Source: Acidobacteriota bacterium (GTDB lineage Bacteria > Acidobacteriota > Thermoanaerobaculia > UBA5066 > Gp7-AA6). Taken from it: 64,000 nucleotides of DNA. Numbering within the stretch: position 1 is the stretch's first letter; each line of letters begins with the position of its first letter. The stretch spans positions 1 to 64,000 of the forward strand of contig JAIVJS010000005.1 of assembly GCA_020199905.1 (NCBI GenBank). The letters run 5' to 3'. Of the stretch, positions 1 to 64,000 are shown piece after piece. The notes below the pieces were generated by a model. It saw only the letters and a list, made by a program, of their open reading frames with translations. It did not search any database and was not told the DNA's origin. The position numbers and the translations under genes were made by a program.

Positions 1-100
1 GAATTATAAGGCGCGGGGGGCCGTGCGGGGGCTCTGGGCGGGGGAGGCGAAGGGCCAGGGTGAAGGGCGCAAGGCGCTGGGCGCCGCGTATTTCTTATTC

Positions 101-212
101 GTTTCCCGTTTCCCGTTTCCCGTTTCCCGATCTCGTTGACCGCGGAGTACCGCGGCGGTCTCGCTCCCGTTGGTCGCTCGGCTCCCGTTTCCCGTCCGCC
201 TCCCGCTACCCG
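101..212 (+). repeat. heptad array (GTTTCCC)x4 + core element copy 1 + heptads
   Basis: gtttccc at 101-107, 108-114, 115-121, 122-128; core gatctcgttgaccgcggagtaccgcggcggtctcgctcccgttggtcgctcggctcccg at 129-187. Confidence 0.9.
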
Positions 213-766
213 TTCGGCACATCCCAGAGACCCTTGACATCCGGGTGGTCCCACGGGATGCGGTATTCGTCAGGGGACGCGGGATCGAACGTCTCGGTCA
301 CCCAGTAAAGCAGCGAGCAGGGATTGGTGAGCGGCCGGTATCCGTGCGCGACCCCGATCGGAATCCGGATCAGCAGGTCCTGGCCGCCACCCGCGACGAT
401 CACCTGGGAGCGGCCGAACGTGGGCGAGCTCTTGCGGATGTCGTAGAGGACGACCTTCGCCTTCGAGGGGGGAGGAAAGAACCAGATGTCGTCCTGCCTC
501 AGGTGGTAGTGGAGCCCCTTGATGTGATCCTGCGCGTCCACGATCGAGAAGTTCATCTGAAGGGGCTGGGCGGCCGGCGCCGCAAAGAACTCCGCCAGCG
601 CGCGGCTTTCGGGATGGTTCTCCCGCGCGCGAAAGATCTCGAGGAAGAAGCCGCGGTCGTCGGTGAACCGCGTGAGCCTGAGCGTGCGGACACCCTCGAT
701 GGGCTTCTGCCGCTCATACGCCTTGGGAACCGAACGGAACTCGTCGGCGATGTCGTCGAATGTCAC
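206..766 (-). CDS. dTDP-4-dehydrorhamnose 3,5-epimerase-like cupin (RmlC-like)
   Basis: ORF 186 aa; motifs GVRTLRLTRFTDDRGFFLEIFR, QMNFSIVDAQDHIKGLHYHLRQDD, IPIGVAHGYRPLT typical of RmlC-like cupins. Confidence 0.85.
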   Translation of the reverse strand: MTFDDIADEFRSVPKAYERQKPIEGVRTLRLTRFTDDRGFFLEIFRARENHPESRALAEFFAAPAAQPLQMNFSIVDAQDHIKGLHYHLRQDDIWFFPPPSKAKVVLYDIRKSSPTFGRSQVIVAGGGQDLLIRIPIGVAHGYRPLTNPCSLLYWVTETFDPASPDEYRIPWDHPDVKGLWDVPNG

Positions 767-782
767 GAAGGGGGACGGTATC

Positions 783-920
783 AGTTGTCAGTGATCCGTT
801 GTCAGTTTTCGGTCGTCCCCGATCCCGTCACGGCCAGAGGCAATTTCTGCCTCCGGCCGTGAGAGTGCTGACCCCGACTTCCCTTTTTTCGATTCCCGAT
901 TCCCGATTCCCGATTCCCGG
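783..920. repeat. heptads (gttgtca/gtcagtt type) + hairpin + (GATTCCC)x4
   Basis: Hairpin 828-862 tcacggccagaggca-atttc-tgcctccggccgtga (14/15 paired); gattccc at 891, 898, 905, 912. Confidence 0.85.
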
Positions 921-937
921 CCCCTGGTCTCTCATCC

Positions 938-1645
938 TCAGCGCGAGGCGACCTTCGCCGCGTCGGGCTTGATCTCGCCAGCGGACTTCCACGCGATCGT
1001 GAAGCCGTTGCGCTTCTCGTACGAGAACTTCTTGTCGCCGTCGAAATGGTGCGTGCTGTACGCGAGGCGGAATCCGTCGTTCGAGTTGGAGAACCAGTAC
1101 TGAAGGTTCCCGACGACGGTCGGCGTCGCCTTGTCGGGGCCGAGCGCCTTGTCGAGATGAACGGAGGCCAGGCCGCTCGCGAGCTTCGCATCGGCGACCT
1201 TCACGCCGTCGGCGAAGGAGATCGAATCCTCCCGCGTCTCGAACTTCGACCACTTGACGGGGAATACGGTGTTCAAGATGGAGCCGATCGCCTTGCGCTG
1301 ATCGGGGGAGGAGCCTTTGTCGAACGTCACGACTGCCCATTTCGTCGGCATTCCCGGGCCGGGATGGTGATGCCATTCCCCGCCCAGGTCGAGCGAGACC
1401 CACACCATCTGGTTGGACAGGTCGACGTTGCCGTAGTGGCTTCCGGGGCGGAACTTGTAGACGTTGTTCGCCTCGCACATGTGCTCATCCGCGGAGGGGC
1501 CGAAGTAGCAGCTGCAGAAGAGGGGGCAGGAACAGGCCTCGATCGTGTCCGCGGTGACGTCGAAGGTTTTCGCGCGGTCAGGAGTGGCCGCGACGAGGAC
1601 GAGAGCCGCGAGCGCGGCAGCGGCGAGAGAGAGCGTTTTCTTCAC
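938..1645 (-). CDS. DUF1326 domain-containing secreted protein
   Basis: ORF 235 aa with signal peptide; ADTIEACSCPLFCSCYFG...HMCEAN pattern typical of DUF1326; upstream SD-like ggagga. Confidence 0.8.
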   Translation of the reverse strand: MKKTLSLAAAALAALVLVAATPDRAKTFDVTADTIEACSCPLFCSCYFGPSADEHMCEANNVYKFRPGSHYGNVDLSNQMVWVSLDLGGEWHHHPGPGMPTKWAVVTFDKGSSPDQRKAIGSILNTVFPVKWSKFETREDSISFADGVKVADAKLASGLASVHLDKALGPDKATPTVVGNLQYWFSNSNDGFRLAYSTHHFDGDKKFSYEKRNGFTIAWKSAGEIKPDAAKVASR

Positions 1646-1875
1646 GAGAATCCTCCTTTCAAATTGACGAGCCCGTTCCGCAACGGGCGTGCGGTTGGAC
1701 GCTTGGCATGGCCTCTGGAAACCTGCCGCAAAGTATCTCCCCGCCCGCGCCAGCGGCGCAACTGGCTCCGCGGGCCCGGCGGGGAGGGCCGGCCCCCTGT
1801 CCCGGCGCCCGGACAGAGGAGGAGGACGGCGTTCGCGGCGGAAGTGCTACGATTTCCGGCGTCCCGGAGGCCGAC

Positions 1876-2349
1876 ATGAAGAAGATCCTGACCGCCTGCC
1901 TGTTCGCCGCTGCCGTCGCTTCGGCCGCGCCCCTGCCGACGGATCCGCGAGAGCGGAACTTCAAGCTAATGGTCGATGGCGCCGAGGTCGCGGGCGTCGT
2001 CGGCTACCGGATCGAGTTCGCTCGGAACCCGATGAGCAAGGATGACCAGCGCCGGCTCGGGGTCGCGTACTCGCCCGACCAGCGCCGCCTCCTGATCACC
2101 GTCACCCAGAAGGGGCTCAACCAGCTGCAGGACTGGTTGAACAGCGCCACCGACACGTCCACGCCCGCGTCCAAGACAATCTCCATCCAGGCGAAGAACA
2201 ACCAGGACCAGCTGCTCGCCCGGTGGGATCTCTCCGGCGTGGTGCCCAGCACGTTCTCCTCCTCCGCGGCGGGGACCATCGACGAAGTGGATTCGACGGT
2301 CGAGTTTCTCTTCGACCGCCTGAGGCTGGTGGAGGCGAGCGCCAAGTAG
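1876..2349 (+). CDS. secreted hypothetical protein
   Basis: MKKILTACLFAAAVASAAPLP signal peptide; start moved to the ATG at 1876 inside ORF 1708..2349. Confidence 0.65.
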   Translation: MKKILTACLFAAAVASAAPLPTDPRERNFKLMVDGAEVAGVVGYRIEFARNPMSKDDQRRLGVAYSPDQRRLLITVTQKGLNQLQDWLNSATDTSTPASKTISIQAKNNQDQLLARWDLSGVVPSTFSSSAAGTIDEVDSTVEFLFDRLRLVEASAK

Positions 2350-2502
2350 CTTTCAGCTATCAGTTCGGTTGATCCCTCGCATTTCTTGCCGAACGACCCT
2401 CTGCTGCAGGCCTCAGCCTGGATCCGACGGGATGGGAGATTCGACGGCGCGGGCGAGAAGTCAGCGATCCGGTTTGCTGACAGCTGAGAGCTGAGAGCGA
2501 CA
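2350..2502. repeat. inverted CTTTCAG/CTATCAG and GCTGACA/GCTGAGA heptads flanking a ~110-bp convergent intergenic region
   Basis: ctttcagctatcag at 2350-2363; gctgacagctgagagctgaga at 2476-2496. Confidence 0.8.
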
Positions 2503-2510
2503 GCTTTCCC

Positions 2511-2882
2511 TCAGTGCCCCTTGTCGAGGTCGCGGATGGCCTCGAGGAAACCGTGGGGAGGGCGCTCGAAGCGGGCGCCAAACCCGGCTTGGCCCTCTTC
2601 CGTATCGGCGTGGACGACGCTCGCGCGGACGCGGAACGTGCGCGGATTGCCGGGCAGCGAAAAAATCAGGTCGACGTATTCCCCGAGACCGGGAACTCTC
2701 GGAGCGGCGACGTACATCCCCGCGAGGTTCACCTGCTCGACGTATCCCGTCATCTGCTCTTCCGCCCACTTCATGACCGCCGGGGCGCTCACGGGGATCC
2801 GGCGAGAAAGACGTTGCTCCGCGGGCTTCCGCGCCATGGGCGTTTTCTCCTGCATCGATGTCACCAAACGAATTTCTGACAC
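2511..2882 (-). CDS. PilZ domain-containing protein
   Basis: RRIPVSAPAVMKW...GYVEQVNLAGMYVAAPRVPGLGEYVDLIFSLP resembles PilZ; the start may be the internal MQEK. Confidence 0.7.
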   Translation of the reverse strand: MSEIRLVTSMQEKTPMARKPAEQRLSRRIPVSAPAVMKWAEEQMTGYVEQVNLAGMYVAAPRVPGLGEYVDLIFSLPGNPRTFRVRASVVHADTEEGQAGFGARFERPPHGFLEAIRDLDKGH

Positions 2883-2921
2883 GGTGGAACGATTTTCAGA
2901 ATAGCAGATCGAGGCCCCTTT

Positions 2922-3614
2922 TCAGAGACGTCCGTCCCGGAAAACCGGAAGAAGTGTTTTTTCCAGTTTTCGAAAGAGCCGCGCCGTGGCCTCGACGTCC
3001 CGCCGGCAGTAGAGGGCGATCTCCCGCAGCCGCCCCGCGCGGTAGTAGGGGCCGACCGAATATCCGTCCATTCCATGCTCCTTCGGGCTTTCGATTCCAA
3101 AGGCCTTGCACGTGAAGTCCAGGTTCCATTTTCGCGCCGCGCCGAAGAAGCTGATGACGTCGAGCAGATCCGTATGCGGCCGGATCGAGTAACGGTACCC
3201 GACCAGGTTCTTGGTCACGGGGATTCCGAGCGCCGCGCTGCGCAGCATGAGGAAGGGGCCGTCGAACGATCGCCCGTTGAACGTGACGAATCGATGGAAG
3301 CGCGCGATGGCCTTCCAGAACTCCGCCAGGAAGACCGGTTCCGTGTCACCCACGAACGTGAAGAGCCCGTCCGCCGAAGTCTCTTCGACGCGCCCGTCGG
3401 TCTTCTCGTACCAGACGCGGCCGCGGCCGCTGTCCGGGTTGACCATGGCGAGCACCACGATGCGCCCGGTGAGCGGCCAGAGGGAGAGCGTCTCCGGAAG
3501 TTTCTGGCGGTCTTCGTCGGTGCGCGCGTTCTTGGACAGGTAGGTCTTCTGCGCGTCGTCGAGTTGTTCCCACTCGATCCCGACCGTCTCGATGTCGAAA
3601 ACGACGCTCGCCAC
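2922..3614 (-). CDS. 3'-5' exonuclease, DNA polymerase B exonuclease-like (RNase H fold)
   Basis: VVFDIETVG, FVTFNGRSFDGPFLMLR, HTDLLDVISFFG, YCRRDVEATARLF: DEDD exonuclease motifs. Confidence 0.8.
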   Translation of the reverse strand: MASVVFDIETVGIEWEQLDDAQKTYLSKNARTDEDRQKLPETLSLWPLTGRIVVLAMVNPDSGRGRVWYEKTDGRVEETSADGLFTFVGDTEPVFLAEFWKAIARFHRFVTFNGRSFDGPFLMLRSAALGIPVTKNLVGYRYSIRPHTDLLDVISFFGAARKWNLDFTCKAFGIESPKEHGMDGYSVGPYYRAGRLREIALYCRRDVEATARLFRKLEKTLLPVFRDGRL

Positions 3615-3616
3615 GG

Positions 3617-5290
3617 ATGCTATTGTGGCATCGGGTGCTCAAGAACCGATTCGCGACCCTGGCGACGCGCGATTTCCGGAGTCCCGCCTCCGGCGTACGC
3701 CCCCGTTTGCTTCTCGCGGTCTTCTCTCTTCTCGCGGTCTCCGCGCTCGGATCATGCGCGCGCCGGCCATCCGCGCCGGCCTCGGCACCCGTGGATGTCC
3801 TCACGCGGCATCTCGATGGAGATCCGCCGAGCCTCGAGCCGCTGACCACGACGGACGAGCTCGCCATCCGGGTCGAAGAAATGATCTTCCGGCCCCTCAT
3901 CGGTCTCGACAAGACGAGAAGGTTCGTGCCCTCGCTCGCGGTGTCATGGGCCGCCTCCTCGGACGGGCTCGTCTACGACATCCGGCTGGACTCGAAGGCC
4001 GCCTGGGAAGACGGGACCCGCGTGACTGCCGCCGACGTGGCGTACACGATCGAGAGGGTTCGGGACCCGCGTATCCCGGCGCTCAACTGGCGCGCGGGAT
4101 TCGACGATCTCCAGTCGGTGGAAACGCCCGATGAGTCGACGGTGATCGTGCGCTTCTCCAAGCCCGACTCGCAGCGGCTGCTCGCCTTTACGATGCCGAT
4201 CGTCTCCGCGGCCGCCTACCGCCGCGGGACGGGTCTCGACCGGCAGCCGGTGGGGACGGGGCCGTATCGGCTGGAGTCGTGGGCCGCGAACCAGAAGATC
4301 GTCCTGACGCGCCGCCCCGACGCGGACCCGAAGAAAATCGCCTTCCGGCAGGTCGTCTTCCGGGTGCTTCCCGACGGCGTCACCCGTTTCCGCGCCGGCT
4401 CCGCGGGTCAGCTCGACGAGTTCCGGATCTCCCGGGACCAGCGCATCCTCGCCGGCAAGACGCCGGAGTTCGCGAAGAAAAATCGGATCGAGAAGGCCCC
4501 GCAGTTCGGAGTCGTGCTTCTCGTGTGGAACATTCGCAACCCCTGGCTGGCGGACTCGCGCGTCCGCCTCGCGCTGTCCCACAGCCTGAACCGCCAGGAA
4601 ATGGCGAAGAGGCTCTACCCGCCGGAGGGCGCCGACCTGATCTCAGGCCCCTTCCCGACCGGCGCGCCCGAGAACGCGCCCGAGATCCATCCGGTCACAT
4701 ACGACTCCGCCGAAAGCGCGCGGCTGCTCGATGCCGCGGGCCTGAAAATGGGCCCCGACGGATTCCGGCAGAAGGGAGGCCGTCGAGTCTCCCTGGAGAT
4801 CGTGTACCCCGGGGCCCAGGCGATGTCCGCGAGCCTCGCGGAAATCTTCGGGGCGGCGTCGAAGAAGATCGGAGTCGAGATCCTTCCGAGGCCTCTCGAC
4901 TGGGCGGCCTTCGTTCAGCGCTATTCGGCGGGCGAATTCGACGTCGCGCCGAACGGGCTGCAGTACCTGCCGCCGAACCTCGACCAGTTCCAGTACGTGC
5001 ACTCCTCGCAGGCGCCCCCGACGGGTGGAAACGCCGGGTTCTACCGGAACCCCGCGGTCGACAAGGCGGTCGAGGCGGCGCGATCGGAGCCGGACGAACG
5101 GCGGCGGCTTGAGCTCTACCGGCAGGTGCATCGCCTGCTCGCGGCGGATCCTCCCGCGGATTTCCTCTGGAGCACCGACCAGTACTGGGCGATATCGACG
5201 CGCCTGGACGGCGTGGAGGTCTCGCCGCTCGGGCTCTTCCACTTCCTCCCGGGCCCGCTCGCGTGGAGAGCGATCCCGCCGCCGCGGTAA
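3617..5290 (+). CDS. peptide/oligopeptide ABC transporter substrate-binding lipoprotein (SBP_bac_5)
   Basis: Lipobox LLAVSALGSC; YDIRLDSKAAWEDGTRVTAADVAYTIERV and PVGTGPYRLESW motifs. Confidence 0.85.
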   Translation: MLLWHRVLKNRFATLATRDFRSPASGVRPRLLLAVFSLLAVSALGSCARRPSAPASAPVDVLTRHLDGDPPSLEPLTTTDELAIRVEEMIFRPLIGLDKTRRFVPSLAVSWAASSDGLVYDIRLDSKAAWEDGTRVTAADVAYTIERVRDPRIPALNWRAGFDDLQSVETPDESTVIVRFSKPDSQRLLAFTMPIVSAAAYRRGTGLDRQPVGTGPYRLESWAANQKIVLTRRPDADPKKIAFRQVVFRVLPDGVTRFRAGSAGQLDEFRISRDQRILAGKTPEFAKKNRIEKAPQFGVVLLVWNIRNPWLADSRVRLALSHSLNRQEMAKRLYPPEGADLISGPFPTGAPENAPEIHPVTYDSAESARLLDAAGLKMGPDGFRQKGGRRVSLEIVYPGAQAMSASLAEIFGAASKKIGVEILPRPLDWAAFVQRYSAGEFDVAPNGLQYLPPNLDQFQYVHSSQAPPTGGNAGFYRNPAVDKAVEAARSEPDERRRLELYRQVHRLLAADPPADFLWSTDQYWAISTRLDGVEVSPLGLFHFLPGPLAWRAIPPPR

Positions 5291-5297
5291 CGGCTTC

Positions 5298-6464
5298 ATG
5301 CCGGCTCCGCTCGACGGGATCCTCGTCGTCGATCTTTCACGCGTTCTCGCCGGGCCGTTCTGCACGATGCTTCTGGCCGACCTCGGTGCGCGCGTCATCA
5401 AGGTCGAGAATCCCGAAGGCGGCGACGTCACGCGCGGCTGGGGTCCTCCTTACGACCCGGTCAGCGGCCTCTCCGCGTATTACCTCTCCGTGAACCGCAA
5501 CAAGGAGTCGATCGCCATCGATCTCGCGACGGAGACCGGCGGCGAGTCGGTGCGGCTGCTGGCGCGGCGAGCGGACGTCCTGCTCGAGAACTTTCCGCCC
5601 GGCGGGCTCGAGCGCCTCGCCCTGTCGCTCGAGGCGCTCCGCGCGGACAACCCGCGCCTCGTCACCGCGTCGATCACCGGCTTCGGCCGGACGGGGCCGG
5701 ACGCGTCCGCCCCCGGGTTCGATCTGCTGGCGCAGGCCGGCAGCGGCCTCATGGCGATCACGGGCGAGCCGGGCGGTCCGCCGACGAAGGGGGGCGTCGC
5801 GATCTCCGACCTCTTCGCGGGATCCTTCGCGGCGGTGGCGATCGCCGCTGCGCTCCGGGGCCGGGAGGCGACGGGGCGCGGGAGCCACGTCGAGACGGAT
5901 CTCTTTCGGGCCAGCCTTGCGGCGCTCGTCAACGTGGGGGAGTCCTGTCTCGTGACGCGAAGCGAGGCGGGACGCCACGGGAACACGCACGGGCAGATCG
6001 TGCCGTATCGAACGTTCTCGGCCTCCGACGCGGAGTTTGCGCTTGCGGTCGGCACCGATCCGCAGTTCGCCCGTCTGGCGGACGTGGTCGGGCGCCCGGA
6101 GTGGGCGCGGGACCCGCGCTACCGGACCAACGAGGCGCGCGTCCGCCACCGGTCGGGCCTCGATCGCGAGCTGCAGGAGATCCTGCTCCGCGCTCCGAGG
6201 GACGCGTGGCTCGCGCGCTTCCGTGCCGGCGGCATTCCGGCCGGGCCGGTGCGCGGCGCGCTCGAAGCGCTCGAGAGCGAAGGCGCGAGGGCCTCGGGCG
6301 CGGTCCGCGAGTCGGGAGGCGTTCCGTTCATCGGGTCGCCCTTTACGTCGCCGGGGGAGCCGCCGCTTCGGTTTCCTCCGGCGCTCGACGCCGACGGTGA
6401 CCGCCTCCGGAAGGAATTCGGACTTCCCGCACCCGCGTTACGGGCGGACCCGGGTCTGGGGTAG
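5298..6464 (+). CDS. CaiB/BaiF family CoA transferase
   Basis: MPAPLDGILVVDLSRVLAGPFCTMLLADLGARVIKVENPEGGD..., typical CaiB/BaiF N-terminus; start 5298 inside the longer ORF. Confidence 0.9.
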   Translation: MPAPLDGILVVDLSRVLAGPFCTMLLADLGARVIKVENPEGGDVTRGWGPPYDPVSGLSAYYLSVNRNKESIAIDLATETGGESVRLLARRADVLLENFPPGGLERLALSLEALRADNPRLVTASITGFGRTGPDASAPGFDLLAQAGSGLMAITGEPGGPPTKGGVAISDLFAGSFAAVAIAAALRGREATGRGSHVETDLFRASLAALVNVGESCLVTRSEAGRHGNTHGQIVPYRTFSASDAEFALAVGTDPQFARLADVVGRPEWARDPRYRTNEARVRHRSGLDRELQEILLRAPRDAWLARFRAGGIPAGPVRGALEALESEGARASGAVRESGGVPFIGSPFTSPGEPPLRFPPALDADGDRLRKEFGLPAPALRADPGLG

Positions 6465-6475
6465 TCTCCGCCGCC

Positions 6476-7096
6476 ATGCCCCCCGCCATGAAGGTCGCAT
6501 TCATCGGAACGCACGGCGTCGGAAAGACGACGCTCTGCTTCGAGCTCGCGGCGCTCCTGAAGAAGCGCGACAAAGTCGTCGAGATGGTGCGCGAGGTCGC
6601 GCGCTTCTGCCCGCTGCCGATCAATCGGGACACGACGGTGGCGGCGCAGTCGTGGATCCTGCACACCGAGATCGCCGAGGAGCTGGTCGCCGAGAACAAG
6701 GCCGAGATCGTGATCTGCGACCGCAGCGTTCTCGACAACTACTGCTACCTGCTCCAGACCGGCAAGCACCCGATGCTCGAGCCGCTCGTGCGGTGGTGGA
6801 CCGGCACCTATGGCCTCCTGATCAAGGTCCCGATCGTCGGAAGCCTCCAGTTCGACGGCCTGCGCGACGTCGATGCGACCTTTCAGCGCCTCGTCGACGA
6901 AAAGATCGACGAGGTCCTGAGCGACTGGTCGGTCGAGGCGGTGAAGCTCGACCCGGAACGGAGGGCGTTCTGGGCGGGCGATGCGCTCGAGGCGATCCTG
7001 CCGCTCCTCGGTCCCGTGCAGCAGCCGCTGTTCGACGGGGCGGAAGGCGGGAGGCGGGAGGCGGGAGGCGGAGGAGCCGACCCCGGCGAGAGGTGA
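6476..7096 (+). CDS. AAA family ATPase (NadR/AAA_28-like P-loop kinase)
   Basis: MKVAFIGTHGVGKTTLCFELAALL Walker A; EIVICDRSVLDNYCYL; the C-terminal tail is encoded by ggcggga heptads. Confidence 0.7.
   Translation: MPPAMKVAFIGTHGVGKTTLCFELAALLKKRDKVVEMVREVARFCPLPINRDTTVAAQSWILHTEIAEELVAENKAEIVICDRSVLDNYCYLLQTGKHPMLEPLVRWWTGTYGLLIKVPIVGSLQFDGLRDVDATFQRLVDEKIDEVLSDWSVEAVKLDPERRAFWAGDALEAILPLLGPVQQPLFDGAEGGRREAGGGGADPGER
7046..7075 (+). repeat. (GGCGGGA)x3 heptads encoding the C-terminus of the AAA ATPase
   Basis: ggcggga at 7046, 7053, 7060. Confidence 0.8.
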
Positions 7097-7165
7097 CCTT
7101 TTTCTTCTCTCTGAGGGCACCGGGCGAGAAGAAGAGATCCTTAGCCGTACAGGTCCATCCGACGG

Positions 7166-8014
7166 TTAGTCGGGGGGCGCGACCACCGGCTGACCGCCTC
7201 CGGATGTGATCGTCCTCCAGGCGATCGCGGCGAGGACGATGGCGCCGCCCGCGACGGCGTACGCGCCCGGCCTCTCGCCCAGAAACAGAAAGACCCAGAC
7301 GGGGTTGGCGATCGGTTCCAGCATTCCGAAGAGGGACGCGGACGTCGCGGTGACGTACCGCAGCCCGCGGACGAAGAGGACGTAGGCGCCCGCGATCTGA
7401 AACAGGCCGAGAAAGAGCAGGATCGCGCCGGATTTCGGCGAGAGGGCGAGGTCCTTCCAGACGAAGGGGAGCAGCGCCGCGCACGCGACGACGTTCCCGT
7501 AGGTGACGGCCGCCTCCGCCCCGCCTTCGCGCTCGCTGCGCAACGCGAGGACGAGCACGGCGAAAAAGACCCCCGAGAGCATCGCCATCAAATCGCCGGC
7601 GCCGCCCGCGCGGAACTTCCCCACGAAGAAGAGGGCCATCCCGGACAGGGCCACCGCAATCGCGGCGGCGTCCCGGCGGCGAAACGGCTCCCGCAGCACG
7701 ATCGGAGAAAAAATCAAGACCCACACCACGCCGCTGTACTGCAGAAAGATCGCGTTCGCCGCTGTCGTCCATTTCGTCGCCACGACGAAGGTCGTCAGGC
7801 AGGCGGCGTAGCTGACGAGGGCGGCGACGAACGCGGGCGTCCAGCGAGGGACGCGCGGCCGCAGAAGCAGCAGTAACGCGACGGCGGCGACACCCGACCG
7901 GAAGAAAGCGACTTTGAGGGCGGGGTCGGAGAGCGCCTTGACGCCGATCCCGCCCGTCGACCAGAGGAGAGCCGCCGCGAGGACCAGCAGCGCCCCTCGT
8001 CGAGCGGGCGTCAC
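7166..8014 (-). CDS. EamA/DMT family transporter
   Basis: VTPARRGALLVLAAALLWSTGGIGVKAL..., multi-TM, two EamA halves; GTG start overlaps the upstream gene stop (GTGA). Confidence 0.85.
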   Translation of the reverse strand: MTPARRGALLVLAAALLWSTGGIGVKALSDPALKVAFFRSGVAAVALLLLLRPRVPRWTPAFVAALVSYAACLTTFVVATKWTTAANAIFLQYSGVVWVLIFSPIVLREPFRRRDAAAIAVALSGMALFFVGKFRAGGAGDLMAMLSGVFFAVLVLALRSEREGGAEAAVTYGNVVACAALLPFVWKDLALSPKSGAILLFLGLFQIAGAYVLFVRGLRYVTATSASLFGMLEPIANPVWVFLFLGERPGAYAVAGGAIVLAAIAWRTITSGGGQPVVAPPD

Positions 8015-8940
8015 GGAGAGACCGCTGCGGCTATCGCCCGGGCGACCGCTTCCGCGGCCGCCGCGCCCACCTGGAGCCGGAGCGCGAGAGGCGGCGCGTC
8101 CCCGCCGGGCGCGAGCGCGAAGGCCACGTCTCCATCGACGACGGTATGCGCGGGGCGGACCGCGCGGGCGATGCCGTCGTGCGCCTCGATCGCGATCCGC
8201 TTGAGCGACCCCGGCTCGAAGGGAACGGTGGTCGCGACGCACACGAGCGTCGTGTTCGCGCCCGCCCGCGGATTCTCGGGAAGCGCCTCGCGCCAGAGAG
8301 CGTCCGCGGAACGGATCCGTCCGCCGCGTCCGTCGGAAGGTGCGGCGAGAAGAGCGCCTGAGCCGGCGTCCACGACGTCCCCGAACGGATTGGCCACGGC
8401 GAGGGCGGCCACCTCTCCGCCGCCGGACAGGACGAGACGGCAGATCCCGAGGCCGCCTCCCGCCGCATGCCCGGCGCCACGGAGCTTTCCGGCGGTCGCG
8501 CCCGTGCCGGCGCCCACGCGCCCGGTGGCGATTCCGCCCGGGCCGGCCGCGGAATCGCAGGCCGCTTCGCCCATTCGTTCGTCCGGAAACGCGCCCGGGT
8601 CTCCGACGCCGAGGTCGAAGAGGACCGCGGCGGCGACGATCGGCACCCGGACGGACCCGACGGCGAAGCCGGCTCCCGCGCGGCGCAGCCACGCCATCAC
8701 GCCGTTCGCCGCCGCGAGCCCGAATGCGCTGCCGCCCGTGAACAGCAGCGCGTCGATCTGCGAGACGAGATTGCCCGGAGCGAAAACACCGGTCTCCCGC
8801 GTTCCCGGCGCGCCCCCGCGGACGTCGACCGCGGCGATGGTCCCCGCGGGCGGAAGGACCACCGTGCATCCGGTGCGCCGCTCGAAATCACTCGCATGTC
8901 CGATCCGGTAACCCGGCAGGAAATTCGCGTCGGCGCTCAC
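8011..8940 (-). CDS. P1 family peptidase (DmpA/S58-like)
   Basis: RIGHASDFERRTGCTVVLPPAGTIAAVDVRGGAPGTRET...LLFTGGSAFGLAAANGVMAWLRR. Confidence 0.85.
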   Translation of the reverse strand: MSADANFLPGYRIGHASDFERRTGCTVVLPPAGTIAAVDVRGGAPGTRETGVFAPGNLVSQIDALLFTGGSAFGLAAANGVMAWLRRAGAGFAVGSVRVPIVAAAVLFDLGVGDPGAFPDERMGEAACDSAAGPGGIATGRVGAGTGATAGKLRGAGHAAGGGLGICRLVLSGGGEVAALAVANPFGDVVDAGSGALLAAPSDGRGGRIRSADALWREALPENPRAGANTTLVCVATTVPFEPGSLKRIAIEAHDGIARAVRPAHTVVDGDVAFALAPGGDAPPLALRLQVGAAAAEAVARAIAAAVSP

Positions 8941-9428
8941 GGCGTGTCGGCCAAGCGGTGGAGGCGGGAGGGCCGGCCCGCGTCGTGGCAGCGGACGCAG
9001 AAGCGCGGAGAGCGGAAGGCCCGGAACCGTCGAAAGATCTCGTGGCAGCCCTCGCAGCGGTACACGACCTTCTTCTTCTCCCGGAATCGCTTCAACGCCT
9101 CCGTCTCGGGCGCGGGGGACCGCCGGGCGCCGAGCTGCCGCGCCAGCCGCCAGAACAGGGCCCCGTGACCGACTTTCGCGCCTCGCAGCCGAAAGGCCCA
9201 CGCGTGCGCGGCCTCGTGCCTCAGGGTCTCGACACGCTCCGGCTCCGAGAGATGCGCCGAGATCGTGATCCGGTGCGGATTGCCGTAGACGATCTCGCCT
9301 CCGGTCAGCTTGCGGCGCGAGAGGCGGACCGCCGACGGCCCGAGCCCGAACCGGGCGGCGAGACGGTCGTAGTGCGATTGGAGCCGGGCCTCGGCGTCGA
9401 TCGCGCCGATCGGAAAGAGAAGGCTCAC
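8937..9428 (-). CDS. SprT-like zinc metalloprotease family protein
   Basis: LRHEAAHAWAFRLRGAKVGHGALFWRLARQLGA (HExxH-like) and C-terminal zinc ribbon YRCEGCHEIF...RFCVRCHDAG; GTG start at 9428. Confidence 0.75.
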   Translation of the reverse strand: MSLLFPIGAIDAEARLQSHYDRLAARFGLGPSAVRLSRRKLTGGEIVYGNPHRITISAHLSEPERVETLRHEAAHAWAFRLRGAKVGHGALFWRLARQLGARRSPAPETEALKRFREKKKVVYRCEGCHEIFRRFRAFRSPRFCVRCHDAGRPSRLHRLADTP

Positions 9429-9467
9429 GTGGATTAGATTAGCGCGGTCAACCGCGAAGGAGGAAAA

Positions 9468-10235
9468 ATGGTTCGCAGGATTTTCGCATCCCTCATCGGT
9501 CTCCTCTCGCTCGGCGCGGCGCTCGTGGCGCAATCTCCCGATCGGATGGTCGAGTTCCCGAGCGGAAGCGAGAAGGCCTCCGCCTATCTCGCGGCGCCGG
9601 AGGGAGGCGGGCGCAAGCCGGCCGTCGTCGTCATCCAGGAATGGTGGGGCCTGAACGATTTCGTGAAGGGGAAGGCGGACGCGCTGGCGAAGCAGGGATA
9701 CGTCGCGCTCGCCGTCGATCTCTATCGCGGGAAGGTCGCGACCGATTCCGACACGGCGCACCAGCTCATGCGAGGACTTCCGGAGGACCGCGCGATCCGC
9801 GACTTGAAATCCTCGGTCGCGTATCTGCGCACCCGGTCCGACGTCGACGGAAAAAAGATCGCCGCCATCGGCTGGTGCATGGGAGGCGGTTACTCCCTCG
9901 GTCTCGCTCTGGCGGAGCCGACCCTGGCCGGCGCGGTGATCAATTACGGCCGGCTCGTCACGGAAGACGTCACGATCGCGTCCCTCAAGGTCCCGCTGCT
10001 CGGGAATTTCGGGGGACAGGACCAGGGCATACCGCCCGGCTCCGTTCGCGAGTTCGAGCGCAAGGCGAAGGCTGCGGGCAAGTCCGTCGACTTCAAGATC
10101 TACCCGGACGCGGGGCACGGATTCGCCTCGGCCACCGACCCGAAGGTGTACCGCCCGGCGGACGCGAGAGACGCCGACGCGAGGTCGAGCGCCTTTCTCG
10201 CCAAAATCCTGAAGGGCCAGGGTCTGAAAGGATAG
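9468..10235 (+). CDS. dienelactone hydrolase family protein, secreted
   Basis: Signal peptide; VVIQEWWGLNDFVKGKADALAKQGYVALAVDLYRG...AIGWCMGGGYSL...YPDAGHGFA; SD aaggagg. Confidence 0.9.
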   Translation: MVRRIFASLIGLLSLGAALVAQSPDRMVEFPSGSEKASAYLAAPEGGGRKPAVVVIQEWWGLNDFVKGKADALAKQGYVALAVDLYRGKVATDSDTAHQLMRGLPEDRAIRDLKSSVAYLRTRSDVDGKKIAAIGWCMGGGYSLGLALAEPTLAGAVINYGRLVTEDVTIASLKVPLLGNFGGQDQGIPPGSVREFERKAKAAGKSVDFKIYPDAGHGFASATDPKVYRPADARDADARSSAFLAKILKGQGLKG

Positions 10236-10299
10236 TCCGGCGCCTCTCAGGCGCGAACTGATCTAAAATCCCCGGCGTCTCGAGAGGAGGGACGAATCG

Positions 10300-10569
10300 A
10301 TGGGCATGTACATCATCGCGGAACCCTGCATCGGCACGAAGGACACCGCCTGCGTCGACGTGTGTCCCGTCGATTGCATCCATCCGCGCAAAGACGAGAA
10401 GGAATTCGAGACGGCGGAGATGCTCTACATCGACCCCGACGTCTGCATCCAGTGCGGCAACTGCGAACCAGCCTGTCCGGTGACGGCGATCTTCACCGAG
10501 GAGACGATCCCCGAGAAGTGGAAGCACTACCTCCAGGTGAACGCCGACTGGTACAAGAACCGGACCTGA
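10300..10569 (+). CDS. ferredoxin family protein (7Fe/8Fe type)
   Basis: MYIIAEPCIGTKDTACVDVCPVDCIHP...YIDPDVCIQCGNCEPACPVTAIF; promoter-like taaaat and SD gaggaggg upstream. Confidence 0.92.
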   Translation: MGMYIIAEPCIGTKDTACVDVCPVDCIHPRKDEKEFETAEMLYIDPDVCIQCGNCEPACPVTAIFTEETIPEKWKHYLQVNADWYKNRT

Positions 10570-10607
10570 CGGCGGGCGGAAGGCGCCGCCCGGTTGGGCG
10601 CAAGAGA

Positions 10608-10633
10608 AAAAGGGAGCCGCGCGGCTCCCTTTT
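10608..10633. terminator. perfect 26-bp palindrome, likely bidirectional intrinsic terminator between convergent genes
   Basis: aaaagggagccgc|gcggctccctttt, 13-bp perfect inverted repeat, A/T tracts on both sides. Confidence 0.85.
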
Positions 10634-10655
10634 CGATTTCCCGGGGGTTGGTGCG

Positions 10656-10955
10656 CTAGCCGCGGGAGACGCTGATCTGGTGGGCGAGGTTCTGGCCGTC
10701 CGGCAGGGTCGTATAGCGGACGGTGACCCGCACCCCGACCGCGAGCGTGCCGTTGATCTTGGTGTCGTTCGTCCAGACGAAGCGGGTCTCGGGGCCGTCG
10801 GTCAGCGCCACGACGACGGCCCGATCGGTCGCCTGCAGGCGGGCTACGTTCCCCGACGCGGTCTGCATCTTGTCTCCCGCAGGGGCGGCCGCCAGGGCCG
10901 AAAGACCGAGGGCCAGGGTCACCAGCAGGGCCGAAGCACGAAGAACGTTACGCAT
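10656..10955 (-). CDS. secreted hypothetical protein (small beta-rich)
   Basis: MRNVLRASALLVTLALGLSALAAAPAG signal peptide; ORF extends to 10976 with an alternative start. Confidence 0.6.
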   Translation of the reverse strand: MRNVLRASALLVTLALGLSALAAAPAGDKMQTASGNVARLQATDRAVVVALTDGPETRFVWTNDTKINGTLAVGVRVTVRYTTLPDGQNLAHQISVSRG

Positions 10956-11070
10956 GGGAGGCCTCCACCGTGACATAACAGGGGTACGGCTGCGGGCATT
11001 TCCATTTGACAGGGTTCCCGCGGCTCCCTAAAATACGCCGTTTTCGCAAAAATGCCGGAGGCACGACACG

Positions 11071-11739
11071 ATGGCCAAGCGCTGGACTGAAGCGGAATTG
11101 CGATTCTTGAAGGATAACGCTCAAAAGATGAGCGTTCAGGCTCTCGCCGATGTGCTTTCGGTGCGCATCGACGAGCTCGAAAAGAAGATGGAGAAGCTCG
11201 GTTTGCTGGGAAATCTCGAGGCGCCCGCCGCGAAGAAAGCGCAGACGCTGAAGGAGCTTTCCCGCCACACCGAGAACGCCCGCAAGGACTTCGACCGCGG
11301 GGTCTCGGCCCTCCAGAAGAAGAAGTTCGACGATGCGGAACGCAACCTGACCGACCTGATCCAGAAGTATCCCGACGAAAAAGAGCTGGTGGACCGCGCC
11401 CGCGTCTACCTCGCGATCTGTGAGCGACAGAAGAAGAGCGCCCTGCCGGCGATGACGGAGCCCGAGGAGTTTTATTACGCCGCCGTGGTCGAGAAGAACC
11501 GCGGCAACGTGCCCGAGGCCATCGAGCACTTGAAGCGCGCCCACAAGAAGAACGGCAACGGCCGCGTCGATTTTCTCCTCGCGTGCTGCTACGCGCAGAC
11601 CGGCGAGTCGGAAGTCTCGCTGCAGCATCTGAGGAAGGCCATCGAGGAAGATCAGCAGCATCGGATCCTGGCGCGGCATGATCGCGATTTCGATCCGCTG
11701 CGCGACACTCCGGAATTCCAGGAGCTTCTGGCTTCCTGA
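11071..11739 (+). CDS. tetratricopeptide-repeat protein with N-terminal HTH/SANT-like region
   Basis: MAKRWTEAELRFLKDNAQKMSVQALADVLSVRIDELEKKMEKLG followed by TPR-like helices; taaaat and ggagg upstream. Confidence 0.65.
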   Translation: MAKRWTEAELRFLKDNAQKMSVQALADVLSVRIDELEKKMEKLGLLGNLEAPAAKKAQTLKELSRHTENARKDFDRGVSALQKKKFDDAERNLTDLIQKYPDEKELVDRARVYLAICERQKKSALPAMTEPEEFYYAAVVEKNRGNVPEAIEHLKRAHKKNGNGRVDFLLACCYAQTGESEVSLQHLRKAIEEDQQHRILARHDRDFDPLRDTPEFQELLAS

Positions 11740-11783
11740 TCCGAAACCGATCAGGAGCTCGAGGTCCGAAGGGGCCGCTGGCC

Positions 11784-13232
11784 GTGAAACAGAAGAGGAC
11801 CGGAGGGACGCCGCCGCCGCGGCTGCGCGCCGGGGCTCCCCGCTCCGAGTCCGCGCCCGCGGTCGTGATTCTCGCGGCCGGAGTCGGATCGCGGATGCGT
11901 TCGTCGGTTCCCAAGGTCCTGCACCGGATGGGGGGCCGCGCCCTGATCCACGCCGTGATGGACGTCGCGTCCGAGCTCTCGCCCGCAGCGACCGTCGCCG
12001 TGCTCGGCGCGGGTCGCGAGCGCGTCGAGGCGGCGCTCTCCGGGCGCCCGGTGACCGTCGCCGTCCAGGATCCGCCCCTCGGGACGGGGGACGCCGTGCG
12101 GCAGGCGCTTCCCGCGCTGAAGGCGCACGTCGGCCCGGTCCTCATCCTCTCGGGGGACGTTCCTCTTCTCCGCGCGCAGACGCTGACCGCGCTGATCGCG
12201 CTCCGGCGGGAGGCGGCCCTCGATCTCGCGTTTCTGACCTTCCGGCCGCCGGACGCCGGGGCGTTCGGGCGGGTCGTGCGCGATAAGAGCGGCCGCGTGC
12301 GCGGGATCGTCGAGGCGAAGAACGCCACCGCCCGCGAAGCGAAGATCGGAGAGGTCAACGCCGGGGTGTACTGCTTCGCCTCGGACGCTCTCGCCCGAGC
12401 CGTCCGCGCCCTCGAGAGAGACTCGAAGAGCGGCGAGTATTTGCTGACCGACGCTGTCGCGTTTCTCGCGAGTCACGGGGGACGGGTCGACGCGATCGGC
12501 GTCGCCGACTGGCGAGAGGCGTGGGGCATCAACACGCGCCGCGACCTGGCCGAGGCGGAGGCGATCGAGAGGGGCCGCGCCCTGGAGCGCGCCCTGGACG
12601 CGGGGGCGACGATCCTCGATCCGCAGACGGCGCGGATCGGACCGCTCGTGCGGATCGACGCGGACGCGGTCCTTCACCCGTTCGTGTGTCTTGAGGGCAC
12701 CACGATCATTGGCGCCGGCGCCGAAGTCCTGCCGTTCACGCGCATAGCGGACTCCCGCGTGGAGCCGGAAGCCGTCGTGGGGCCGCACAGCGACGTCGAA
12801 GGCGCCGTCGTCGGCAGAAACGCTCACGTGGGCCCGTTCGCGCGGCTCCGCCCCGGCACCGTCCTCCACGAGGACGTCAGGATCGGGAACTTCGTCGAGA
12901 CGAAGAAGGCCGTCTTCGGCCGGGGGGCCAAGGCCTCGCACCTCGCGTACCTCGGAGACGCGGAGATCGGCGCCGCGGCCAACATCGGCGCCGGGGTCAT
13001 CACCTGCAACTACGACGGAGTGAAGAAGAACCGGACCGAGATCGGCGAAGGCGCTTTCATCGGAAGCGACTCGCAGCTGGTGGCCCCCGTGACGGTGGGG
13101 CGGGGCGCCTACGTGGCAGCCGGGTCGACGATCACCAAAGACGTTCCGGCAGGCGGCCTGGCGATCTCCCGCGAGCCGCAGCGGACCCTCGAAGGGTGGG
13201 CCGACCGCCGCAAGAAGAAGATTCCGCGCTAA
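11784..13232 (+). CDS. glmU: bifunctional UDP-N-acetylglucosamine pyrophosphorylase / glucosamine-1-phosphate N-acetyltransferase
   Basis: VVILAAGVGSRMRSSVPKVLHRMGGRALIHAVM...GTGDAVRQALP...GNFVETKKAVFGRGAKASHLAYLGDAEIGAAANIGAGVITCNYDGVKKNRTEIGEGAFIGSDSQLVAPVTVG. Confidence 0.97.
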   Translation: MKQKRTGGTPPPRLRAGAPRSESAPAVVILAAGVGSRMRSSVPKVLHRMGGRALIHAVMDVASELSPAATVAVLGAGRERVEAALSGRPVTVAVQDPPLGTGDAVRQALPALKAHVGPVLILSGDVPLLRAQTLTALIALRREAALDLAFLTFRPPDAGAFGRVVRDKSGRVRGIVEAKNATAREAKIGEVNAGVYCFASDALARAVRALERDSKSGEYLLTDAVAFLASHGGRVDAIGVADWREAWGINTRRDLAEAEAIERGRALERALDAGATILDPQTARIGPLVRIDADAVLHPFVCLEGTTIIGAGAEVLPFTRIADSRVEPEAVVGPHSDVEGAVVGRNAHVGPFARLRPGTVLHEDVRIGNFVETKKAVFGRGAKASHLAYLGDAEIGAAANIGAGVITCNYDGVKKNRTEIGEGAFIGSDSQLVAPVTVGRGAYVAAGSTITKDVPAGGLAISREPQRTLEGWADRRKKKIPR

Positions 13233-13251
13233 GGTGATCTCATGACCTCTT

Positions 13252-13280
13252 CGTTTCCCGTTTTCCATTTCCGGTTTCAC
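13252..13280 (+). repeat. degenerate GTTTCCC heptads upstream of glmS
   Basis: cgtttcccgttttccatttccggtttcac. Confidence 0.65.
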
Positions 13281-13297
13281 GCCCGCGGGGTGTCCTG

Positions 13298-15124
13298 ATG
13301 TGCGGCATCGTCGGATACGTCGGCTCCCAGGAGGCCGCGCCGCTGCTTCTCGAAGGGTTGAAGCGCCTCGAGTATCGCGGCTACGACTCCGCCGGCATCG
13401 CGACGCTCTCCAACGGCACCTTCGAGATCCACCGGGCGCCGGGCAAGCTCGGCCGCCTGGTCGAAAAGCTCGGCGCCGCGACCTCCGTGGGAAAGACGGG
13501 AATCGGGCACACGCGATGGGCCACGCACGGCCGTCCGACCGAGGGCAACGCGCACCCGCATCGTGATTGCTCCGGAGAGATCGTCGTCGTTCACAACGGC
13601 ATTTTCGAGAACTTCGCCGAGCGCAAGGCGGAGCTTTTGGCGGAGGGCCATCGGTTCACGAGCGAGACGGACACCGAAGTCTTCGCCCACGAGGTGGAAG
13701 CCGCATTCCACGGCGACCTTCTGGAGGCCGTTCGGGTCGCGGCGAGGCGGCTGACCGGCGCCTACGCCGTGGTGGTGTCTTCGAGCCGCGAGCCCGGCGT
13801 CCTCGTCACCACCCGGAGCGGGCCTCCGATCGTTCTCGGCCTCGGGGCCGGGGAGAACTTCGTCGCCTCGGATCCGGTGGCGCTCGTGCCATGGACCCGG
13901 GACGTGGTGTTTCTCGAAGACGGGGACCTTGCGCGCGTCGACGCGTCGAGCGTCCGCCTGGTCGACGGGGACGGCGCGGCGCTCGTTCGGGCTCCGCAGC
14001 GGATCCTCTGGGACGCCGTCGCCGCGGAGAAGGCCGGTTACCGGCACTTCATGTTGAAGGAAATCCACGAGCAGCCCACCGCGATCGCCGAGACGCTCGG
14101 GGGCAAGGTCGCCCTCGACTCCGGGGAGCTGCTGATCGACAGCCCGCTCCTGACTTCGGAGCGCGTCGCCGGATTCGATCGGGTTCTGCTCCTCGCCTGC
14201 GGCACGTCGTGGCATTCGGCGCTGATCGGCAAGTTTCTGATCGAAGGGATGGCCCGAATCCCCGTGGAGGTGGATTACGGAAGCGAGTTTCGCTACCGCC
14301 TGCCCGTCGTCGACGCGAAAACGCTGACCCTTGGGATCTCCCAGTCGGGCGAGACCGCGGACACCGTCGCGGCACTGTCCGAGGCGCGGCGCCAGGGCGC
14401 GCCGATCGGCGCCATCGTGAACGCTCCGGGAAGCCAGATCGCGCGAATGGCGGACGCGGTGTTCCCGACGCACGCCGGCCCCGAGATCGGCGTCGCGTCC
14501 ACCAAGGCGTTCACGACGCAGCTCGCTGTTCTGTTTCTCCTCGCGGCCCGACTGCGGGAGGCGCGGGGGCTCGGCGAGGGATTGACGGCCGGCGAACGCG
14601 AGGCGCTCTCCGCGCTGCCCCGGGCCCTGAAGGACACGCTGCAGCTCGAGCCCCGCATGGAGGAGCTCGCCCGGAAATTTCATGGCGCTCGCGATTTCCT
14701 CTTTCTCGGCCGCGGCCTCCACTACCCGGTCGCGCTCGAAGGGGCGCTGAAACTGAAGGAGATCTCCTATATCCACGCCGAGGGGTATCCCGCCGGCGAG
14801 ATGAAGCACGGCCCGATCGCGCTGGTGGACGAGAGCCTTCCCGTCGTCGTCCTGGCGCCGCACGACCGCTGGCGCGAAAAGACACTCTCGAACCTGCGCG
14901 AGGTGAAATCGCGCGACGGCGTCTCGATCGTCGTCACGACCCGCGAGGATGACGAGGTTCGAAGCCTCGCCGACGACGTGATCGTTCTTCCCGAAACGAT
15001 TCCCGAGCTGCAGCCCATCGTGTCGATCATCCCGCTGCAGCTTCTCGCGTACCACATCGCGGTGCGCCGGGGCTGCGACGTCGATCAGCCGCGCAATCTG
15101 GCGAAGTCGGTGACGGTGGAATAA
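13298..15124 (+). CDS. glmS: glutamine--fructose-6-phosphate aminotransferase (isomerizing)
   Basis: MCGIVGYVGSQEAAPLLLEGLKRLEYRGYDSAGIA...GTSWHSALIG...ISQSGETADT...QPRNLAKSVTVE. Confidence 0.98.
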   Translation: MCGIVGYVGSQEAAPLLLEGLKRLEYRGYDSAGIATLSNGTFEIHRAPGKLGRLVEKLGAATSVGKTGIGHTRWATHGRPTEGNAHPHRDCSGEIVVVHNGIFENFAERKAELLAEGHRFTSETDTEVFAHEVEAAFHGDLLEAVRVAARRLTGAYAVVVSSSREPGVLVTTRSGPPIVLGLGAGENFVASDPVALVPWTRDVVFLEDGDLARVDASSVRLVDGDGAALVRAPQRILWDAVAAEKAGYRHFMLKEIHEQPTAIAETLGGKVALDSGELLIDSPLLTSERVAGFDRVLLLACGTSWHSALIGKFLIEGMARIPVEVDYGSEFRYRLPVVDAKTLTLGISQSGETADTVAALSEARRQGAPIGAIVNAPGSQIARMADAVFPTHAGPEIGVASTKAFTTQLAVLFLLAARLREARGLGEGLTAGEREALSALPRALKDTLQLEPRMEELARKFHGARDFLFLGRGLHYPVALEGALKLKEISYIHAEGYPAGEMKHGPIALVDESLPVVVLAPHDRWREKTLSNLREVKSRDGVSIVVTTREDDEVRSLADDVIVLPETIPELQPIVSIIPLQLLAYHIAVRRGCDVDQPRNLAKSVTVE

Positions 15125-15128
15125 CCAT

Positions 15129-15271
15129 CTGTCAGCTGTCAGCTCTCAGCTCTCAGCTTTCAGCCGCGCTGTCACTGGATTCTGTTTCGTACGATCTCAT
15201 CGGTCCTGCTTGTCGTCGGCATCACGCGACCGGGAATCGGTCGGACCCGGCTGACAGCTGAGAGCTGATAG
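15129..15271. repeat. inverted heptad arrays flanking the glmS-uvrD-like intergenic spacer
   Basis: ctgtcag ctgtcag ctctcag ctctcag ctttcag at 15129-15163; ctgacag ctgagag ctgatag at 15251-15271. Confidence 0.9.
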
Positions 15272-15280
15272 CTTCTCCAG

Positions 15281-17299
15281 GTGCCAGACTCTCCCTCTCT
15301 CCGGGGACTCAATCCCGAGCAGCGTGAGGCCGTCCTCCACCCGCGCGGGCCTCTTCTCGTGCTCGCGGGCGCGGGCTCGGGTAAGACTCGCGTCATCACG
15401 CACCGGATTGCGCGGCTCGTCGAGGCGGGTGCGGACCCGCGCGGCATCGTCGCCGTCACGTTCACCAACAAGGCCGCGCAGGAGATGCGCGAGCGCGTGC
15501 AGAGACTCGTCGGAACGGTGGTTCCCATCGGGTTCGTGGGCACGTTCCACTCCTGGTCCCGGTCGCGGATCTCTCACGCGAAAAACGCGCTGATCTCCGC
15601 CGACAAGTTCGAGGCGAGCCAGTACGACTTCGCCGGAGAGCGCATCGCGAAGGTGTACCGATCCTACGAGAAGAGGCTGGCGGCCGCCGGAGCCCTCGAT
15701 TTCGACGACCTGATCCTGCGCGCGGTCCGGCTTCTTTCCGAGCGCGCCGAAGTGCTTGCCTCTGAGAGCCGCCGCACGCGGCATCTGCTCATCGACGAGT
15801 ACCAGGACACGAACACGTCGCAGGACGCGCTGATCAAGCTCCTCGGCGCGGGCGGGGATTCGCTCTGCGCGGTCGGCGACGAGGACCAGTCGATCTACCG
15901 GTGGCGGGGGGCGGAGGTCGAGCACATCCTCCGGTTCGACGAGGATTTTCCCGGAGCGCGGATCGTGCCTCTCGAGCGAAACTACCGGTCCACGGCGAAG
16001 ATCCTCGAAGCGGCTTCGAAGCTCGTCTCGCACAACCGCCGGCGGCGCCCGAAGACCCTCCGCGCCGACCGGGGTGAGGGCTCGCGCGTCCGCCTGTGGC
16101 GGTTCGACGAGGACCGTTCCGAAGCGGAAGCGGTCGCGCGCGAGATCGGGTCCGGAGACCGGGCCCCCTCGGAAGTCGCGATCCTGTACCGGACCAACGC
16201 GCAGTCGCGAAGCTTCGAGGAAGAGCTCGTCCGCCGGCGGATCGCCTACGTCGTGGTGGGAGGCATGAAGTTCTACGACCGCGCGGAGGTGAAGGACGCG
16301 CTGGCCTATCTGCGGCTGGCGGTCCGCCCCGAGGACGATCTCGCCTTTCGCCGCGTCGTCAACGTTCCGGCCCGGGGAATCGGGTCGGCGACGCTCGACC
16401 GCATCGCCGCCGCGGCTTCCGACAGCGGCCGGTCGTGGTGGGAAGTATCGGGCGAGAATCTTCCCGGCCTGACCGACCGCGCCCGGGTCGCGCTCGGGCG
16501 CTTCCGTACCCTCGTCGGCGAGCTGCACGGAAGGGCGGAGTCCTACTCCCCGTCGGCGATGCTCGAGCACCTGCTGGACGCGAGCGGCTACGCGGCCCTG
16601 TATGAGGGGTCGGAGGAGCGGGAGGACGTGGCGCGGCGGGAGAACCTCCAGGAGCTCGTCAGCTCCGCGCGCGAGTTCGAGCGGCGCAACGCCGAAGGCG
16701 CGTCGCTCGCGGAGTACCTGGACGCCGTCTCGCTGGCGACCGACGCGGACGCGGTGCCGGCCGGCGGAGGCGCGGTCACGCTGTCGACCCTTCACGCGGC
16801 GAAGGGCCTCGAGTTCAAGGACGTCTACGTCGTCGGTCTGGAAGAGGGATACCTGCCGCACGGCAACTCGGGAGACGACCCGGAGGAGCTCGAGGAGGAA
16901 CGGCGCCTCCTCTACGTGGGGATGACCCGCGCCGAGGACCGGCTCACGCTGACGCTCGCCGAGCGCCGGCTGGTCTACGGCAAGGTGCAGTTCCGTTCCC
17001 CTTCGCGGTTTTTAGACGAGATGCCGCCCGGAGCAATGGAGGAACGACTCGAGCGCACGCCGTCGGCGCCGCGTTTCGCCGCGCCCGGGACAGGCCGCTT
17101 CCGGAGCGTCGAGCCGGAGGAAGAATCCCAGGAGCCCGCTCCGCTCGGCCGCGGGCGCCGGGTCCGCCACCCGCGCTACGGCTACGGCGTCATCCTCGCG
17201 CAGGAGGGCAGCGGGGAGGACACCCGGCTGACCGTCTACTTCGACCGCGCCGGGAAAAAGAAATTCGTGGCGCGATACGCCGATCTCACGCCCGCCTGA
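15281..17299 (+). CDS. ATP-dependent DNA helicase, UvrD/PcrA family
   Basis: LNPEQREAVLHPRGPLLVLAGAGSGKTRVITHRIARLVE...LLIDEYQDTN...AVGDEDQSIYRWRGAEVEHI...TLHAAKGLEFKDVYVVGLEEGYLPH. Confidence 0.95.
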   Translation: MPDSPSLRGLNPEQREAVLHPRGPLLVLAGAGSGKTRVITHRIARLVEAGADPRGIVAVTFTNKAAQEMRERVQRLVGTVVPIGFVGTFHSWSRSRISHAKNALISADKFEASQYDFAGERIAKVYRSYEKRLAAAGALDFDDLILRAVRLLSERAEVLASESRRTRHLLIDEYQDTNTSQDALIKLLGAGGDSLCAVGDEDQSIYRWRGAEVEHILRFDEDFPGARIVPLERNYRSTAKILEAASKLVSHNRRRRPKTLRADRGEGSRVRLWRFDEDRSEAEAVAREIGSGDRAPSEVAILYRTNAQSRSFEEELVRRRIAYVVVGGMKFYDRAEVKDALAYLRLAVRPEDDLAFRRVVNVPARGIGSATLDRIAAAASDSGRSWWEVSGENLPGLTDRARVALGRFRTLVGELHGRAESYSPSAMLEHLLDASGYAALYEGSEEREDVARRENLQELVSSAREFERRNAEGASLAEYLDAVSLATDADAVPAGGGAVTLSTLHAAKGLEFKDVYVVGLEEGYLPHGNSGDDPEELEEERRLLYVGMTRAEDRLTLTLAERRLVYGKVQFRSPSRFLDEMPPGAMEERLERTPSAPRFAAPGTGRFRSVEPEEESQEPAPLGRGRRVRHPRYGYGVILAQEGSGEDTRLTVYFDRAGKKKFVARYADLTPA

Positions 17300-17310
17300 C
17301 CTGGAGAGGG

Positions 17311-17377
17311 TTGAGCGTTGAGCGTCACGCTTGATCGAGTCCCGTTTCCCGTCTCCCGCTTCCCGTCTCCCGATCCC
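17311..17377. repeat. ten-unit heptad array changing from TTGAGCG to TTCCCGT type
   Basis: ttgagcg ttgagcg tcacgct tgatcga gtcccgt ttcccgt ctcccgc ttcccgt ctcccga, continuous 7-nt register. Confidence 0.88.
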
Positions 17378-18113
17378 CCAACCGCGCGATCAGCCCGATC
17401 ATGCGCCCGGCGGCGGAGCCGTCCCGGCGATAGCTCGCGTACCGGTCACCCCCGCATTTGGTGCAGGAGGGGTGAATCGAGATGGCCTCGGGGCGGACGC
17501 CGCCCGATTCGAGCTGCGAGCTGTTGACCGCCTTCAAGTCCAGCCGGAAATGGCCTCCACAGTCGCGCCGCGCGAAGTCGCCGGCGAAGTGCCGCGCCAC
17601 CTCGCCTCCCACCTCGTAGCAGCACGCCCCGATCGAGGGTCCGATCCAGGCTTCCACGTCCTCCGCGCGCGCACCGAGGTCCCGGAGGGCGTCGAGGGCG
17701 GCCCCTGCGACCCCGATGGCGGAGCCGCGCCATCCGGCGTGCGCGGCGGCGATCGCCCCCTCCGTGCGCAGGAGGATGGGGACGCAGTCGGCGGTCTGCA
17801 CGACCAGTGCGAGGTTCGGCAGAGTGGTTGCGAGCGCGTCGCACTCCCCGGCGTCGCGCGTCTGGCCGGCCGGCGGCGCCCGGTCCACGATCGTCGCCCG
17901 GCGCCCGTGGACCTGGGTCGCGCGCACGATCGGAAGCGATCCGGCGCCGACCGCTTCGGCCAGCCTGCGGGCCAGGATCTCCGTCGGGGACGTCAACCCG
18001 GGAGGCGCGACCCCCCGCCCGGAGAAGGCGGCCAGCGTGTCGGGCGGCACCCTCCGCGGGCGAAAAATCCAGCCGTCCGCTCTCGAGCTCTCGTTCCATG
18101 CCGCGCCGCTCAT
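17325..18113 (-). CDS. pgeF: peptidoglycan editing factor PgeF / YfiH-family polyphenol oxidase (laccase domain)
   Basis: VQTADCVPILLRTEGAIAAAHAGWRGSAIGVAGAALDAL...AWIGPSIGACCYEVGGEVA. Confidence 0.9.
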   Translation of the reverse strand: MSGAAWNESSRADGWIFRPRRVPPDTLAAFSGRGVAPPGLTSPTEILARRLAEAVGAGSLPIVRATQVHGRRATIVDRAPPAGQTRDAGECDALATTLPNLALVVQTADCVPILLRTEGAIAAAHAGWRGSAIGVAGAALDALRDLGARAEDVEAWIGPSIGACCYEVGGEVARHFAGDFARRDCGGHFRLDLKAVNSSQLESGGVRPEAISIHPSCTKCGGDRYASYRRDGSAAGRMIGLIARLGDRETGSGRRETGLDQA

Positions 18114-18140
18114 CCGCCGATTCTCGCATGCCCGCCGTGC

Positions 18141-18152
18141 TAAAATTCGGCA

Positions 18153-18155
<3 letters not shown>
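18141..18155 (+). promoter_or_regulatory. -10-like TAAAAT six nt before the gatB GTG start (candidate leaderless promoter)
   Basis: taaaat-tcggca-GTG. Confidence 0.5.
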
Positions 18156-19637
<1,482 letters not shown>

Positions 19638-19648
19638 CGGACGACCGA

Positions 19649-20365
19649 ATGATCCAGCTCTTCCGCGTCTCGAAGGAATACGGGCGCTTCCGCCACGCGC
19701 TGGCGGACGTGACCTGCACGATCGAGCGGGGAGAGTTCGTCTTCCTGACCGGGCCCTCGGGCGCCGGCAAGTCGACGTTTCTGAAGCTTCTTTTCCGGGA
19801 CGAGCCGCCGACCTCGGGCCAGATCCTCGTCAACGGGCGGAACATCGGCGTGCTTCCCCCTTCGCAGATCCCCTATTTCCGGCGCAGCGTCGGGGTCGTC
19901 TTCCAGGACTTCAAGCTCATCCGGCGGAAGAGCGTCTTCGAGAACATCGCGTTCGTGCAGAACGTGCTGGGGCTCTCGCGGGCGGAGCAGAAGAGGCGTG
20001 CCTATCAGGTCTTGAAGCGCGTCGGGCTCCATCACCAGATGAACGCGTATCCCGACGAGCTCTCCGGGGGAGAACAGCAGCGCGTGGCGATCGCGCGGGC
20101 GATCGTCAATGAGCCCACGCTTCTCCTCGCGGACGAGCCGACCGGAAATCTCGATCCCGTCCTGTCCGAGGAGATCATGCGGCTGTTCCTGGAGATCAAC
20201 ATCCGCGGCACGACGGTTCTCGTCGCGACGCACGATTTCGACCTGATCCGTCGGATGGGAAAGAGAGTGCTGTCGCTCGACCGCGGCCGGCTCCGCGACG
20301 CCCCGCTGCGGCGCGACGCCTCCCCGACCGCCGTTCGGGAAGCGCCGTTCCTTCCGCTCGGATGA
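19649..20365 (+). CDS. ftsE: cell division ATP-binding protein
   Basis: MIQLFRVSKEYGRFRHALADVTCTIERGEFVFLTGPSGAGKSTFLKLLFRDEPPTSGQILVNG...DEPTGNLDP; ftsX follows. Confidence 0.95.
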   Translation: MIQLFRVSKEYGRFRHALADVTCTIERGEFVFLTGPSGAGKSTFLKLLFRDEPPTSGQILVNGRNIGVLPPSQIPYFRRSVGVVFQDFKLIRRKSVFENIAFVQNVLGLSRAEQKRRAYQVLKRVGLHHQMNAYPDELSGGEQQRVAIARAIVNEPTLLLADEPTGNLDPVLSEEIMRLFLEINIRGTTVLVATHDFDLIRRMGKRVLSLDRGRLRDAPLRRDASPTAVREAPFLPLG

Positions 20366-20371
20366 AGAAGG

Positions 20372-20500
20372 CGGGAAACGGGAAACAGCGCGGCTCCTCA
20401 GCGCCATCCCTCTTTCGTTTCCCGTTTCCCGATCGAGTTGACCGCGGAAGACCGCGGCCGTCTCGCTCCCGCTGGTCGCTCGGCTCCCGGTTCCCGGCTT
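20372..20500 (+). repeat. inverted gggaaac/gtttccc heptads + core element copy 2 between ftsE and ftsX
   Basis: cgggaaacgggaaac (20372-20386) / gtttcccgtttcccg (20417-20431); core gatcgagttgaccgcggaagaccgcggccgtctcgctcccgctggtcgctcggctcccg from 20431. Confidence 0.9.
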
Positions 20501-20503
20501 CCG

Positions 20504-21376
20504 GTGGTTAAGCCCCGCTACATCTTCGGGGAGGCCTGGTCGATCGCCCGAAGCGGCGCCCGGCAGACCCTCCTCGCGATCGGCCTGATCGCGCTGTCGC
20601 TGTACGTCCCCGCGCTGTTCGCGCTCCTGTCGAAAAACCTGGGGCGGCTCTCGACCGACGCCGAGACGCCGGCGGCGGTGATCACCCTCGACCCCGCCGC
20701 GGACGGCCGGGGGATCGCTCGCCGCCTCGCGGACGATTCCCGCGTCCGGGAGATCCGGATCGTGTCGAGCGACGCCGCCCTGGCGCGGTTTCGCCGGGCG
20801 TACCCGGAGCTCGGAGCGGCCCTCGGAGATCTGAAGGAGGCTCCTTTCCCGCCCACGATCGAAGTCCGGATGCGGCCGTCGGCGGGGCCCGGAGCCGGCA
20901 CCGCGGTCGCTGCCGCGGCGCGGTCGTGGCCGGGCGTCGAAATCGCAGAATCGGAGGAGGAGATCGGGCGCCGTTTCTCAGACGGCGTTCGAATCGTGCG
21001 GGCGGCGGGGCTCGCCCTCGGTGGCGTCCTGGTTCTCGCGGCGATCCTCTCCGTGGCTTCTGCGATCCGGCTCGCGCTCGACCTGCATCGCGACGAGATC
21101 GAGATCATGCGGCTGATGGGCGCCACCGAGACGGCCGTCCGGGCGCCGTTCTGGCTCCACGCGACCGGCGAGGGCCTCGCGGGAGGCGCGCTGGCGCTCG
21201 TCCTTCTCTACGCCACCTACCGCCTCGGGCTGAACTATCTCGCCCGGAGCCCCCACCCGGTCCTCTCCATGTTCTGGGGCAGCTTCCTCGACTGGCGCGC
21301 GGTCACGCTGATGCCGTTGATCGGCGCCGCGGCCGGCCTGTTCGGAAGCATGATCTCGCTGACGCGGAGAACCTGA
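20504..21376 (+). CDS. ftsX: cell division permease protein
   Basis: ORF 20438..21376, likely GTG start at 20504 (VVKPRYIFGEAWSIARSGARQT); FtsX extracellular domain and C-terminal TMs; follows ftsE. Confidence 0.9.
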   Translation: MVKPRYIFGEAWSIARSGARQTLLAIGLIALSLYVPALFALLSKNLGRLSTDAETPAAVITLDPAADGRGIARRLADDSRVREIRIVSSDAALARFRRAYPELGAALGDLKEAPFPPTIEVRMRPSAGPGAGTAVAAAARSWPGVEIAESEEEIGRRFSDGVRIVRAAGLALGGVLVLAAILSVASAIRLALDLHRDEIEIMRLMGATETAVRAPFWLHATGEGLAGGALALVLLYATYRLGLNYLARSPHPVLSMFWGSFLDWRAVTLMPLIGAAAGLFGSMISLTRRT

Positions 21377-21383
21377 GGCCGGG

Positions 21384-21495
21384 GAATCCGAAATCGGGAG
21401 CCGAGACGGCCGCGGTACCCCGCGGTCAACTGGATCGGGAAACGAAGGAAGCGGGAGCCCTCACGACGCTGAACGCTGAACGCTCAACTCTCACG
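21384..21495 (-). repeat. core element copy 3 (17-bp deletion) plus GCTGAAC heptads
   Basis: cgggagccgagacggccgcggtaccccgcggtcaactggatcgggaaac; tcacgac gctgaac gctgaac gctcaac tctcacg at 21461-21495. Confidence 0.88.
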
Positions 21496-22615
21496 TCGCG
21501 ACATCGGGATCCCCCAGCAGGCGCGCGACGCCTTCCAGGCCGCGTACGTTCTCGCACACCACCTTCACGGCGGAGGTCAGCGGGACGGCGAGGATGGCGC
21601 CCGCGATTCCCCAGATCAGTCCCCAGAAGATGAACGCGAGCATGACGGTCAGCGGGAAGAGCCGGACGCGCCCGCCCACGATCAGGGGGGTGAGGACGTT
21701 CCCCTCGATGAACTGGAGGACCGCATAGACGATGAGCACGATGAGCGCCTTCTGTCCGTCGTACTGGAAGAAGGCGACGGCGACCGCCGGGATCGTCGAG
21801 AAGATCACCCCGACATAGGGCAGCGTGATGGCGAGCCCGGCGAGCGGCCCCAGGATGTAGTAGTAGCTCACGTGCAGGAGCATCAGCGCGCCGGTCGTCA
21901 TTCCCGCCATGATCGCCATGACGAACGAAAGCCCGAGCGCGAAGTCCGACATCGTCCGCGAGATCGCGCCCGTCACGTCGCCGGCAAAACGGCCGTGCCT
22001 CGCCAGCATACCGTCGATGATCCGCCCGAACTTCTCCCGGTCTTTCAGCATGAAAAACGTGAGGAAGGGGACGGCGGCCGCATAGAGCAGGATGTGGAGC
22101 GTCTCCCCGACCTGCGCGACGAACGCCCGGGTGGCCGCCAGCGGCGACTCGCTGATCTTGACCTCGCGCACGGCGCGCGTCTCTTCCGGCAGGATGTTTC
22201 CCATGCGCTCCCGGAGCCGGTTGACGAAGTCGGTGAACTGGGACAGCACCTCCCGGATCCGATTCTGGTACCGCGGCAGGTCCACGTAAAACTGGTTGAA
22301 CTGCGCCGTCACGTTGATGACGAGGAGCACGATCGCGCCAATCAGGACGAAGAGCAGCAGCAGGATCGCGATCACGCGCGGGACGCCGGCCCGTTCGAGA
22401 AGCGAAACGAACGGCCGAATCGCGAACGCGAGAAAGAGCGCGAACGAAATCGTGATGAAGAAGGTGCGTCCGTAGTAGAGGAGCGCGATCGCCGCGGCGA
22501 GAGTCAGGAGGAGCGGGAATCGCGGCCGGGAAGCGGAAGCGGGCGGCGGAGCTGAAAAAGCCCCCTCGGTGCGAGGGGGCTCTGGAGGAGATGTCGGAGT
22601 GAGGTCCGGCGTCAC
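21491..22615 (-). CDS. AI-2E family (PerM/TqsA-like) transporter
   Basis: FITISFALFLAFAIRPFVSLLERAGVPRVIAILLLL...LPYVGVIFSTIPAVAVAFFQY...EGNVLTPLIVGGRVRLFPLTVMLAFIFWGLIWGIAGAILAVPLTSAVKVVCENV; GTG start at 22615 overlapping the OmpA-like stop. Confidence 0.85.
   Translation of the reverse strand: MTPDLTPTSPPEPPRTEGAFSAPPPASASRPRFPLLLTLAAAIALLYYGRTFFITISFALFLAFAIRPFVSLLERAGVPRVIAILLLLFVLIGAIVLLVINVTAQFNQFYVDLPRYQNRIREVLSQFTDFVNRLRERMGNILPEETRAVREVKISESPLAATRAFVAQVGETLHILLYAAAVPFLTFFMLKDREKFGRIIDGMLARHGRFAGDVTGAISRTMSDFALGLSFVMAIMAGMTTGALMLLHVSYYYILGPLAGLAITLPYVGVIFSTIPAVAVAFFQYDGQKALIVLIVYAVLQFIEGNVLTPLIVGGRVRLFPLTVMLAFIFWGLIWGIAGAILAVPLTSAVKVVCENVRGLEGVARLLGDPDVAT
22555..22581 (-). terminator. 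intrinsic terminator hairpin inside the 5' coding region of the AI-2E gene
   Basis: Minus strand: agccccctcg-cac-cgagggggct-ttttc; 10-bp perfect stem, 3-nt loop and U-tract, ~30 nt after the OmpA-like stop codon. Confidence 0.8.
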
Positions 22616-23700
22616 GTTCCGGAGACGAGGGTCACCACGATCACCGCGCGGCGGTTCCTGGCGCGCCCCTCGGGGGTCGCATTGTCGTAGGCGGCGTCGG
22701 CGGAGCCGCGCGCGGCGGTCGTGACGCGATTGGGGTCGATGCCGTGTCTGGTCACGAGGTATTCCTTGGCGGCTTCCGCCCGCCTGGCGGAGATTGCCTG
22801 ATTGGCGGGCTCTCCGATCAGACCTCCGACGGGATTGGGAGAGAAGCCCTTCCGGAGGAGCATGTCGAGGTTCGCGTTCAGGGCAGCGTTGACGGCCCAG
22901 CCGGTGCGCCCGAAGTAGAATCGCGCGCCCGTGGTGAGGAGCGAGTACGGCTCCTCGGGCAGATCGCCTCCGTCGAACGTCGTGCGGTCGATTTCGCCGA
23001 TGACGTGCAGGTAGGGGAGGACCGGGACTTCCACGCCGACGCCGGCGCGGAACTTGTTCGGGACGCGGATGTCGTTGTCGTGGCGGCCGGAGAGCTGGTA
23101 CGACAGCATTCCGGTGACGATCCCCTTCGTGCCCGCGATACCCCACTCCCAGTCCGTGCGGCGCGACTTGACGCGGTCGATGTCGGCGTCGACCTGATCG
23201 ACGTGGATGGAGGCCTGCCCCATCGGGATGTGCGCGGCCAGCCAGAGCCCGAGCCGGAAGCCGTTGTCCGCCTCCGAGTAGATGCGGTACTTCGTGGCGA
23301 TGCGGATCTTTCTGGGCTCGTCCGCGCGGAACCGTCCGAAGAACTGGATTCCGTTGAGCGCCCCGCCGCGCCATCCGCCCCGGCTCTCGAACCGCTCCGT
23401 CCCCGCCGACGCCGAGATGTCCCAGTCGTCGGTCAGGCCGAGGCCGATCGAGCCCTCGCCCGCCCAGTGCGCATAGAGGCGGTTGCGATAGTTCGTGTCG
23501 GTGAAGGCGAGCTGACCCGCCACCAGGTTTTCCTTCCACCCGTAGACCCCCAGGGTGAACTGTCCCGCTCGGGCGGTGTCCGCCGTCGACATCGTGAAGA
23601 GCCCGATGTCACCCTGATTGCTCGGGGCGATCTGCGCGGAAGCCGCGGCGCCCGTCAGACACACGAGGATACCGAGGAGCGCCGTACGCTTGGCCTTCAT
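22612..23700 (-). CDS. OmpA family outer-membrane protein
   Basis: Signal peptide MKAKRTALLGILVCLTGAAASAQ; C-terminal ANQAISARRAEAAKEYLVTRHGIDPNRVTTAARGSADAAYDNATPEGRARNRRAVIVV. Confidence 0.88.
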   Translation of the reverse strand: MKAKRTALLGILVCLTGAAASAQIAPSNQGDIGLFTMSTADTARAGQFTLGVYGWKENLVAGQLAFTDTNYRNRLYAHWAGEGSIGLGLTDDWDISASAGTERFESRGGWRGGALNGIQFFGRFRADEPRKIRIATKYRIYSEADNGFRLGLWLAAHIPMGQASIHVDQVDADIDRVKSRRTDWEWGIAGTKGIVTGMLSYQLSGRHDNDIRVPNKFRAGVGVEVPVLPYLHVIGEIDRTTFDGGDLPEEPYSLLTTGARFYFGRTGWAVNAALNANLDMLLRKGFSPNPVGGLIGEPANQAISARRAEAAKEYLVTRHGIDPNRVTTAARGSADAAYDNATPEGRARNRRAVIVVTLVSGT

Positions 23701-23813
23701 GCAGTCTCCTTTCGAACCGGCTCGGGGAAAACAGAGATGCCTAATAGAATAAGCCAAAAAAGGGAAAACGCCAAACATCTTTCTGTGTCCGGCCCCCGGA
23801 GGGGTCGGAAGGC

Positions 23814-25136
23814 TCAGCGATAGCTGCGAAGCGACAGCAGAAAGCGGACGCCCCCGACCCCCCGGACCACCGTCCTGGCCGCCAGCGCGGACACGAAGAC
23901 CCGGGTCCGCCGGTACGACAGGCTCGACTCGATCCCGGCCCCCAGGTCCACTCTGTAGTCGCGGAAGGCCCCGTAGACCGATGTTCCGTCCCCGACGTTT
24001 CCGGTCCCGGCGTACCCGACCGCATACAGGCTCTCCCAGTCGAGCCCCGCCACGTTCTTCCGGGCGTCCCGGAAGAACGGGACGGCGTACTCGGCGGTCA
24101 GGTGGGCCTCGCTGGTGCCGCGCTCGCGTCCGCGGTATCCGCGCAGGGCGTTCCGGCTGTCGAGCGAGAACAGCTCGTACCGGGGGATGGAGAACGGGGT
24201 CGAGACGGCGGGATCGAAGTTTTCGCGGACGCGTTTGCGGTAGGGAAAGTACCCGCCGTGCAGCCGGAGAACGAGCCGGTTACGGCCCGTCGGGATGGCC
24301 TGGATCGCCTCGAACTCGGTCTTCACGTAGGTGTAATCCGCGCCGAGGAGGTCGACACTCCAGGTGGCGGCCACGGAGAAGCCCCGGCCGTGGGGCCCGA
24401 TCTCCCGCAGGGCGGTGAAGAGGTTGAAGACCCGGTCGCGCGCCTCTCCCACGATCGCGTTCGACCGCTCGTCTGACGGGGTTCCGTACTGGTATCCGGT
24501 CTTCAAATACAGGTTCGTCTTGTTCGCGTCGGGCTCCTCGAGCGGGTTCGAGAACGTGAGGCGGTCGAACTCGGCGAGCCCGTACAGCCGGTTGTAGAAG
24601 TCGAGGGGCACCCGGAGGAGATAGAGGCCGCCGCGAGTCCGCGTGAACTCATTGGAAAAGCGGGAGAGGTCGGAAAACTCGATCGTGTCGAAGAACGAGA
24701 ACGTCGACGTCCCCGTCCGGCCGTAGTACTTGTAGCGGAGAAACGCCGAGATGTCGCCGCTGACGAAGTTGTAGGCGACCTGCATCTCGAAGAGAGAATT
24801 GCGGATCGGCTTCAGGAGCCGGATGTCCGCCCGGCCGTCGGGCAGATAGAGGTTGAAGCGGGGCAGGAGACCGGAGGTGTCGGGTTCTTCGGCGGGAGCG
24901 GGCGCTCCCGGAGTCCCGGGCCGCGGCGGTTCCCTGAGGGCCTCCTCCCCGGGCGCCTCCGCCGGGCCGGCCGTGCCCTCGGAGGCGGGCGTCGGAGCGG
25001 GGGTCGGAGAAGGCGCCGGCTGCGCGCGAGACGGCGCCGCGGGCAGCGAAAGAAACAGGAGAACGACCGCCAGCGCCGAACGCAACGCCGGCGCCGCGGC
25101 GGGGCGGGGACGAGGAGAATGCGGCCGGCCAGCCAC
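23814..25136 (-). CDS. outer-membrane protein, BamA/Omp85-like beta-barrel
   Basis: Signal peptide and Pro/Ala-rich linker; LDSRNALRGYRGRERGTSEAHLTAEYAVPFF (RGYRGRE motif) and terminal beta-strand pattern. Confidence 0.65.
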   Translation of the reverse strand: MAGRPHSPRPRPAAAPALRSALAVVLLFLSLPAAPSRAQPAPSPTPAPTPASEGTAGPAEAPGEEALREPPRPGTPGAPAPAEEPDTSGLLPRFNLYLPDGRADIRLLKPIRNSLFEMQVAYNFVSGDISAFLRYKYYGRTGTSTFSFFDTIEFSDLSRFSNEFTRTRGGLYLLRVPLDFYNRLYGLAEFDRLTFSNPLEEPDANKTNLYLKTGYQYGTPSDERSNAIVGEARDRVFNLFTALREIGPHGRGFSVAATWSVDLLGADYTYVKTEFEAIQAIPTGRNRLVLRLHGGYFPYRKRVRENFDPAVSTPFSIPRYELFSLDSRNALRGYRGRERGTSEAHLTAEYAVPFFRDARKNVAGLDWESLYAVGYAGTGNVGDGTSVYGAFRDYRVDLGAGIESSLSYRRTRVFVSALAARTVVRGVGGVRFLLSLRSYR

Positions 25137-25158
25137 CCGGCGGTTCGAAGGGCCTCTC

Positions 25159-25998
25159 TCAGGCCTTGGGCTGCATCACGAGCGACATCTTGTCCTGGAA
25201 GGACTTCATCTTCGCAGGTCCCCGCATCGAGGAAATGGTCTTCTCCGTCTGCCGGATCAGATCGCGCACGGCTTCGACGCCTCGCCCACGGTCGATCTCC
25301 GTGAGGGCCTGCTTGTAGGGCCGTTCGACTCCCGGCAGGTTCGACTCCCCGATCGCGATCTCCGCCTCCTGTTTGACGCGCGTGCACAGGATCATGAGGA
25401 TCTTTTTCTCGTCTCCGAGCAACGCGGCCGCCGAGCCGGGGGAGGGGGCCGGCGGGCGCGCCGCGTCTCGCGACCTCATCTCGACGAGACCGGCCGTGAT
25501 CAGCCCGTAGAGAATCTTGGCCGTCTCGAACGAGGAGGTGCCGGTGCCGCGCGCGATCTCCTCGACGCTCTTCCTGCCATCGATCCGGATGACGAGGTTC
25601 CATTCGAGGGGCGAGAGGGTCACGGGCTCCGCGTCCCGGGGCAGAAAGGCGGGGACGTATTCGACGCCGGGGATCTTTCGCGAAAGGACCTTCCACTCGT
25701 CCAACCGGCGCGCGGACTCCATCAGGAGGCTCGTGTTGGACTTCTGGATCGTGACCGCGTCGGACTCTTCTCCCGGCGTGAACTGGAAATCGCCGGAGGA
25801 CCAGATCGCGAGGGCGTAGATCGCTTCCTCGCCGGAGAGCTCGCCGATCTTCGCGTGCACCATCTGTCCGTTCTTGAGAAAGATCTGGCCTCTCTCGGTC
25901 CCGCGGATCAGCGTGAACAGCCCCGTCTTTCCGGAGACCGAAACCAGCTGAATGATGTCGGGAACGGGGAGCTCCTGGATAGAGCCTTGAAAGGACAT
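25159..25998 (-). CDS. DUF4388 domain-containing protein
   Basis: MSFQGSIQELPVPDIIQLVSVSGKTGLFTLIRGTERGQIFLKNGQMVHAKIGELSGEEAIYALAIWSSGDFQFTPG. Confidence 0.85.
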   Translation of the reverse strand: MSFQGSIQELPVPDIIQLVSVSGKTGLFTLIRGTERGQIFLKNGQMVHAKIGELSGEEAIYALAIWSSGDFQFTPGEESDAVTIQKSNTSLLMESARRLDEWKVLSRKIPGVEYVPAFLPRDAEPVTLSPLEWNLVIRIDGRKSVEEIARGTGTSSFETAKILYGLITAGLVEMRSRDAARPPAPSPGSAAALLGDEKKILMILCTRVKQEAEIAIGESNLPGVERPYKQALTEIDRGRGVEAVRDLIRQTEKTISSMRGPAKMKSFQDKMSLVMQPKA

Positions 25999-26033
25999 GG
26001 TTGTGGGCCGGGATGCTAGCAGGGTTGCCGGGG

Positions 26034-26250
26034 AGAGTTAAGAGTTGAGAGCTCGGAGTTGAGCGTGGTGAGCGCGCCGGCTCCTTCGTTTCCCGTTTAC
26101 CGTTTCCCGGCCCCGGTTCCCCCTCTTCGATTCCCGATTCCCGATCCAGTGGACCGCGGAGTACCGCGGCCGTCTCGCTCCCGTTGGTCGCTCGGCTCCC
26201 GATTCCCGGCTCCCGATCCCGTCCGCCCCGGCTCCCGCCTCCCGCCTACC
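26034..26250. repeat. AGAGTTG heptads + GTTTCCC/GATTCCC heptads + core element copy 4
   Basis: agagtta agagttg agagctc ggagttg (26034-26061); core gatccagtggaccgcggagtaccgcggccgtctcgctcccgttggtcgctcggctcccg from 26143; gattccc/ggctccc heptads after it. Confidence 0.9.
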
Positions 26251-26719
26251 CCCTGCCTCTGTGCACATGGCATATCGCGACCGCGAGAGCGTCCGCGGCG
26301 TCGAGAGGAACGCGGCTGCGCTGCCGGGCGAGCAGCGACAGGACCATCGAGCGGACCTGCGGCTTCTCCGCATTTCCGTAGCCGACGAGAGCCTTCTTGA
26401 CGAGCCGGGGCTCGTACTCGAAGACGGGGATCCCGAGCTTCGCGGCGGCCGCGAGCAGGACCCCGCGCGCGTGGGCGAGTTTCAGGGCGGAGGCGACGTT
26501 TTTCCCCGCGAAGATGGTCTCGACCGCGACGGCGGCCGGGCGGCACTCGTCCAGAAGCATGGACGCCCGGCAGGAGAGCATGTCGAGCTTCGCCGAGAAG
26601 GAGAGCGCCGCTCCCGGCCGAAAGACCCCGCAGGCCTCGAGGACCAGGCGGCCCTCGTCGAACACGACCACGCCATAGCCGGTGGCGAGGGTCCCCGGGT
26701 CGAAACCGACGATCTTCAA
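26246..26719 (-). CDS. ruvC: crossover junction endodeoxyribonuclease RuvC
   Basis: MKIVGFDPGTLATGYGVVVFDEG...AVAVETIFAGKNVASALKLAHARGVLLAAA...DAADALAVAICH. Confidence 0.95.
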   Translation of the reverse strand: MKIVGFDPGTLATGYGVVVFDEGRLVLEACGVFRPGAALSFSAKLDMLSCRASMLLDECRPAAVAVETIFAGKNVASALKLAHARGVLLAAAAKLGIPVFEYEPRLVKKALVGYGNAEKPQVRSMVLSLLARQRSRVPLDAADALAVAICHVHRGRG

Positions 26720-26722
26720 GGA

Positions 26723-26789
26723 GCCGTCAGCCGTCCGCTCTCAGCCGTCAGGTTCAGACGGAAAACTGATGACCGCCAACGGAAAACTA
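26723..26789. repeat. GCCGTCA/GCTCTCA heptads between ruvC and yebC
   Basis: gccgtca gccgtcc gctctca gccgtca ... cggaaaactgatgaccgccaacggaaaacta. Confidence 0.7.
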
Positions 26790-27518
26790 TTCGGCTTCCT
26801 CGAAGTCGAAGTTCGCCCAGACGTGCTGCACGTCATCGTGGTCCTCGAGGGCCTCCATCAGCTTCATCATCTGATCGGCCTTTCGCTGGTCGAGCTGGAC
26901 CTCGGTCGTCGGGATCATCGAGAGCTCGCCGACGGCGACCGGGATCTTCTTCTCTTCGAGGTGCGCCTTCACGGCCGCAAACGAGTCGGGGTCCGTGACG
27001 ACCTCGTGGTACTGCTCCGTCGAGCGGACGTCTTCCGCTCCCGCCTCGATGGCGGCCTCCATGACGGAGTCCTCGGTCGCCTGGTTCTTCTCGACGGCGA
27101 TGTAGCCCTTCTTCTGGAAGAGGAACCGGACGGACCCGGATTCGCCGAGGTTGCCGCCGTTCTTCGAGAAAATCGTGCGGACTTCGGGCAGTGTGCGGTT
27201 CCGGTTGTCCGTCATGGCCTCGACGAGGACGGCGACCCCGCCGGGCCCGTACCCCTCGTACGTCACCTCTTCGTAATTGACCCCGGGAAGCTCGCCGGTC
27301 CCGCGCTGGAGAGCCCGCTTGATGTTGTCCGCGGGCATGTTGACGGCCTTGGCGTCGTCGATCGCCTTTCGCAGGCGCGGGTTGCTCTCGGGAGCGCCGC
27401 CACCGAGACGCGCGGCCATCGTGATTTCCTTGATGAGCTTGGTGAAGATGCGGCCGCGCTTGGCATCCGCCGCGCCCTTCTTGTGTTTGATCGTACTCCA
27501 CTTGCTGTGGCCGGACAT
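26787..27518 (-). CDS. yebC: YebC/PmpR family DNA-binding regulator
   Basis: [41 protein letters not shown]...[23 protein letters not shown]. Confidence 0.97.
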
Positions 27519-27829
27519 GCGTGCTCCCCCCAGTCGTTCGCCAGCGCCGAATTATATGTAACGAGCCCCTCTCCCGCTCTCGCTCTCACCCCTTCGTCCG
27601 AGACTCGAAACGCCACCCTGACTCAACCGGTACGCAGCGAGAGGAGTCTCCCGACCGAAGGGAGGGAGGAGCCTCTCGCCGCGGGAGCGGAGGCCCGCGG
27701 AGGGAGCCGGCGAGCGGTCGAGCCCCACCGCGCGAGCCGCTCGCCGGTGGCGAAGCCAGCTCCCGCAGCGGGCGTCCGCGACGTGTGCCTGCTATCATTC
27801 GAGGGACTCTCCAGAAAAATCACCACCGG

Positions 27830-30670
27830 ATGGCAAAAAAGGTCCTCCTGATCGACTACGAGCCGCGCTCGGTGGAGCGCGTGCGGACTCTTCTTCCTTC
27901 TCCGGAATACGCCGTCAGCGTGGCCAAAGACGGGGAAGAAGGGCTCACCCTCGCGGGGGCGTCATCATTCGACCTGATCGTCCTGGGGGGGATGCTTCCC
28001 CGCCTTCCGAGCGCCGAGGTCATCCGGGAGATCCGCCGAAAGGGGGGAGCGACGGCCCCCCCGATTCTCCTCGTCGTCTCCGGGTATCACGGCTCGAACC
28101 CCAAGGCCGACGCCCAGCGTGTCGGGGCCTTCGACATCGTCGTGCGGCCCTACACCGACGAAGATTTTCTCGGCGCCGTCCGGTCCGCGCTCGACTCCGG
28201 AGAGGCGGGAGCGCGGACGATGCGGATACCCGTTTCCGACATCGCCGCCGCGCAGCCCGCTCTGACCTCCGACGACATCTTTTCGGACGTTCTCGAGGAC
28301 GTCGCGAGCGAGCGATCGTTCTCCGAGGTGACTCCGCCGCGAGCGGTGATGCCTCCGATGACGGCCGAGGAGCAGATCGAGAAGCGCCTCCGCGAGACCC
28401 TTTCCGGAATGGTCGACCGGGCCTCGACGCGGCGTCCCATCGCGCCGCCTCCGCCCCCACCTCCGCTGGCGTTTTCGGGCGGAGCGGCTCCTGCGGTTCC
28501 CCGGTTCTCGACCGACGCGGACATCGACCGGATGATCTCGGACACGCTCTCCGGATTGAAGACGCCGCCCGCCCGGCCGAGGCCCTCGCCGGATGCGGCC
28601 CCCGAGTTCGGCATCCAGGTGGAGACTCCGCCCCCGGCTTTCGCGCCTCCCGTGTTACGCGCTTCACCGCCCCCGTCTCCGGCGGCCCCGCCCTCCGCCC
28701 CCCCTCGGTCCTCCCAGCCTCATCCCGTGAGCTCGTCCGGCCCGGACCAGTTCGGGCGGTACGAGTTGCTGGAGAAGATCGCCTCGGGCGGAATGGCGGA
28801 GCTGTCCAAGGCGCGGCGGTCCGGCGTCGAAGGGTTCCAGAAGATCGTCGCCATCAAGAAGATCCTTCCCCACCTCGCCGACAACGACGAATTCATCACG
28901 ATGTTCGCCGACGAGGCGAAGCTCGCGGCCCAGCTCAACCATCCGAACATCGTTCACATCTTCGACCTCGGGAAGATCGAGGCCGGCGGCTACTTCATCG
29001 CGATGGAGTTCGTGGACGGAAGAGATCTCCGCTCCCTCCTCCAGTCGGCGCGCGACTTCGGGACCCCGCTCCCGGTGCCTCTCGCGGTCTACATCGCCTC
29101 GAAGATCGCGGCGGCGCTCGACTACGCGCACAGGAGGCGGGACGGCGAAGGACGCGAGTTGAACGTCGTCCACCGCGACGTCTCTCCTCCCAACATCCTC
29201 ATCTCCTACGAGGGCGACATCAAGCTGTGCGATTTCGGAATCGCGAAGGCCGCGTCCAAGGCCTCGCAGACGCAGTCCGGGGCCCTCAAGGGGAAGGTCC
29301 AGTACATGTCTCCGGAGCAGGCGTGGGGACGGCCGATCGACCGCCGCAGCGACATCTTTTCGCTCGGCTGCGTGCTCTTCGAAATGCTGGCGGAACAGAA
29401 GCTCTTCCGCGGCGATACGGACCTGTCGGTGCTCGAGAAGGTCCGGGCGGCTCAGGTCGTCGCGCCCTCGACGTTGAACCCCGAGGTCCCGAAGGCGCTG
29501 GACGCCATCGTCCTGAAAGCGCTCGCCCGCGAGCCGGAGGAGCGATACGGGATCGCGTCCGACATGCTCCGCGACCTCGAAGGCGTCCTGTACTCGTACA
29601 CGCCCGCGCCGGGCAGCGCGGATCTCGCCATCTATCTGCACCGGCTGCAGGCGGAGGAGAGCGCGCGGCAGGAGTCGCTCGATCGCGAGGCGTCGCGAGG
29701 CGCCCCGCCGGAGCCGGAACGAAAGAGAAAGTCGAAGGGCGCTCCCGTGGTCCGGCGGACCGGCTCGACCCCGAAGCTGGTCGTTCCGCCGCATACTCTC
29801 GAGGCGGAAGCCGGGGCCTCCGTCCCCTCGGAGAAAAAGGAACCGAGGAACTCGGGAGTGTTCGGCTCCTTCTCCCCGAAGAAGCTCGAGTCGGAGCGCA
29901 AGAGCCGCGTCCCGCTCTACGCGATGATCGTCATCGCCGCCCTGCTCCTCGCGGGACTCGCCGTCTGGCTGACGCGCCGCCCGTCGGCGGCGGCTCCCGT
30001 CGCGATCATGCCCACGGCCGTTCCGGCGGCCGCCCCGACCGCGGCGCCGCTTCCAGCGGCCGTCACTCCCGCGTCGGGCGTCGATCCGAAGGCGATCGAA
30101 GAGGAAGTGCAGCGCCAGCTCGCCGCCCGCCGCAAGGAGCTGCAGAAGACCCTCGCGTCTCAAAAACCGGCGAAGGAAACGGCGCCCGCGGCGCCCGTCC
30201 CCGCGCCGAAAAAGGTCGAGGAAGCTCCCGCCGCCGCTCCTCGCGTCACGGTTCACGAGCCGGCGCCCGAGCCCGCCCGGCAGCAGGAGCCCGCCCCGCG
30301 CGAGAGCCCGCCGGAGCCGACCGCCGTTCCGCCGCCGCCCGCGCGCGCCGAGGCGAAAGAGGAGATCTCGCGAGGAGACCTCGTGGGACCGGGCGCCGGC
30401 GTCGTCGAGCCCAGCCTGCTGTCGACCCCCCGGGTCACCTATCCGGCGATTGCGCGGCAGCAGCGTCTGAACGGCAAAGTCGTCGTGCTCGTTCTGGTGA
30501 CGGAAGATGGGCAGGTCTCCGAGGCTCGGCTTCAGCAGGGCCTCCCGTCGCGGAGCGGAGTCAACGAAGCCGTGGTCGACGCAGTGCGTGCCGCGAAGTT
30601 CAGAGCGGCGACCAAGAACGGGGTCGCGGTCAAGATGTGGCGGACGGTGGTGGTCGACGTCAGGCCGTAA
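27830..30670 (+). CDS. multidomain protein: degenerate receiver domain, Ser/Thr protein kinase, TM helix, TonB C-terminal domain
   Basis: N-term MAKKVLLIDYEPRSVERVRTLL (receiver-like); kinase VAIKKILPHL, VVHRDVSPPNILI, LCDFGIAKA; TM MIVIAALLLAGLAVWL; C-term PRVTYPAIARQQRLNGKVVVLVLVTEDGQVSEARLQQG...AVVDAVRAAKFRAATKNGVAV. Confidence 0.88.
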   Translation: MAKKVLLIDYEPRSVERVRTLLPSPEYAVSVAKDGEEGLTLAGASSFDLIVLGGMLPRLPSAEVIREIRRKGGATAPPILLVVSGYHGSNPKADAQRVGAFDIVVRPYTDEDFLGAVRSALDSGEAGARTMRIPVSDIAAAQPALTSDDIFSDVLEDVASERSFSEVTPPRAVMPPMTAEEQIEKRLRETLSGMVDRASTRRPIAPPPPPPPLAFSGGAAPAVPRFSTDADIDRMISDTLSGLKTPPARPRPSPDAAPEFGIQVETPPPAFAPPVLRASPPPSPAAPPSAPPRSSQPHPVSSSGPDQFGRYELLEKIASGGMAELSKARRSGVEGFQKIVAIKKILPHLADNDEFITMFADEAKLAAQLNHPNIVHIFDLGKIEAGGYFIAMEFVDGRDLRSLLQSARDFGTPLPVPLAVYIASKIAAALDYAHRRRDGEGRELNVVHRDVSPPNILISYEGDIKLCDFGIAKAASKASQTQSGALKGKVQYMSPEQAWGRPIDRRSDIFSLGCVLFEMLAEQKLFRGDTDLSVLEKVRAAQVVAPSTLNPEVPKALDAIVLKALAREPEERYGIASDMLRDLEGVLYSYTPAPGSADLAIYLHRLQAEESARQESLDREASRGAPPEPERKRKSKGAPVVRRTGSTPKLVVPPHTLEAEAGASVPSEKKEPRNSGVFGSFSPKKLESERKSRVPLYAMIVIAALLLAGLAVWLTRRPSAAAPVAIMPTAVPAAAPTAAPLPAAVTPASGVDPKAIEEEVQRQLAARRKELQKTLASQKPAKETAPAAPVPAPKKVEEAPAAAPRVTVHEPAPEPARQQEPAPRESPPEPTAVPPPPARAEAKEEISRGDLVGPGAGVVEPSLLSTPRVTYPAIARQQRLNGKVVVLVLVTEDGQVSEARLQQGLPSRSGVNEAVVDAVRAAKFRAATKNGVAVKMWRTVVVDVRP

Positions 30671-30762
30671 CCGGACGCAGGACGCCGAGGTATTTTGAAG
30701 GCGGATGTGTCAAGCTCCGCGAGTACGTTCGAGGCGGAGTGATTTGAGGAGGTCAACGGAGC

Positions 30763-30987
30763 ATGAGCCTTTCTCCGGATCAGAAGAAGTTCTACGAAAA
30801 CACGCTCTCCGTCACCAAACGGGAGATCAACGACCTGGAAGGCCTCATTCAAGAGGAGCTCGCCAAGGTCAAGGACCGGCTGGCGGAGCTTCAGAACGCC
30901 CAGAAAGCGGCGCGTCAGATGTATGACGCCGCGTGCATGCGCCTCGGCATTCCGAACGATCTCGAAGAAGCCGAAGCCCAGGGCTGA
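30763..30987 (+). CDS. small coiled-coil hypothetical protein (74 aa)
   Basis: ORF with SD-like gaggagg upstream; KREINDLEGLIQEELAKVKDRLAELQNAQKAARQMYDAA heptad helix. Confidence 0.6.
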   Translation: MSLSPDQKKFYENTLSVTKREINDLEGLIQEELAKVKDRLAELQNAQKAARQMYDAACMRLGIPNDLEEAEAQG

Positions 30988-31015
30988 TCTCTCCCGCGCC
31001 CGGGAGGATGCTCGC

Positions 31016-31912
31016 ATGGCTCCTGCGGCCGAAGCGGTCCGCCTCGCCGTGCCCCCGGGGCGTGCGCTGCTTGTCGCCTTCGCCCTTCTTGGCGCCGCGC
31101 ACTGCCGGCGAAACGAGACTTCGCCTCCCGTTTCGAGGGTGGCCGCCCATCCGGCGCCGGCGCGGCGCGTGGTCGCTCTCGCGCCCAACCTCACGGAGAT
31201 CGTTTTCGCGCTCGGCTCGGGCTCCACCCTCGTCGGCGTCTCCGAGCACTCGGATTTTCCGGAGGCCACCCGGTCGATCCCCCGCGTCGGCGGCCTCGAG
31301 GTCAGCGCGGAACGTGTGGCGTCCCTGACTCCCGACCTGGTGCTCGCCACCGCGGACGGCGGCAACCGCAAAGGCGCCGTCTCCGCCCTCGAGGCGTCCG
31401 GAGTTCCCGTGCTGGTCGTCCCGGGCGGATCGCTCGACGAAGTCCTCTCCGGAATCTTTCTCGTCGCCGGCCGGCTCGGTCGCGACGCCGAGGCCGCGCG
31501 TCTGACCGACTCCCTGCGGAAGCGGCGCGAGGCCGTCCGGCAGTCGGTCGCGGCGCGTCCCCGTCCGCGAGCCGTGCTGCTCGTCTGGCCCGATCCACCC
31601 TCGGCCGCCGGCGGCGGCACGTTCTTAGACGACGTGCTCACCGAAGCGGGCGCGCAGAACCTGCTTTCCGACCGGCCAGGCTGGCCCGTCGTCTCGGGGG
31701 AATGGCTCGCGACCGCGCCGATCGAGGTGGTCGTGGTTCCCGATTCCCCGGTGAACCGGCCGGTATTCGAGCGGTCCTTCGCTTCGGGCGCCCTGTCGCG
31801 CGGATCGATCCGGGCCGCGCGGGTCGTGCGCGTGGACGAATCTTCGCTGACCCGTCCCGGGCCGCGCGTCTTCGACGCTCTGGAGCAGCTCGCGCGGGGC
31901 CTCTCGCGTTGA
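31016..31912 (+). CDS. cobalamin/iron-type ABC transporter substrate-binding lipoprotein (BtuF-like)
   Basis: Lipobox LLGAAHC; RRVVALAPNLTEIVFALGSGSTLVGVSEHSDFPEATRSIPRVGGLEVSAERVASLTPDLVLA. Confidence 0.85.
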   Translation: MAPAAEAVRLAVPPGRALLVAFALLGAAHCRRNETSPPVSRVAAHPAPARRVVALAPNLTEIVFALGSGSTLVGVSEHSDFPEATRSIPRVGGLEVSAERVASLTPDLVLATADGGNRKGAVSALEASGVPVLVVPGGSLDEVLSGIFLVAGRLGRDAEAARLTDSLRKRREAVRQSVAARPRPRAVLLVWPDPPSAAGGGTFLDDVLTEAGAQNLLSDRPGWPVVSGEWLATAPIEVVVVPDSPVNRPVFERSFASGALSRGSIRAARVVRVDESSLTRPGPRVFDALEQLARGLSR

Positions 31913-32880
31913 GAGCCCGCGGGCCCGCCCTCTGGCTGACCGCGGCGGCGATTCTCGGGGGCTGCCTCGTGCTCGGCGTGTCCGTTGGCGGCGTCCGGCT
32001 GTCGCCTCTCGCGGTCTGGTCGGGCGCGGGACCGGAGGGCGAGACCGCGCGCCTCATCGCCTCGATACGGATACCCCGCGTGGCGCTCGCGGCCCTGGTG
32101 GGCGCCTGCCTCGCCCTGGCCGGCGCCGCCCTTCAGGCCCTGTTGAAGAATCCGCTCGCCGATCCGTTTCTTCTCGGCACCTCCGGGGGCGCCGCCACCG
32201 GAGCCGCCCTGGCGAGCCTCCTCGGCGTCTCACCCCTCCTCTCGCCCGGGGCGGCGTTCGCCGGCGCGGTGGTCTCCTCGGTCGGCGTCGCCGCCCTGGC
32301 GCGCCGCGGCGGACGGCTCGACCTGCAACGCCTCCTGCTCGGCGGGTTGATCGCGAACGCGTTTTTTTCCGCGGTCCTTCTCGGTGTCTTTTCTCTCGCC
32401 TCCTCCGAGACGGCGAGGACGATGCTCTTCTGGATGATGGGGAGTCTCGCGGACGCGTCGCCGCAGAAGCCACTCGCGCTCCTGCCCTACGCCGTCGTCG
32501 GCGCGGCGGCCCTTCTCGGATCGGCGTCGCGCCTGAATCTCTTTTCCGTGGGAGAGGAGAACGCGGCGGCGCTCGGCGTCCACACCGAGAGGTCGAAGGC
32601 GGTGATCTTCCTGGCGTCATCTCTGCTGACGGGCGCGGCGGTCGCGTTTGCGGGCGTGATCGGGTTCGTCGGCCTGCTGGTTCCGCACGCCGCTCGCAGC
32701 GTCGTGGGAAACGACCAGCGGACTCTGCTGCCTCTCTCCGCGATTTCGGGCGCCGCGCTTCTCGTCGCCGCCGACGCGGTCTCGCGCGCGGTTGCGGCAC
32801 CGGCGGAGCTTCCTATCGGCGCGGTCACGGCGGCGATCGGCGCCCCCGTCTTCGTCTACCTGCTTCTTCGCACCCCGTGA
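31909..32880 (+). CDS. FecCD/BtuC-family ABC transporter permease
   Basis: IRIPRVALAALVGACLALAGAALQALLKNPLADPFLLGTSGGAATGA...GFVGLLVPHAAR; TTG start overlaps the upstream stop (TTGA). Confidence 0.9.
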   Translation: MRARGPALWLTAAAILGGCLVLGVSVGGVRLSPLAVWSGAGPEGETARLIASIRIPRVALAALVGACLALAGAALQALLKNPLADPFLLGTSGGAATGAALASLLGVSPLLSPGAAFAGAVVSSVGVAALARRGGRLDLQRLLLGGLIANAFFSAVLLGVFSLASSETARTMLFWMMGSLADASPQKPLALLPYAVVGAAALLGSASRLNLFSVGEENAAALGVHTERSKAVIFLASSLLTGAAVAFAGVIGFVGLLVPHAARSVVGNDQRTLLPLSAISGAALLVAADAVSRAVAAPAELPIGAVTAAIGAPVFVYLLLRTP

Positions 32881-33671
32881 CGGCGCCGCCCCGTATCGAG
32901 GCTCGCGCGCTGAAGGCCGCCTACGGCCCGAACCCCGCGTTGTGCGGGCTCGACGCGGTGTTTCAGTCGGGCGAGATCGTCGCGATCCTGGGGGAGAACG
33001 GGTCCGGAAAATCCACGCTTCTCAAGGTCATCGCGCGGATCGTCGCGCCGGACGGCGGCGAACTGCTCTTCGACGGCCGGCCTCTCGCGGCGATTCCGCG
33101 CCGGGACACAGCGCGCCGCGTCGCCTACGTGGCCCAGAGCGCCGACCTGGTCTTTCCAATCCGCAGCCTCGACCTGGTGCTCCAGGGCCGCGCCCCTCAC
33201 GGGCGCGGGTTCTCGGCCGACTCCCCGGAGGACCGGTCTCTGGCGCTCGAGGCCATGCGCGCCTGCGACGTCGCCGGGCTCGCCGACCGCGACGCGTCGG
33301 CCCTTTCGGGCGGCGAGCGGCGCCGCGTGTTTCTCGCCCGCGCGCTGGCGCAGGAGGCCGAAGTCTGGCTTCTCGACGAGCCGACCTCGGGCCTCGATCC
33401 GCGCCACCGCATCGACTTCCTGGACGTGCTCGTGCGGGAGCACCGCGCGCGCTCGACGACGGTCCTGCTCGTCACCCACGAAGTGGATCTGGCGCTGTCG
33501 CTGGCAGACCGCGTTCTTCTGCTGCGGGCTGGCCGGGTCCTGGCCTCGGGAACGCCGCAGGAGGCGCTGACGCCCGGAACTCTGAGAGAGGTCTTCGACG
33601 TCGAAGCCCGCGTGGATCGCGACGCGGATGGCCACCGGCGTGTGATGTGGGTGGGGAGGACCGGCCCCTGA
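32877..33671 (+). CDS. ABC transporter ATP-binding protein (BtuD/FecE-like)
   Basis: [36 protein letters not shown]...[39 protein letters not shown] overlap with the permease. Confidence 0.92.
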
Positions 33672-33705
33672 CGCGCCGTCCGGCGGGGTAGGATCGGCGT
33701 TCCCG

Positions 33706-34410
33706 ATGGACCCGCTGAAATTCCGCGACACCAAGCGCTACCGCGACCGGCTGAAGCAGTACCAGGAGAGCGTCGGCACCTCCGACGCGATCGTGATCGG
33801 CTCCGGAACGATGGGCGGGATCCCCGTCATCATCGGCGCGATGGAGTTCTTCTTCCTCGGCGGTTCTATGGGGTCCGTCGTCGGAGAGAAGGTCACGCGG
33901 GCGGCCGAGAGGGCCCTTTCCGAGCGCAAGCCGCTGCTGATCGTCTCGACCTCGGGGGGCGCCCGGATGCAGGAGGGGATCCTCTCCCTCATGCAGATGG
34001 CAAAGATCGCGGGCGCGCTCGCCCGGCTCTCGGACGCCGGGGTTCCCTACGTCTCCATCATGTCCGATCCGACGACGGGAGGCGTTACGGCCTCCTACGC
34101 GATGCTGGGCGACCTGAACGTGGCGGAGCCGAACGCGCTCATCGGTTTCGCCGGACCGCGCGTCATCGAGCAGACGATCCGGCAGACGCTGCCCGAGGGA
34201 TTCCAGCGCTCGGAGTTTCTCCTGGAGCACGGAATGCTCGATTTCCTGGTCGACCGATCCGAGATGAAGGAGACCCTCGTGCGGTGCTTGAACCTCATGT
34301 GGTCGGGAGAGGCAGCGAGCCGGGAAACGGGAAACGGGAGCCGAGCGACCAACGGGACCGAGACGGCCGCGGTACTCCGCGGTCAACTCGATCGAGACTC
34401 TCAACCCTGA
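33706..34410 (+). CDS. accD: acetyl-CoA carboxylase carboxyltransferase beta subunit lacking the N-terminal zinc-ribbon domain
   Basis: Starts at [58 protein letters not shown]...[18 protein letters not shown]...[29 protein letters not shown]; no CxxC...CxxC; folC downstream. Confidence 0.85.
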
Positions 34411-34428
34411 ACTCTCGACTCTGAACTT
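34321..34428 (-). repeat. heptads + core element copy 5 overlapping the accD 3' end
   Basis: cgggaaacgggaaacgggagccgagcgaccaacgggaccgagacggccgcggtactccgcggtcaactcgatc then gagactc tcaaccc tgaactc tcgactc tgaactt (34394-34428). Confidence 0.9.
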
Positions 34429-34471
34429 CCCTCGCTCGACGCCGAACATCAACGCTCAACCGCCTCCGGCC

Positions 34472-35815
34472 GTGAAGAATCTCAGCCGCCTCGAGTCCCT
34501 GGGCCAGCGCGGCATGCGTCTGGGCTTGGAAGCGATCGGCGCGGCGTGCGAACGGCTCGGGAGGCCCGAGCGGGACTTTCCCTCCGTTCTCATCGGGGGG
34601 ACCAACGGCAAGGGCTCGACCGCCGCGACTCTCTCGTCGCTCGCCGTGGAGGCCGGCTTGCGGCCCGGCCTCTACACATCGCCTCATCTCGTGGCAGTCA
34701 CGGAGCGGATCCGCATCGGCCGCGAGGACGCGCCGCCCGGGGCGCTCGACGAGGCGCTCGGGCGGGTCTTCGCGGCGGTGGACGCGGCTCCCGCGATCCC
34801 GTTCACCTACTTCGAGGCGACGACGGCGGCGGCGTTCCTGCTCTTCGCCGGCGCGGGCGTCGACGTCGGGATCCTGGAGGTGGGGCTCGGAGGCCGTTTC
34901 GACGCCACGAACGTCGCTCCGGCGGGGCTTTCCGTGATCACGTCCATCGCGTTCGATCACATGGCGGAGCTCGGCGGGACGCTGCCCCTGATCGCCCGGG
35001 AGAAGGCCGGGATCTTCCGCACCGGGCGTCCCGCGCTGATCCGCGCGGAGGCGGAGGAGGCGCTCGCGGCCCTGCGCGACGCGGCGGCCCGCGCCGGGGC
35101 CGTTCTCCACGAGGCGCCGTCCGAGCTCGCGGTCGCCGCGCGGTCGGTGTCCTCCCTCGGCACCGCTTTCGATCTCGAGACGCCGGAGCGGCGAATTTTT
35201 CTCCGGACGCCCCTGCCGGGGGAGCACCAGGCCTGGAACGCGGCCCTCGCCGTGCGCGCCGCGGAGCTCTTCCCCGAGGTCTTCGGACGGCTCCAGGCGG
35301 AGGCCGTCGCGCGCGGCGTCGAGAACGTGCGGTGGCCGGGACGGCTGGAGCTCCTGCGGCCGCCGGAAGGGCGCCCCGTTCTGCTGGACGGCTGCCACAA
35401 CCCGGAAGGCGCGCGTTCTCTCGCCCGATTTCTGCGGGACTCCGGGCTTTCCGGGCTCTGCCCGCTCGTCTTCGGAGGCATGGCCGACAAGGATCTCGAA
35501 GGGATCGCGCGCGAGCTCTTCCCCGCGGTCTCGGAAGTGGTTCTGGTGCGGGCGGCGCCCCCGCGTGGAGCGTCGCCCGACGAGCTCCTCGAGCGCGTCG
35601 GACACTTCGCTTCTCGCGCGCGGACGGCGCCCGATGTCCTCGCCGGAATCGCCGCGCTTTCCCTCGATGCGGCGGGACGGCCGCCGCGAGAGTCTCCATC
35701 GCCGCCTATAATCGTGGCCGGTTCCCTCTATCTCGTCGGAGAGGCCCGCGCTCACCTCGCCCCGGCTGAGAGCGGCGGCGCGGACCCGGGGGGTCGGGGA
35801 GAAGGACGCTCTTGA
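34472..35815 (+). CDS. folC: folylpolyglutamate synthase / dihydrofolate synthase
   Basis: VLIGGTNGKGSTAATLSSLAVEAGLRPGLYTSPHLVAVTERIRIG...LLDGCHNPEGARSL; GTG start. Confidence 0.93.
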   Translation: MKNLSRLESLGQRGMRLGLEAIGAACERLGRPERDFPSVLIGGTNGKGSTAATLSSLAVEAGLRPGLYTSPHLVAVTERIRIGREDAPPGALDEALGRVFAAVDAAPAIPFTYFEATTAAAFLLFAGAGVDVGILEVGLGGRFDATNVAPAGLSVITSIAFDHMAELGGTLPLIAREKAGIFRTGRPALIRAEAEEALAALRDAAARAGAVLHEAPSELAVAARSVSSLGTAFDLETPERRIFLRTPLPGEHQAWNAALAVRAAELFPEVFGRLQAEAVARGVENVRWPGRLELLRPPEGRPVLLDGCHNPEGARSLARFLRDSGLSGLCPLVFGGMADKDLEGIARELFPAVSEVVLVRAAPPRGASPDELLERVGHFASRARTAPDVLAGIAALSLDAAGRPPRESPSPPIIVAGSLYLVGEARAHLAPAESGGADPGGRGEGRS

Positions 35816-37089
35816 CGACGACCACGGCCCCCTTCACGAAGGAAGCGTTCGAGCGGCTCGAAGAGGAGCGGCTGCCGGTCTATGCCTCCAGGAGCGGCCG
35901 CGCCGGGAGACCGCGCGGGCCCGCCGCGGCGATGCCCGGCGACCATCGGACGGAGTACGCGCGCGACCGGGATCGCATCGTTCACTCGCGGGCGTTCCGC
36001 CGGCTGAAGCACAAGACACAGGTCTTCATCCCCTACGAAGGTGATCACTTCCGCACGCGCTTGACGCATACGATCGAGGTCTCGCAGATCGCTCGCAGCG
36101 CGGCGAGGTCGCTCGGCCTGAACGAAGACCTGACGGAGGCGATCGCCCTCGGACACGATCTCGGTCACACCCCCTTCGGGCACTCGGGAGAGCGGATCCT
36201 CGATCGGCTTCTGCGCGAGAGCCATCCTCACGCGGGCGGGTTCAAGCACAACTACCAGGGAGTGCGGGTCGTCGACCGGCTCGAGAAGCGGTACGACGAG
36301 CCCGGCCTGAACCTGACTCACGACGTGCGGGAGGGCATCCTGAAGCACACGACGTGGAAAATGGATTTCCCCTTCCCCCTGGAATTCCGGGAGGGGTTGC
36401 GCTTCCAGTCCGGCGGGACCCTCGAGGCGCAGCTCGTCAATTGGAGCGACGAGATCGCCCAGCAGACCCACGACCTCGAGGACGGGCTGCCGCTCGCCGA
36501 AGAGGAGGAGATCGAGGCGCTCGAGATCTCCCGCGCCGTGCGGGGCGAGCGCCCTCGCGCCGGAGACCCGGCCTCCCGGCGCGCGGGCCTGATCCGCGGG
36601 ATGATCGCGGTGCTGACCTCCGATCTCGTCGAAGCCTCGCGCCACCGGATCGAGCGCTGGACGGAAACCGAAGGGATCGCCACCCCGGACGATTTTGTCG
36701 CGCGCCGCGAGCGGCTGCCGGGCGACCTCATTTCCTTCAGCGACAGGGGCAAGCGCCTCTACCGCGAGCTGAAGGACTTCGTATACCGCCACGTCATTCA
36801 TTCGTTTCCCGTTTCACGGCACGATGGGCACGCGCGTCGCGTCGTCGCGGGCGTCTTTCTCGCCTATCGCGAGAACCCGCGCCTGCTGCCGGATTCGGTC
36901 CTCCTCTCGGTCAGCGAGGAGCTTGGAGTTCGGTTCCTCCGCGAGGTATCGCTTCGAGACGTCGACGCCGAAATAGAGGAGCGCTACCGCATGCGGCCCG
37001 AGTTCTTCCGGGCGATCGCCGACCACATCGCCGGGATGACGGACAGCTATTGCAACGCCGAGTACAAAGAGCTCGCGACGGGATCCTGA
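35812..37089 (+). CDS. dgt: deoxyguanosinetriphosphate triphosphohydrolase
   Basis: RDRIVHSRAFRRLKHKTQVFIPYEGDHFRTRLTHTIEVSQIARSAARSLGLNEDLTEAIALGHDLGHTPFGHSGERIL; TTG start overlaps the folC stop. Confidence 0.93.
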   Translation: MTTTTAPFTKEAFERLEEERLPVYASRSGRAGRPRGPAAAMPGDHRTEYARDRDRIVHSRAFRRLKHKTQVFIPYEGDHFRTRLTHTIEVSQIARSAARSLGLNEDLTEAIALGHDLGHTPFGHSGERILDRLLRESHPHAGGFKHNYQGVRVVDRLEKRYDEPGLNLTHDVREGILKHTTWKMDFPFPLEFREGLRFQSGGTLEAQLVNWSDEIAQQTHDLEDGLPLAEEEEIEALEISRAVRGERPRAGDPASRRAGLIRGMIAVLTSDLVEASRHRIERWTETEGIATPDDFVARRERLPGDLISFSDRGKRLYRELKDFVYRHVIHSFPVSRHDGHARRVVAGVFLAYRENPRLLPDSVLLSVSEELGVRFLREVSLRDVDAEIEERYRMRPEFFRAIADHIAGMTDSYCNAEYKELATGS

Positions 37090-37116
37090 CGGGATCGTTT
37101 TTCGAAAGGGACGGCC

Positions 37117-38394
37117 ATGAGCATCGGCAAGACCACGGTTCCCGCCTCGATGGCGCTCCTGAACCGCGACCTGGCGGTGGCCGACCCCGAGGTCGCCCGC
37201 TGGATCGGGGAGGAAGAGCGGCGCCAGAACGAAGGGATCGAGCTGATCGCCTCCGAGAACTGGGTCTCGCGCGCGGTTCGAGAGGCGCAGGGCTCGGTGC
37301 TGACCAACAAGTACGCCGAGGGGTATCCCGGGAAGCGCTACTACGGCGGCTGCGAGTTCATCGATCAGATCGAAACGCTCGCCATCGACCGCGCCAAAGC
37401 GCTCTTCGGCGCCGAGCACGCCAACGTGCAGCCGCACTCGGGATCGCAGGCGAACATGGCCGTCTACCTCACGTCGCTCAAGGCGGGCGACACGATCCTC
37501 GGGATGAACCTCTCTCACGGGGGGCACCTCACGCACGGCCACCCGCTTTCGTTCTCGGGACGCGAGTACAAAGTCGTGGCGTACGGCGTCCGGCGGGAAG
37601 ACGAGCGAATCGACTACGACGCTCTCGCGGAGCTCGCGCGCGAGCACCGGCCAAAGATGATCATCGCCGGCGCGAGCGCGTATGCGCGTGAGATCGACTT
37701 CCGCCGTTTCGGGGAGATCGCGGACGAGGTCGGCTCCGATCTCATGGTCGACATCGCGCACATCGCGGGCCTCGTGCTCGCCGGGATCCACCCGTCCCCG
37801 GTTCCCCACGCCGCATTCGTGACGAGCACGACCCACAAGACGCTGCGGGGACCGCGGGGCGGATTGATTCTCTGCCGCGCCGCGCGGGCGAAGGACCTCG
37901 ACCGGAACGTCTTCCCCGGCGTGCAGGGGGGCCCGCTCGAGCACGTCATCGCGGCCAAGGCCGTCTCGTTCCACGAAGCGGCGGCTCCGGAGTTCGCGGA
38001 CTACCAGCGCGCGATCGTCGAGAATGCCAGGGCCCTCGCGGGAGCGATCTCCCGCCGCGGCTTCCGTCTCGTCTCGGGCGGAACCGACAACCACCTCGTC
38101 CTGGTCGACGTGGGCTCGCGCGGCCTCTCCGGAAAAGAGGCGGAGAAGATGCTCGAAAAGGTCCGGCTGACGGTGAACAAGAACACGATCCCGTTCGACA
38201 CGCGGCCGCCCGCCGTCGCGTCCGGGATCCGGATCGGAACTCCTGCGGTGACGACGCGCGGAATGGGGATCGCGGAGATGGAGATCATCGGAGAATCGAT
38301 CGTGCGCATCCTCGAAGCGCCCGCGGATGAAGCCGTCGCCGCCTCCGTCCGCGGCACGGTCTCGGAGCTCTGCGCGGCCTTCCCGCTGAGATAA
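37117..38394 (+). CDS. glyA: serine hydroxymethyltransferase
   Basis: [44 protein letters not shown]...[15 protein letters not shown]. Confidence 0.98.
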
Positions 38395-38662
38395 CGGCAG
38401 GAGTCCCGGGATTCCAACCGCCCTTCCGGCCTTCGTATCCCCGCGGCGGGCGCTCGCCGCGGCCGCGGCCGTCTGCCTCGCGGCGCGGCTTCTCTTCCGC
38501 GCGGTCCCGCCCGGCATCGGAGGCCAGCTGCGGGCCCTCTCGGCGGCCGCCGACCTCGACCCCGCCGTTCGTCGCGTCGCGACGGCTCCCGCGCGCTTCG
38601 ACCGGAGGTACTTCGTTTTCCTGGAGTCCGCCCGGCGGGCGCTGCCCGAGGGAGCGAGCGGG

Positions 38663-38884
38663 GTGGCGCTCTTCGCACCCGGAGCCGACGAATCCGCGTT
38701 CTACCTCGCCGTGTACGAATTCGCGCCGCTGCCGGTGCGGCTGAACCCGCCGTCGGTGTCTCCCGGCTGGCTCGCGGCCGTCTACGGAGCGGGGCGGCCC
38801 CCCGGGTGGACGGCGGTTCGCGAGCTCCCCGGCGGAGTCCTGATGCAGGCCCCGCCGGGCGCTTCCGGAGAGCCGCCTCGTTGA
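38663..38884 (+). CDS. hypothetical protein (in-frame coding probably extends upstream toward ~38400)
   Basis: Open frame with coding-like GC3, sharing a TTGA overlap with the next gene; true start unresolved. Confidence 0.4.
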   Translation: MALFAPGADESAFYLAVYEFAPLPVRLNPPSVSPGWLAAVYGAGRPPGWTAVRELPGGVLMQAPPGASGEPPR

Positions 38885-40281
38885 CGGCGCTCGGCGCCTC
38901 GCTGGCGGAGATGGCGGTCCTGCTGCTGGCCGCCGGCGCGGCCGGTTTCTTCGCGGCGGGGGCGCTCCATCCCGCCGGCTCCGCGCACCGTGCCGAGCGG
39001 ATCGGCTGGGGAGTCTGTCTCGGCCTTGCCTTCCTTTCGGGCGCCGCTCTGCTCGCGTCGCTCGGCGGCCCCCACCCGCGCGTGGGTTTGGCGATCCTGG
39101 CCGTGGCCGGCGCCGCGGCGGGCCGGCTCCTTGCGCCCCGCGGTCCCGCGTCGATGCCTCCCCCCGCCGGGCGGCATCGCGCGGCGCACACGTTGCTCGG
39201 GCTGACGGCTGCCGCCGGTGTCCTTCTCTACGCCCTTCGAGCCGTCATCCGGCCGATGTGGTCGATCGATTTCCTGGCGATCTGGGGTCTCAAGGGGCGG
39301 ACGATCTTCGCGGCGGGCGCGATCCCCCGGTGGCTTTCGGACCCTCGCCTCGCGGGCTTCTCGCATCCCGAGTACCCGCTGGGGCTGCCTCTTCTCTACG
39401 CCGGGGCTTCGGGCGTGATCGGGAGGTGGGACGACCAGGCGCTGGCGCTCTTGTTCCCCGCGTTCCAGATCGCGACGCTCGCGGTCCTGTTTGGATGGCT
39501 GCGCCGCCGTGGCGCCGGCCGCGGTGTCACGCTGGCCGCGGTCGCCCTTCTCGCGCTGTTCGAGCCGCTCTACTCCGGCTTCCTGACGGGGATGGCGGAC
39601 GTCCCGCTATCTGTCGCGGTGCTCCTCGTCGGGACTGCGCTGTCGGATGCGATGGACGGAACCGACTCGCGCGCTCTCGCCCGCCTGGCGGTCGCGTCTC
39701 TGCTCGCGAGCTCCGTCAAGAACGAGGGCCTTTTCCTGGCCTCTGCGGCGGCGGCGGTCGCGATTCTCGCCCCGCGCGGCGCGGCGGACCGGAGTCGGCG
39801 GTTGCAAGCGGCTGCGGCGGCGATTCTCCCGGCGGCGTCGCTGACAATCGTCGTGAGGGCGGTTCGCGGCGCCGCGCCCCTCCGGGACTTCGACTTCGGT
39901 CTGCTGGCGCCCTCTCGCCTCGGCGAGTTTCTGGCGCGGGCGGCGGAAGCTGTTTCCGCGGACGCCCACGTCGCCGCGCGGTCGTGGATCTTTCCGGCCT
40001 CGATCGCGGTCCTCGTCCTCGCGGGCCGGAGGGCCTCCTGGGCCGGACGCCTGCTCTGGCTCGCGGGCGCGGCCCTCGCCGTCTACCTCGCGCTCCCCGC
40101 CTTCGCGGTCCTGGGCCCCGAGTGGCTGGCTGAGACCACGCTGTTTCGCACCGCGGCGGCGCTGGTGCCGCTCGCCGCCGCCGGCATCGCCGGACGGCTC
40201 TCGGGGCCCGGAAGCGGAAAACGGGAAACGGGAAACGAAGAGCACCAATCCGACGCCGGCGCGGGGCCGGTTTCTGCCTAG
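38881..40281 (+). CDS. polytopic membrane protein, GT-C glycosyltransferase-like
   Basis: Many TM helices; WSIDFLAIWGLKGRTIFAAG...HPEYPLGLPLLYAG; TTG start overlapping the previous ORF stop; C-terminus encoded by gggaaac heptads. Confidence 0.6.
   Translation: MTALGASLAEMAVLLLAAGAAGFFAAGALHPAGSAHRAERIGWGVCLGLAFLSGAALLASLGGPHPRVGLAILAVAGAAAGRLLAPRGPASMPPPAGRHRAAHTLLGLTAAAGVLLYALRAVIRPMWSIDFLAIWGLKGRTIFAAGAIPRWLSDPRLAGFSHPEYPLGLPLLYAGASGVIGRWDDQALALLFPAFQIATLAVLFGWLRRRGAGRGVTLAAVALLALFEPLYSGFLTGMADVPLSVAVLLVGTALSDAMDGTDSRALARLAVASLLASSVKNEGLFLASAAAAVAILAPRGAADRSRRLQAAAAAILPAASLTIVVRAVRGAAPLRDFDFGLLAPSRLGEFLARAAEAVSADAHVAARSWIFPASIAVLVLAGRRASWAGRLLWLAGAALAVYLALPAFAVLGPEWLAETTLFRTAAALVPLAAAGIAGRLSGPGSGKRETGNEEHQSDAGAGPVSA
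40214..40240 (+). repeat. GGGAAAC heptads encoding a C-terminal tail
   Basis: gcggaaaacgggaaacgggaaacgaag at the 3' end of ORF 38881..40281. Confidence 0.8.
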
Positions 40282-41003
40282 GAGAAGAGCCGGCGCGCCT
40301 CCTCGAGGTCCTCCTTCGTATCGACCTCGATCGCGCGAAGGTCGCCGATGTCGATGGCGTAGACGCTCTCGCCGCCGGCAATGAGCTCGAGAAACGCGGA
40401 CTCGTACCATTCATCGACGCGGCCCTCCGCGACCAGCCGCCGCTCGAGCACGGGGAGGAGACGCCGGACGAAGGCGGCGGAGAAGATCGCGAGACCGACC
40501 GATTCTCCGTGGGCGCGCCCGGAGATGCGTTTTCCGACGTCTTCGATGCGCCCGTCGCCCGCGACGGAAACCTTCATCTCCTCTTCTCCCAGCGCGCCGC
40601 GGGTGCGCACCGCCAGGCGGTTGGCGCGAGAGTCGTCCATGAGAAGACGGACGACGGCGGCGTCGAAGAGCACGTCGGCGTCGAGCAGGAGAATCGGCTC
40701 GTCGACGCCGGAGAGCGCCAGCCGGAGCGAGAACGCGTTGTTCGTGTCGGCGTACTCCGCGTTGCGCCGGAAATCGAACCAGTCCGGAGGGAACTCGGAC
40801 GTCAGCGCGCCCCGGAGCCGGTCGCCCTCGAACCCGTCGACGACCGTGATCCGGGTGATGCCTTGCGCCGCCAGAATCGAAACGGCGCGGGAAACGATCG
40901 AACGGCCTCCGACGTCGAGCAGGCATTTCGGCACGGCATCGGTCAGGGGCCGCAGCCTCTGCGCGGACCCCGCCGCCAGGAGGATGGCGCGGGCGAGCGT
41001 CAT
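40278..41003 (-). CDS. sugar/phosphocholine nucleotidyltransferase (LicC-like NTP transferase)
   Basis: RAILLAAGSAQRLRPLTDAVPKCLLDVGGRSIVSRAVSIL...ILLLDADVLFD...AIEVDTKEDLEEAR. Confidence 0.85.
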   Translation of the reverse strand: MTLARAILLAAGSAQRLRPLTDAVPKCLLDVGGRSIVSRAVSILAAQGITRITVVDGFEGDRLRGALTSEFPPDWFDFRRNAEYADTNNAFSLRLALSGVDEPILLLDADVLFDAAVVRLLMDDSRANRLAVRTRGALGEEEMKVSVAGDGRIEDVGKRISGRAHGESVGLAIFSAAFVRRLLPVLERRLVAEGRVDEWYESAFLELIAGGESVYAIDIGDLRAIEVDTKEDLEEARRLFS

Positions 41004-41899
41004 GCCGCGGCGCAGCGAATGGCGCGGCGCTCCGCCGCGAGGGTCAGAAACATCCAGAGATTTCCCGGGACGAGCGCGGCCCAGAAGTAGAGGTCGGGCC
41101 TGCCGAGCGCGCCCGCGAGGACGACGATCGCCGTGACGTGCATCGTGGGCCCGACCCAGACGCTTTTGCGAAGCACCGGCCGGTGGCACTCGGCCCAGCG
41201 CGCCGTCTCCGGCTCCTTCCATGCCTCCTCCGGCCGCGTCACCGGCTTCCACGCGGTGCGATAGAGCCGGTATCCCGCGATCAGGGCGCGTCCCGCGCGG
41301 TGGCCGCCCTGCGCGCGCCACGCCTCCGCCTGACGTTCCATCGCGCGAAGCTCGTCGGCGCGGTCCCGGCGGCGCCGGTAGACGCGGTCGAGCCAGGCGC
41401 CGCGCTTCTCGTCCAGGAAGGCGCACTGCCACGCCATCGAGGCGCCGGCGGCCACCGCGAGCCACCACCAGTTAAAGCGCGCGGGCCGCGTCAGCTGAAG
41501 GGCGTGCGCCATCCCCAGGAAGACGGCCGTCGTGCCGACGTAATCGGCGGCTCCATCCACCAGGTATCCGATCGACGAAGAGGATCCCTGCAGCCTCGCG
41601 AGCTGCCCGTCGGCGCAGTCGAGGACGTTGGCCGCAATGCAGGCGAGGCCCGCGGCCAGCGCCCATGCGGGAGTGGCCCGCCAGAAGAAAACGCCCGCGG
41701 CCACGCCGAACAGCATGCTCGCGACGCTGACCTGGTTGGGGGTGACGCGGCTCTTCCGAAGCGGCCACGCAATCCAGAAGGCCAGCGGCCGGTAGAGGAT
41801 CAGGTCGAGGCGCTCCTCGAGCTCGGGAGCCTTCAGAGACGCTTTATACGCGGCGGCCCGGCCCGGCGGCGGAGGTCGCTCCGCGCTCCCGGCGGCCAT
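41000..41899 (-). CDS. CDP-alcohol phosphatidyltransferase family protein
   Basis: DCADGQLARLQGSSSSIGYLVDGAADYVG matches D-x2-DG-x2-AR-x8-G-x3-D-x3-D; multi-TM; ATGA overlap with the downstream gene. Confidence 0.9.
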   Translation of the reverse strand: MAAGSAERPPPPGRAAAYKASLKAPELEERLDLILYRPLAFWIAWPLRKSRVTPNQVSVASMLFGVAAGVFFWRATPAWALAAGLACIAANVLDCADGQLARLQGSSSSIGYLVDGAADYVGTTAVFLGMAHALQLTRPARFNWWWLAVAAGASMAWQCAFLDEKRGAWLDRVYRRRRDRADELRAMERQAEAWRAQGGHRAGRALIAGYRLYRTAWKPVTRPEEAWKEPETARWAECHRPVLRKSVWVGPTMHVTAIVVLAGALGRPDLYFWAALVPGNLWMFLTLAAERRAIRCAAA

Positions 41900-41913
41900 G
41901 CTTCAGCAGCCTG

Positions 41914-42960
41914 TCAGGGGTACGCGAGCGCGGACGCGAGGACCTCGTGGAATGCGGCCACGAGGGTGGATGTCTCTTCGGGAGTTCCCAGAGTGATCCT
42001 CGCGCAGTCCCGGAAGGCGTCCTCCGAGAAGAACTTCAGCACGAGGCCGCGGCGGTCGAGCTCCGCGCGGATGTCGAAGACGGCGGAAGAGGGAAAGCGC
42101 GCGAGGACGAAATTCGCGTCCGAGTCGTAGGCCCGCACGCCCGGAAACGCGCGAAGGGCGGCGAGGACGCTTCGGCGGTCGGCGATGACGCTCGCGCGGA
42201 CGCGCGCGTAGTAGGACGGGTTGGAAAGCGCGGCGAGGGCCAGCCGTTCCGAGATGCGGCTGTAACCGAGGTTGCGGGAGGAGAATTTCAGGAAGCTTCC
42301 CAGCTCCTTTCCGGCGATTCCGTATCCGATGCGGGCGCCGGCCAGGCCGTACAGCTTGGAGAACGTGCGCAGCACGAGGAGGTTCGGGTGGCGATCCGTC
42401 ATCGCCGCGGCGTCGTCGGAGGGCTCCTCGGAGAAACCGAAGTAGGCCTCGTCGTACACCACGACGCAGTCGCGGAATGCTTCGAGGATCTCCGGCAGCC
42501 GCGAGCTCGGAAACCGGTTGCCGGTCGGGTTGTTGGGTGAGGAGATCAGCAGGATCCGCGCGGGCGTCGCCTTCTGGATCCGTTTCAGCGCCTCGATGTC
42601 GTACGCGTAGCCGGTGGCCGCCTCGACGATCGGATACTCGACCGTGACGCCGCTCACCTCGTCGGCGATCGAGCGGTAGTACCACCAGGAGGCGCTCGGG
42701 ATGAGGCAGCGCTCGCCGGGCTTCACCCAGTGGTGGACGGCCTGTTTGAGCAGGTCCTCGCATCCGTAGCCGAGCAGGACCCGTTTTTCGGGGACCCCGT
42801 GCAGCGCGGCGAGCTTTTCGGACAGGGCGCTGTAGACCCCCCGCTGGAAGTCGCGCGTGTAGTTGAAGAGGATGTCCGGCGTCGCCTCGCGCAGCGCCGC
42901 CAGGCATTCCGGCGCGGGACCGTATCGGTTCTCATTCCGATCGAGGAGGATGGGCGTCAT
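41914..42960 (-). CDS. class I/II PLP-dependent aminotransferase (HisC/CobD-like)
   Basis: LLDRNENRYGPAPECLAAL...ILLISSPNNPTGNRFPSS...VVVYDEAYFGF...LRTFSKLYGLAGARIGYGI. Confidence 0.88.
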   Translation of the reverse strand: MTPILLDRNENRYGPAPECLAALREATPDILFNYTRDFQRGVYSALSEKLAALHGVPEKRVLLGYGCEDLLKQAVHHWVKPGERCLIPSASWWYYRSIADEVSGVTVEYPIVEAATGYAYDIEALKRIQKATPARILLISSPNNPTGNRFPSSRLPEILEAFRDCVVVYDEAYFGFSEEPSDDAAAMTDRHPNLLVLRTFSKLYGLAGARIGYGIAGKELGSFLKFSSRNLGYSRISERLALAALSNPSYYARVRASVIADRRSVLAALRAFPGVRAYDSDANFVLARFPSSAVFDIRAELDRRGLVLKFFSEDAFRDCARITLGTPEETSTLVAAFHEVLASALAYP

Positions 42961-43568
42961 CGGCAGATGGAGGGGAATTCTATTACGGGGAATCCCGCCA
43001 CCCGGGCGTCCCGGAACAGGCTGCGGGCGACGTCGCCGCGAAATAGCTTGAAACCGCACTGCGTGTCCGCGATTCCGTGCACGGCGAACAGGCGCACGAG
43101 CAGGTTCCCCGTGCGGCCCAGAAGCCGCCGGTGGAAGGGCTGCGGGCGCCGCACGAGGGTCTGGTCCAGGGCCCGCGACCCGATCGCCACCGGATGCGTC
43201 GGGAGCCGCTCCGCGAGCTTGACCCACTCCGTGAGAGGCGTCGAAAGATCCGTGTCGCTCACCAGCACCGGGCTTCCGCGGGAGCCGAGAACGCCCGTGC
43301 GGATAGCCGCGCCCTTTCCGAGGTTCCGGGGGTGCGCCAGAACCGAGAGCGTCAGGCCGCTCTCCCGCGCCGCCGCCCGCGCGGAGTCCGCCGTGCCGTC
43401 CGTCGAACCGTCATCCACCAGGATCACCTCCCAGTCCCATCCGCCGGGCCGCATGGCCGCCCACTGCGCGACGACGTGCAGAGAGGCGGCGACCCGATGG
43501 CTCTCGTTGTAGGCGGGAATGATGAGGGATGCGAGCTCTGCCGCGTCGGAACGACCTGGCGGGCTCAT
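42957..43568 (-). CDS. glycosyltransferase family 2 (dolichyl-phosphate glycosyltransferase-like), short C-terminus
   Basis: SLIIPAYNESHRVAASLHVV...VILVDDGSTDGTADSA...NLGKGAAIRTGVL...DTQCGFKLFRGDVARSLF then GFPVIEFPSICR*; ATGA overlaps on both sides. Confidence 0.8.
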   Translation of the reverse strand: MSPPGRSDAAELASLIIPAYNESHRVAASLHVVAQWAAMRPGGWDWEVILVDDGSTDGTADSARAAARESGLTLSVLAHPRNLGKGAAIRTGVLGSRGSPVLVSDTDLSTPLTEWVKLAERLPTHPVAIGSRALDQTLVRRPQPFHRRLLGRTGNLLVRLFAVHGIADTQCGFKLFRGDVARSLFRDARVAGFPVIEFPSICR

Positions 43569-44248
43569 CCCTTTCCGCTTTCGAAGACGAACTGGTAGCC
43601 GAAGAGCGTGGGCAAGGACCGCGCCGTGAGCTGTGAAAATCCGCGCGTCGGGCCGCTCCAGGGCGGCGCGCCGAGCGCCGGCAGAGCGAGCTCGTACGGC
43701 ATGGCCGTGGGCTCGGCGGAGCGCACCCGGAATCCGGAGCTCTCGAGAAGATGGCGCGCGCTCGCGAGCGTGTAGAAGGAAACGTGCGTGCGGTCCAGGA
43801 TTCCCCGTTCCGTGTAGCGGAAGTGGCCGAGCAGCAATCCCAGGCGGATGGAGATGTTCGCGATGTTGGGAAGCGACACCAGCAGCGTTCCGCCCTCGCG
43901 GAGCCAGCCACGGATCCGCTCGAGCAGCGCCTCGGGGCGCACCAGGTGCTCGAGGACGTCCGCGCACACGACGACGTCGAAGGGCGCGTCCCAGGGCCCG
44001 GCGTCCATCGCGTCGGCCGCGTGCCACGCGTCGTACCCCTCGCGCGCCGAGGCCGGAAGGTCCGTGTCGGGCTCGACCCCGGCCAGAAAGGAGCACCGGT
44101 CGCGGACCGCACGCCCCAGGTGCCCTCCCGCCGCGCCGAGGTCGAGAAGCCTCAACCCGGGAGGCATCGCGCGAATCCGACGGCGAAGAAGATCGTGCGA
44201 CGACCCGGGAATCTCCTTCCAGACATATTTTTCGGAGGAGTGGGACAA
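43565..44248 (-). CDS. class I SAM-dependent methyltransferase
   Basis: LRLLDLGAAGGHLGRAVRDRCSFLAGVEPDTD...FDVVVCADVLEHLVRPEALLERIRGWLREGGTLLVSLPN. Confidence 0.88.
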   Translation of the reverse strand: MSHSSEKYVWKEIPGSSHDLLRRRIRAMPPGLRLLDLGAAGGHLGRAVRDRCSFLAGVEPDTDLPASAREGYDAWHAADAMDAGPWDAPFDVVVCADVLEHLVRPEALLERIRGWLREGGTLLVSLPNIANISIRLGLLLGHFRYTERGILDRTHVSFYTLASARHLLESSGFRVRSAEPTAMPYELALPALGAPPWSGPTRGFSQLTARSLPTLFGYQFVFESGKG

Positions 44249-44250
44249 GG

Positions 44251-44373
44251 AGTTATCAGCCAGTCAGTAATCAGCAGTCAGTAATCAGTAATCAGTTTTC
44301 AGGTGTCGGAAACCCGCGCCATTGTCCCGCGTTTCGGCAACCGAGAACTGAGAGCGGAAGACCGAAGACTCAT
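44251..44373. repeat. AGTAATC/AGCAGTC heptads and AACTGAG-type heptads between nadE and the methyltransferase gene
   Basis: agttatc agccagtc agtaatc agcagtc agtaatc agtaatc agttttc aggtgtc (44251-44307); aaccgag aactgag agcggaa gaccgaa gactcat (44339-44373). Confidence 0.88.
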
Positions 44374-46016
44374 TCAATTTCGAACTTCTGAGCGATCGGA
44401 TACCGGCGCCCCTCGCCGAACGCGCGCCCGGTCACCTTCGGTCCCGGCGGAGCCTGGCGCCGCTTGTATTCGTTGCGGTCGATACGCCGCGCGATGTCCG
44501 AAGCGAGAGACAGCGGCACGCCGGCGCGCCGGGCAGCCGCGGCGGGCGCCAGCGAGTCCTCGACCAGCGCTTCGATGAGCGGGTCGAGCATCTCGTAGGG
44601 CGGCAGGGAGTCCGAGTCTTTCTGGTTCGGGCGCAGCTCGGCCGAGGGCTCCTTGTCGATCGACGCCTGAGGGATCCGCATGTTTTCGCGATTGAAGTCG
44701 CGGGCGAGCTCGTACACCAGCGTCTTGGGGACATCCGACAGCAGGGCGTACCCGCCGGCCATGTCCCCGTAGAGCGTGCAGTACCCGACGGCGAGCTCCG
44801 ACTTGTTTCCGGTCGACAGAACCAGGTGGCCGTTGCGATTCGACAGCGCCATCAGGAGAGCGCCCCGGATCCGTGCCTGGAGATTTTCCTCGGCCTCGCT
44901 GCAGCCTTCTTTCCCGAAGGCGGGGCGGAGCGTGCTGCGGTAGCTCTCGAACACGGGGGAGATCGGGATCTCGAGCAGCTCGATTCGCAGGGCCTCGGCG
45001 AGAGCGCGGGCGTCGCGGAGGCTGCCCTTCGACGAGTACGGCCCCGGCATGGCGACGCCCGTCACGTTGCCGGAGCCGAGCGACTCGACGGCCAGCGCGG
45101 CGGTGACGGCCGAATCGATGCCGCCGGAGATGCCGAGGACCGCCGTGCGGAAGCCGCACTTGGAAGCGTAGTCCGACAGGGCGAGAACGAGCGCCTGGCG
45201 GAGGAGGGAGACGGGGGCCTGCCGGCGGGGCAGAGGCCCTTTCCCATCGGGCAGGTCGACCGTCCAGAAGTCTTCCACGAAGGGACGGCTTCGTGCGGCG
45301 AGCCGCCCCGACGCGTCGAACGCGATCGAGCTTCCGTCGAAGACCAGCCCGTCGTTGCCGCCGACGAGGTTGCACGAGACGAGCGGAGCGCGCGTGCCGC
45401 GCGCGATCTGCCGCATCATCCGCTCCCGGAACCGGTCTTTCCCGAGGACCCAGGGGGAGGCCGACAGGTTGACATGGAGGTCCGCCGCGGCGCGTTTGAC
45501 GTCCGCCACGGGATCCCGGTCGTAAAGGCGGCGCTGCTGCTTCCAGAACGTCTTGTCGTTCCAGATGTCTTCGCAGATCGTGATCGCAATGCGGCGCGCG
45601 CCGGCCCGCACCACGAGAGGCCGGTCGCCCGGCTCGAAATACCGGGCTTCGTCGAACACGTCGTAGTTGGGGAGCAGCCGCTTCCGGTATTCGGCCACGA
45701 CCCGGCCCCGGCGCGCGGCGACCGCGACGTTGAAGACGCTGCGGCCGGATCGCGACGCGTTGGGGGCGACGGACCCGAACACCCAGAGGGCGTCGCCGGC
45801 CGCCCGCGCGATCCGGTCGGACGCCGCGGACGCCTCGCGAAGAAACGTCCGCCTTTCGACGAGGTCCCTGGGCGGATATCCCGCGACCGCGAGCTCCGGA
45901 AACACGACCACGGCGGCGCCCTCCGATTCGGCGCGCCGGCCGAGGTCCAGAATCTTCGCGGAGTTTCCGTCGAAATCGCCGACGGTGGTGTCGATCTGCG
46001 CGACGGCGACGCGCAG
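44370..46016 (-). CDS. nadE: NAD+ synthase, glutamine-hydrolysing (start uncertain; CTG at 46016 or GTG at 45911)
   Basis: LRVAVAQIDTTVGDFDGN...VVVFPELAVAGYPPRDLVER...ITICEDIWND...VLGISGGIDSAVTAALAVESLG...STGNKSELAVGYCTLYGDMAGGYALLSDVPKT. Confidence 0.9.
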   Translation of the reverse strand: MRVAVAQIDTTVGDFDGNSAKILDLGRRAESEGAAVVVFPELAVAGYPPRDLVERRTFLREASAASDRIARAAGDALWVFGSVAPNASRSGRSVFNVAVAARRGRVVAEYRKRLLPNYDVFDEARYFEPGDRPLVVRAGARRIAITICEDIWNDKTFWKQQRRLYDRDPVADVKRAAADLHVNLSASPWVLGKDRFRERMMRQIARGTRAPLVSCNLVGGNDGLVFDGSSIAFDASGRLAARSRPFVEDFWTVDLPDGKGPLPRRQAPVSLLRQALVLALSDYASKCGFRTAVLGISGGIDSAVTAALAVESLGSGNVTGVAMPGPYSSKGSLRDARALAEALRIELLEIPISPVFESYRSTLRPAFGKEGCSEAEENLQARIRGALLMALSNRNGHLVLSTGNKSELAVGYCTLYGDMAGGYALLSDVPKTLVYELARDFNRENMRIPQASIDKEPSAELRPNQKDSDSLPPYEMLDPLIEALVEDSLAPAAAARRAGVPLSLASDIARRIDRNEYKRRQAPPGPKVTGRAFGEGRRYPIAQKFEIE

Positions 46017-46353
46017 GGGCGATGGTCCGTCCGAAGAGGAGAAGCGGAACGACGATCACGAAGAACGACAGGTACAACCCGAACCCGGCCGCCCAGAAAA
46101 GTCCGGAAGGCGTCGGCCACCGCTCGCGCGCCCCCGCCGCGACGAGCAGGGCCAGCGCGACCAGCAGGAGCACCGTGGCCGCGTCGGCGCCCGTCGACAG
46201 GATCCGGTCGGGAAGCGAGGCGGTGCGAGGCACCGCGGGCTCCAGGGTCGGTCCCGGGGACGGCAGCGGAAGAGAAAACGGCTCGCCGCGCTCTTCACGC
46301 AGGGGAAAGTCGAGAAGCTCGCCCGGCGGACCCGGCTCGTCCCTCCCGCTCAA
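46017..46353 (-). pseudogene. truncated RDD-family-like membrane protein whose frame runs on into nadE without a stop
   Basis: TTG start overlapping the TPR-gene stop; ILSTGADAATVLLLVALALLVAAG...GLFWAAGFGLYLSFFVIVVPLLLFGRTI then out-of-frame Arg-rich sequence to 44374. Confidence 0.5.
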
Positions 46354-48482
46354 GGGCGGTGATTCAGATGCCGGACGTAGATGCGTCCCATCAGGTCGAG
46401 GTCGGTCTTCAGGTAACGCTCGGCGAACTTGCGGTGGCGGATCGCCTCGGCGTCCGCCGGGTCGATCGTCAGAGCTTCGCCGAAAGACTGGATCGCCTTC
46501 GGGTACAGACCGTTCTGGAGCTGCGTCACGCCCTGATTGTAGTAAGCCCGGAGAAGGTACGTGCGCGCGTCCTGGTTGTCGCGGTCTTCCTGGAAGATTC
46601 TCCAGAGAACCGGGATCGCGGTCTCGTACTCGCCCTCGTTGTAGAGCTTGACCGCGGGAGTCAGCGCCGTCACCTTCTCCGCGGCGACCCCCATCGATTG
46701 CGCGAAGGTCGGGTCGTTCTTGAAGGCCGGCGCCGCCTGGCTGAACGTCTTCAAGGCCTCGATGTACCGCTTGTCTTTCAGGGCGCGCTCGGCCGCGATC
46801 CGCATCCGCGCGGGCTCTGCATCCGCCTCCGAGGCCGGCGCGGCGGCGGCGGGGGGGGCGCCCTCGATGGCGACGACGGCGGGTCCCGGGGCGCCCGACT
46901 TTCCGAGATCGGTGATCATCCGCTGCGCCGCTTCGTGGTCGGGGCTCGAGGGCGGGATGCGGCGCAGCTCGAGCCGGGCTTCGCCGATCTTTCCCGCGCC
47001 GAGAAGCTGCTGCGCGCGGGCGAGAGACCCCGCGCTGCCCGCGGGGGCCGGGCCGGGGGCGGCGACCGTCGCCGGAGCCGCGGCCGTCGCCTTCGGGCGG
47101 GGCGCCCGCCAAACGAGAACGTAGACGAGCACGAGGACGAGCACGGCGAACGCGCCTACCATGGCGAGAATCTTCCGCGACACCGGGAATCGCACGGTCC
47201 GGCGGGGGGCCCCGGCCGGAGCGGAAACCGCGGCGGGACTGCCGGCGGAGCCGGGGACGTCCGCCTGGGGCGCGTAGGCGTCGGCTTCCTCCCCCCCGGC
47301 CGCGCCGCCCGGGTTGGCCATCTCGGCCTGGATCCGATCCAGATAAAAGCGCGCGGTGGGCTCGTTTTCGTCGACGGCGAGGACTTCGAGGAAGAGCTCA
47401 CGCGCCCCGGGCAGATCCCCGCGCTCATACGCCTCCCGGCCGTTCTTGAGCCCGTCGGAGATCTTCCGGTTGCCTTCGGCCATCTCCTGCCGCGCCTTTT
47501 CGATCCGGTTGACGGCTTCGGAGTTGTTGATGTCGATCAGAAAGATCCGGGACCAGACCTCGATCGCCTGCTGCCTCTCGCCCCTCCGGGCCGCGTCGTC
47601 GCCCTGCCGGAGGAGCCCGGCAATCTCGCGCTCGCCGGCGGCCGAGTCTTCTTCCGGCTCGAGACTCTCGAGCGCGGACGGCTCCGACATCCCGGACATC
47701 GGGGTCGAGGAGAAGGGCTCCGGGCGCGGCGACGAGTCGGCCTCGTCCAGGTTCGAGCCGCCGCCCGCGTCCGCCCACATGTCCGCGGGGGAGCCGGGAG
47801 CCACCGCCGGTGGATTGTCGTGCAGCGGGCCCCGCAGAGAGGGGCGCGCGTCCGAGGGAGCGCCGACCGGCTCGGCGCTCGGCGGAAGGTCGAGCGACAG
47901 GGAATCGAGGCTCAAGGCGTCCAGCCCTGCGGGGTCGCCGGCGTTGGGCGCCGCGGGCGGTTGAGAGGTCTCGGGCGGAATCTTGAGCGACACCGTGCGG
48001 CCATCGTCGAACTGGATGTCCGGCTGCTGCGTTGAGTGCCCGAACCCGCCGGAGGTCTCCGAAGTGTCGGAGAAGTCGAGATCGAGGCCGCCGAAGTCGG
48101 GCGGGGGAGGCGGCGAGGCCGGCGCCGCCGCCGGCGCGGGTCCGATGCGGCGCTCGAGCAGCGCGACCGCGGGATGGTCGGAATCGAGGCCCCGCATCTG
48201 GTCGAGCTCGCGGCGGGCGTCCTCGTGGCGATTCTCCTCGAGAGCGGCGAGCGCTCTCTGGCGCGAGCCGTCGAAGACCGGCTGGGCGGTCTTCTTCGAC
48301 CGGGCGGGCGCGAATCGGGCGTCCATCTTGAGGATGAAGTCGCACCCGATCAGGCAGTCATCCAGCTTCCCCTCCTTGAACAGGTTCAGGGTGTGCCGGA
48401 ACGTGGACAGGATCTTGTCTTTGACCTCGCGGGGGAGGGAGGGGTTTCCCGGGTAGGTGCCGGGATTGGTGTGGGCCTCCAT
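46350..48482 (-). CDS. TPR-repeat protein with TM helix
   Basis: VKDKILSTFRHTLNLFKEGKLDDCLIGCDFIL...AARRGERQQAIEVWSRIFLIDINNSEAVNRIEKAR...ALKTFSQAAPAF; TM ILAMVGAFAVLVLVLVYVLVW. Confidence 0.75.
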   Translation of the reverse strand: MEAHTNPGTYPGNPSLPREVKDKILSTFRHTLNLFKEGKLDDCLIGCDFILKMDARFAPARSKKTAQPVFDGSRQRALAALEENRHEDARRELDQMRGLDSDHPAVALLERRIGPAPAAAPASPPPPPDFGGLDLDFSDTSETSGGFGHSTQQPDIQFDDGRTVSLKIPPETSQPPAAPNAGDPAGLDALSLDSLSLDLPPSAEPVGAPSDARPSLRGPLHDNPPAVAPGSPADMWADAGGGSNLDEADSSPRPEPFSSTPMSGMSEPSALESLEPEEDSAAGEREIAGLLRQGDDAARRGERQQAIEVWSRIFLIDINNSEAVNRIEKARQEMAEGNRKISDGLKNGREAYERGDLPGARELFLEVLAVDENEPTARFYLDRIQAEMANPGGAAGGEEADAYAPQADVPGSAGSPAAVSAPAGAPRRTVRFPVSRKILAMVGAFAVLVLVLVYVLVWRAPRPKATAAAPATVAAPGPAPAGSAGSLARAQQLLGAGKIGEARLELRRIPPSSPDHEAAQRMITDLGKSGAPGPAVVAIEGAPPAAAAPASEADAEPARMRIAAERALKDKRYIEALKTFSQAAPAFKNDPTFAQSMGVAAEKVTALTPAVKLYNEGEYETAIPVLWRIFQEDRDNQDARTYLLRAYYNQGVTQLQNGLYPKAIQSFGEALTIDPADAEAIRHRKFAERYLKTDLDLMGRIYVRHLNHRP

Positions 48483-48569
48483 CAGGCGCGCTCGGCGCGT
48501 TCGAGAACCGGAAGACCGTTATCTGGGCTCACTTCCCTCGAATTATAGACTGCGCGCGGAGAAAATCCG

Positions 48570-49475
48570 ATGCGCAGCGTCATCGAGTGCGTCCCCAACT
48601 TCTCGGAAGGGGTCGAAACTTCGCTCGTCGAGGAGATCGCCGGAGCCGTGCGCGCGGTCCCCGGCGTGCGCGTCCTGAATCTTTCCTCCGACCCCGCGCA
48701 CAACCGTAGCGTGCTCACCTTTGTGGGCGACGCGGAGGGCGTCCGGGCCGGCGTTCTGGCCCTCTTCGAGGCGGCGGTGCCTCGGATCGACCTGACCCGG
48801 CACCGGGGGGAGCACCCCCGCATGGGAGCCGTCGACGTGGTGCCTCTCATCCCGATCCGCGGGGCGACACTCCAGGAGTGCGTGGCTCTCTCCCGGAAGA
48901 TCGCCGAAGAGGTGGCGACGAGGTTCGGGATCCCCGTGTACCTCTACGAAGACTCGGCGGGGTCCGAAGGCCGCCGGAACCTGGCCGACGTCCGCAAGGG
49001 GGAATTCGAAGGTTTGGGATCCAGGATGGAAAGACCGGACTGGAAGCCGGACTTCGGTCCCGTCCGCCCGCACGCCACCGCGGGCGCCGTGGCCATCGGC
49101 GCCCGCGCTCCCCTCATCGCGTACAACATCAACCTCGGCACGAAGGATCTTGCCGTGGCTGACCGGATCGCGAAATCCATCCGGCACATCGGCGGCGGGT
49201 TCCGGTACGTCAAGGCGATGGCGGTCGACCTCTCGGCCCGCGGCATCGTCCAGGTCTCGATCAACATGACCAACTACCGGAAGACGCCGCTCCACCGCGT
49301 CTTCGAGTGCGTGCGCAGCGAAGCCGAGCGGCACGGCGTCGCGATCGTCGGATCCGAGATCGTCGGTCTGACGCCGGCCGACGCGCTCTTCATGGCGGCC
49401 GAGCACTATCTCCGCCTCGAAGGTTTCTCGAGCGAGCAGGTGCTCGAGACGAAGCTGCTGGAGGAAGAGGGTTGA
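48570..49475 (+). CDS. ftcD: glutamate formimidoyltransferase
   Basis: MRSVIECVPNFSEGVETSLVEEIAGAVRAVPGVRVLNLSSDPAHNRSVLTFVG...GEHPRMGAVDVVPLIPI. Confidence 0.93.
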   Translation: MRSVIECVPNFSEGVETSLVEEIAGAVRAVPGVRVLNLSSDPAHNRSVLTFVGDAEGVRAGVLALFEAAVPRIDLTRHRGEHPRMGAVDVVPLIPIRGATLQECVALSRKIAEEVATRFGIPVYLYEDSAGSEGRRNLADVRKGEFEGLGSRMERPDWKPDFGPVRPHATAGAVAIGARAPLIAYNINLGTKDLAVADRIAKSIRHIGGGFRYVKAMAVDLSARGIVQVSINMTNYRKTPLHRVFECVRSEAERHGVAIVGSEIVGLTPADALFMAAEHYLRLEGFSSEQVLETKLLEEEG

Positions 49476-49501
49476 GCGCTGATCGTCGTCGGCTGAGAGC
49501 T

Positions 49502-50860
49502 CTACTCCCTCTCCACTTCGATTCCGTAACTCTTCAGTTTCCGGTACAGGTTCGAGCGCTCGAGATCCAGCGCTTCCGCGGCGCGGCTGACGTTGCCCCG
49601 GTGGCGGCGGAGAGCGGCGAGGATGTAGCGGCGCTCGAACTCTTCGCGCGCGTCCCGGAGCGGCGCCTCCGTAGGCACGGGAACTTCGGCCTCGTCGGTG
49701 CCCCGCCGGAAGTGGAACTCCTCGGGCGCGATCTGTTCGCCCGCCGAGAGGATCACGACGCGCTCGACGAGGTTTTTGAGCTCCCGGACGTTCCCGGGCC
49801 ATCGGTGGGCCTGGAGGGCCTCCAGAGCGGCGGGCGAGAGGGCCTTCGGCTTCCGATGGAACCGCGCGGAGGCCTCGGCCAGGAAATGCCTGGCCAGAAG
49901 CGGGATGTCTTCGTACCGGTCGCGCAGCGCGGGGACCTCGATCGGGACGACGGCGAGGCGGAAGTAGAGGTCCTCGCGGAACGCCCCGCGTCCCATCTCG
50001 CCGGCGAGGTCCTTGTTCGTCGCCGAGAGGACCCGCGCGTCGGACGAAATCGCGCGGGTACCGCCCACGCGCGTGAAGCGGCCTTCCTGAAGCGCGCGGA
50101 GCACCTTCGCCTGCGTCTTGGGCGACATGTCGCCGACCTCGTCTAAGAACAGAGTCGCGCCGTCGGATTCCTCGAACTTGCCGCGGCGCTCCTCCGCCGC
50201 TCCCGTGAACGAACCTTTCTCGTGTCCGAACAGCTCGGACTCGATCAGCTCCTCGGGGATCGCGGCGCAATTCACTTCGACGAGCGGAGCGTCGGCGCGT
50301 CCCGAGAGCCGGTGGAGGGCGCGGGCGACCAGCTCCTTGCCCGTCCCGTTCTCGCCGGTAATGAGCACCCGGGCGTCCGTCGGGGCGATGCGCGCGATCT
50401 CGTCCCGCAGGCGGCGCATGGGCGCGGACTCGCCGAGCAGTGTCTCGGAGGATTCGTGGGTTCCCTTGAACGACTCGACCTGGGCGAGGAGGTCCCTCCG
50501 CTCGATCGACTTCTTCGCGGTGAGGAGCACGCGCTCCAGGGAGAGCGGCTTCTCGAGAAAGTCGTCCGCGCCGAGGCGCACCGCCCTCACGGCCGTTTCG
50601 ACATTCGCGTGGCCGGAGATCATCACGACCGGAACCTGCGCGAGACGCTTTCCCGCGGCCTCGAGGATCGAAAGCCCGTCGCGGTCCTTGAGCCACACGT
50701 CCAGAAACACCAGGTCGAAGCGCTCCTCGAGGATGCGGCGCAGGCCCTCCGCGCCGGTGTCGACGGACGTCACGGCATAGCCTTCGTCGGTCAGGATCAG
50801 GGAGAGCGTCTCCCGGACTCGACGCTCGTCGTCGATGACGAGGACGCGCCTCTTCTTCAC
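49502..50860 (-). CDS. sigma-54-dependent response regulator, NtrC/NtrX family
   Basis: VLVIDDERRVRETL...LVFLDVWLKDRDG; ITGENGTGKELVARALHRLSGRADAPLVEVNCAAIPEELIESELFGHEKGSFTGA (GAFTGA-type); C-terminal Fis HTH. Confidence 0.95.
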   Translation of the reverse strand: MKKRRVLVIDDERRVRETLSLILTDEGYAVTSVDTGAEGLRRILEERFDLVFLDVWLKDRDGLSILEAAGKRLAQVPVVMISGHANVETAVRAVRLGADDFLEKPLSLERVLLTAKKSIERRDLLAQVESFKGTHESSETLLGESAPMRRLRDEIARIAPTDARVLITGENGTGKELVARALHRLSGRADAPLVEVNCAAIPEELIESELFGHEKGSFTGAAEERRGKFEESDGATLFLDEVGDMSPKTQAKVLRALQEGRFTRVGGTRAISSDARVLSATNKDLAGEMGRGAFREDLYFRLAVVPIEVPALRDRYEDIPLLARHFLAEASARFHRKPKALSPAALEALQAHRWPGNVRELKNLVERVVILSAGEQIAPEEFHFRRGTDEAEVPVPTEAPLRDAREEFERRYILAALRRHRGNVSRAAEALDLERSNLYRKLKSYGIEVERE

Positions 50861-52995
50861 GCCGCGGGAAGCTCGATGATGAAACGGGCGCCGCGAGGAC
50901 GGTTCTCCTCCACGCGGATCGTCCCGTTGTGGTCGGCCACGATGCGGGAGACGATGGCCAGGCCGAGTCCCGTCCCTCGCCCCTTCGTCGTGAAATCCGG
51001 AAGGAAAAGCTTCTCGCGGTCGCGGGGCGCCACGCCCCGGCCGGTGTCGGTCACGGCCAGCTGAACGCCGCGATCGCCTTCCGAGACGGTGACGACGATT
51101 TCTCCCGACGGTCCGCACGCCTCCAGGGCGTTGTCGATCAGGTTGATGAGGGCGCGCCGGATCTGCTCGGGGTCGACGTTCACGATCTCGCGGGCGAGGC
51201 GGCTCTCGACGCGTATGCGGACCCCCTCCCGCGCCCCTTCGAAGAGCCGGACGGCGGAAAGCGCAAGCGCGGGAAGGTCTGTGGGCTCCGGGCGCATCTC
51301 CGGGAGACGCGCGAACCGCGAGAACTCATCGACCAGCGACTTCAGGAAATTGACCTCCTCGACGATGACTCGCGTGCCGCGGTCGATCGTATCCGCGATG
51401 TCGGGCTCCCTGGCCTTCCACCGTTTCGCGATCCGCTCCGCGGAGAGGCGGATCGGCGTCAGCGGATTCTTGATCTCATGCGCGACCCGACGCGCGACCT
51501 CGCTCCACGCGGCCAGCTTCTGTTCGCGCGCGACGTGCGTCGTATCTTCGATGGCGAGCACCCATCCGCCTCTTTCGTCCGGGGAAGGCGCCGCAAGCGG
51601 CCGGAGTGCGATCTCCAGGCGGCGCTCCCCCTCGGGGCCCGGAAGAGCGAGCTCCCGAGGCGCGGAGGGAAGATCGCCCGCCCGCGCGGCGGCGAGCGCG
51701 GAGACCAGGCTCGCGAGCTCCGGCCGGCCGCGCAGCGCGTCCATCGAGACGTCCTCTCCGAGCCCGAGAAGGGCGCGTGCGGCCGGATTGCAGACGGTGA
51801 CCCGCTCCTCGGCGTCGAAGGCGAGGACGCCGGTCGTGACGGACTCGAGAACCGTCGCGAGGAGCCGCCTCTCGAGATCGACCCGCCGGTTGGAGCCCGA
51901 GAGCTCCTCGTTCGACCGCAGAAGGGCGTTGCGCGCGTCCTCCAGTCCCGCGGCCATGCGGTTGAACGACTCGACCAGCACGCCGAGCTCGTCCTCGGCG
52001 CGGATGCCGACGCGCGCCGAGAGCTCGCCCGACTCCAGCCGGTGCGTGGACTCGGCGAGGGCGGCGATCGGCAGCGTGATCCGGCGCGCGAGCGTCAGGC
52101 CGATCCAGGCGGAGGCAAACAGGATCGCGAGCGTGATCAGGAGGAAGGTGGAGATGTTGGCTGCCTTGATCGCCGGCTTCTGCACCTCGAGCTTCTTGTA
52201 TTCGGACCACGCGGCGGCGATCGACTCCATCGCGCGGGCCTCCGCGGGCGGGATGCGGGCCCCCGTCACCCAGGTCAGAGCGCCGGACGCCCGCGCCGCG
52301 CGGTATCGGTGCGAGCCGTCGCGGACGACCTCGATCCGGGTGTCCTCGCCAGCGGCGGCCGCGCGGCGAAGCGCCTCGGCGGCGATGGGAGGAATCTCTC
52401 CCGGCGCGTTCTGAACGAGAGCGATGCGCTCCGTGCCGCGATACGCCTCGACGGTGTCGAGCCGGTGCTCGCGCCGAAATGCCTCGAGGGCCGCCACCGA
52501 AGGGGCCGCGCCCCCGAACGTCTGCGCCGCCAGCCGCGCGTCGCCGAGGGTCTGGTCCGTGAGCCGGCGCTCGGCCATGTCTTCGACGGCTCGCGCGTTT
52601 CCCACGACCTCGCGCACGGGGGTCGAGAACCACCGATCGATCGACCGCTGGAGAAGGCCGGTGGCCGTGAAGAAGAGAAGCCCGATCGGGATCGCCGTCA
52701 GCCCGATGTACGTTACGAGCAACTTCGTCTTGAACTGGGAGCCGAGAGTCCGCCGCCGCCGCTCGAGCCAGGTCTTGAGCAGGGTGCGTCCCAGCACGAA
52801 GAGCACCGCGGCGATCAGCGTGATGTTGATGTAGGACAGGACGAAGAGAAGGAGACCCCGCGTGACGGTCCCCGGCTCGTCCGCCCGCTGCTGAAGCACC
52901 GACACCGCGGTCCAGACCACGAGGACCGCGAGCACCAGCCCGACGATGAGCTTGTTGTCCTTTCGCCGCCGCTGCAGCTCGGACAGGAGACTCAC
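50857..52995 (-). CDS. membrane sensor histidine kinase, NtrY-like (HAMP, PAS, HisKA, HATPase)
   Basis: VARRVAHEIKNPLTPIRLSAERI...LINLIDNALEACGPSGEIVVTV...GRGTGLGLAIVSRIVADHNGTI; GTGA overlap with the regulator. Confidence 0.95.
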   Translation of the reverse strand: MSLLSELQRRRKDNKLIVGLVLAVLVVWTAVSVLQQRADEPGTVTRGLLLFVLSYINITLIAAVLFVLGRTLLKTWLERRRRTLGSQFKTKLLVTYIGLTAIPIGLLFFTATGLLQRSIDRWFSTPVREVVGNARAVEDMAERRLTDQTLGDARLAAQTFGGAAPSVAALEAFRREHRLDTVEAYRGTERIALVQNAPGEIPPIAAEALRRAAAAGEDTRIEVVRDGSHRYRAARASGALTWVTGARIPPAEARAMESIAAAWSEYKKLEVQKPAIKAANISTFLLITLAILFASAWIGLTLARRITLPIAALAESTHRLESGELSARVGIRAEDELGVLVESFNRMAAGLEDARNALLRSNEELSGSNRRVDLERRLLATVLESVTTGVLAFDAEERVTVCNPAARALLGLGEDVSMDALRGRPELASLVSALAAARAGDLPSAPRELALPGPEGERRLEIALRPLAAPSPDERGGWVLAIEDTTHVAREQKLAAWSEVARRVAHEIKNPLTPIRLSAERIAKRWKAREPDIADTIDRGTRVIVEEVNFLKSLVDEFSRFARLPEMRPEPTDLPALALSAVRLFEGAREGVRIRVESRLAREIVNVDPEQIRRALINLIDNALEACGPSGEIVVTVSEGDRGVQLAVTDTGRGVAPRDREKLFLPDFTTKGRGTGLGLAIVSRIVADHNGTIRVEENRPRGARFIIELPAA

Positions 52996-53561
52996 GGCGA
53001 GAACCGGACGTCGAAGCGGTTCGACTCCTTCCACGGAGTCCGCGCGTCGACGGGAATGATGGTGAACAGGTAGCCCGAGTCGAAGACGCCGCGGACCTCG
53101 ACGTACAGGTTCCGGTGGGGCTCGGCTACCCCGACCCGGAACACGAGGAGGTTTTCCCGGGATACCAGCCGACGGAGGACCTCGGCGAAGTCCCGCGTCG
53201 AAGAACGGGCGAGGGGCTTTCCGTCGAGCGTCTCCGCGATCACGTACTCCCGCGTGACGGGATCGAACGTGACCGCGACGCGGTAGCGCCTCCCGTCGAT
53301 CCGGTCGTCCCACAGCCAGTGCGCGTTGTGGCGATAGAGCCGGACGTCGTATCGGATCGCGGTCTCGAGCCCCGTCTCGATCTTGCTCGCGAGCTCCGGG
53401 TTCAGGGCGCCCTCAAGGCGAAACCTCAAGAAGACGTCCGGTCCCCGGGCCTCGGCGTGCACCGCCCCCATTCGCGGCCTGACCGCCTCCTCCGCCGCCG
53501 CCGGAGCGGCGGAAAGGGCTCCCAGCAACAGAGAGAGAGGGAGCCGCAAGCCCTTGAGCAC
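52992..53561 (-). CDS. DUF4390 domain-containing protein
   Basis: Signal peptide; FRLEGALNPELASKIETGLETAIRYDVRLYRHNAHWLWDDRIDGRRYRVAVTFDPVTREYVI; precedes NtrY-like gene. Confidence 0.82.
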   Translation of the reverse strand: MLKGLRLPLSLLLGALSAAPAAAEEAVRPRMGAVHAEARGPDVFLRFRLEGALNPELASKIETGLETAIRYDVRLYRHNAHWLWDDRIDGRRYRVAVTFDPVTREYVIAETLDGKPLARSSTRDFAEVLRRLVSRENLLVFRVGVAEPHRNLYVEVRGVFDSGYLFTIIPVDARTPWKESNRFDVRFSP

Positions 53562-53630
53562 GAGGCCGATTGTAAAGGAGGGAGCCCGGACGGACTCGGC
53601 GGCTGACCCGAGTCCGTCCCGTCGAACCAG

Positions 53631-53760
53631 CTATTGGATCTGCGCAGGCAACACTGGAAGCTTGACGACCCTGCCCCCCAGCGCCTCCGTAAACCAGATG
53701 GATCCGTCGGGAGGCGCCCTGATCCCCCAGGCACCGCCCTTCTCGTTCTCGTTCTCGTTT
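53631..53760 (-). pseudogene. C-terminal fragment of a virginiamycin B lyase/SMP-30-like beta-propeller
   Basis: KGGAWGIRAPPDGSIWFTEALGGRVVKLPVLPAQIQ* matches the G-I-PDG-IWFTE blade motif; no upstream remainder. Confidence 0.55.
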
Positions 53761-53799
53761 GAAAAGAGAAACTCCGTCAGCACGCCTTCCCGGTGGTCG

Positions 53800-54708
53800 C
53801 TACTCGTTGACCGTGCGCTCCTGGCGGACGTCGGCGGCGGGGCGGAGGCCGGGGGTGCTCCGGGCGAGCTCCAGGGCGCGCGCGAACTCGATGTGCAGCG
53901 CATGGCCCGCCTTGCGGGCGAAGATCCGGCCGGCGAGGGGCGCGCCGAGGAGGGCGAGGTCGCCGACCAAGTCGAGGATCTTGTGGCGGACGAACTCGTC
54001 GCGGAACCGCAGCGGTCCCGACGCGACTCCCGTCTCGTCCAGCACGACCGCGTTGTGAAGGTTGCCTCCGCGCGCCAGCCCGCGGGCGCGCAGGGCCTCG
54101 ACGTCGCGAGCGAACCCGAAGGTGCGCGCGGGCGCGATGCGCGCGGAATACTCCTCCGGGCGGATCGCGACGGTGAGCTCCTGCTTTCCGACGACGGGGT
54201 GCGGGAAGTCGATCTCGTAGCTGATCGTGAGCCCGGATCCGTCTGGAACGTACCGGACGCTCCGATCGCCCCGGGAAACCTCGACCTCGCGATCGAGCGT
54301 GATCGGACGGACGCGTTCCTCCTGGCGCTCGAATCCTGCGGCGTGGAAGAGGCGCACGAACGGCAGAGCCGAGCCGTCCAGGATCGGAATCTCGGGGCCG
54401 TCGACCTCGATGCGGCAATTGTCGAGGCCTTCGCCGGCCGCCGCGGAGAGGACGTGCTCGACGGTCCCGATCGAGATTCCGCCCGCCGAAAGCGTCGTGG
54501 CGTAGTCGAACAGGCTCGCCGAGGAGAGGCGCGCCGCGATCGGCGAGTTCGGGTGATCGGTGCGCACGAAGACCAGGCCGTCGCCGGGCGCCGCGGGGCG
54601 GAACATCGCGCGCACGGGATGACCGGAATGGAGCCCCACGCCCTCGATGGAAACGGTCGTTCGGAGTGTGGTCTGGGATCGCACGCAGTTCGTTCCGCTC
54701 TCCCGCAT
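53800..54708 (-). CDS. lpxC: UDP-3-O-acyl-N-acetylglucosamine deacetylase
   Basis: QTTLRTTVSIEGVGLHSGHPVRAMFRPA...TVEHVLSAAAGEGLDNCRIEVDGPEIPILDGSALPFVR...VLDETGVASGPLRFRDEFVRHKILDLVGDLALLG. Confidence 0.96.
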   Translation of the reverse strand: MRESGTNCVRSQTTLRTTVSIEGVGLHSGHPVRAMFRPAAPGDGLVFVRTDHPNSPIAARLSSASLFDYATTLSAGGISIGTVEHVLSAAAGEGLDNCRIEVDGPEIPILDGSALPFVRLFHAAGFERQEERVRPITLDREVEVSRGDRSVRYVPDGSGLTISYEIDFPHPVVGKQELTVAIRPEEYSARIAPARTFGFARDVEALRARGLARGGNLHNAVVLDETGVASGPLRFRDEFVRHKILDLVGDLALLGAPLAGRIFARKAGHALHIEFARALELARSTPGLRPAADVRQERTVNE

Positions 54709-54889
54709 CGCAGCATCGATGCCAGCTTTCCCGCGGCCGTTCGAAGAGTTGCAAGTCCTTCACCAGGTTGCGCTCGTGCGGAACGGGGGCGCCGCCGCCG
54801 TCTGGCTCCTGTGGCTGTCCCGCCACAACTCTGTGGCCCCCGCGCCACCCACGGAGCCCCAAGAGTCGATCCGGGTACACTCGGAGGAA

Positions 54890-56578
54890 ATGCTTCCGCA
54901 GCGCCTCGAGGAAGTGGTCGCGGGCATCCTGGCGGAGTCCCGCGCGGCGTTGCGCGTCGCTCGCGCTCGCTGCTACACCATGGGTCCGTCCGGGGATTTC
55001 CGGCTGGCCGGATCGTACGGATTCGTGTCGCGTTTCGGGCCGGAGGACTTCCTGGAGGCTTCACATCCCTTAGTCGACTGGGTCCAGCATCATCGCCGCC
55101 CCGCGTATGCGAATTCCGCGAGGGAGGCCGGGCGGCTCGCGGCCTCGATGGAACGGGAGCAGTACGCCCGCATGCTCGCGGCGCCGGCGTACGTCGGATC
55201 CCGGATGGTCGGAATCGTCGAGCTCCAGGACAAGCTGGAAGGCGCCTTCTTCGCGGCGGAGGATCTCCGCGCGGCCGAAAAACTGGCCTCGCGCATCGCG
55301 GAGGTCCTCGAATCGTTCAACGGGACCTCCGTCGCCGCGCCGGAGCCGCTGGCGCCGGAGGACGCGGAAGCTCTCTACCGGCCGGGATCCGACGGGGGCT
55401 CGCTTCAGGAGTTTCCCTCCCCGCCGGCGCTCTTCTCTTCGGGGCCGGAGTGGGAGGACGGACCGGCGGAAGTGGCGTCCCCGGCCGCCGCGGATGTTCC
55501 GGCGCCTTCCCGGCCGCCGGTTCTCTCGAGCCGCCCGGTGCCCCGGGAAGAGCTCGTGTTCCGGGGGTTCTGGAGCTCGCTCCTTCTCGCTTCCGACATC
55601 GATGCCGTCGCGTTTTCGAGCTGGACCCGGGACGCGGTCCACATCCGGATCGGGGCGCGCCGCGCGCTCTCCGAAGACGCCCGCCTCGCGCTTGTCGAGA
55701 GCCTCGCGCCGGTCGTCGCCTCGGCCTCGCCCGACCTGCGGCCGCCGCATCAGAAGAGGTTCTCGACCGAGTTTCCCCTTGGGCGCGGGGACGGCGAGAT
55801 CCAGAGCTTCGCCGGAATCCAGACCTCGGTGATCATCTCCGGCGTCCGCACGCTCCTCGTGAGCCTCCTGTTCTCCCGGCCGCCCGATGAAGCCGGCGAG
55901 GAAGCGCTCAAGGAGGTCCACCGCGGGATCCGCGCGGCGGTCCTCCAGTCCGCGTCTGGGGAGCGGTACCGGCAGTCGTATCGCAGTCTGGTCAAGTCGC
56001 TCCTGGAGCCGGGCGCCACGCCCTATCCTCAGCTCAAGGCGCACTCCTACGCCGTTGGCGCTCTCTGCCGGCGCTTCGCCACCGCGCTCCGCCTTCCGGC
56101 CGAGGGGATCGAGCAGCTCACCGTCGCCGGGCTCCTGCACGACATCGGCATTCGCGAAGTCGAGGTTCCGTATGAGCGTCTGGCGGGACGCCGGCCCCTC
56201 GACCTTCAGGAGGTGGCGCTCGTGCGGCGGCACGCGGTCATCGGCGCCGACATCCTGGAGCGAATCGAGTTTCCGTATCCGATCGCGCCCCTCGTCCGCC
56301 ACCATCACGAGCGGTACGACGGCGCGGGCTATCCCGACGGCCTCTCCGGCGACCGGATTCCGTTCGGCTCCCGCGTGCTGGCGATCGCGGAGGCGTACGA
56401 CGCCATGACGGCGCTGCACTCGTACCGCTCGCCGATCGCCTTCGAGGCGGCTCTCGACATCCTCACGGCCAAGGGAGGCACCCAGTTCGACCCCGAGCTC
56501 GCGCGCCGGTTCTGCGAGCTCCTTCGCACCACGGCGCCGCGGCCGAAGGGCAACGACCTTCCGGACTCGCTCCGATGA
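54890..56578 (+). CDS. GAF + HD-GYP domain phosphodiesterase
   Basis: Start at 54890 after SD ggagga; LLHDIGIREVEVPYERL...VRRHAVIGADILERIEFPYPIAPLVRHHHERYDGAGYPDGLSGDRIPFGSRVLAIAEAYDAMT. Confidence 0.88.
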   Translation: MLPQRLEEVVAGILAESRAALRVARARCYTMGPSGDFRLAGSYGFVSRFGPEDFLEASHPLVDWVQHHRRPAYANSAREAGRLAASMEREQYARMLAAPAYVGSRMVGIVELQDKLEGAFFAAEDLRAAEKLASRIAEVLESFNGTSVAAPEPLAPEDAEALYRPGSDGGSLQEFPSPPALFSSGPEWEDGPAEVASPAAADVPAPSRPPVLSSRPVPREELVFRGFWSSLLLASDIDAVAFSSWTRDAVHIRIGARRALSEDARLALVESLAPVVASASPDLRPPHQKRFSTEFPLGRGDGEIQSFAGIQTSVIISGVRTLLVSLLFSRPPDEAGEEALKEVHRGIRAAVLQSASGERYRQSYRSLVKSLLEPGATPYPQLKAHSYAVGALCRRFATALRLPAEGIEQLTVAGLLHDIGIREVEVPYERLAGRRPLDLQEVALVRRHAVIGADILERIEFPYPIAPLVRHHHERYDGAGYPDGLSGDRIPFGSRVLAIAEAYDAMTALHSYRSPIAFEAALDILTAKGGTQFDPELARRFCELLRTTAPRPKGNDLPDSLR

Positions 56579-57066
56579 AGGAGGGCGGAAGAGGGCGCCC
56601 GGCGGCGGCGAAGGAGAAGAAGACCTCGCCGATCGCCTCCAACCGGAAGGCGTTTCACGAGTACTTCGTGGAAGACCGCATGGAGGCGGGGATCGCGCTC
56701 CTGGGCTCCGAGGTGAAGTCGCTGCGGGAAGGGCGGGCGCAGCTCAAGGACTCCTACGTCCAGTTCCGCGACGGCGAGGCGTACCTCGTTGGAGCCCACA
56801 TCTCTCCCTACGGCTCCGCCTCCTGGACGAACCACGCGCCGGAACGAGACCGCAAGCTCCTGCTCCACCGGCGCGAGCTCGCGAAGTGGGCGTCCGCCGT
56901 CGCAACATCCGGAGTGACGTGCATTCCGCTTTCCCTCTATTTTAAGGGCTCCCGGGCGAAGGCGGAGATCGCGCTCGTCAAGGGCAAAAAGCTGCACGAC
57001 AAGCGAGACGCGATCCGCGACCGCGAGCTGAAACGGGAGGCCGATCGGTCGATGCGGAGGAGATGA
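56575..57066 (+). CDS. smpB: SsrA-binding protein
   Basis: SNRKAFHEYFVEDRMEAGIALLGSEVKSLREGRAQLKDSYVQFRDGEAYLVGAHISPY...KGKKLHDKRDAI; ATGA overlap with the HD-GYP gene. Confidence 0.97.
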   Translation: MKEGGRGRPAAAKEKKTSPIASNRKAFHEYFVEDRMEAGIALLGSEVKSLREGRAQLKDSYVQFRDGEAYLVGAHISPYGSASWTNHAPERDRKLLLHRRELAKWASAVATSGVTCIPLSLYFKGSRAKAEIALVKGKKLHDKRDAIRDRELKREADRSMRRR

Positions 57067-57068
57067 AG

Positions 57069-57117
57069 CTTTCAGCTGTCGGCTCTCAGCTGTCAGCCGT
57101 CCGTCATGAGCTCTGAG
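57069..57117. repeat. seven-unit CTGTCAG/CTCTCAG heptad array after smpB
   Basis: ctttcag ctgtcgg ctctcag ctgtcag ccgtccg tcatgag ctctgag. Confidence 0.88.
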
Positions 57118-57133
57118 TCAGAATCCGGCTAGC

Positions 57134-57595
57134 GTGACTCTTCTCTTTTCGCTCCGTGACTACGCCGACCGCGATTTCGATGCGATCGTCGAGCTCGATC
57201 GGGAGTGCTTCGAACCGGGGATCGCGTACCCGCCGCCCGAGATGCGTCGGTTGCTGTCTCTCGTAACTCGGGAAGGCGTGATCGCGGAATCGGCGGAGAC
57301 GATCGCCGGATTCTGTCTGGGGTACCGCGCGCCTCGGGGGACCGGTCGCATCATCACTCTCGACGTGCGGGCCGATCATCGAAGGAGCGGAGTCGGACGC
57401 TCTCTTCTCGAAGAAACCATTCGCCGATTGCGAGAGGCGGGCGCCGGCGAGACGGTTCTGGAGGTGGACCTGCGGAATGCTTCCGCCATCGCCTTCTACG
57501 AGCGACTCGGTTTTCACCGGCGGCGGACCATCCCCGGATACTACGGGCCGGACCGGCCCGGCATCGAAATGTCGAGAGAGTCCGCGGGGCCTTGA
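57134..57595 (+). CDS. GNAT family N-acetyltransferase (RimI-like)
   Basis: LDVRADHRRSGVGRSLLEETIRRLREAGAGETVLEVDLRNASAIAFYERLGFHRRRTIPGYY. Confidence 0.88.
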   Translation: MTLLFSLRDYADRDFDAIVELDRECFEPGIAYPPPEMRRLLSLVTREGVIAESAETIAGFCLGYRAPRGTGRIITLDVRADHRRSGVGRSLLEETIRRLREAGAGETVLEVDLRNASAIAFYERLGFHRRRTIPGYYGPDRPGIEMSRESAGP

Positions 57596-57607
57596 CCGGC
57601 GTTGAAC

Positions 57608-57654
57608 GCAGAAAGCTGAGAGCTGACAGCCTGATAGCTGACAACTGACAGCTA
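57608..57654. repeat. GCTGACA/GCTGAGA heptads at the 3' junction of the GNAT and GGDEF/EAL genes
   Basis: gcagaaa gctgaga gctgaca gcctgata gctgaca actgaca gcta (one 8-nt unit). Confidence 0.85.
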
Positions 57655-60600
57655 CCTCGCCGCCTTCTTCCTCTTCTTCGGGGCCGTCTTGCGATTCTGC
57701 TCGAGAAGTTCGACGAAGCGTTCGGCGGGGACGGGCCGGCTCACGAGGTACCCCTGCATCTCGTCGCAGTGCTGGGCGCGCAGAAACGCGAGCTGAGGCT
57801 CCGTCTCGACGCCTTCGGCGACCACCGTGAGCTCCAGGCTGTGCGCCATCGCGATGATGGCCGACGCGATGGCCCCATCGTCCGGGTCGGTCGTCACGTC
57901 TCGGACGAATGACTGGTCGATCTTCAACCGGTCGATCGGAAAGCGTTTCAGGTAGTTCAGAGACGAGTAGCCCGTTCCGAAATCGTCCATCGAGAGCTGC
58001 ACGCCGAGATTCTTCAAGTCCCACAGCGTGCTGATCGATATCTCCGCGTTCTGCATCGCGTTCGACTCGGTGATCTCGAGATCCAGGAACTCCGGCGCGA
58101 GGTCCGCCGCTTCGAGCGCCGCCTTTACCTGGGACACGAGGTCGGCCTGCTGAAACTGCCGCGCCGAGAGATTGACCGCGACCGAGAGTTGCGGATATCC
58201 GAGCCGCTGCCATTCGCGCACCTGCGCGCACGCCGCCCGCAGCACCCACTCTCCGATGGGAACGATCAGGCCGGAGATCTCGGCGAGCGGAATGAACTCT
58301 CCCGGGGCGAGCAACCCCATCTCGGGATGCTCCCAGCGGATCAGCGCCTCCGCGCCGCGGATCTGGTTGGTGTCGAGATCCACGAGCGGCTGGTACTGAA
58401 GGACGAGCTCCTCGTGCTGAATGGCCTGGCGCAGCCGGCTCTCGAGCGAAAGGCGCTCGAGAGCGCGGGAGTTCATGGCCGCGGTGTAGAGCTGGAAGTT
58501 GTCGCGTCCCTGCTCCTTGGCCCTGTACATGGCCGTGTCCGCGTTGCGCACGAGCGTTTCCGCGTTCTCGCCGTCGGTGGGATAGATCGCCACGCCGATC
58601 GACGTCGTCAGGAAGAGCTCCCGGCCGTCGATCACGAAAGGGAGCCGCAGGACGCCCAGGATCTTTCGGGCAATCTTGGCCGCCTGCTCGTCGTCGGCCA
58701 TCCCGGGAACCAGCACGGTGAACTCGTCGCCGCCGAGCCGCGCCACGGTGTCGCCTTCCCGCACGCAGCTTCCCAGGCGTTCCGCGATGCGCCGCAGCAG
58801 CTCGTCGCCGATCGAATGTCCGAGCGAGTCGTTGATGACCTTGAAGCGGTCGAGGTCCAGAAACAACGTGGCGAGCCGGTCCTCCGAGCGCTGGGCGGTC
58901 AAGACCGCCATGCGGAGACGGTCCTGGAAGAGGAGCCGGTTCGGCAGCCCGGTCAGCGCGTCGTGAAACGCGAGGTGCTTGACCTGTTCTTCCGCGCGCT
59001 TGCGCTCGGTGATGTCGATGACGGTCCCCTCGATCATCGCCGGCTTGCCGTCGACGCCTTCGATGACGCTCCCGTTCTCGAGGACCCACACGAGGGTTCC
59101 ATCCCGCCGGCGCTGACAGGACTCGTAGTTCGAGAGGGAGTGGCGCTCCCGGAGGCGGGTGACGGCGGCGTCCCGGTCCTCGGAATTGCGGTAGAAGTCC
59201 CATGCGGGCTGCCCGAGCACTTCTTCGCGCGAGTCGTAGCCGAACATGCGCGCGAAGGAGTCGTTGCAGTCGAGGATCCGGCCCTCGAGCGTCGTCCGAT
59301 AGACGCCGGCCAGGTTGCGCTCGAAAAGCGTTCGGTAGCGGGTCTCCGAAGCACGGAGAGCGTCCTCGGCGCGTTTGCGCTCGCTGACGTCGCGAAAGCT
59401 CCACACGCGCCCGACGGCCCTTCCCGCGACGCGCTGCGGCCGCGAGAGCCTCTCGAACACGCGGCCGTCTCGAAACTCGACGACGTCGTAGCTCTCCGTC
59501 TCGGGCGTGTTGCGGAGCGAGTCGATCATTCCGAAGAAGGTCCCCGGGTCTTTCATCTGTCCGGCCGCGGAGGCCAGCACCAGCCGGTGATCGCTTCCCT
59601 CGAGGGGCGCGCCGGACAGGCGCCACATGTCCCGGAACTTCTGATTGAGCGTCAGGATCCGCTCCTCGTCGCCGACGACGAGCAGGCCGTCCGCGGTCGC
59701 TTCGAGGGTTGCCCGCACGAGGGAAAGCGAGGCTTCCCGATCCTCCTCCGCCCGTTTGCGCTCGGTGATCTCGACCAGAGTGCCTTCGATGATCAGCGTG
59801 CCGGGCTCCGGGCCGTCGACAAGACTCTCGTTCGCGAGCACCCACATGATGCTCCCGTCCCGGCGGCGCATCCTCTGCTCGTGGTTCGTGAGGGTGCGCT
59901 TCTCACCCAGCCGCCGGATGGCTTCGGTCCGCTCCTCCGGGTTCAGATAGAAGCTCACGGCGGGCATCGCGATCACCTCTTCGGGCGTTTCGTATCCGAA
60001 GATCCGCGCGAACGCGGTGTTGCAGTCGAGCACGCGGCCGTCGAGCGTCGTCCGATAGACGCCGGCGAGATTGCGCTCGAAGAGCTGCCGGTGGCGGGCC
60101 TCGGAGTCCCGCACCGCGTGCTCCGCGTCCCGCCGCTCCGTGACGTCCCTCGCGATCACCGTCAGGAGCCGGCGGCCCTCGCGGGGCGATTCCCCGAAGG
60201 AAATCTCGAGCGGGACTTCGCGGCCGTCCGCGTGTCGTCCCGAGAGCGCGAGCGCTTCGCCGGGCGCCGTGGCCTTCCAGGTCGTGGGGCCTTCCGGTCC
60301 GCCGTAAGGGTGCGTGGGCAGCAGCATCGAAAGCGGTTCGCCGATGAGCGCGGACATCGGGTGCCCGAAGATGGGCTCGGCGGCGCGATTCACGTAAAGG
60401 ATCCGGCCGTCGTCGCCGACCGTCAGGATCGCGTCGGACGCGGTCTCCGCGAGGGTTCGAAACCGGCTCTCGCTTTCGCGCAGCGCCTTACGGGTCAGGC
60501 GGCGCTCCCGCCGGATCTGCGCCTCCCTCAGCTCCCGCTCGACGGTGGGGCAGAGCCGGGCCAGCGCGTCGTGCGTGATGCAGTTGTGCGCGCCCGCTTT

Positions 60601-60888
60601 GATGGCGCGGACGGCGGTCTCCTCGCCGATCGTGCGCGACACGATGAGAAAGGGAATGTCGAGGTCGAGCTCCTTCAAGATGGAGAGGGCGGCCAGCGCT
60701 CCGAAGGCTTCGAGCTCGAAGTCGGAGAGGATGAGCTCGAAACGCTCCCGGGCCAGCGCCGCCTGCATCTGCTGGGACGTCGTGACGCGCTCGAACGCGA
60801 CGGCGTAGCCGCCCCGTCGAAGCTCTTCGAGCGTCCATTCCGCCCCGGCCGCGGAATCGTCCACGATCAACACTTTCAACGTGGGCAT
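57652..60888 (-). CDS. receiver/multi-PAS/GGDEF/EAL cyclic-di-GMP signalling protein
   Basis: [15 protein letters not shown] receiver; four PAS regions ending in ITERKRAEE-type motifs; [39 protein letters not shown]; upstream TATAAT on the minus strand (60909-60914). Confidence 0.93.
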
Positions 60889-60926
60889 TTTGTTTATTTC
60901 GAGAGCAGGAATTATACGCTTGGGAC

Positions 60927-60954
60927 GCTGTCAGCGGTCAGCTATCCGCTCTCA
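60927..60954. repeat. GCTGTCA-type heptads upstream of the GGDEF/EAL gene
   Basis: gctgtca gcggtca gctatcc gctctca. Confidence 0.75.
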
Positions 60955-61125
60955 GCGCGTGGGGAGATGCCCGCGTTCGGCCCACTCTTCCTCTCCCTGT
61001 CCGTGGAGAGGGTTGGGTTGAGGGGGCTGGCTCTGTCCCTGGAGCCTTCAGACGATCGAGGCGGCGCCGGATAGAGTGGCGCTCGCCGATTGACTCGCGC
61101 GGCGCCCGGACGCCCGAGGAGCTCC

Positions 61126-61761
61126 ATGACGTACTCCAAAGAGGTCCTGCAGTTCGCCTTCCTCGCGTTTTCCTCTCTCTTTTCGGTCATCAATCCGATC
61201 TCGGCCGCACCGATCTTCGTGACGCTGACCGGAGGCACGCCCGCCGAACGGCGCCGGACGGCCCTGCGCGCCTGCCTCGCGGCGCTTTCCGTGCTCGCGG
61301 TCTTCGCGGCGGCCGGCGGCGCCATCTTTTCCTTCTTCCAGATCACCGTTCCGGCGTTTCAGATCGCGGGAGGCGTCCTCTTCACGACGATGTCCTTCCG
61401 TTCCATGGAGGAGAGCGAGAAGCACGTCTCCGCCGACGACACCGACAAGCTCGATCCGTCGATCGTGCCGCTCGGCATCCCGGTGATCGCCGGGCCGGGA
61501 GCGATCTCGGCGACGATGGTGCTCGTCGGCCAGGCGCAGGACGCGCCGCACCGCGTGGCCCTGGCGATCGCGCTCGGCGCCAGCCTTCTGGTCACGCTGG
61601 CGATTCTGCTGATCGCTCCCTCCGTCGAGGCGCGGATGGGAAGGACCGGACAGCGCGTCGTCTCGAAGATCATGGGACTCGTGACGGTGGTCATCGGGGT
61701 CCAGTTCATCCTGAACGGAGCGACGACCGTCATCCTGGGGATCCTGCGCGAAGCGAAATGA
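61126..61761 (+). CDS. MarC family integral membrane protein
   Basis: [47 protein letters not shown]...[17 protein letters not shown]. Confidence 0.9.
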
Positions 61762-61780
61762 CTTCGAGGGCGCCGGGCAG

Positions 61781-61802
61781 AGAGTTGAGAGCTGACAGCT
61801 GG
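61781..61802. repeat. GAGTTGA/GAGCTGA heptads upstream of uvrA
   Basis: agagttgagagctgacagctgg. Confidence 0.7.
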
Positions 61803-61821
61803 ATTAGAATCTCCGGTTCCC

Positions 61822-64000
<2,179 letters not shown>

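Follow-up and report, generated by a model that had tools for sequence, protein, structure and literature searches.

A conserved Acidobacteriota protein family combining a pseudo-receiver, a predicted active Ser/Thr kinase and a TonB C-terminal domain, with a linked small gene

The window, a 64,000-nucleotide stretch of the genome of an Acidobacteriota bacterium, contains on its plus strand an ORF of 946 codons that starts with ATG at 27830 and whose stop codon ends at 30670. The encoded protein runs from an N-terminal pseudo-receiver through a Ser/Thr kinase, a single transmembrane (TM) helix and a Pro/Ala-rich linker to a TonB C-terminal domain (TonB_C), and a small gene for a 74-residue protein follows it. 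The features of the region are listed here with the evidence for each (aa, residues of the 946-residue protein).

25159..25998, minus strand: DUF4388 protein, conserved neighbour (PF14332, 2.4e-24; 28/43 loci)
26246..26719, minus strand: ruvC (Pfam, 1.2e-39)
26787..27518, minus strand: yebC/TACO1 family gene, divergent from the kinase (32/43 loci)
27830..30670, plus strand: pseudo-receiver, Ser/Thr kinase, TM, Pro/Ala linker and TonB_C gene, 946 aa (ORF and domain scan)
27842..28180, plus strand: pseudo-receiver domain, aa 5-117 (Pfam Response_reg, E 8.9e-11, and family alignment)
28265..28294, plus strand: linker motif TSDDIFSDVL, aa 146-155 (motif B, shuffle comparison)
28370..28411, plus strand: linker motif EQIEKRLRETLSGM, aa 181-194 (resembles the motif at 231)
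28520..28558, plus strand: linker motif DIDRMISDTLSGL, aa 231-243 (motif A, shuffle comparison)
28760..29557, plus strand: protein kinase domain, aa 311-576, catalytic residues complete, invariant activation-loop T481 (Pfam Pkinase, E 7e-39)
29915..29971, plus strand: predicted single TM helix, aa ~696-714, without histidine (hydropathy)
29972..30430, plus strand: Pro/Ala-rich linker, predicted periplasmic, ~150 residues, with a short helical stretch at aa ~753-776
30431..30649, plus strand: TonB C-terminal domain, aa 868-940, with YP motif (Pfam, E 9.8e-13; TIGR01352, E 2e-11; AlphaFold2; Foldseek)
30763..30987, plus strand: gene for a 74-aa helical/coiled-coil protein, paired with the kinase and conserved
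30923..31912, plus strand: BtuF-type periplasmic binding protein (Peripla_BP_2, 2e-20)
31702..32880, plus strand: FecCD/BtuC-type permease (2.1e-82; coordinates of the listed ORF, the true start probably lying further inside)
32877..33671, plus strand: BtuD-type ATPase (ABC_tran, 3.1e-30)
33706..34410, plus strand: accD-like carboxyl transferase (2.3e-25; 37/50 loci)
34472..35815, plus strand: folC-like Mur ligase family gene (37/50 loci)

All three Pfam domains of the window protein exceed their curated cut-offs, and the residues quoted in an earlier sequence-only reading of this DNA (VAIKK, HRDVSPPN, DFG and the receiver sites) are all present. The fusion described in that reading is widespread. 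Scanning one genome for each prokaryote species yielded 80 relatives; almost all are from Acidobacteriota (Thermoanaerobaculia, Holophagae and others), and a few lie elsewhere, such as in candidate division CSSED10-310 and in Nitrospirae, whose kinases carry neither receiver nor TonB_C. HMMs built from the window protein detect kinase and TonB_C together in 60 sequences, window included, and 53 of these 60 also contain the receiver and have the full architecture, the remainder being mostly cut at a contig end. Recurrence of this domain order in 53 sequences from many genomes rules out a chance fusion or assembly join; judged from sequence, the kinase-TonB_C architecture is a conserved family at the level of the phylum rather than a single fusion. 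A plasmid search returned zero records covering 80% of the query, and the best matches there span the kinase region only.

In the kinase domain the Gly loop, K343, E362, the HRD motif, N455, the DFG motif, T481 and the SPE Glu are invariant in 81/81 sequences, and the window protein has each of the elements by which active Hanks-type Ser/Thr kinases are recognized (Gly loop, VAIK Lys, αC Glu, HRD, Asn, DFG and APE-type Glu). Given this invariance the kinase should be active, in line with the intact kinase proposed earlier.

The N-terminal domain departs from canonical receivers at the phosphotransfer residues. The window protein has D9-Y10, G53 in the phosphoacceptor column, S84 and R106-P107, placing Gly53 and Tyr10 where a canonical receiver has the phosphoacceptor Asp and the second acidic residue, as had been read from the single sequence. 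With the register fixed by a conserved Pro at D+4, the phosphoacceptor column of a 65-sequence alignment contains S (28), T (24), N (8), A (3), C (1) and G (1) and Asp in 0/65; in these sequences Tyr occupies the second acidic position 50 times, and K or R stands in the Lys column 58 times; an intact acidic pocket occurs nowhere in this alignment. In a wider set, Asp is found in 3/94 receivers and Ser/Thr at the Asp position in 68/94, and on these residues we class the domain as a pseudo-receiver across the family. It is otherwise well conserved (E/D-Y-E-P, LP, SGY and an invariant Pro107) despite the lost Asp, which indicates retention for a role outside phosphotransfer. Autophosphorylation at a Ser/Thr in the Asp position is inapplicable to the window protein, which has Gly there. 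Receiver family members without phosphotransfer residues have been described as PsR proteins, in which Asn at DD2 and Glu at D are common replacements (PMC12632262). The window family shares this lack and differs from them in its attachment to a Ser/Thr kinase and TonB_C and in carrying E/D-Y-E-P and, at the Asp position, S/T as characteristic residues.

The cytoplasmic linker contains two recurrent motifs. Motif B, resembling [ST]S[DE][DE][IL]FxD[IV]L, is present in 61/97 linkers (0.05 expected in shuffled linkers) and motif A, resembling DVDxxLxxTLxGL, in 33/97 (0 expected), in a comparison that guards against composition only, since the motifs were defined after the family had been seen and the sequences are related. 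Both are candidate docking sites.

A hydrophobic 19-mer at residue 696 (mean KD 2.55) forms the only strong TM segment and lies between the kinase and TonB_C, where a single TM had been proposed; the positive-inside bias around it is weak. In the family, TM and TonB_C are separated by a tether of about 120-284 residues (median ~164). TonB_C scores 48.8 bits against a Pfam cut-off of 24.6 (PF03544) and 44.1 against a cut-off of 27.1 for NCBIfam TIGR01352 (tonB_Cterm). AlphaFold2 run on the whole window protein as a single sequence gave a mean pLDDT of 41, limiting the structure check to TonB_C, for which a 60-row alignment as input gave a model with a mean pLDDT of 89.7. In a Foldseek search of the PDB with this model the top 16 matches are TonB C-terminal domains, including that of the TonB homologue FusB, and the top hits have a probability of 1.00. 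The best of them (6i97_D, 1u07, 2gsk and 2grx) include complexes with the receptors FoxA (6i97), BtuB (2gsk) and FhuA (2grx), and TolA is listed as a much weaker match. The family sequence profile matches TonB chains only in the PDB. The identity of TonB_C is firm by sequence cut-offs, model and PDB matches together, so that the C-terminus has the TonB-like fold that the sequence-only reading had supposed.

The TM helix of TonB carries a His that couples the protein to ExbB/ExbD. This residue is present in six TonBs inspected by eye, of which five are encoded next to ExbB/ExbD in homologous loci and one belongs to this genome. Like TonB energy transducers, the window protein has a TM, a Pro-rich periplasmic tether and a TonB_C with YP motif and TonB fold; unlike them it has a large N-terminal receiver and kinase, and the ExbB-coupling His is absent from the TM in 60/60 kinase-TonB_C proteins. 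The kinase-TonB_C protein therefore probably senses rather than energizes, and its TonB_C is likelier to probe than to be driven. A role of the kinase TonB_C as energy transducer for adjoining ExbB/ExbD was dropped, since the operon of those genes already encodes a TonB and His is missing from the kinase TM.

The gene neighbourhood was counted in receiver and TonB_C loci with enough flanking sequence (43 upstream, 50 downstream). The commonest upstream order is DUF4388, tonB, exbD, exbD, exbB, ruvC and yebC, divergent from the kinase, and the commonest downstream order is kinase, small gene, (btuF, btuC, btuD), accD and folC. ExbB lies upstream in 16/43 loci (DUF4388, 28/43; YebC, 32/43) and a BtuF/C/D-type importer downstream in 23/50 (AccD and FolC, 37/50), and ExbB or Btu-type genes or both accompany the kinase in 31/39 loci covered on both sides. 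One ExbB and two ExbD genes are found in many homologous loci, in an operon that encodes its own His-bearing TonB. The window retains DUF4388, ruvC, yebC, btuFCD, accD and folC; the TonB-ExbB-ExbD-ExbD genes of its genome lie on another contig (C55), and a search of that genome gives 19 matches to the Plug domain of TonB-dependent receptors. A ~440-aa ORF (23814-25136, minus strand) between an OmpA-family gene and the DUF4388 gene has no Pfam match and may not be a gene. With housekeeping genes (ruvC, yebC, accD, folC) among the neighbours, the gene order may be inherited and is weak evidence of function. Of the earlier suggestion that signalling is tied to the outer membrane, the Ton genes nearby and the structural matches to TonB C-terminal domains speak in favour, and contact with a receptor remains putative.

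These two observations also bear on the reading of the protein as an envelope sensor of the PASTA kinase kind, in which TonB_C would report the state of the cell wall by binding peptidoglycan or some ligand in the periplasm instead of TonB boxes. TonB C-terminal domains have been reported to bind peptidoglycan. The best NCBIfam kinase model is that of the PASTA kinases (NF033483, E 1.4e-89), with a match that ends at residue 717, just past the TM, and PASTA-type kinases (PknB/Stk1) have the identical layout of kinase, TM and extracytoplasmic sensor. However, the score of 301.7 bits is below the family cut-off of 450, the Pfam scan of the window protein detected no PASTA repeats, and unlike PknB/Stk1 the protein has TonB_C in their place and a pseudo-receiver at its N-terminus. 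With Ton-pathway genes as frequent neighbours and receptor-binding TonB C-terminal domains as the structural matches, we regard this reading as rather unlikely.

The 74-aa gene starts 13-223 bp past the kinase stop in 64/71 loci with a complete 3' end; its product is 38-82% identical in the aligned set and has no above-threshold match in Pfam or NCBIfam. It is also found beside kinases without TonB_C or without receiver. Used as its own query to measure the spread across genomes, the small protein is detected in 58/149 genomes of the phylum and in 49/61 genomes and 37/39 genera of the class, essentially always in single copy. In 40 loci fetched through the small gene, which share some contigs with the first set and are thus not fully independent of it, a kinase lies directly upstream in 33/40 (gap 17-146 bp), and 28 of these 33 kinases have TonB_C. 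Two of the remaining 7/40 loci are truncated and five are kinase-less: L163 and L165 encode pseudo-receiver, TM and TonB_C, L164 pseudo-receiver and TM, and L149 and L155 TM and TonB_C only, without receiver or kinase. The kinase-less pseudo-receivers (L163, L164, L165) have Glu at the phosphoacceptor Asp position, and motif B is kept in L165 and motif A in L163. Kinase, receiver and TonB_C therefore behave as exchangeable parts around the small gene. The phylum-level family, the small downstream gene, the linker motifs, the absent TonB His and the kinase-less relatives had all escaped the sequence-only reading.

A modular design of this kind is known from Myxococcus xanthus, where GltG (PglI) consists of FHA, TM and TonB_C and where GltG and GltJ are modular TolA/TonB-like proteins (PMC3169522, PMC5349195). 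In layout only, the window protein is like GltG and GltJ (AgmX), with a cytosolic signalling domain, a single TM, a long flexible periplasmic part and TonB_C, and by this comparison they are its closest described relatives in design. It differs from them in its cytosolic part, a pseudo-receiver with an active-looking kinase, and in the extra 74-aa partner gene, and the Pfam scan gave no match to a GltG-type FHA head. The likeness would fit a machine of the Agl-Glt type, in which the TonB_C protein would tie the outer membrane to cytoplasmic regulators and to a motor of the ExbB/ExbD type, and the kinase would be one of a number of alternative heads in the cytoplasm. L163 and L165, which keep pseudo-receiver, TM, TonB_C and small gene without the kinase, are consistent with such a machine, as are the one ExbB and two ExbD genes of many loci. 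Set against this, the ExbB/ExbD operon has its own His-bearing TonB, the kinase TM lacks that His and no glt-like genes occur among the scanned neighbours, and we consider such a machine unlikely.

Finally, TonB_C might be a generic protein-protein or dimerization module with no outer-membrane or Ton link, the kinase signalling alone or with the small protein. The genome of the window has ten TonB_C matches on very different proteins, including a pseudokinase (L089, ORF 487-2574, plus strand) that has lost HRD and DFG and has no obvious TM, so that TonB_C need not mean outer-membrane contact; moreover, kinase and small-gene loci without a detected TonB_C exist (L070, L076-L078, L083, L086). 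Yet TM and TonB_C persist without the kinase in L149, L155, L163 and L165, which suggests that selection acts on the periplasmic arm in its own right, and a generic module is improbable. The contig of the pseudokinase also has three Plug-domain (TonB-dependent receptor) matches. Elsewhere in the genome L091 (minus strand, 569 aa), a third type of such protein, combines a Ser/Thr kinase, a TM and a weak TonB_C, and L003 and L005 are two nearby, apparently exported TonB_C proteins, one of which has a long Pro/Thr-rich stretch and about 250 residues beyond TonB_C.

By the features tested, the window protein belongs to the TonB_C family and the Hanks-type kinases, and is not a canonical receiver, PASTA kinase or TonB transducer. 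From the domains, family conservation, gene pairing and neighbourhood observed, and a predicted topology, our tentative reading (probability roughly 0.4) is that of a trans-envelope sensor kinase with a TonB_C arm in contact with a putative outer-membrane or periplasmic partner; in operation it would resemble a single-pass receptor kinase that has TonB_C for its outer sensor. On this view the cytoplasm would hold the pseudo-receiver, the disordered linker and the active kinase, and the single TM and long Pro/Ala tether would place TonB_C in the periplasm, able to reach through the peptidoglycan. There TonB_C may read the state of receptor or envelope by binding a partner in the outer membrane or periplasm, for which the TonB-box segments of TonB-dependent receptors are plausible candidates; ExbB/ExbD probably do not drive the protein, given a TM without the TonB His. 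Binding would change the association state of the kinase and the phosphorylation of its activation loop (T481), the pseudo-receiver would serve as an Asp-independent regulatory or docking domain, and the 74-aa coiled-coil protein could be a cytoplasmic partner (adaptor, inhibitor or substrate), perhaps docked on the linker motifs. The partner, the direction of the signal and the role of the small protein are what we infer here. The fuller proposal, a previously undescribed phylum-wide outer-membrane-to-cytoplasm system in which a non-energized TonB_C samples TonB-dependent receptors and switches the kinase, tuned by pseudo-receiver and 74-aa partner, is doubtful.

No kinase-TonB_C or receiver-Hanks-kinase fusion is described in the open-access literature searched, which does not prove absence, and the protein is apparently an undescribed, conserved variant of modular TonB_C signalling proteins such as GltG and GltJ, with a strongly linked small gene. 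Since the design and its 74-aa partner gene are conserved across much of the phylum, they probably represent a real, unstudied link from envelope to kinase. Signalling by TonB-dependent receptors runs mainly via anti-sigma/ECF sigma pairs. If the proposed reading is true, a kinase with its own TonB_C would connect the outer envelope directly to protein phosphorylation and so add a second route, in the Acidobacteriota, a phylum for which few genetic tools exist. Because the kinase is present or absent beside the same pseudo-receiver, TonB_C and small protein, the conserved gene pair offers an entry to how pseudo-receivers act.
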